Source: a virus | IMG/VR virus record: IMGVR_UViG_3300030098_004780 | Coordinates: 27,117 to 49,964 of that record | DNA length: 22,848 nucleotides | Reading direction: 5' to 3' (one strand) | In this document: one piece after another, positions 1 through 22,848 of the stretch | Position numbering within the stretch: the stretch's first letter is position 1 | Layout of the letters: every line of letters starts with the position of its first letter | Notes under the pieces: generated by a model | The model's input: the letters and a program-made list of their open reading frames with translations, nothing else | What the model was told of the DNA's origin: nothing | The model's database searches: none | Made by a program: the position numbers and the translations under genes

Positions 1-5
1 TTAAA

Positions 6-938
6 ATGATACAATTATTTAAAGTTAATAATCACAACATAGACACTTCTGAATTTTCTAATTTATTACACGACAATGTGGTTGAGGAGTTTGAAAAAAC
101 AATAGCTAATTATGTTGGTGCTAAATATGCATGTGCCATCAATAGTGCCACCAATGCGATATTTTTAATATTTAAAATGGAAGAGTTTCTCAATCCTCGT
201 AAGATAACCATACCGAGTATAATTCCACCTGTTGTTGCTAACGCTATAATAACAAGTGGTAATATAGTTAGATTTAATGACGATGTGGATTGGGTTGGTG
301 ACTCTTACATTTTACATAAATTTAGAAAATTCAAAGTAATTGATTCTGCTCAAAAATTAGAACCACAACAATTCAGAAAAGAGTGTGAACCAGATGATAT
401 TATGTTTTTTAGTCACTATCCAACAAAACCTTTAGGTGGAGCTGATGGTGGAGTAATCGTTACAGATGATTACAACAAATATAAGTGGATGAAAGAAGCT
501 GTTCTAAATGGAACTACATTTGCTGAAAATAATTGGGAAAGGGGGATTTCTTTTCCTGGTTATAAGTTTTATATGAACTCGATGCAAGCAAAAATAGTCA
601 TGAACAACTTTAAAAGTTTTAATCAAAAAATGAAGGTCTTGGGAAAGTTAGTTAATATATATAATAAAGAGTTTGGTTACGAAAACAAAAGTAAACACTT
701 ATACACAATAGAGGTTTTAGATAACGAAAAGTTCATTCAGAATATGAAAGATGCTGGAATAATATGTGGTATTCATTATCCGGCATTACATAAAAATCCA
801 ATATATAATAATGGTTTACAATTTAATTGTCCAAAATCAGAGAAGTTAGAAAAAAGAACCGTTAGTTTACCTATGAATGAAAGTCTTTCATTTTTAGAAA
901 CAGAATATATAGTAGACAAAGTTAAGGAGAACTTGTAG
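6..938 (+). CDS. DegT/DnrJ/EryC1-type PLP sugar aminotransferase
   Basis: A 310-residue protein of the DegT/DnrJ/EryC1/StrS family, which puts an amino group on keto-sugar nucleotides using pyridoxal phosphate. The PLP lysine is visible as K141 in HYPTKPLGGADGG. D113 in VIDSAQ is the expected cofactor-contacting aspartate, S47-T49 in INSATNAI the phosphate-binding turn, and IHYPALHKNPIY near residue 260 a late family motif. It is shorter than the usual 360-400 residues, and the family's loops look trimmed. The start lies only five bases inside the window, so a longer N-terminus cannot be excluded. Its likely partner is the UDP-sugar 4,6-dehydratase at 5368, whose 4-keto product is the classic substrate. 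The stop overlaps the GTG start of the next gene. Family assignment is firm; the exact substrate is not known. Confidence 0.88.
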   Translation: MIQLFKVNNHNIDTSEFSNLLHDNVVEEFEKTIANYVGAKYACAINSATNAIFLIFKMEEFLNPRKITIPSIIPPVVANAIITSGNIVRFNDDVDWVGDSYILHKFRKFKVIDSAQKLEPQQFRKECEPDDIMFFSHYPTKPLGGADGGVIVTDDYNKYKWMKEAVLNGTTFAENNWERGISFPGYKFYMNSMQAKIVMNNFKSFNQKMKVLGKLVNIYNKEFGYENKSKHLYTIEVLDNEKFIQNMKDAGIICGIHYPALHKNPIYNNGLQFNCPKSEKLEKRTVSLPMNESLSFLETEYIVDKVKENL

Positions 939-1495
939 TGAGAATACCACATCATGGAAAGTACCAATGGTTACCAATATTGTACAGATTTGTAGCTTCT
1001 GTGAAACCAAAAAAGATAGTGGAGTTTGGACCAGGAAGAGGATTCACTACAGTAACCATGGCCAAGGCTCTTAGTGATTATAATATAGATGGACATATAA
1101 AGTCTTATGATATGTGGGTTGATGAGTATTGGGGAGATAGTTCTACAACACAGAATACATACAAAGAATGGGGTGTTACTGATTATATTACTTTGGATAG
1201 AATAGATTTCTTTGAGTGGGTTAAAGAGCCTGAGGAATTTGATTTTTTGTACTTTGATGTGGATAATACTGGAGAAAAGTTAGAGATTTTATATAATGGT
1301 GTAAAAGACCAAATAAAAAATGGTTCGGTTGTTTTCTTTGAAGGTGGTTCTAAAGAGAGAGACTTACATGGCGTGAGTGGTAAAAATATGTATGATGTAA
1401 AAGATAAAATAGGATATGAAATACTAACTGAAAATATAAAATACTCTGCGTCCACAATATATGATTCTAAAATCTATGATATGGACTTTGAATGA
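938..1495 (+). CDS. Class I SAM-dependent methyltransferase-like protein
   Basis: A 185-residue protein with the Rossmann motif I of class I methyltransferases, IVEFGPGRGFTT at residues 27-38. An acidic residue, D58, follows the second strand (IKSYDMW) where the ribose contact is expected. A later strand-turn, FLYFDVDN at 103-110, precedes a final helix and strand (VVFFEGG). It is small, about one domain with no extra substrate domain. The start is GTG at 938, overlapping the previous stop as TAGTG, with the purine-rich AAGGAGA about eight bases upstream. The context suggests O- or N-methylation of a sugar, but the acceptor cannot be read from the sequence. The fold is fairly certain, the substrate unknown. 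Confidence 0.75.
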   Translation: MRIPHHGKYQWLPILYRFVASVKPKKIVEFGPGRGFTTVTMAKALSDYNIDGHIKSYDMWVDEYWGDSSTTQNTYKEWGVTDYITLDRIDFFEWVKEPEEFDFLYFDVDNTGEKLEILYNGVKDQIKNGSVVFFEGGSKERDLHGVSGKNMYDVKDKIGYEILTENIKYSASTIYDSKIYDMDFE

Positions 1496-2193
1496 AAATT
1501 TTAATAACAGGTTGTAGTTGGGTTCAAAGGATGGACAAACAAAATTATCCAAAAGATATAGATATTGATTTAAAATCTTTTGGTGGTCAAGGGTTGTGGA
1601 CTATTGAAAGTTATTTAAAAGGTATTCAAAAAGATACTTTTGATTTTATATTTGTGCAACTACCAACTCCAGTTAGAAACGAAATTAATTCAGTATCTAC
1701 TACAGAAAAGTTTAATGAATTTATTGGTGATATTAAAAAAATGGGTGAGAAAGTAGCTGCTAATAAATGGTTAACTGAATATAAACAAAAAATTATAGAT
1801 ATAAATAAGATTCACAAAAATATAGTTTTCTTTTTATATAATGTTGGTGGTTATCCATTCAGACATCCGTATGATTATGGAAAGGATATTGATAATAAGA
1901 TGGTGGATTTTTTTAAAAAAACTAAATTATCTCATATTAATTTGTCGTTTGAAGGGATTGCGGGATATGGTTTAAATGAAACAAAATGTGATGATTTAGA
2001 GTTTTGGGAATATTATCACATTAACAATCCCAAGAACCAATCGGATAAGGATTTTAAAAAGTATTGGAGTATAATTTCACCTAAAAATTGGATTAGTATA
2101 GATCCACATCCGAATAAAAAAGCTGATAAATTAGCTTTGGATATGATTTGTAACTATATTACAGGAGGTCAGAATGATAAAAAAGATAGTTGA
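1492..2193 (+). CDS. SGNH/GDSL-like hydrolase or acyltransferase
   Basis: A 233-residue protein with the spaced blocks of the SGNH hydrolase fold. The start MKILITGCSW carries a candidate nucleophile, S9. A glycine block SFGGQGL lies at 29-35. A strand FIFVQLPTP follows near 53-60, and SIDPHPNKKAD at 202-212 offers D204 and H206 as the acid and base. The usual GxND block is not obvious, and the D-to-H spacing is one residue shorter than the commonest DGxH form. Catalysis is therefore inferred. In polysaccharide loci such proteins remove or add O-acetyl groups, which would fit this cassette. It starts within the preceding stop (ATGA overlap), and its last bases overlap the small gene at 2174. 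Confidence 0.6.
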   Translation: MKILITGCSWVQRMDKQNYPKDIDIDLKSFGGQGLWTIESYLKGIQKDTFDFIFVQLPTPVRNEINSVSTTEKFNEFIGDIKKMGEKVAANKWLTEYKQKIIDINKIHKNIVFFLYNVGGYPFRHPYDYGKDIDNKMVDFFKKTKLSHINLSFEGIAGYGLNETKCDDLEFWEYYHINNPKNQSDKDFKKYWSIISPKNWISIDPHPNKKADKLALDMICNYITGGQNDKKDS

Positions 2194-2278
2194 TTATTTT
2201 AAAAATTGGAATAAAAAAAGAAAATTCAAAAAAAGAATGAAAAAAATGAATGATCCAGATCATTTCATATATAAATAG
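2174..2278 (+). CDS. Small basic hypothetical protein (34 aa)
   Basis: A 34-residue reading frame that opens inside the end of the SGNH-like gene. It is preceded by a near-perfect Shine-Dalgarno, AGGAGGT at 2163-2169, four bases before the ATG. The protein is very basic, with one Trp (W12) in a Lys/Arg-rich helix followed by an acidic end, NDPDHFIYK. A similar layout occurs in the 33-residue peptide at 12615: hydrophobic start, Trp, KxxKKR run, then Asn-Asp. No domain is recognised. The strong ribosome site and coupling to both neighbours argue that it is translated. Its role is unknown; an RNA- or membrane-surface-binding peptide is only a guess. Confidence 0.6.
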   Translation: MIKKIVDYFKNWNKKRKFKKRMKKMNDPDHFIYK

Positions 2279-2287
2279 GAGTTACAT

Positions 2288-3751
2288 GTGAGGATATTAG
2301 GAGTAAACGCTTTAAATCACGATGCTGCAGTTGCCGTTTTAGAGGATGGTGAGATAAAGTTCGCAGCACATTCTGAGAGATATAGTAGAAAGAAAAATGA
2401 CTATCTTTTGAATGATGAAATAATGAATGAAGCTCTATCGTATGGTGAGCCAGATGTGGTTTCATATTTTGAAAGACCTTGGTTAAAGAAATCTCGTCAG
2501 TTATACGCTGGGCAATACGATGAAGTGTTTAGGAGAGATAATACTCCTAAAGAGTATCTGAAAAGATGGATAGGTGACAAACAAATTCAGTATGTGCAAC
2601 ATCACGAAAGTCATGCTTCTGCTGGATACTACACATCAAAATTTGATGAAGCTTGTATTGTTGTTATTGATGCTATAGGTGAGTGGGAAACTGTTACGAT
2701 ATGGTATGGTAATGGTGATAAGTTAGAAAAGAGATGGAGTCAAAAATATCCAAAATCCATAGGTCTTTTTTATTCGGCTATGACTCAACGGTTAGGATTG
2801 AAACCACAAGAGGATGAGTACATCCTTATGGGTATGGATGCTTGGGGAAATAGAGATGAAAAAATAAAGAACAAAATACATAGTGATTTGGTAGATAGTA
2901 ATATAAATCTTCATAAAGGATGTAGATGGTGGGATTTAGATTTTTACAAAGATGATGGTTCGGAACAATGGAAGTTTGACATAGCATCCAACACACAATG
3001 GGTATGTGAAGAGGAGATAATGAAGGTAATGAATAAAGCTAAACAAATAGTTCCTGAATCAAATAATCTAGTCTTTATGGGTGGTGTTGCTCTTAATTGT
3101 GTCGCTAATGAAAAGATAGCTAAAGATTGGGATGGTATTTGGATAATGCCTAATCCTGGTGATGCCGGTTCATCTCTCGGTTCAGCTGCTAGAGTGTATG
3201 GTAGAAAAATAAATTGGGTTCACACATTCTTAGGAACTGATATAAAAGGTAGTTATCCAGTTAGAAGAGGTGTTGATTTATTACTAAAAGGTGAGATTGT
3301 TGGTATAGCAAATGGAAGAGCGGAATTTGGACCTAGAGCATTGGGAAATCGTTCTTTAATCGCAGATCCAAGAGGTGATGATATTAAAGATAAGGTTAAT
3401 GTAATTAAGAAAAGACAAAAGTTTAGACCATTTGCTCCATCTGTGTTGGAAGAACATGCACACGAAATATTTGATTTACCTGTAAATAGAGCTTCTTACA
3501 TGCAATTTACTGCTAAATGTAAATATCCAAAAAAGTATCCAGCTATATGTCATGTTGATGGTACTTCAAGAGTTCAGACTATTAACAGAAAAGAGAATCG
3601 TGGATACTATGATTTGATAAAGAGGTTTTACAAAGAAACAGGATGTCCTATGGTATTGAATACAAGTCTTAACATAAAAGGTCAACCGATAGTTAATACA
3701 AAACAAGATGGTAGAGACTTTGAAAAGTTTTACGGAGTTAAAGTATTGTGA
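2288..3751 (+). CDS. NodU/CmcH/TobZ-family carbamoyltransferase
   Basis: A 487-residue member of the NodU/TobZ O-carbamoyltransferase family, which makes carbamoyl-adenylate from carbamoyl phosphate and ATP and passes the carbamoyl group to a hydroxyl. Visible family motifs are LGVNALNHDAA at 4-14, the metal-binding HHESHASA at 105-112, GGVALN at 265-270, FGPRALGNRS at 347-356, FRPFAPS at 379-385, and NTSLNIKGQPIVNT near the C-terminus (458-471). Both the kinase-like N-terminal domain and the YrdC-like C-terminal domain look complete, although the tail after the last motif is short. The start is GTG at 2288 with AGGAG six bases upstream; the ATG at 2286 runs straight into a stop. It sits among sugar genes, so a carbamoylated sugar is the simplest product. 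Related phage enzymes have been reported to act on 5-hydroxymethylcytosine in DNA. Confidence 0.92.
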   Translation: MRILGVNALNHDAAVAVLEDGEIKFAAHSERYSRKKNDYLLNDEIMNEALSYGEPDVVSYFERPWLKKSRQLYAGQYDEVFRRDNTPKEYLKRWIGDKQIQYVQHHESHASAGYYTSKFDEACIVVIDAIGEWETVTIWYGNGDKLEKRWSQKYPKSIGLFYSAMTQRLGLKPQEDEYILMGMDAWGNRDEKIKNKIHSDLVDSNINLHKGCRWWDLDFYKDDGSEQWKFDIASNTQWVCEEEIMKVMNKAKQIVPESNNLVFMGGVALNCVANEKIAKDWDGIWIMPNPGDAGSSLGSAARVYGRKINWVHTFLGTDIKGSYPVRRGVDLLLKGEIVGIANGRAEFGPRALGNRSLIADPRGDDIKDKVNVIKKRQKFRPFAPSVLEEHAHEIFDLPVNRASYMQFTAKCKYPKKYPAICHVDGTSRVQTINRKENRGYYDLIKRFYKETGCPMVLNTSLNIKGQPIVNTKQDGRDFEKFYGVKVL

Positions 3752-4644
3752 AAAAGATATTGGTGATAGCTACAGGCTGGCATTTCAGTTCTCATTTCTA
3801 TGAGAGTATGATTAAACAAGAAGTTCCTGAAGGTTGGAGCGTGGATTATTTTTGTGTAGCACACAGACTTCCAGAAGATGATAATACTGTTCAAGAAAAA
3901 GAAGATGTCAGAAACTCAGATGGTGATGATTTCTTAAATCAATTAAATCAAATGATGTATGAGTATCCAATAACCACTCAGCAGATATCTAGTTTGGGTT
4001 GGCATTTTATGCTTGAAGAAAATACTGTCGGTGACATGGAGTGTTTCAATCAATGGTCTGAATATTACGACTATAAGGAGTATGACATTATTTGTATAAC
4101 TCATGATGACAATCTTATAATGTCTGAAAAAATATTTTTAGATATTGTCGATACTAACATCGAACTTTATAAGCCAATAAAAGAATCAAGAGTTGGAAGA
4201 GATAAATTTAAAATTGAATTAGTAAAAAATGATAATGATTGGTACTTTTTAGACAATGGTTATTCAGAGGACATTCCAAAAGCTTTTACACCAAGAGGTT
4301 CATTTAGTTTTTATAAAAAAGAATTAATAGATTTGTTACCCGACAATAAATTCAATATGTCTGAGGACGGTGGACTAGGTATTGTGAATAGAGAAGGAAG
4401 AACTGATAGTGTCGGTTATGATGGTATTAAAGCTTGGAACACACACGCTGGAACATTTAGAGATTTTTTATATAGTGGTTTGGGAGAGTTAGAGTTAGTA
4501 AACAAAACTAGGTGGTTTTCTAACACAAAAAGAATTAGTAAATATTGCATTGAGGGTGAGAGAGGATTTGTCAGTAATTTTAGAGCTGGTGAGGACTACT
4601 TAGAAAACATACAAAAACTATTGAAGGATATAGGATGGATATAA
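3748..4644 (+). CDS. Putative GT-A-like glycosyltransferase
   Basis: A 298-residue protein starting GTG in a GTGA overlap with the carbamoyltransferase. The first strand MKKILVIATGW and the stretch YDIICITHDDNLIMSEK near 114-130 resemble a nucleotide-sugar fold ending in a metal-binding acidic DDN. A later GSFSFYKKELIDLLP is like the acceptor-side loop of many GT-A enzymes. No family signature is complete, so the call rests on these partial patterns and on the neighbours, which include three clearer glycosyltransferases. It contains no signal peptide or membrane segment and would act in the cytoplasm. It could instead be an unrelated cassette protein of unknown function. Confidence 0.5.
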   Translation: MKKILVIATGWHFSSHFYESMIKQEVPEGWSVDYFCVAHRLPEDDNTVQEKEDVRNSDGDDFLNQLNQMMYEYPITTQQISSLGWHFMLEENTVGDMECFNQWSEYYDYKEYDIICITHDDNLIMSEKIFLDIVDTNIELYKPIKESRVGRDKFKIELVKNDNDWYFLDNGYSEDIPKAFTPRGSFSFYKKELIDLLPDNKFNMSEDGGLGIVNREGRTDSVGYDGIKAWNTHAGTFRDFLYSGLGELELVNKTRWFSNTKRISKYCIEGERGFVSNFRAGEDYLENIQKLLKDIGWI

Positions 4645-5366
4645 CACAACCAATAATTCACGATAGACACATAGTAAAACAAGCTATGGAACAGTTGATT
4701 CAAAGTGGACCTGTACAGTTTGAGAAGCCAGATGATTTGACTATAGTTACTTGTAGAAATGAGGGAACATTATCTGATAGAATAATACCACATCTATCAG
4801 GTTATGAGGAACAATCTATATTGGAAAGAAATATGGAGTATTTAGGAATGGATTTAGTTGTTCTTAGAGATGCTAGACTTCCGTGGAGAAATACATTTAA
4901 GTTTGAGATGTTACATAACTATTTGAATTCAGATGAATGTAAAACAGAATACTTTATGTGTTTAGATGCCATAGATGTGATATGGGTTGATGAACCACAA
5001 AAAGTAATGGATATATTTAAGTCTTTTGATTGTGATGCTCTTTTTATGTCAACACATTCGATAGATGGTTATAGTTGTATGCCAGAGATAAAAAAATGGG
5101 TGGATACTATTAATAAATCAGGAAGATATTTGAATAGTGGAGTTTACATAGGTAAAACATCTTTTATAAAGGAAATGATAGAGGAGACTATGAAATATGC
5201 TATTCCACACGGTGTGACTATGGGGGAATATCATGAATGGTTAAAAACCAATCCTAAAGACTATCCTAAAGGTTCTCAAGATCAAGACGTATTTAGATAT
5301 ATAGAAAAAAAGTTTTATCCAAGGTTAAAAGTAGATTACGATAACCAAATGGCATTTAGGAGTTGA
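4635..5366 (+). CDS. PLOD/GT25-like glycosyltransferase
   Basis: A 243-residue protein with the pattern of the glycosyltransferase domain of lysyl hydroxylase-type (PLOD/procollagen galactosyltransferase-like) enzymes. K89 in TFKFEMLHNYL comes before the metal-binding CLDAIDVIW with D111 and D114. LNSGVYIGK at 166-174 follows, then GSQDQDVF at 213-220, and a closing aromatic DYDNQMAF. Order and spacing match that family, so transfer from a UDP-sugar is likely; donor and acceptor are unknown. The start overlaps the previous stop by ten bases, with an AAGGA site six bases upstream. Eukaryotic relatives glycosylate hydroxylysine on proteins, but phage versions more often sit in surface-glycan loci, as here. 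Confidence 0.7.
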   Translation: MDITQPIIHDRHIVKQAMEQLIQSGPVQFEKPDDLTIVTCRNEGTLSDRIIPHLSGYEEQSILERNMEYLGMDLVVLRDARLPWRNTFKFEMLHNYLNSDECKTEYFMCLDAIDVIWVDEPQKVMDIFKSFDCDALFMSTHSIDGYSCMPEIKKWVDTINKSGRYLNSGVYIGKTSFIKEMIEETMKYAIPHGVTMGEYHEWLKTNPKDYPKGSQDQDVFRYIEKKFYPRLKVDYDNQMAFRS

Positions 5367-5367
5367 T

Positions 5368-6270
5368 ATGAAGATATTAATAACAGGTGGAACAGGAACT
5401 GTAGGGAAAGCCATAATAGCACAGAATGATAATGAGTACATTAGTATTAGTAGAAATGAAGAAAACATAACAAATTTAAAAAGAGAGTATCCAAATGTTA
5501 AATGTTATGTGGGTAATATAGAGGATAAATCTTTACTACTTAGAGTATTCAAAGAAGTAAAACCAGATGTAGTGGTTCATTCAGCTGCTATGAAACACAT
5601 TGATTTGATGGAGACTAATCCAATTGCTGGGTGTAATGTAAATGTGATGGGTAGTTTAAATGTGGTAGAGGCTAGTGTCATAAATGATATTCCAATTACA
5701 GTTGGTGTCAGTACAGACAAAGCCTGTTTGTCAGAGAGTGTTTATGGTGCTTCAAAGTATCTAATGGAGAGGGTTTTTATGAACACTAACACATACGACA
5801 ATAGATTTGCGTTGACTAGATTTGCTAATGTGGCACATAGTGCTGGTTCGGTATTACCATTTTGGTTGAAGTTAAAAAAAGAAGGTAAACCACTTAAACT
5901 TACAGATTCAAACATGAATAGATTAATATTCACTAAAGAAGATGCAGCTGGTTTAATCAATAGAACGATATGGTTTACTAGAGAAAATGGTGGTGGTTTT
6001 GTAAAGTCGTATAAAATGAAATGCGTAAACATGTTAGATTTAGCTAAAGTTATTTCTAATGACATAGAAATAGTTGGTAAAAGACCAGGCGAAAAAACAG
6101 ATGAAGATTTAATATCAGAAAGAGAAATATCAAATACTTTTATTTACGGAGATGATATTCACATAAGGATGGAAAAAAACGAAGGTAATAACAAACTATC
6201 TGAACCTTATAACTCTGCTAGTGCTGAAAAAATGACCAAAGAAGAAATGAAGAAATTAGTATGGGGTTAA
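5368..6270 (+). CDS. UDP-sugar 4,6-dehydratase (FlaA1/PseB/CapD type)
   Basis: A 300-residue short-chain dehydrogenase with the N-terminal NAD(P)-binding ITGGTGTVGK at 5-14. HSAAMKHIDLMETNP near 71-85 is the signature of the polysaccharide-biosynthesis dehydratases FlaA1, CapD and PseB. The catalytic set STDKA (115-119), Y126 and K130 (YGASK) is present. These enzymes turn UDP-GlcNAc into a 4-keto-6-deoxy sugar nucleotide. The DegT aminotransferase at the start of the cassette could then aminate that product. The length matches the short soluble form without membrane helices. An AGGAG site lies five bases upstream. Whether it inverts C5 (PseB type) cannot be told from the sequence alone. Confidence 0.87.
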   Translation: MKILITGGTGTVGKAIIAQNDNEYISISRNEENITNLKREYPNVKCYVGNIEDKSLLLRVFKEVKPDVVVHSAAMKHIDLMETNPIAGCNVNVMGSLNVVEASVINDIPITVGVSTDKACLSESVYGASKYLMERVFMNTNTYDNRFALTRFANVAHSAGSVLPFWLKLKKEGKPLKLTDSNMNRLIFTKEDAAGLINRTIWFTRENGGGFVKSYKMKCVNMLDLAKVISNDIEIVGKRPGEKTDEDLISEREISNTFIYGDDIHIRMEKNEGNNKLSEPYNSASAEKMTKEEMKKLVWG

Positions 6271-7241
6271 GTAACTACAAAATAGCTTGGTTTACCGAAG
6301 GTGGTTGGCAAGGTAAGGTTTCATTAGATAATCCTAATATGAGAAATGACGTATCTACAAAATATATCTTGGGTGCTGAACATTATCCCATCTTTCAATT
6401 ACCACAGGTGTTACAACACTTTGGTGATAATCATTTTGACTTTGGCATAGTAACACTACCTAAAACAAATGTTGATAAATTGATGACATTTGATATGTTG
6501 GGTGATTTGAAAAAACTATGTAAAAAAACCATATCAATGCAGGAGGGTCCTCATTGGTATTTCCAAGATTACACAATGGAACAGCAGATTTGGTGGTTTA
6601 ATGCTCTTACAGAATTTGATATGTTGTTTGCTCATAATCATAAAGATGTAAACTATTACAGAGGTATCACAAACAAACCTGTACATAAAATGCCAACACT
6701 AATGTTAGCTGAAAGGTTGGGTATCACGCCACGAAATGAGTGGAGTGATGCTGTGATTATTGGTGGTAATATGGTTAGGTGGTATGGTGGGTTTGATTCT
6801 TATATAGTAGCTCAAGAATTTAACATGCCAATTGTTGCTCCATCAATGGGTAGAAAAATAGATAGAGAAGATGAGATGGATATACAACATCTACCTTACA
6901 TGACTTGGGTGGATTGGATGAATAATTTAAGTCAATACCATGTTGGAGTTCATTTAATGCCAACTCACGCTGCTGGAACATTTGCATTAAACTGTTCTTT
7001 TCACGGTATACCTTGTATTGGATATAGTGGTTTAGACACACAAGAAGAGTTACATCCAACATTAACGGTAGAGGATGGAGATTTACAAGGTGCAATTGAA
7101 TTAGCAAAACAATTAAAAAACGAAACATTTTACAAACATTGTAGTGCTAGCACAATGGCTCACTACGAAAGTTCATTGTATACGGAGAGTAATTTTGTGC
7201 CATACATAACTAATATATTAGAGGAATTACATAATGGATAA
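6261..7241 (+). CDS. GT-B fold glycosyltransferase (GT4-like)
   Basis: A 326-residue protein whose C-terminal half resembles the donor-binding domain of GT4-type glycosyltransferases. HVGVHLMPTHAAGTFALNCSF is followed by a strand and turn HGIPCIGY and a run Q-EELHPTLTVED-DL-A. That is the usual pattern of an acidic or polar clamp on the sugar nucleotide, then a glycine-rich turn and a strand. The N-terminal half (KIAWFTEGGWQGK) is compatible with the acceptor domain. It overlaps the dehydratase by ten bases and the next gene by eight, so it is probably translated with both. The upstream ribosome site is weak, consistent with coupling. Donor and acceptor are unknown. Confidence 0.7.
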   Translation: MGLSNYKIAWFTEGGWQGKVSLDNPNMRNDVSTKYILGAEHYPIFQLPQVLQHFGDNHFDFGIVTLPKTNVDKLMTFDMLGDLKKLCKKTISMQEGPHWYFQDYTMEQQIWWFNALTEFDMLFAHNHKDVNYYRGITNKPVHKMPTLMLAERLGITPRNEWSDAVIIGGNMVRWYGGFDSYIVAQEFNMPIVAPSMGRKIDREDEMDIQHLPYMTWVDWMNNLSQYHVGVHLMPTHAAGTFALNCSFHGIPCIGYSGLDTQEELHPTLTVEDGDLQGAIELAKQLKNETFYKHCSASTMAHYESSLYTESNFVPYITNILEELHNG

Positions 7242-8460
7242 GGTAATAAGTTTTATACAACCAAGTAGAAACAATCTAAAGTACCTTAAGTGGTCTTACA
7301 ATAGTATCAGAAAGAACTTAGGATACCGACATGAAATATGTTGGGCTGATGATTTCTCCGATGATGGGACTTGGGAGTGGATGCAAGAGATTGCTGAAAA
7401 AGATGGTAATATAAAGATACATCGTAACGAAGGACCTACGAGGTTAGGTCACACGATACTTTACGATACGTTAGTAGACATGGCGACAAGTGATATCGTA
7501 ATGATTTATCATGCTGATATGTATGCCTGTCCTAAAATGGATGAAGAAGTTCTAAAACATTTGGAACGAGGTAAAGTAGTTAGTGCGACTCGTATTGAAC
7601 CACCACTACATCCTGATGGTCCTGAAAAGATACTACAAGACTTTGGTATAGAACCAGAAGAGTTTGACGAGTTAGGTTTGTTAAAGTTTCTTGATGATGA
7701 TAAACAAGGTGAAGATAAAGTTACAGATGGTATCTTTGCTCCTTGGGCAATATATAAAGATGACTTTACAAGTATTGGTGGACACGACCCGTTGTATGCT
7801 CCACAATCAAAAGAGGACTCTGATATATTTAATAGGTTTGTATTGGCTGGATACGAAACGATACAGACTTGGCAAGGCTATGTATATCATATGACTTGTA
7901 GAGGTTCACGATTTAAAGATGGAGCTATGAGAAATCCAGCAGGTCAAGTGTTTATGAAGGGTAGAGAATCGTCAGAGTGGTTAGCTCAGAATCTTAGGTC
8001 AACTCGTAATTTTATTCGTAAGTGGGGACATATGGTGAAACACGATGAGTATTTGAAACCTATCATACCACCAAAATATGACATAGGATTTGTTGCATAC
8101 AATTGTGATAAACAAATGTTGTATGAATTAGAACCTTGGTGTAGTGACATTTATCTAGATTATGGTTCGGTAGGTAGATACTCAAATGAGTATCGAATGG
8201 AGGAGCAATCAAATACTCAGTTTAATTTAGACAATAAGATATGGATGTATGGAAATAAAAAACCACGAGACTTAAAAAATAACATAATAGTTGAGTTTGA
8301 TTGTAATCAATTGAACAATCAAAATTTTCAAACCATTGTCAATTTATCAGAAATATTACAACAAAGTGGAGAGTTGGGGAAGATGGAACTTGATATATTC
8401 AAATTTCACATCAACTCTTTAAAAACATATGAGAAGGAGTTAATAACATGCGAGCATTAG
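7234..8460 (+). CDS. Family 2 glycosyltransferase with C-terminal extension
   Basis: A 408-residue protein with a GT2 (GT-A) catalytic domain in its first 220 residues. SFIQPSRNNLKYL opens the fold. The nucleotide-binding acidic pair is D39-D40 with SDDGTWEWM following. IYHADMYACP at 91-100 gives the metal-binding DxD-like site. SKEDSDIFNRF at 182-192 carries the catalytic-base ED pair. The last 180 or so residues contain no motif I recognise and are richer in Asn and Gln, perhaps binding the acceptor or a partner. No membrane segment is visible. It overlaps genes on both sides (8 and 13 bases). The enzyme class is fairly secure and the substrate unknown. Confidence 0.85.
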   Translation: MDKVISFIQPSRNNLKYLKWSYNSIRKNLGYRHEICWADDFSDDGTWEWMQEIAEKDGNIKIHRNEGPTRLGHTILYDTLVDMATSDIVMIYHADMYACPKMDEEVLKHLERGKVVSATRIEPPLHPDGPEKILQDFGIEPEEFDELGLLKFLDDDKQGEDKVTDGIFAPWAIYKDDFTSIGGHDPLYAPQSKEDSDIFNRFVLAGYETIQTWQGYVYHMTCRGSRFKDGAMRNPAGQVFMKGRESSEWLAQNLRSTRNFIRKWGHMVKHDEYLKPIIPPKYDIGFVAYNCDKQMLYELEPWCSDIYLDYGSVGRYSNEYRMEEQSNTQFNLDNKIWMYGNKKPRDLKNNIIVEFDCNQLNNQNFQTIVNLSEILQQSGELGKMELDIFKFHINSLKTYEKELITCEH

Positions 8461-9371
8461 TTACAGGTGGTGCTGGATTTGTAGGCACTAACTTAATAAA
8501 AAGATTATTAAAAGATGGACATGAAGTCATATCCGTAGACAACTATTCAACGGGAAAGAAGGAAAATGAACAAGAGGGTTGTTTATATTATGATAAAGAT
8601 TTATCAGATACTATATGGTGGTCTTTGTGGAATACTTGTGAATGTGATATTACTTGTGATTGTCAAATAGAGCCTGTTGATATTATATTTCATTTAGCAG
8701 CACTACCAAGAATAGTGCCATCTTTTAAAAAACCAGTAGATACCTTCAAGTCAGGTCCGATGGCAACAATTAATGTATTAGAGTGGGCTAGACATTGGGA
8801 AACGCCTGTCATATACGCTGGTTCTTCATCTGTTACCGGAGATGTGTTTGCTAACCCTTATACATTCACCAAATGGCAGAATGAACACTTATTGGACTTG
8901 TATAACAAAATATACCAACTTCCAACTTCGATATGTAGATTTTACAATGTATATGGTGAATATCAAGCAAGTGAAGGTAGCTATTGTAATGTACTAGGTA
9001 TTTTTCAGAGAAAGTTTAAAAAAGGAAATCCATTAACAATTACTGGTGACGGAGAACAGAGAAGAGACTTTACTCATGTCGGTGATATTGTTGACGGTTT
9101 AATTAGATGTGGAGAGGCTCATTTAGATGTTTGGGGTAACAAAGATGTAAATGGACAATCATTTGAGTTGGGTAATGGTAAAAACTACTCCATAAATGAA
9201 ATAGCTAAAGCTTTTGGAGATTATCCCACAGAATATATTGATGCCAGACCTGGTGAAATAAGAGAGACACTAAATAAAGACACAAAAGCTAAAGATGTCT
9301 TAGGTTGGAAACCTAGTGGAGATATTATTAAATTTATCGAAGAAAACTATGTTGTTTGTAAGACTAACTAA
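8448..9371 (+). CDS. NAD-dependent epimerase/dehydratase (GalE-like)
   Basis: A 307-residue extended short-chain dehydrogenase. The Rossmann glycine motif is TGGAGFVG at 6-13, and the ribose-binding acid is D31 in SVDNYSTG. HLAALP at 82-87 is the NAD-contact strand. S126-S128 (GSSSVTG), Y138 and K142 (YTFTK) form the active site. RFYNVYG and GDGEQRRDFTHVGD follow as in UDP-glucose/UDP-GlcNAc 4-epimerases. It is oddly marked by a cysteine cluster CECDITCDC at 64-72, in the loop before the AA motif. The ATG has AAGGAG eight bases upstream inside the previous gene. It likely supplies a C4-epimerised or 4-keto sugar nucleotide to the cassette's transferases and is the last recognisable sugar gene. 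Confidence 0.85.
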   Translation: MRALVTGGAGFVGTNLIKRLLKDGHEVISVDNYSTGKKENEQEGCLYYDKDLSDTIWWSLWNTCECDITCDCQIEPVDIIFHLAALPRIVPSFKKPVDTFKSGPMATINVLEWARHWETPVIYAGSSSVTGDVFANPYTFTKWQNEHLLDLYNKIYQLPTSICRFYNVYGEYQASEGSYCNVLGIFQRKFKKGNPLTITGDGEQRRDFTHVGDIVDGLIRCGEAHLDVWGNKDVNGQSFELGNGKNYSINEIAKAFGDYPTEYIDARPGEIRETLNKDTKAKDVLGWKPSGDIIKFIEENYVVCKTN

Positions 9372-9399
9372 CTATTTATAAGTGTAATATGAGGTTATA

Positions 9400-9633
9400 A
9401 TGGAAAATAAATTAGGTTCTTATATCAATAACTTGATGACCACGATAGTAGATAAAGAAGAAAGATTTTTTGTCAGAAAGCTAGCCTTCAATGAATTGAC
9501 TAGCTTAGAAAAAGACATCACCGGTTTTATATTTGGATACATAGATGAAATGGAAGATGGTCCTTGGAATGACGAAAATGAAAACAAAAATCAATTAGAA
9601 ATTAAGTTTGGAGACAAAAATGAAAATAAGTGA
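9400..9633 (+). CDS. Small hypothetical protein (77 aa)
   Basis: A 77-residue protein of unknown function. It is predicted to be mostly helical, with an acidic Asn/Glu/Lys-rich C-terminal tail (NDENENKNQLE) that looks disordered. The ATG follows a weak GAGG site (TGAGGTTATA). It begins a new run of small genes after the sugar cassette, and its end overlaps the next gene by 14 bases. A 29-base dyad at 9478-9506 lies within its coding sequence. No catalytic or metal-binding motif and no membrane segment is seen. Confidence 0.65.
   Translation: MENKLGSYINNLMTTIVDKEERFFVRKLAFNELTSLEKDITGFIFGYIDEMEDGPWNDENENKNQLEIKFGDKNENK
9478..9506 (+). repeat. Hairpin-forming inverted repeat inside a coding region
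   Basis: AAGCTAG at 9478-9484 is the reverse complement of CTAGCTT at 9500-9506. Inside it, TCAA at 9488-9491 pairs with TTGA at 9496-9499 around a four-base TGAA loop. That leaves a three-base CCT bulge on the 5' side. As RNA this gives an 11-pair interrupted hairpin. There is no T-run after it, so it is not a terminator. It may be chance in AT-rich coding sequence, an RNA-processing site or a protein-binding site. Confidence 0.4.
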
Positions 9634-9835
9634 TGAAGCATCAGTAGAGTTAAAAAAACTTAGAGCTGCTATTGACAACATGTACGATAAGTTAAATATA
9701 ACTTTGTACAAAAAAAATCTAGGTGCTAAGGTGAGTTATTCAGAAGTAAAACCCTTTGATCTTGTATCAGAGAACTTCGAGTACATTTCAAAAATAGTCA
9801 GAGATTTACAAGATTCTCAAAGGGTGGAGGATTAA
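9620..9835 (+). CDS. Small hypothetical helical protein (71 aa)
   Basis: A 71-residue protein with no recognised domain. It appears to be two or three helices, with charged heptad-like spacing (VELKKLRAAIDNMYDKL) that could form a coiled coil. The ATG at 9620 was chosen because GGAGA at 9610-9614 stands five bases before it. A TTG four codons earlier has no ribosome site. It overlaps the preceding gene by 14 bases and is followed after one base by the next gene. Phages of this type often carry such short acidic-helical proteins, and nothing here indicates its job. Confidence 0.65.
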   Translation: MKISDEASVELKKLRAAIDNMYDKLNITLYKKNLGAKVSYSEVKPFDLVSENFEYISKIVRDLQDSQRVED

Positions 9836-9836
9836 T

Positions 9837-10058
9837 ATGGCAAACGATCACGCTCAAGACAGATATGATCCACCAAAAGTTGGTAGTGATTTTGACAAAG
9901 AATTCTTTGGTGATGTGAATATCGGAGAAGTATTTAGACTAAGACCAAATAGTCAAGCTAAGACTTTTCGTAAAGTTAAAGATGGAGTTGCACTTGATGT
10001 GAAAGAACTAAAAGAAGTTCAGTTAGGAGATAAAGACGAAATCTATGTCAAGTCGTAA
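9837..10058 (+). CDS. Small hypothetical protein (73 aa)
   Basis: A 73-residue hydrophilic protein without cysteines, signal peptide or membrane segment. The N-terminal part is polar (NDHAQDRYDPPK) and probably extended. The C-terminal half alternates short strands (GEVFRLRP, KTFRKVKDGVALDV, DEIYVKS), which would suit a small beta domain. GGTGGAGG at 9823-9830 lies just before the ATG. The end overlaps the helix-turn-helix/zinc-ribbon gene by 14 bases, so the two are probably co-translated, and this protein could assist or modulate that one. No family is recognised. Confidence 0.65.
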   Translation: MANDHAQDRYDPPKVGSDFDKEFFGDVNIGEVFRLRPNSQAKTFRKVKDGVALDVKELKEVQLGDKDEIYVKS

Positions 10059-10551
10059 CTTTCAAAAGCCGATAAGAATCAAAGGTAAGAAACTCGTTCT
10101 TACCAAGAAGATGATTGAAGATGCTCAATCTCAGACTAAATCTAATATGGCAGCTGCTCGTTGGTTAGGTGTAAGTTACCTAACTTACCGTAAGTATGCT
10201 AAAACATACGGCTTGTTTGAGGGGCATCTAAATCCATCAGGTGTCGGCATTAAAAAAGGTTATGGTAGATGGATAAAATCACTTGACCAAATTCTTGATG
10301 GCACTAAAAAGTATCGTATGAGGGCTGGGTACATTAAGAAACGACTACTTAAAGACAAGTGGGTTGAAGAAGAATGTAGTTCTTGTGGGTACAATGAAAT
10401 TATCATAGGTAAAGAATCAGTTGCTCTTCGTTTAGATTATGTGGACGGAGATGTAACAAACAACACATTAGAAAATCTGAGATTGTTATGTCCTAATTGT
10501 TTCCTTTCACATAACGGACATATGCCATCGTCAGAGAGGTTTTACAAATGA
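10045..10551 (+). CDS. Helix-turn-helix protein with degenerate HNH/zinc-ribbon domain
   Basis: A 168-residue protein. Residues 26-52 (QSQTKSNMAAARWLGVSYLTYRKYA) look like a helix-turn-helix. The C-terminal part has the HNH-endonuclease zinc frame: C111 and C114 (CSSC), then DYVDGDVTNNTLENLRLLCPNC with C149 and C152. In active HNH enzymes of this subtype the first position reads LDHIDGD and the end reads CPNCH. Here the first histidine is Y132 and the last is F153, so cleavage is doubtful while metal binding is kept. H156 and H159 lie just after. I infer a DNA-binding regulator or structural relic rather than a nuclease. It overlaps the genes on both sides. No ribosome site is near the ATG, consistent with coupling. 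Confidence 0.75.
   Translation: MSSRNFQKPIRIKGKKLVLTKKMIEDAQSQTKSNMAAARWLGVSYLTYRKYAKTYGLFEGHLNPSGVGIKKGYGRWIKSLDQILDGTKKYRMRAGYIKKRLLKDKWVEEECSSCGYNEIIIGKESVALRLDYVDGDVTNNTLENLRLLCPNCFLSHNGHMPSSERFYK
10171..10188 (+). repeat. Palindrome GTAAGTTA-CC-TAACTTAC
   Basis: Two perfect eight-base half-sites separated by CC, with an overlapping second dyad TTAGGT (10165-10170)/ACCTAA (10178-10183). It lies in the part of the gene encoding the helix-turn-helix of a predicted DNA-binding protein. It could be an operator for autoregulation, a competing-hairpin RNA element, or a coincidence of coding sequence. The two dyads cannot fold at once. Confidence 0.45.
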
Positions 10552-10718
10552 AACAAAAAGCAATGTTAATTAAAGACTTTTTTAACGATAAGGGTGCTCT
10601 ACATCGTGGAGATAAAGTAATTATTGAGGGTAAGGCTGCTGAGGGTTTTATCAGAGTGACAACTGATACAGGTGCCATCTATGTCATCCCATCACATATC
10701 GTTAAATTAATTCCTTGA
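10548..10718 (+). CDS. Small SH3-like hypothetical protein (56 aa)
   Basis: A 56-residue protein opening in an ATGA overlap with the previous stop and preceded by AGAGGT at 10535-10540. The latter two thirds read as short strands with a central Gly-Asp turn: LHRGDKVIIEG, GFIRVTTDTGAIYVIP and HIVKLIP. This resembles a small SH3-like or KOW-type barrel, a fold often used to bind RNA or protein. That resemblance is inference from strand pattern only. Its last codons carry the -35 box of the promoter for the deformylase gene. Confidence 0.6.
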   Translation: MKQKAMLIKDFFNDKGALHRGDKVIIEGKAAEGFIRVTTDTGAIYVIPSHIVKLIP

Positions 10719-10743
10719 CATATACATTATTTCTTCGTATATT
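10715..10743 (+). promoter_or_regulatory. Sigma70-type promoter for def, giving a leaderless transcript
   Basis: TTGACA at 10715-10720, a 17-base spacer and TATATT at 10738-10743, an almost ideal bacterial housekeeping promoter. Transcription should begin about seven bases after the -10 box, which is the deformylase ATG at 10750. There is no Shine-Dalgarno before that ATG and no later methionine that keeps the enzyme intact. This suggests a leaderless mRNA. The -35 box overlaps the stop codon of the preceding gene. Confidence 0.75.
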
Positions 10744-10749
10744 AATAGT

Positions 10750-11379
10750 ATGAAGAAAGTAATTAATTGTATAAAAGAACACAACCCTATTATAAACAAA
10801 AAACTTCGTGAGGTCTCAGTTGAAGAAGGACTATCTATCGCAACAGAACTATTTCAGATACTTAACAAAAGAGGGGACGGTATTGGGTTGGCAGCTAATC
10901 AAGTGGGTATTGATGCACAAGTGGCCGTTGTCAATGTTCGTGAACCTTTGGTACTCATCAATCCGAAAATCATTTCAAAAGAAAATGAAATACCTTTTTA
11001 CGAGGGTTGTTTATCTTATCCAGGCAAAGGAGTACACACCAAACGATACAGAGATGTGATTATATCCACAGAACAATCAGAAAGTGATTGGTATTTTAGT
11101 GGAGCAGAAACACCTACCGACACTAAAGGTAGTTGGGAAAAACAACGAAGTAAAAAACAAGATGCAGAGTTAAGAACCTTGGAGTCTGTCTGTGTTCAAC
11201 ATGAAATCGACCATCTCAACGGTGTTGTATGTATGGATAGAAAAGTAGATACTACTGTCCAAGTTGAAAAGAAAATAGGTCGTAATCAATTAGTTACTAT
11301 CAAAAAAGATGATGCAGTTAAAGTATTAAAATACAAGAAGGCACAAACTCTTTTAAATCAAGGCTGGGTGATGGAATGA
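10750..11379 (+). CDS. def: Peptide deformylase
   Basis: A 209-residue peptide deformylase, which removes the formyl group from the first methionine of new proteins using a metal ion. All three motifs are intact: GIGLAANQ at 44-51, EGCLS at 85-89 with the metal-binding C87, and QHEIDH at 150-155 with two metal histidines and the catalytic glutamate. An insertion of about 35 residues (DWYFSGAETPTDTKG onward) separates motifs 2 and 3. An extra C-terminal segment (KKIGRNQLVTIKK... LKYKKAQTLLNQGW) follows. Both insertion and tail make it longer than the usual phage enzyme of 130-150 residues. Marine phage deformylases are thought to help make host or photosystem proteins during infection. It has its own strong promoter and apparently no leader, and the stop overlaps the mazG start. 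Confidence 0.95.
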   Translation: MKKVINCIKEHNPIINKKLREVSVEEGLSIATELFQILNKRGDGIGLAANQVGIDAQVAVVNVREPLVLINPKIISKENEIPFYEGCLSYPGKGVHTKRYRDVIISTEQSESDWYFSGAETPTDTKGSWEKQRSKKQDAELRTLESVCVQHEIDHLNGVVCMDRKVDTTVQVEKKIGRNQLVTIKKDDAVKVLKYKKAQTLLNQGWVME

Positions 11380-11687
11380 AAAAAAAACCAAGCAATTGGA
11401 TAGAGGGGATGGCTATGGAATTAAAAGATAAAAAACATGAAATGGAAGATCAACTACAAGAATTAATGACCATTACTATGGAAGAGTGTGGTGAACTTAT
11501 ACAACAATGTAGTAAAGCTATAAGGTGTGATAATTACCATGACAATGAAAAACTCATCAAAGAGGTTGGTGATGTTGTGTGTATGATGGAATTGATGCAT
11601 GAATATGACCTTATAAGTTGGGAAGATGTCTACGAAAGAGTAGAAGTTAAAAAGAAAAAATTAAAAAGATGGAGTAACTTATTATGA
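11376..11687 (+). CDS. mazG: MazG-like nucleotide pyrophosphohydrolase
   Basis: A 103-residue all-alpha NTP pyrophosphohydrolase of the MazG-like group. The metal-binding pattern EExxE followed by ExxD is seen as E36, E37 and E40 (MEECGEL) and E63 and D66 (EVGDV). Such single-domain phage proteins hydrolyse (d)NTPs or related nucleotides to the monophosphate. In marine phages they may recycle host nucleotides, and a role in altering ppGpp was proposed. The ATG at 11376 overlaps the deformylase stop. A later ATG at 11415 has a better ribosome site (GAGGGG at 11403-11408) and would give a 90-residue protein. The start is therefore uncertain. Confidence 0.85.
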   Translation: MKKKPSNWIEGMAMELKDKKHEMEDQLQELMTITMEECGELIQQCSKAIRCDNYHDNEKLIKEVGDVVCMMELMHEYDLISWEDVYERVEVKKKKLKRWSNLL

Positions 11688-12622
11688 ACATAGGTTATGC
11701 GTGTATAAACATGCAATTATCATATCCACAAAAGTGGGGTGGTAAAGAAAAGGGAGTTAAACCAATCACTACAGGTCGTAGTATGATTAAGAGAACGTTT
11801 GAGTCCAAAGGTGTGGATTATGCGAGTGAACTTGCACTGGCAAATGCCATGGACTTAGATAAAATTATCGATTGGAACATTTTAAATGGTTATAAGTTTT
11901 TTCGTATTACTAGTGGACTTGCACCTTGGAAGTCGGAGTATGAATGGGAAGACTTAAAAGATTTGAAGTGGATTAAAAGATATTTACATTCTGCTGGTGT
12001 TAAGGTAGATACACATGGTGTTAGGATTACATCTCATCCAGGTCCTTTCAATGTATTGACTTCGCCACACGAACATGTTGTTGAAAATTGTGTTGGTGAC
12101 TTGACGATGCATGGCGATACATTTGATATGATGAATCTCAGTAGAACACCATACAACAAAATTAATATTCACATCGGTGGTGCTTATGGTGACAAACCAA
12201 AATCAATGGAAAGGTTTTGTAAAAATTTTGAAAGACTACCGGATAGAGTTAAGTCTCGTTTGACGGTAGAGAATGATGATAAATCAAGTATGTATTCAGT
12301 TAAGGAGTTATATCATGGAGTATACAGTAGAATTGGCGTGCCCATTGTGTTCGACTACCATCACCACCGTTTTTGTGATGGGGGGCTTAGTGAACAAGAG
12401 GCTTTGGAGTTGGCTATATCAACTTGGCCGGAGGGTATCACACCAGTTGTACACTATAGCGAGAGTCGGAGTAAAGAACGACTTGACGAATCAATTAGAC
12501 CTCAAGCCCATTCTGATTACGTCTACGATTATATTGACACTTATGGTAATGATGTTGATATCATGGTAGAGGCTAAACACAAGGAGTTGGCTGTTGCTAA
12601 GTATCTTGAACTACATGGTTGA
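11684..12622 (+). CDS. uvsE: UV damage endonuclease (UvsE/UVDE)
   Basis: A 312-residue UV damage endonuclease, a TIM-barrel metal enzyme that nicks DNA 5' of pyrimidine dimers and other lesions. Family residues are in order: ITSHPGPF at 115-122, H143 in TMHGD, NIHIGGAYGDK at 161-171, the ENDD block at 196-199, FDYHHHRF at 223-230, HYSES at 257-261, H276 in HSDY, and E296 in MVEAK. The length matches the family. It would protect phage DNA in sunlit water. The start overlaps the mazG stop by four bases, with GGAG nine bases upstream. The stop overlaps the start of the small gene at 12615. Confidence 0.93.
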   Translation: MNIGYACINMQLSYPQKWGGKEKGVKPITTGRSMIKRTFESKGVDYASELALANAMDLDKIIDWNILNGYKFFRITSGLAPWKSEYEWEDLKDLKWIKRYLHSAGVKVDTHGVRITSHPGPFNVLTSPHEHVVENCVGDLTMHGDTFDMMNLSRTPYNKINIHIGGAYGDKPKSMERFCKNFERLPDRVKSRLTVENDDKSSMYSVKELYHGVYSRIGVPIVFDYHHHRFCDGGLSEQEALELAISTWPEGITPVVHYSESRSKERLDESIRPQAHSDYVYDYIDTYGNDVDIMVEAKHKELAVAKYLELHG

Positions 12623-12716
12623 TAGGTTACAGAAGTTAATATTTCTTTGGAAATATAAAAGACATCTGAAAAAGAGAATCGAAAAGAATGATTTCGGTAG
12701 AAGAGAAGAGTGGTAA
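12615..12716 (+). CDS. Small basic hypothetical peptide (33 aa)
   Basis: A 33-residue reading frame starting eight bases before the uvsE stop and ending in TAATG shared with the next gene. The N-terminal third is hydrophobic (LQKLIFLW) and the rest strongly basic (KYKRHLKKRIEK), ending NDFGRREEW. The layout resembles the peptide at 2174. It has no ribosome site of its own, so translation would depend on coupling to uvsE. An amphipathic helix lying on a membrane or nucleic acid is plausible but unproven. Confidence 0.5.
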   Translation: MVDRLQKLIFLWKYKRHLKKRIEKNDFGRREEW

Positions 12717-12838
12717 TGAAAAGTAAATCAAAAAGAAGTGTAACCGAAGCGGACGTAAGGTGGGAGTATTTTAAAGGTTTTGTTTGGTTAATATTAGGGT
12801 ATTTGTACTTTCATTTTGTTATAATGGGTTGGGCGTAA
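12716..12838 (+). CDS. Small single-pass membrane protein (40 aa)
   Basis: A 40-residue protein joined to both neighbours by TAATG overlaps. A basic polar N-terminus (KSKSKRSVTEADVRWE) is followed by one hydrophobic segment, residues 19-40 (FKGFVWLILGYLYFHFVIMG), rich in aromatics. This predicts a single membrane helix with the N-terminus inside. No family is recognised. Tiny phage membrane proteins of this sort include lysis, superinfection-exclusion and host-inhibition factors, but nothing here tells which. Confidence 0.6.
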   Translation: MKSKSKRSVTEADVRWEYFKGFVWLILGYLYFHFVIMGWA

Positions 12839-13044
12839 TGAAGTTAGAACTAGAGCATCAATCAATTAATGAGATAGGTAAGTTATTGGTTATTTTTTTG
12901 TCTTATTTATTTTCAAATGGTCTTTATCATATTTCATTTACATTAAATAAGATATTTAGATATTTATTAGAGTCTGTGGGTTATAAACCTAAGTTTGTAG
13001 AATACCCAAAACAAGAAAAAGATGAGGATATATTAGGAATTTAA
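12838..13044 (+). CDS. Small membrane protein (68 aa)
   Basis: A 68-residue protein. The ATG at 12838 lies in a TAATG overlap, and a longer reading in the same frame would start at a TTG buried in the previous gene. Residues 13-36 (IGKLLVIFLSYLFSNGLYHI) are hydrophobic and could be one membrane helix or a membrane-lying helix. The C-terminal third is charged (KQEKDEDI). Its function is unknown. A 15-base gap with an AGGAGA ribosome site separates it from the next gene. Confidence 0.6.
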   Translation: MKLELEHQSINEIGKLLVIFLSYLFSNGLYHISFTLNKIFRYLLESVGYKPKFVEYPKQEKDEDILGI

Positions 13045-13059
13045 AGCTAGGAGAAAACA

Positions 13060-13206
13060 ATGAGTAAATTCATGAAAGCAATAGAGACACTAAAACGATG
13101 GATAGGTATAGATAAAAGAAGTGGTGAAGACAGAAGAAAAAAGAAACCACGAAAAAGAAAATACGAGAAAAGAAAAGCCGGTATAAAATCGGATAGGAGA
13201 AAGTAA
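13060..13206 (+). CDS. Small highly basic hypothetical protein (48 aa)
   Basis: A 48-residue protein with TAGGAGA at 13048-13054, five bases before the ATG. The first 18 residues form an amphipathic helix (KFMKAIETLKRWIGI). The rest is dominated by Lys and Arg (RRKKKPRKRKYEKRK), with very few acidic residues. It probably binds nucleic acid or an acidic surface. The stop shares bases with the next start (TAATG). Its composition stands out from the weakly acidic to neutral neighbours. Confidence 0.6.
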   Translation: MSKFMKAIETLKRWIGIDKRSGEDRRKKKPRKRKYEKRKAGIKSDRRK

Positions 13207-13328
13207 TGGACATTGAGACTTTAAATTATCTTGGATATGGAGAGGTATTTGAAATATCATTATGGATAACAATTATGTATGTTGGTAAAGGTTTCATTGA
13301 TGAGTTTTTCAATCGGAGATTAAAGTAA
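13206..13328 (+). CDS. Small membrane-associated protein (40 aa)
   Basis: A 40-residue protein bounded on both sides by TAATG overlaps. It begins acidic (MDIETLNYLGYGEVFE), has a short hydrophobic stretch at 18-27 (SLWITIMYVG), and ends basic (FFNRRLK). The charge arrangement would fit a helix with its C-terminus inside the cell, though the hydrophobic stretch is short for a full crossing. No family is recognised. It is the last of five tiny genes leading into the putative exported protein at 13328. Confidence 0.5.
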   Translation: MDIETLNYLGYGEVFEISLWITIMYVGKGFIDEFFNRRLK

Positions 13329-13918
13329 TGTTAGATAGTTTATTAGCCGGTGTAATGTTATTCAGTTCATTCGCGGCAAGGACAGCCAATGTCGAACCTA
13401 ATCCTGATGACTATGAAATTAGTGTCGGATTAAATCATGAAAATTTTTACGTCAATAGACAATGGGAGAGGGAACTTGGTGAACCTTATGTTGATGATTT
13501 AATTTGGTTGAAACTAGACAATCAAATATATTTCAAGCCTGAGTACATGAATAAACAGAGTCGTAATGTCAAGTATCTAAAGATTGACTGGCGAAGTAAG
13601 TGGAAAGATTGGTCGTTTGGATTTACAAGTCGTAATGATGAAGATAATATTCTTAGTCAAAATTTTGTAACATTCATATCTTTTGGTATGAGTAAAAAGA
13701 AAAAGTATCATAACGATAAGATAGAAGTTGAGATTACATTCGATGGATACTTCCCACCAAACGAAGAAGAAGATAGAGATACATTTGAGTTTGAGGATAA
13801 ATTTAAAGTAAGCTGGAAACTTACTGATAAGATACGAATATACAATCTTGGAGAAATCTCTAAGTTACAAGGTAAACAGTTCTACAAGGCTAAAATAGGT
13901 TTTGAATATTCATTTTGA
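13328..13918 (+). CDS. Putative exported beta-strand-rich protein
   Basis: A 196-residue protein of no known family. The N-terminus MLDSLLAGVMLFSSFAA is hydrophobic and followed by a polar stretch, like a signal peptide, but it lacks the usual positive charges. The mature part alternates hydrophobic and polar residues in many short strands (LIWLKLDNQIYF, KDWSFGFTSR, KIEVEITFDGYF, KFKVSWKL). It ends KAKIGFEYSF, with the closing phenylalanine and alternating pattern typical of outer-membrane beta-barrels. I infer a small outer-membrane or periplasmic protein made by the phage. It is translated from a TAATG overlap. A soluble beta-sandwich is the main alternative. Confidence 0.5.
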   Translation: MLDSLLAGVMLFSSFAARTANVEPNPDDYEISVGLNHENFYVNRQWERELGEPYVDDLIWLKLDNQIYFKPEYMNKQSRNVKYLKIDWRSKWKDWSFGFTSRNDEDNILSQNFVTFISFGMSKKKKYHNDKIEVEITFDGYFPPNEEEDRDTFEFEDKFKVSWKLTDKIRIYNLGEISKLQGKQFYKAKIGFEYSF

Positions 13919-13935
13919 TATTTATAGGTGAGGAA

Positions 13936-14043
13936 ATGAAAGTAAAAAATTCAAAAGATCAATCCTTTACTCCGTTAGTAAATAAGTGGACGATAACCAC
14001 TTCTTACAAAATAAAAATAGTTTACAAAGTGCTTGACTATTAA
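13936..14043 (+). CDS. Small hypothetical protein (35 aa)
   Basis: A 35-residue reading frame preceded by AGGTGAGG at 13926-13933. It is basic and polar at the start (KVKNSKDQS) with a strand-like second half (WTITTSYKIKIVYKV). No domain is visible. Its end contains GCTTGACT at 14031-14038, the same -35-like word that marks other promoters in this window, so the sequence may serve regulation as much as coding. Confidence that it is a true gene is moderate. Confidence 0.4.
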   Translation: MKVKNSKDQSFTPLVNKWTITTSYKIKIVYKVLDY

Positions 14044-14072
14044 TGATATTTAGCGTTAACTTTAGGAGTAAT

Positions 14073-14291
14073 ATGATGAGTGTTTGGGAAACAGAAAGAA
14101 AAGAAATTGCCACATGGTTGTCAGGTTATCTTGCTATGATAAAGAAATGGGTAGATAGAATACTTGATAATGAAGATCACGATGTTAATAAGATTAAAAT
14201 TATAACTCAGATTGATGAGTGGATACAATGGTTAGAGGAAACCAAATTAAAGATTATAAAAATGAAGGATGTAAAAATAGAAAAGGAGTAG
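14073..14291 (+). CDS. Small helical hypothetical protein (72 aa)
   Basis: A 72-residue protein predicted to be almost wholly helical, with regularly spaced Trp (W5, W15, W26, W50, W53) and charged residues. The reading frame also offers an ATG at 14043 in a TAATG overlap. AGGAG at 14064-14068 instead favours 14073 or 14076. Two long helices, the second ending KIIKMKDVKIEKE, could form a coiled coil or hairpin. The stop is two bases before the lipoprotein ATG, whose ribosome site lies in its last codons. Function unknown. Confidence 0.6.
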   Translation: MMSVWETERKEIATWLSGYLAMIKKWVDRILDNEDHDVNKIKIITQIDEWIQWLEETKLKIIKMKDVKIEKE

Positions 14292-14293
14292 CA

Positions 14294-14716
14294 ATGATAA
14301 GGTTATTTTTGTCATTAGTTTTTTTAGTTATCGGTTGTTCAAATCCAGTTGCAGTTGAAGAGGATTGTGAGTGTGTATTTGAAATAACGTCAACTTTGCC
14401 ATCGGTTGGTGGTGTATATCAATTAGAATTTAATCATAACCTACAACAAACCTATTCAGTTTTAGACATCACAACGGAATGTGGTTGGGCTCAACACATA
14501 TCATGGGAATCAAAAGAAATTTATCAAATTGGGTATGACCGGATTAATTTAGTTAATCCGTCAAGTATGACCGATGAAGATGGTAATGCTCATATAGTTT
14601 TTGCTGTTTGGGAAGAATTTATAGATTCAACCATAACTATTTATGGCAGTTACATAGACGACCACGGTCACGAAAAAATAGACTCTGTAAAGGTAGAGGT
14701 TGTAGACAGCGAGTAG
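14294..14716 (+). CDS. Predicted phage lipoprotein with Ig-like body
   Basis: A 140-residue protein with a clear lipoprotein signal peptide: positive R3, hydrophobic LFLSLVFLVIG, and lipobox VIGC with C15 as the acylated cysteine. The S16-N17-P18 after it does not carry the Asp that retains lipoproteins in the inner membrane, so outer-membrane sorting is possible. The mature part starts acidic with Cys-rich DCECVFEI, then short strands to the end (SVKVEVVDSE), like an Ig-type sandwich. AAGGAG stands five bases before the ATG, which was preferred to a longer in-frame start. Phage lipoproteins such as T5 Llp block the phage receptor after infection. A similar exclusion role is a reasonable inference. 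Confidence 0.72.
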   Translation: MIRLFLSLVFLVIGCSNPVAVEEDCECVFEITSTLPSVGGVYQLEFNHNLQQTYSVLDITTECGWAQHISWESKEIYQIGYDRINLVNPSSMTDEDGNAHIVFAVWEEFIDSTITIYGSYIDDHGHEKIDSVKVEVVDSE

Positions 14717-14726
14717 GAGACAAAAG

Positions 14727-14975
14727 ATGAGATGGGTATTAATTGATAAACATGATAATATCGTTGATACAACAGAGTTACACTCTGGTTACGGTAAAAA
14801 AGCAGCAAAAATGTATTTTGTTGGTAGAAAAAGAATAGAGGAAAGTTCTTTTGATAAATTATGGAAAGTTATGTCCGATGAAGAGTATGAATCTGTTTTC
14901 AGAGCTACACTACAAAATAAACAGTATGAATGGTGGAAAGACGAAGAGTCATACCTTGACATAGATAAACCATAA
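14727..14975 (+). CDS. Conserved-looking hypothetical protein (82 aa)
   Basis: An 82-residue soluble protein. It opens with a hairpin of strands (RWVLIDKHDNIVDTTEL) and a glycine turn (HSGYGKKAAKMYFVGRK). Helices ending EWWKDEESYLDI follow. The start has AGGAG seven bases upstream. I recall similar short proteins in T4-like marine phages without a known role. Its last codons contain CTTGACA, but no matching -10 box was found at a normal distance. Confidence 0.65.
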   Translation: MRWVLIDKHDNIVDTTELHSGYGKKAAKMYFVGRKRIEESSFDKLWKVMSDEEYESVFRATLQNKQYEWWKDEESYLDIDKP

Positions 14976-15022
14976 AACTCTGTCATATTGTCATTAAAAA
15001 ATTATTGGAACAGTTATTGTAC

Positions 15023-15057
15023 TATATAGGTAAGAACATCGCCACAAAGTGGGATGT
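15023..15057 (+). promoter_or_regulatory. hsp20 leader: -10-like box and 5' hairpin
   Basis: This is the leader in the 116-base gap before hsp20. TATATA at 15023-15028 is a -10-like box without a good -35 box. Close behind is a hairpin: ACATC (15036-15040), a bulged G, CCAC (15042-15045), loop AAA, GTGG (15049-15052), GATGT (15053-15057). The nine-pair stem would sit at or next to the mRNA 5' end if transcription starts near 15034. It does not pair with the ribosome site at 15080-15084. A transcript-stabilising stem or a protein site is more likely than a ribosome-masking thermosensor. No T-run follows. Confidence 0.45.
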
Positions 15058-15091
15058 CGTTAGTTCAAATGAATAACATAGGAGTAGTACA

Positions 15092-15568
15092 ATGACAAAA
15101 GTCACATTTCATAGAGGATTGCCTGTAATCGATAGGGAATCATTTTTAACACCATTCGATAAGATGTTTGATGATATAGTATCAACATCTTTTCCACAAA
15201 TCAATGAACAAGTCGGAGTTACACCTTTTAGTAATTCAGCATATCCAAAAGTCAACGTATACGAATACGATGATAAGGTTGGTTTAGTTGCTGAGATTCC
15301 TGGTCTTGATAAGAAGGACTTAAACGTTGAAGTAGAAGATGGAACTCTAACTATATCAGGTGAGAAACATCGTGGTGTATTTGATGAAGCAAAAGCTAAA
15401 GTGCTTCGTAGAGAGTTGAAACACTCTTCATTTAAAAGGTCATTCACCTTGGGGGAATTATTAGATGGAGATAATATCTCTGCTAATTTCAAGGATGGAA
15501 TCCTTTCAGTAGAAATTCCGAAAGTAGAACCCGAACTACCGAAGAAGAACATCGTGAAAATCAAGTGA
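15092..15568 (+). CDS. hsp20: Hsp20/alpha-crystallin small heat-shock protein
   Basis: A 158-residue small heat-shock protein that binds unfolding proteins as an ATP-independent holdase. The alpha-crystallin domain runs from about residue 50 to 145: YPKVNVYEYDD, then AEIPGLDKKDLNVEVEDG, LTISGEKH, a loop with charged residues, SSFKRSFTLGE, and FKDGILSVEIPK. The C-terminal VKIK supplies a weak [IV]x[IV] motif used in oligomer assembly. The ATG has a GGAG site at 15081-15084. Hsp20 is a common gene in T4-like marine phages, where a role in folding or assembling virion or host proteins is suspected. Its own leader contains a hairpin. Confidence 0.93.
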   Translation: MTKVTFHRGLPVIDRESFLTPFDKMFDDIVSTSFPQINEQVGVTPFSNSAYPKVNVYEYDDKVGLVAEIPGLDKKDLNVEVEDGTLTISGEKHRGVFDEAKAKVLRRELKHSSFKRSFTLGELLDGDNISANFKDGILSVEIPKVEPELPKKNIVKIK

Positions 15569-15747
15569 AAATAGTCTCCGTAGGAGATAATGGTTATATC
15601 GTTCTCGGTGTTGTGTCGGTCAATACTTCGTTCTCTACTGAAGAGTTAAAGAGTCAATGGAGATTGGCCGACACTATTTTACGAAAAGATAATGATTGGT
15701 ATGTATGTATGAAAATAATTGACACAGAATTTTATGAAAAAAATTGA
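15565..15747 (+). CDS. Small hypothetical protein (60 aa)
   Basis: A 60-residue protein beginning at GTG in a GTGA overlap with hsp20, without a ribosome site of its own. It starts with strands (MKIVSVGDNGYIVLGVVSV), continues with a helix (TEELKSQWRLADTILR) and ends with a strand. This is a compact alpha-beta pattern. No family is recognised. Its end overlaps the glyoxalase-fold gene by 14 bases. Translation is probably coupled with hsp20. Confidence 0.6.
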   Translation: MKIVSVGDNGYIVLGVVSVNTSFSTEELKSQWRLADTILRKDNDWYVCMKIIDTEFYEKN

Positions 15748-16015
15748 TCATATTGCCATTCAAGTAAATAATATTAAAGAATCTGTTGCTTGGTATCATG
15801 ATAATTACGATTGTCGAATTTTATATAGTGACGATACATGGGCATTTTTACAGTTCGACAATATTAAATTAGCATTAGTTACAGAAGACGAGCATCCTTA
15901 TCATATAGCATTCGAAGTGGAGGAAGTTGTTGGTAAAAAACACAGAGATGGTAGTGTAAGTAAGTACATTGAAGATCCAAGTGGTAACAAAATAGAGTTA
16001 ATAAAATATGAATAA
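15734..16015 (+). CDS. Glyoxalase/VOC-fold metalloprotein
   Basis: A 93-residue, single-unit member of the vicinal oxygen chelate fold. The family's metal ligands appear at their usual places: H6 in KIDHIAIQV, H57 in HPYHIAFEV, and E88 in EDPSGNKIELI. This would be half of a glyoxalase-type dimer site. It could act on methylglyoxal-type adducts or another small molecule, and the reaction is not readable. The ATG at 15734 was chosen over an upstream TTG. It overlaps the previous gene by 14 bases. Glyoxalase-fold genes are known in marine phages. A promoter for the following gene lies directly after the stop. Confidence 0.75.
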   Translation: MKKIDHIAIQVNNIKESVAWYHDNYDCRILYSDDTWAFLQFDNIKLALVTEDEHPYHIAFEVEEVVGKKHRDGSVSKYIEDPSGNKIELIKYE

Positions 16016-16020
16016 AATAC

Positions 16021-16050
16021 TTGACTTATATAGTTATTTAAAAGTATATT
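16021..16050 (+). promoter_or_regulatory. Sigma70-type promoter before 16099 gene
   Basis: TTGACT at 16021-16026, an 18-base spacer and TATATT at 16045-16050. Transcription would start near 16057, where an in-frame ATG happens to stand. A ribosome site, AAGGAG at 16086-16091, then precedes the ATG at 16099. The leader is therefore about 42 bases and the later start is preferred. The -35 word CTTGAC and the -10 TATATT match the deformylase promoter. Confidence 0.65.
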
Positions 16051-16098
16051 ATTGTTATGAAACAAAAACAACCAGAAAACAAAGAAAGGAGATTTGAA

Positions 16099-16506
16099 AT
16101 GAATGGTGGTTATTTTATTGATGGAATCCCATATATGGATTGTAAGATAACAGGCGAACCAGTTCGTAACGTAGGTGTGGAGGCTACATCTGTTATGGGT
16201 AGTAGAGCCCTTACGGTTCGAATGAACAAAATGTTTCCTGAACAAAGTAAACCCACAAGAGTTAAAACAGGTCGTCCATCAGGATGGCATTTTATGAATG
16301 AGTATGTTGATGCTGATGGAAATGTTTTTCATAAGGGTAAAGAACAACCTGATTTAAAAGGTACTTTACCACCTACTAAAATCAAACCCAAAAAGAAAGC
16401 AAAGCGTAGAACGAAAGAAGAAATACTTCTGGCAAGACACGAAAAGAAGAAGAAAGTTTTAAAGAAAGCGAAGACTAAACTACAGAAAAAGATTACCAGG
16501 AGATAA
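16099..16506 (+). CDS. Hypothetical protein with lysine-rich tail
   Basis: A 135-residue protein. The first 85 residues are a compact polar domain with one Cys-x-x-x-Gly pattern (MDCKITGEPVRNVGVEATSVMGSRAL). The last 45 are extremely rich in Lys and Arg (KKKAKRRTKEEILL, KKKKVLKKAKTKLQKKITRR), likely a nucleic-acid-binding tail. The segment TGRPSGWHF in the middle resembles an AT-hook core (GRP), but only one copy exists. The ATG at 16099 has AAGGAG seven bases upstream; an in-frame ATG at 16057 lies at the predicted transcription start. I recall related proteins in marine T4-like phages of unknown role. Confidence 0.65.
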   Translation: MNGGYFIDGIPYMDCKITGEPVRNVGVEATSVMGSRALTVRMNKMFPEQSKPTRVKTGRPSGWHFMNEYVDADGNVFHKGKEQPDLKGTLPPTKIKPKKKAKRRTKEEILLARHEKKKKVLKKAKTKLQKKITRR

Positions 16507-16508
16507 TA

Positions 16509-16895
16509 ATGGGTAAACAAGTAAAGAAACATGGTTACAGCTGTAAATTAGTGAGGGTTGTCGATGGTGACACTTGTGATGCTATGATAGATTTAGGATT
16601 TGATGTTTGGGTTAAATCAAGGATAAGATTCTATGGTGTAGACACTTGGGAGTCAAGAACAAGAGACTTAGAAGAAAAAGCTAAAGGGTTAGAAGCAAAA
16701 GCTTATGTAAAAGACCTTTTAGAAAATTCTGATGATGGTAAGTTCAGCATCATATCACATGGTAGAGGTAAGTATGGTCGTGTTCTCGGAGAGATATTTG
16801 TTAAGGGACACGAGAAGTCAGTTAATGAATTATTAAAGGAGAACGGACATGCCTACGAGTATCACGGCGAAAAGAAAAAAGTCTTTGGTGGGTGA
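16509..16895 (+). CDS. Staphylococcal-type thermonuclease
   Basis: A 128-residue staphylococcal nuclease homologue that should cut DNA and RNA using calcium. The active-site set is complete: VVDGDT with D19 and D21 at the first acidic site, RIRFYGVDTWES with R40, D45, T46 and E48 (matching Arg35, Asp40, Thr41, Glu43 of the Staphylococcus enzyme), and GKYGRVLGE with R91 (matching Arg87). No signal peptide is present, so the enzyme would act in the infected cell, perhaps on host DNA or for nucleotide recycling. The last 47 bases overlap a small gene in another frame at 16849. Confidence 0.92.
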   Translation: MGKQVKKHGYSCKLVRVVDGDTCDAMIDLGFDVWVKSRIRFYGVDTWESRTRDLEEKAKGLEAKAYVKDLLENSDDGKFSIISHGRGKYGRVLGEIFVKGHEKSVNELLKENGHAYEYHGEKKKVFGG

Positions 16896-16968
16896 TATTT
16901 CATTATTAGAACTGAAAAGAAGAGTAGGCTCACCCAAACTAAATTTCGGTAAAATAAATAAAAAATAA
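16849..16968 (+). CDS. Small basic protein overlapping the nuclease gene (39 aa)
   Basis: A 39-residue reading frame in a different frame, starting 47 bases before the end of the nuclease gene. It is preceded by a strong AGGAG at 16837-16841, seven bases before its ATG. Such a well-spaced site inside another coding sequence is unlikely by chance. The protein is basic, with a short helix (SLLELKRRVG) and a Lys-rich end (FGKINKK). No family is recognised. An eight-base gap with its GAGGT ribosome site separates it from the next gene. Confidence 0.65.
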   Translation: MPTSITAKRKKSLVGDISLLELKRRVGSPKLNFGKINKK

Positions 16969-16976
16969 GAGGTTAT

Positions 16977-17123
16977 ATGGCAAAAGCTAAAGGTGGTTTT
17001 GGTTCTGAAAGAGTAACCAAAGCCAAAAAGAAAACAAGACAAGGACAAGGCCGAGGCACAAAATTTAGTACGAGAGTTGGTTCAAAGAGATTCAAGAAAA
17101 AATACAGAGGACAAGGTAGATGA
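16977..17123 (+). CDS. Small Gly/Arg/Lys-rich protein (48 aa)
   Basis: A 48-residue protein built almost only from Lys, Arg, Gly, Gln, Ser and Thr, with hardly any hydrophobic residues or acidic ones. Repeated RQGQGRG and YRGQGR patterns look like RGG-type RNA-binding or disordered protamine-like sequence. The ATG follows GAGGTTAT. Its stop is in an ATGA overlap with thyX, so the two are probably co-translated. It may bind nucleic acid; whether DNA or RNA is not known. Confidence 0.6.
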   Translation: MAKAKGGFGSERVTKAKKKTRQGQGRGTKFSTRVGSKRFKKKYRGQGR

Positions 17124-17824
17124 TTAAATCCGATGTTTTGGACAAGGGTTTCATAGAGGTCATTGATTCACTCGGTAATGATTTGACCGTAGTTAATTCT
17201 GCTCGTGTATCATTCGGTAAGAGAAAAGAAAAGTGGGATAAGTCAGATGAAAGATTAGTTCGTTATTTGGCGAAACACAAACACTATTCTCCATTCAGAC
17301 ATCTACAAGTTCAGTTTCATATCAAAGCACCAGAGTTTGTAATGAGACAATGGTACAAACATGTAGTTGGTATTGAGACTACATCTAACTCATCTGCTAA
17401 AGACCACGCTTGGAACGAGATAAGTGGTAGATATGTAGAGGTTGAGGACTTTTACCACCCTTCAGTTTGGAGAAAACAATCAGATGATAACAAACAAGCA
17501 AGTGAAGGTGTGTTAGATGATTTACAACAAAAAAGAATGAATGATACTTACAATGAGTTGATGAGACAAGTTGAGATGGCATATGATAGAATGATTGACG
17601 TTGGAATTGCCAAAGAACAGGCAAGAATAGTTTTGCCACTAAATCAATACACCGAAGTATATTGGACAGCATCATTTCAAGCTATTATGAATTTCATTGA
17701 GTTAAGAAATGAAAAGACATCGCAATGGGAAATACAAGAGTATGCTAAAGTATTGTTAGAACAAATGAAAGAAGTGTTTCCAAAAACAACTGAATTATGG
17801 AGTGAAGCTCATGGATGGGTATAA
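17120..17824 (+). CDS. thyX: Flavin-dependent thymidylate synthase ThyX
   Basis: A 234-residue FAD-dependent thymidylate synthase, which makes dTMP from dUMP with methylene-tetrahydrofolate and NADPH. The N-terminal ARVSFGKR, the SPFRHLQVQFHI strand and RQWYKHVVG (76-84) are present. The second half of the ThyX signature, NEISGRY at 99-105, follows. ARIVLPLNQYTEVYWT at 168-183 and NFIELR at 191-196 complete the substrate-binding regions. The classic RHRxxSxNE signature is altered: KHV replaces RHR, and about 14 residues (GIETTSNSSAKDHA) are inserted before NE. Phage forms often show this. It would feed phage DNA synthesis with thymidylate independently of the host. It overlaps apt by 14 bases. 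Confidence 0.93.
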   Translation: MIKSDVLDKGFIEVIDSLGNDLTVVNSARVSFGKRKEKWDKSDERLVRYLAKHKHYSPFRHLQVQFHIKAPEFVMRQWYKHVVGIETTSNSSAKDHAWNEISGRYVEVEDFYHPSVWRKQSDDNKQASEGVLDDLQQKRMNDTYNELMRQVEMAYDRMIDVGIAKEQARIVLPLNQYTEVYWTASFQAIMNFIELRNEKTSQWEIQEYAKVLLEQMKEVFPKTTELWSEAHGWV

Positions 17825-18308
17825 AAGATTTATAAAAGAAGTACCAGACTTTCCAATCAAAGGTGTAAATTTTAAAGACATATCACCATTACTGGCAGAC
17901 CAACAAATGTTTTTAGAAGCAATAGTTGACATGGGTAGAAGAGTTAGAAATCCTGATTATTGGGTTGGGATAGACTCTCGTGGTTACTTATTTTCTTCAG
18001 CACTTGCTACTCAGTTTGGTGGTGGTGTGATTTGTGCGAGAAAAGAAGGTAAAACACCTGGTGAAAAAATCTCAGTAAGTTATGAACTTGAATACGGTGG
18101 TGCAACTTTAGAGATGCAAGAAGGCGAGGGTGAAGTGGTTATCGTAGATGATGTATTAGCAACAGGTGGGACATTACAAGCTACTAATAATTTAGCAGAG
18201 CAAGCTGGTTATAAAGTGGTTGGTAATTTAGTATTAGTTGATTTAAAGTATGTTCCAAGAGTCGATAATTTTAACTTAGATGTGAGGTCAATAGTTCAAT
18301 ATGCCTAG
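17811..18308 (+). CDS. apt: Adenine phosphoribosyltransferase
   Basis: A 165-residue adenine phosphoribosyltransferase that joins adenine to PRPP to give AMP. The N-terminal DFPIKGVNFKDISPLL at 13-28 is characteristic of the adenine-specific enzymes, as is the middle SRGYLF. ARKEGKTPGEKISVSYELEYG at 76-96 forms the flexible active-site loop region. The PRPP motif VVIVDDVLATGGT lies at 109-121. The start ATG at 17811 has GGAG eight bases upstream and is preferred to an upstream GTG. It lies between thyX and phoH, two genes before a nucleosidase that could release adenine, so the pair may recycle it. Confidence 0.9.
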   Translation: MDGYKRFIKEVPDFPIKGVNFKDISPLLADQQMFLEAIVDMGRRVRNPDYWVGIDSRGYLFSSALATQFGGGVICARKEGKTPGEKISVSYELEYGGATLEMQEGEGEVVIVDDVLATGGTLQATNNLAEQAGYKVVGNLVLVDLKYVPRVDNFNLDVRSIVQYA

Positions 18309-19026
18309 AAAACAGATTGGTGCAATTCCAAAAATAGTAAATAATTTCAAACCAAAAACAAGTAATCAAAATACGTTTTATAATATAATTGGCGATGATG
18401 AAACACAATTAATATTATGTCACGGTATAGCTGGTACAGGTAAGACCTATGTCTCAATATATAAGGCTTTACAAGATGTGTTGAGGAGAGGCACACCGTA
18501 CAATAAACTAATCATTATTAATCCAACCGTAGACGTTGGTAATGAAGACAAGTTAGGTTTTCTACCTGGCGAGTTGTCATCAAAGATACAGCAATACAAC
18601 GAGTCTACGTTTACTATCTTGGATAAAATTATTGGAAAGGCAAGAGCCACTAAAATGATACAAGATGGTAAGTTAGAGATTGGTGTCCTAAACTTTCTGA
18701 GGGGAGTTAACTTGGAGAACTGTTATGTGATACTTGACGAGGCTCAAAATGTATCACCAATGCAAATCAAGACTTTGATGACAAGAATATCAGAAGATTG
18801 TAAAATGATTATACAAGGTGATATGTCACAATGTGACAAGTATAAAGCTAACGGAGTTACGGCTTATGAAAAGAGTGGGTTCTATGATGCTTGGTTTAGA
18901 CTGAAAAATGTAGAGGGTGTCAATCATATGGCTTTCAACAGAGAAGATTGTGTCCGGCATCCTTTGGTAAAGAGAATATTAAAAACATACGAGGACGAAC
19001 ACGAGATTGATTTAAGTCATGACTAA
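18301..19026 (+). CDS. phoH: PhoH-family ATPase
   Basis: A 241-residue PhoH-like P-loop ATPase. Walker A is GIAGTGKT at 42-49 and Walker B VILDEAQN at 143-150. GFLPG at 86-90 and the sensor-like QGDMSQCD at 172-179 are typical of PhoH proteins. It lacks the N-terminal PIN domain of PhoH2 forms. PhoH is widespread in marine phages and often linked with phosphate stress; its molecular activity (RNA helicase or nuclease partner) remains unsettled. It overlaps apt by eight bases and ends in TAATG shared with the next gene. No pho box was recognised. Confidence 0.93.
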   Translation: MPRKQIGAIPKIVNNFKPKTSNQNTFYNIIGDDETQLILCHGIAGTGKTYVSIYKALQDVLRRGTPYNKLIIINPTVDVGNEDKLGFLPGELSSKIQQYNESTFTILDKIIGKARATKMIQDGKLEIGVLNFLRGVNLENCYVILDEAQNVSPMQIKTLMTRISEDCKMIIQGDMSQCDKYKANGVTAYEKSGFYDAWFRLKNVEGVNHMAFNREDCVRHPLVKRILKTYEDEHEIDLSHD

Positions 19027-19730
19027 TGCTATCTCGTGAGTTTTTGATAGAAAGGGGATATTGTTGTGGAAATGGTTGTTTAATGTGTCCATACATCCCA
19101 AAACACATAAAAGGTAATAAGGTTATGAGAAGAAACATACTAATAGTATCAGCACTTGATGTGGAAACGCAAGGTCAGTTAGAGGATTGGAAACCACATA
19201 ATTTGTTGATTACTGGTGTTGGTAAGGTAAATGCTACTTACAAACTAACAAAAAGGTTAGCAGTAGAGGGTAGTATTGATTATGATGCCAGAATAAATCT
19301 TGTTATAAATTATGGAACTGCTGGTTCACGAAAGATTAAAAAGAAAACCTTAGTTGATTGTACCAAGTTTATACAACGAGATATGGATGTTACAGGTCTT
19401 GGATTCATGAGAGGTGAAACACCATTTGAAGATAAACCACCGATAACTATTGAATCCACAAGTGAGTTTAATCCTATAGGTAGAAAAGCTACTTGTGGTA
19501 GTGGAGATAACTTTGTAGAAGATAGAAGTCAATATTATGGTGAAGTTGTAGATATGGAGGCATATGCTCTTGCTAAAGTATGTCACCATTATAATGTCCC
19601 TTTTATATCATTTAAATATATTACTGATGGTGCTGATGAACAAGCACACGAAGATTGGGAAGCAAACTTGGCTGATGGTATTATAGAATTTAAGGAAAAA
19701 GTGCTTGACAAATTACCAAAATCTTTGTAA
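19026..19730 (+). CDS. CCGxxCxxCPY cysteine module fused to MTA/SAH-type nucleosidase
   Basis: A 234-residue two-part protein. Residues 4-27 contain REFLIERGYCCGNGCLMCPY, the cysteine signature of the short DUF5522-type proteins, with C13, C14, C18 and C21. A basic linker leads into a nucleoside phosphorylase/nucleosidase domain from about residue 37: LIVSALDVE, GVGKVNAT at 64-71 (as in MTA/SAH nucleosidases), NYGTAGS, CTKFIQRDMDV, CGSGDNFV, VDMEAYALA with E178, and TDGAD with D201. These match the catalytic and ribose-binding sites of MTA/SAH nucleosidases, which release adenine. A ribosome-like AAGG occurs before the internal ATG at 19123, so a short form is possible. The fusion reads in one frame without a stop. 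Confidence 0.8.
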   Translation: MLSREFLIERGYCCGNGCLMCPYIPKHIKGNKVMRRNILIVSALDVETQGQLEDWKPHNLLITGVGKVNATYKLTKRLAVEGSIDYDARINLVINYGTAGSRKIKKKTLVDCTKFIQRDMDVTGLGFMRGETPFEDKPPITIESTSEFNPIGRKATCGSGDNFVEDRSQYYGEVVDMEAYALAKVCHHYNVPFISFKYITDGADEQAHEDWEANLADGIIEFKEKVLDKLPKSL

Positions 19731-19733
19731 ATT
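19705..19733 (+). promoter_or_regulatory. Sigma70-type promoter before 19757 gene
   Basis: TTGACA at 19705-19710, 17-base spacer, TAAATT at 19728-19733. It lies in the last codons of the nucleosidase gene (within GTGCTTGACA). Transcription should start near 19740, leaving a leader of about 17 bases with AAGGAT before the ATG at 19757. This could drive the small genes, the DNA methyltransferase and the modification genes after it. Confidence 0.65.
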
Positions 19734-19756
19734 AGTAAAATTAATAAGGATAAACT

Positions 19757-19966
19757 ATGATGACATACCGAGAGTATAAACCAACTTGGTTACAGCAAAC
19801 AATATTTGTAGATACATATGGTAGGGAGTACAACCTATCTGATGTACCTATGACCATGATGACGCGAGAAGAAGCTTACACCAAACGAGGATTAACCGAA
19901 GAACAAATAGATGAGATTTACGAAGAGTGGATTTCAGAAGAATTAAAAGATGAGGAGAATGAATAA
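19757..19966 (+). CDS. Small acidic hypothetical protein (69 aa)
   Basis: A 69-residue protein with a strand-rich start (REYKPTWLQQTIFVDTYG) and an acidic helical end (LTEEQIDEIYEEWISEELKDEENE). It is probably soluble. Two adjacent ATGs at 19757 and 19760 could serve as start, with AAGGAT upstream. It lies behind its own promoter and ends in TAATG shared with the next gene. No domain is recognised. Confidence 0.6.
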   Translation: MMTYREYKPTWLQQTIFVDTYGREYNLSDVPMTMMTREEAYTKRGLTEEQIDEIYEEWISEELKDEENE

Positions 19967-20091
19967 TGGCAAAGAAAAGTAAAGGTCAATTTGACAACTA
20001 CAAAACTTTCACCTTGAAAGATGGAACTAAGTTTTTAGCTCGTGATGAACATGATGCCAAACTATATCGTCAAAAGGTAGGTGATGAGTAA
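19966..20091 (+). CDS. Small hypothetical protein (41 aa)
   Basis: A 41-residue basic-then-acidic protein whose ATG lies in a TAATG overlap. Strands KTFTLKDGTKFLARD and a short final helix suggest a small beta-hairpin fold. The end overlaps the methyltransferase start by eight bases, and its final codons carry the ribosome-like AAGGTAGG for that gene. No family is recognised. Confidence 0.55.
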   Translation: MAKKSKGQFDNYKTFTLKDGTKFLARDEHDAKLYRQKVGDE

Positions 20092-21688
20092 ATACTACTA
20101 CGAAAAAAGTGGTATTATTGATTCTAAAATCAATATTACTTATCACGAGTTATTTATAAAAACTGATGAAGAACTTGATGAGTGGATAGAAGAAGCTCGT
20201 CAGTTCATCATCGAGGATTGGGACAATCGTGGGATACCACCAATGGTCGGTCAAAATATTGACGATATCATCAAGTCGTTTAAGAAACTCAGAGAGTATG
20301 ACATACACGGCTTTATAGAAAAAGCTGATGATGGTCAGAGAAACGTAATAAAGAATTTCAATAAGTTTGCGAATGGTGTGAATCAGTTTTTTCCTACGAT
20401 GTTAAAGACTCGTATTGGGGACATGGGAGAGGGACTAAATTCAATCTATGATAGAATCAAAGAGGACGTTAACAAGCCATTATTTTATAAGGCGATGAAA
20501 CGAGGTCTTCGTAGAGATTCTATGTATACTTTCAGTAAGTCGTTATCACAAGATAGAAAAGAAAACGAAAAGAATAAGTTACCTTATTGGAATGGAGAAA
20601 GTGCTGTAGAGTGGTTACAATATTATCACGACAATAAGTTAAAGTTTAAGAATCATAGATTATGGATTGCTAAGTCACATCAAGAGAAGTATTTAAAAAG
20701 TTATGTAACTATAACCGCTGATGAAATCAAACAGGCATACAAAGATGGATTGATAACTGAAGAGATGGTTACAAACTTATGGTGTCCCACACTTAAGTCT
20801 AAATTATCTGTTGATGATGTTACTGATACTGTGATGACCAAGAGTGGTAAATCTAAAACAAATGTTTTTATGATTAGATATTATGACTTAAAGACAAGAT
20901 TGTTCCCCAAGGCATTTCAGATATTTAGGTTAAGTCTAAACTCACAACCAGCAGTTAACTTCCCACCACTTACAGCAAGACTTCTGTATGAAAAATACAC
21001 AGACCATATCAAACAAGATGAACCACTAAACATTTACGACCCGTCAAGTGGTTGGGGTGGTAGAATACTTGGTGCTATGGCATCAAAGAAAAGAATACAT
21101 TATATCGGAACAGACCCGAATACAGACAATTGGATAGACGAAATAGATAAGTCGAGGTATGAGTATGTTGCGGACTTTTTCAACGAGCATGGCTTGGAAA
21201 CAAATCCATTTTGGGAAGAACCAAAAAATACTTATCATTATTTTTGTTTAGGTTCTGAACATGTTGGTGACCATCCTGACTTTCAACAATATAAAGGTAA
21301 GTTAGATATGGTGTTTACTTCACCACCTTACTTTGATAGAGAACAATATTCAGATGATGATGAACAATCATTTAAGGCATATCCGATGTATTCAGATTGG
21401 AGAGATAACTTTCTAAAACCAACATTAACAAATGCTTATGAAAGTCTCAGAAATGACAGATATTTACTTTGGAATATTGCTGACATCAAATTAAGTGGAG
21501 ACAACTTTCATCCGTTGGAACAAGATAGTATTGATATTGTTGAATCACTTGGTGGTGAGTATCAAGGTAAGTTGAAAATGTTAATGGCGTCAATGATTGG
21601 AGTTGACCAAAGTAATGTCAAAAACAAAGTCGATGTGGATGGAGTTACAATGAAATATGAACCAATTTTTATATTTAGGAAACCATAA
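20084..21688 (+). CDS. DNA methyltransferase with long N-terminal extension
   Basis: A 534-residue protein. The C-terminal 240 residues form an amino-methyltransferase: NFPP at 292-295 (motif X-like), DPSSGWGGR at 319-327 (SAM motif I), D344 in YIGTDPN, and TSPPYF at 412-417 (catalytic motif IV). TSPPY is usual in enzymes methylating cytosine N4 and related amino groups, though adenine N6 cannot be excluded. The motif order (I before IV) fits the gamma-like or N4C layouts. The first 290 residues are charged and helical with no motif I recognise, and may choose the target. ATG 20084 is preferred over GTG 20081. No restriction enzyme is seen nearby, so the role may be self-protection or regulation. 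Confidence 0.8.
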   Translation: MSKYYYEKSGIIDSKINITYHELFIKTDEELDEWIEEARQFIIEDWDNRGIPPMVGQNIDDIIKSFKKLREYDIHGFIEKADDGQRNVIKNFNKFANGVNQFFPTMLKTRIGDMGEGLNSIYDRIKEDVNKPLFYKAMKRGLRRDSMYTFSKSLSQDRKENEKNKLPYWNGESAVEWLQYYHDNKLKFKNHRLWIAKSHQEKYLKSYVTITADEIKQAYKDGLITEEMVTNLWCPTLKSKLSVDDVTDTVMTKSGKSKTNVFMIRYYDLKTRLFPKAFQIFRLSLNSQPAVNFPPLTARLLYEKYTDHIKQDEPLNIYDPSSGWGGRILGAMASKKRIHYIGTDPNTDNWIDEIDKSRYEYVADFFNEHGLETNPFWEEPKNTYHYFCLGSEHVGDHPDFQQYKGKLDMVFTSPPYFDREQYSDDDEQSFKAYPMYSDWRDNFLKPTLTNAYESLRNDRYLLWNIADIKLSGDNFHPLEQDSIDIVESLGGEYQGKLKMLMASMIGVDQSNVKNKVDVDGVTMKYEPIFIFRKP

Positions 21689-22185
21689 TGAATCATGCTA
21701 CTTTAGATAATTTAGATGAGATAATGGATGTGTTCAAACAATATGGAGATACATTTCCACATATCAGAAAAGATAAGATAGAAACAATGATTGAATTTCA
21801 TAATGTGATATGGGAAGAAAAAGTTCTAATCACATACAATCGTTATAAAAGAAAACAGGCAGTTGCTATGATGACCGAGAAAGACAGAGTGATAAGTGCT
21901 TATGAAGCTCAAAAAGGTGATTGTATATTACATCAGATTGCTGCTAAAAATCAAGGCGATGGTAGTGGTAAGAGAGTATTTGAAAAGTTTATCGAATACA
22001 ACAAAGGTAGAGACATTGTTTTATCAGTTAGAAGTTTAAATACAAGAGCTATTGAGTTCTATAAGAAATATGGATTTATCAAAGTTAGTGATATCGAGTG
22101 GGGTAAAACAAAACAAGTCAAAGGTGAAGTTTACTTATTGGAACAAAAGCCATTGTATAGATATAAGGAGAATAGGTTTGTCTAA
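21688..22185 (+). CDS. GNAT-family N-acetyltransferase
   Basis: A 165-residue GNAT acetyltransferase. The acetyl-CoA pyrophosphate loop is AAKNQGDGSGKRVFEKF around 85-101, with Q89-G90-x-G92-x-G94 matching the Q/RxxGxG/A signature. SVRSLNTRAIEFYKKYGF at 113-130 is the typical final strand-helix with the catalytic Asn-Tyr region. The N-terminal half is acceptor-binding and not diagnostic. It begins in a TAATG overlap with the methyltransferase. Its end contains the ribosome site of the next gene. The acceptor could be a sugar amine, a protein or a small molecule. Confidence 0.8.
   Translation: MNHATLDNLDEIMDVFKQYGDTFPHIRKDKIETMIEFHNVIWEEKVLITYNRYKRKQAVAMMTEKDRVISAYEAQKGDCILHQIAAKNQGDGSGKRVFEKFIEYNKGRDIVLSVRSLNTRAIEFYKKYGFIKVSDIEWGKTKQVKGEVYLLEQKPLYRYKENRFV
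22165..22170 (+). promoter_or_regulatory. Ribosome site deciding a TTG start
   Basis: AAGGAG seven bases before TTG at 22178. It points to that uncommon start codon rather than to the long in-frame extension reaching back to 22052 inside the acetyltransferase gene. Confidence 0.6.
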
Positions 22186-22801
22186 GTTAGGTGTAATAAA
22201 ACATTTGGATATTGAACCATCATTATTAAACTTTAATGGTGTTTTAGATTATATAGATAATACAAAATTTTCAAGGGTAAAAACGAAGTATAGTAAGGGT
22301 GATGATTGGACAGCAATATCTTTACGAGGATACGGACCAGACCCGTTGGATATCTTAAAACCTAATGTGTTGAAAAGTGGAGTTAACGAACAAGCAAAAT
22401 TACAAGATACTTCGTTAATAAATGAAATGGGATTTCAAGTTATCAACGATGTATTGACAAAGATACCATCGACATTTGAAAGAGTTAGATTGATGAAGAT
22501 AAAAGCTAACTCAGGTATTGGAAAACATTCAGATAAAATTGATAAGGACTTTGGATTAGAAGATGGTAAGATTGTTAGAATCCATATTCCTATTAGAACT
22601 AATGACCAAGTAGAATTTTGTCTTTGGGAAGGTAGAGAAAAGTTAACTAACTATCTCGAAGTAGGTCATTATTACTATGTAGATGTTAGGGCACCACACG
22701 CCGTGACCAACAATAGTGATGTTGATAGGATACATTTGGTTGTTGATACCTATGTAAATAGCGATATATTAGGACTTTTAGGTATTGCAACTTTTTGGTA
22801 A
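22178..22801 (+). CDS. Aspartyl/asparaginyl beta-hydroxylase-like 2OG oxygenase
   Basis: A 207-residue protein beginning at TTG. The region from about 104 reads RLMKIKANSGIGKHSD, with H117 and D119 as an iron-binding HxD. IVRIHIPIRTNDQVEF follows, then GHYYYVDVRAPHAVTNNSD with H174 as the distal ligand and R184 in RIHLVVD to hold 2-oxoglutarate. The order matches aspartyl/asparaginyl hydroxylases and related Fe(II)/2OG oxygenases. The first 100 residues are less typical. Its substrate may be a protein or a sugar; the neighbouring acetyltransferase suggests a modification pair. It overlaps that gene by eight bases. Confidence 0.75.
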   Translation: MSKLGVIKHLDIEPSLLNFNGVLDYIDNTKFSRVKTKYSKGDDWTAISLRGYGPDPLDILKPNVLKSGVNEQAKLQDTSLINEMGFQVINDVLTKIPSTFERVRLMKIKANSGIGKHSDKIDKDFGLEDGKIVRIHIPIRTNDQVEFCLWEGREKLTNYLEVGHYYYVDVRAPHAVTNNSDVDRIHLVVDTYVNSDILGLLGIATFW

Positions 22802-22808
22802 AGAATGC

Positions 22809-22837
22809 TTGACTTATTAAAAAATTATTAGTAATTT
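22809..22837 (+). promoter_or_regulatory. Sigma70-type promoter at window end
   Basis: TTGACT at 22809-22814, 17-base spacer and TAATTT at 22832-22837, just after the oxygenase stop and again with the word GCTTGAC. It should serve a gene beyond the window. The last 11 bases are A-rich leader. Confidence 0.55.
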
Positions 22838-22848
22838 GTAAAAATAAA

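Follow-up and report, generated by a model that had tools for sequence, protein, structure and literature searches.

A 33-gene glycan locus with constant ends and an exchangeable centre in a T4-like phage

A T4-like phage carries a 33-gene glycan locus beside its replication genes, and the right-hand third of this locus lies in the 22,848-nucleotide stretch analysed here (the window; positions 27,117 to 49,964 of IMG/VR record IMGVR_UViG_3300030098_004780). We regard it as very probably a functional glycan locus. For the explanation as a whole, in which the predicted pathway and assembly described below would end on a virion acceptor, we estimate a probability of about 0.48.

Results

Extent and layout of the locus

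Positions 6–9371 of the window hold an uninterrupted run of same-strand genes that overlap or are closely spaced, in agreement with the first-pass annotation, which counted eleven genes where we find 10 open reading frames. That annotation described a complete decoration set; the window edge in fact cuts the cassette, most of which lies upstream. In the full contig (G000, 49,964 bases), the run extends upstream to about position 8899, giving 33 same-strand cassette genes (g15–g47, contig positions 8899–36487) that encode about a dozen glycosyltransferases and also a 2OG oxygenase. Conserved GT4–GT4–GT2 genes form the left end, and a GT2 gene and an epimerase gene form the right end. The slot is bordered on the left by a PD-(D/E)XK nuclease gene and on the right by an HNH-type gene (g51, 10045–10551, + strand; 36% identity to the HNH endonuclease of Flavobacterium phage vB_FspM_immuto, hereafter immuto) and a peptide deformylase gene (g52, 10750–11379, + strand; 34% identity to the deformylase of Microcystis phage Mel-JY01, which shares this right flank). 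Replication genes adjoin the locus, and baseplate genes lie tens of kilobases away. The T4-like features comprise a family-B polymerase and, in the relatives G005 and G010, gp23.

Cassette genes within the window

All ten genes lie on the + strand, and Pfam supports the earlier aminotransferase, methyltransferase, carbamoyltransferase, 4,6-dehydratase and epimerase calls. The short-form DegT-family sugar aminotransferase g38 (6–938; 310 residues; PF01041, E = 2e-30) has an Asp113 and a PLP lysine, Lys141, that are invariant across 21 relatives. The SAM-dependent methyltransferase g39 (938–1495; Methyltransf_24, E = 3.5e-7) has 20 relatives, mostly sited between homologues of g38 and g42. Next to it stands a pair formed by g40 (1492–2193) and the NodU/TobZ-type O-carbamoyltransferase g41 (2288–3751; PF16861/PF02543, GdmN/TobZ homology). 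Previously called an SGNH-type enzyme, g40 shows the motifs by eye (GCSW, DPHPN) and gives no significant Pfam match even at E ≤ 1; we retain it as SGNH-like. The nucleotide-sugar 4,6-dehydratase g44 (5368–6270; PF02719, E = 2e-57) is of the PseB/CapE type, matches PDB entries 4j2o (E = 1e-38) and 2gn4 (E = 2e-35) and contains STDK and YGASK. The NDP-sugar epimerase g47 (8448–9371; PF01370), at the right end of the locus, is 48% identical to an immuto protein.

Four genes had been read as glycosyltransferases. Three of these assignments hold, two by Pfam and one by fold: the PLOD-GT-like g43 (4635–5366; PF25342, E = 3e-8), the GT2 enzyme g46 (7234–8460; PF00535) and the GT-B (GT4-like) g45 (6261–7241; AF2 pLDDT 88, Foldseek match to BshA at E = 7e-10; 24 family members). 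g46, at the conserved right end, is 49% identical to an immuto protein and has only a weak match to GtrB-like GT2 enzymes. The fourth, g42 (3748–4644), is a probable GT-A glycosyltransferase, to which a weak match of its predicted fold to TarP (AF2 pLDDT 84; E = 5e-5, TM 0.42) and a DDN motif invariant among 17 family members both point.

Conservation and exchange among relatives

Sixteen viral contigs hold 8 or more of the 14 core genes, and 15 of them share an identical order, so the cassette is more than a chance assembly. The coordinated glycan pathway proposed in the first-pass annotation would be undercut by genes scattered singly or by lost active sites; in the relatives, however, the genes are clustered in a conserved order, and the checked residues are invariant or nearly so (Lys141 in 21 aminotransferases, Tyr-x-Glu-His in 16 C-methyltransferases and, apart from one or two single-residue exceptions, HHxxHA in the carbamoyltransferases). 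Several genes keep 80–97% identity in protein although their silent sites are close to saturated; g34 is 97% identical in protein at 53% silent-site identity (38% by chance), and others behave similarly. By these sequence comparisons, the cassette genes are under purifying selection.

The interior of the cassette is replaced between relatives, with fast turnover, and silent-site comparison shows that some interior genes were exchanged recently between diverged phages. A recent transfer of the whole cassette is not supported, as exchange proceeds gene by gene (significant against G001, not against G003). The left-end glycosyltransferases have diverged in step with the backbone, in phages whose hosts belong to different phyla. 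Flavobacterium and Microcystis are the hosts of phages with this slot; the TonB-receptor domain layout points to the Bacteroidota as candidate hosts. The phage collection held no near-identical phages.

A predicted route to a branched amino sugar

The cassette enzyme classes include a 4,6-dehydratase, a KijD1/TcaB9-type C-methyltransferase, a 3,5-epimerase-like cupin, an FdtA/QdtA ketoisomerase, a DegT aminotransferase and a reductase. These are the classes that a 3-C-methyl-branched amino-deoxy sugar would require. Phages thus carry the enzymatic complement for an amino sugar with a methyl branch, the sequence of steps, the nucleotide carrier and the final sugar all being putative. The C-methyltransferase g33 is homologous to KijD1/TcaB9 over its full length (E = 1e-74, PDB) and has the same three-domain architecture (Methyltransf_13/23/14). 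Its family keeps Tyr199-x-Glu201-His202, which we take to be the catalytic motif of sugar 3-C-methyltransferases. KijD1 and TcaB9 act in actinomycete antibiotic pathways, whereas the phage-borne g33 is predicted to methylate C3 of a 4-keto sugar. Among the named phages of the collection, g33 has no match above 32% identity; in the phage search, none of the cyanophages matched above 26% and immuto gave no g33-type match. SAR11 homologues are less than 50% identical. The nearest genomic match (66%, L171 in MAG TMED198) is a piece of a related phage and was set aside as a bacterial donor.

In the predicted pathway, an NTP-transferase domain (g25) and the dehydratase g44 would generate a 4-keto-6-deoxy nucleotide sugar, to which g33 would add a methyl branch at C3. 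The cupins g34 and g35 may epimerise the sugar or shift its keto group, g38 would aminate it and the RmlD-like g37 would reduce it, while methyl- and carbamoyltransferases (g29, g32, g39, g31, g41) would cap the product. The conserved GT4–GT4–GT2 set at one end and the GT2 and epimerase at the other would start and finish an oligosaccharide, with its outer sugars set by the swappable interior.

Candidate acceptors of the glycan

None of the 33 proteins g15–g47 has a predicted transmembrane helix, and the alternative interior genes (108 clusters) include no multi-helix protein. Searches with PF01943, PF02397, PF04932 and PF00953, which gave matches in 13, 9, 9 and 12 of 14 control genomes, returned none in the 16 records, which thus gave no sign of a flippase, a polymerase, a ligase or an initiating transferase. 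As the records are fragments, this absence is provisional. Given that these records lack recognisable genes for lipid-linked export and that the divergence of the end glycosyltransferases follows that of the backbone, we propose, as the least certain step of the mechanism, that the glycan would go onto a cytosolic virion protein. We weakly favour such virion glycosylation over remodelling of the host surface.

Surface remodelling is a serious possibility that we place somewhat short of even odds. Here, lipid-linked sugars made or modified by phage enzymes would be flipped and ligated by the host during infection, altering LPS or capsule and blocking adsorption of other phages. A cassette without transmembrane proteins, in records without the export genes named above, fits this reading poorly; temperate-phage gtr modules carry their own membrane proteins. 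Its strengths are an interior gene content resembling O-antigen loci, a fast turnover that suits phage–phage competition, and its publication as the reading for cyanophages and pelagimyophages (PMC7029224, PMC7824862).

Several considerations weigh against a virion target: the acceptor is not readable from the DNA, initiation, flipping and ligation could come from the host, and conserved end glycosyltransferases would also be expected if they acted on a universal host lipid carrier. A collagen-like virion acceptor, prompted by the PLOD-like glycosyltransferase and the 2OG oxygenase, was rejected after no (GXY)8 stretch was found in G000, G001, G003 or G010.

Carbamoyltransferases and phage DNA

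The g40/g41 pair is a late two-gene insertion, present in only one other cassette. The g41 family occupies 45 viral loci, mostly outside cassettes and in phages without one; the window gene alone therefore does not support calling the glycan carbamoylated. The second carbamoyltransferase, upstream of the window, is the more regular cassette member.

It is very unlikely that hydroxymethylated bases in the phage DNA are what some of the enzymes glycosylate or carbamoylate. A 5hmC carbamoyltransferase has been described from phages (PMC8670742), but g41 is only 24% identical to it, and g41 and g31 keep ALGNRS where that enzyme has ALCNTT; in both, G421 and R423 are kept and W408 is not (TobZ numbering, placed by motif). 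Replication genes adjoin the locus and some homologues of g41 have a primase-like and a helicase-like gene as neighbours on either side, yet the thymidylate-synthase/hydroxymethylase family is absent in 15 of the 16 records, with one weak match in G003, and a multi-sugar pathway would be excessive for a base. Residues and missing partner genes (the partner is absent in G000) thus disfavour g41 as a DNA 5hmC carbamoyltransferase.

Discussion

That the genes are functionless stuffer DNA, an alternative called open for marine phage sugar-gene clusters (PMC3037559) and compatible with the fast turnover of the interiors, is very improbable given the constraint on g34 and other proteins, invariant catalytic residues, intact frames and an order kept in 15 contigs. 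Conservation of order and active sites, protein constraint despite near-saturated silent sites, and the exchange of interior genes argue that marine phage sugar clusters work.

In this family of marine phages, interior swapping probably gives each virus a sugar coat of its own, either for its particles or for its host. More tentatively, and with the odds leaning against it, the locus may be a viral counterpart of a serotype locus, in which backbone-like end glycosyltransferases would prime a virion-protein oligosaccharide and a swappable interior (3-C-methyl amino sugar, phosphonate, heptose or deoxyhexose types) would yield a lineage-specific virion glycan. If so, a virus would be encoding the synthesis of a branched-chain amino sugar, a capacity without precedent to our knowledge.

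Bacterial O-antigen and capsule loci likewise combine nucleotide-sugar genes, glycosyltransferases and a variable centre; they also include an initiating transferase, a flippase and a polymerase or ligase, unlike the fragmentary phage records. The temperate-phage gtr module pairs the membrane flippase GtrA with membrane-bound transferases, in contrast to the products of g15–g47, which have no predicted transmembrane helix. Large LPS and sugar gene clusters occur in the cyanophages P-SSM2, S-SSM7 and S-SM2, likewise in T4-like marine phages, and their function has been left open (PMC3037559, PMC2984593). They sit near hli03, phoH and tRNAs, unlike the slot in G000, and the cyanophages in the phage search gave no g15 match. 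In pelagimyophages, which are T4-like, the host recognition cluster is a variable island that also has glycosyltransferases and sugar genes. It is placed in the tail-fibre region, from VrlC on one side to gp14 on the other (PMC7029224), whereas our locus lies by replication genes; this position rules out that the cassette is the known cluster. In chloroviruses and mimiviruses, virus-encoded sugar-nucleotide enzymes and glycosyltransferases make capsid-protein glycans (PMC9614988); these eukaryotic viruses offer an analogy of mechanism only, without homology shown to this locus.

In two cultured phages, the slot is likewise occupied by glycan genes. In Mel-JY01 (PP395634, 83441–89690), the flanks are as in G000 (PolB, clamp, clamp loader and PD-(D/E)XK on one side, deformylase on the other), and a locus of about 8 genes includes glycosyltransferase genes with homologues of g15, g16 and g19, without homologues of the sugar-synthesis interior. 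Immuto (NC_055915, locus at about 49–60 kb; end GT4 genes gp181 and gp180) follows the same plan in a shorter locus of about 11 kb, in the order PD-(D/E)XK, GT4, GT4, small gene, GT2, aminotransferases and others, epimerase, GT2, HNH; no g41-like carbamoyltransferase is annotated there, and the homologous ends are 36–49% identical to those of G000. Because the slot is fixed, keeps its ends constant while its centre varies, and occurs also in a cultured Flavobacterium phage, the long-standing question of where phage glycans are attached becomes directly testable.

Extent and content of the cassette

The window covers bases 27117–49964 of a linear virus record of 49,964 bases (IMGVR_UViG_3300030098_004780, hereafter G000). 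On reading the contig, we found a single same-strand run of 33 ORFs, g15–g47, spanning G000 8899–36487, with the same GC content as the right flank. The first-pass annotation had described eleven same-strand genes at window 6–9371; the row stands, with ten overlapping or nearly abutting ORFs. Pfam, PHROGs and NCBIfam support a DegT aminotransferase, a methyltransferase, a carbamoyltransferase, a PLOD-like glycosyltransferase (GT), a PseB/CapE-like dehydratase, a GT2 and an epimerase, thereby backing the five non-GT families named earlier, apart from an SGNH-type enzyme. The latter (g40, 1492–2193, + strand) is assigned by motifs only. Four GTs had been proposed, of which the PLOD-like protein and the GT2 are supported by family matches. 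For two orphan products, structures were predicted from alignments of relatives: g45 (6261–7241, + strand) is confidently predicted to have a GT-B fold near that of GT4 enzymes (pLDDT 88; BshA, E = 7e-10), and g42 (3748–4644, + strand) has a less certain GT-A-type fold (pLDDT 84; TarP, E = 5e-5, TM 0.42). At its 5′ end (window 6 to about 100), the aminotransferase differs from the otherwise near-identical contig L010 (at 7719), a pattern that would fit the exchange of a short allele.

The first cassette gene of the window begins right at the window's edge; 7 kb upstream there is another carbamoyltransferase. The upstream two thirds of the run encode two GT4s, one GT2, a TOD1/MUCI70-like protein, a DUF5672 protein, several transferase-like orphans, a cytidylyltransferase, a HAD/NTP-transferase fusion and a second epimerase. 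Also upstream of the window are the carbamoyltransferase g31, an FkbM methyltransferase (g32), a sugar C-methyltransferase (g33), a dTDP-sugar-isomerase-like cupin slightly under the Pfam cut-off (g34), an FdtA isomerase (g35), a 2OG oxygenase (g36) and an RmlD-like reductase (g37).

A predicted branched amino-sugar pathway

KijD1 and TcaB9, which methylate C3 of a 4-keto sugar, match g33 over its full length (E = 1e-74), and its Tyr-x-Glu-His motif is invariant across 16 relatives. QdtA/WxcM ketoisomerases are matched by g35, FlaA1/PseB and CapE by g44, and the PLP lysine of the aminotransferase g38 is invariant across 21 relatives. Taken together, g33, g35, g44 and g38 represent the classes of enzyme predicted to make a 3-C-methyl-branched amino-deoxy nucleotide sugar, whose step order, stereochemistry and carrier nucleotide are inferred rather than read from the sequence. 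At least four of g34–g38 lie nearby in 35 of 51 contigs seeded by g33, including phages with only 50–60% g33 identity.

Carbamoylation had been proposed from g41, the carbamoyltransferase of the window. Its enzyme family holds; regular cassette membership does not, as g40 and g41 occur together in only one cassette relative. Of the 45 viral contigs with a g41-family member, almost none has the cassette, and the related record G003 carries its homologue outside the cassette. Of 25 distinct loci of the g41 family, 10 (two being this cassette) have an SGNH-like neighbour no more than three genes away, compared with 7 of 250 background ORFs. For these reasons, g40–g41 looks like a mobile pair. The other carbamoyltransferase, g31, has 11 relatives, one being the same phage, and belongs to the locus more regularly. 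Both carbamoyltransferases are without the ALCNTT residues of the 5-hydroxymethylcytosine (5hmC) carbamoyltransferase and differ from TobZ at W408.

Conserved ends and the glycan acceptor

Judged by DNA polymerase, the named phage nearest to G000 is Microcystis phage Mel-JY01 (46%), which has about eight transferase-type genes in the same place, between PD-(D/E)XK and deformylase genes. In the cultured Flavobacterium phage vB_FspM_immuto, the order is PD-(D/E)XK, GT4, GT4, a small gene, GT2, an aminotransferase and others, an epimerase, GT2 and HNH, and genes shared with G000 in this slot are 36–49% identical. Rhodothermus phage RM378 also has a g15-like GT4. Given these homologues, the end GTs seem to be part of the phage lineage itself. 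They track the backbone in identity: compared with the related record G001, left-end genes have a median of 47% and replication-side genes one of 49%.

A simple hydropathy scan predicted no transmembrane helix in any cassette protein, and no flippase- or polymerase-like gene was seen among 108 clusters of alternative interior genes, sampled from loci that were limited in length. The four families searched for, which cover initiation, flipping and polymerization/ligation, were absent from 16 records (fragments), with positive controls. Such a gene content fits a cytosolic acceptor, for example DNA or a virion protein, or the use of a host pathway. Conservation of the end GTs across phages of unrelated hosts favours something inherited with the phage, and we give a virion acceptor close to an even chance (roughly 0.48). 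A universal host lipid carrier would likewise fit the conserved ends, and the host surface is only a somewhat less likely target. DNA is an unlikely acceptor, given the carbamoyltransferase residues, unlike those of the 5hmC enzyme, and the absence of the thymidylate-synthase/hydroxymethylase family from 15 of 16 records, with one weak match in G003.

Conserved order and a variable interior

The first-pass proposal of a coordinated pathway is borne out by gene order: rather than being scattered singly, at least 8 of 14 core genes occur together in 16 contigs, in identical order in 15. That order, and protein identities of 80–97% in several cassette genes despite near-saturated silent sites (97% against 53% silent-site identity for g34), speak against the cassette being stuffer DNA.

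At fourfold-degenerate sites, g23, g24, g36, g37 and g44 are 72–85% identical to G001, against baselines of 45% for backbone genes and 38% from base composition alone; the excess is significant after correction for each gene (pooled interior, p = 2e-4). There is no such excess against G003, so interior gene exchange is patchy. Conversely, the right flanks are shared at ~80% silent identity in the contig stretches L055 and L079, but the interior is different. A scan of the 92 longest of the 108 alternative interior clusters gave PEP mutase, GDP-mannose and dTDP-glucose dehydratases, and heptose, aminosugar, sulfotransferase and PIG-L families, a variation that resembles that of bacterial O-antigen loci.

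Alternative interiors of about ten contigs carry a PEP mutase–nucleotidyltransferase fusion (L099:3062–5467; TIGR02320 over cut-off), which suggests phosphonate-decorated glycans in some relatives. Nonulosonic-acid-like genes (NeuB- and CMP-sugar-synthetase-like, by eye) occur at L137:4238–6403 and in other A5 members, and two interior genes match sialyltransferase family GT29.

Other genes of the lineage

A phage-borne TonB-dependent receptor of about 920 aa (Plug and CarboxypepD_reg) recurs in the lineage, matching 332 viral stretches (among them L251–L330); G000 retains a fragment at its contig edge, outside the window (G000:2–349), and a full copy lies at L168:5267–8056 (− strand). Among the best 80 of the 332 matches, a B12-dependent ribonucleotide reductase adjoins it in 74 of 74 uncut cases, and DNA polymerase usually does. 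The receptor is 74–100% conserved, compared with about 55% for the polymerase. Its role might be to take up B12 that the reductase needs, or to keep other phages out.

Two apparently secreted proteins, at window 13328–13918 and 14219–14716, have relatives in other contigs and no family match; one is outer-membrane-barrel-like (signal-like start, C-terminal F) and the other lipoprotein-like. A piece of a related phage, L171 (NHIV01000032.1; homologues of g12–g16, g19–g22, g33 and g37), is binned in the MAG 'bacterium TMED198', either as contamination or as a host hint.

Comparison with published clusters

Two kinds of cluster in the literature are comparable. One is the LPS cluster known from P-SSM2, S-SSM7 and S-SM2, for which the published work did not settle on a function (PMC3037559, PMC2984593); the other is the host recognition cluster of pelagimyophages (PMC7029224). 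In the phage collection searched, the g33 C-methyltransferase had no match above 32% identity. The G000 locus is of the same kind as the cyanophage and pelagimyophage clusters and lies in a different place; its plan of constant ends around a variable centre and its C-methyl amino-sugar module set it apart.
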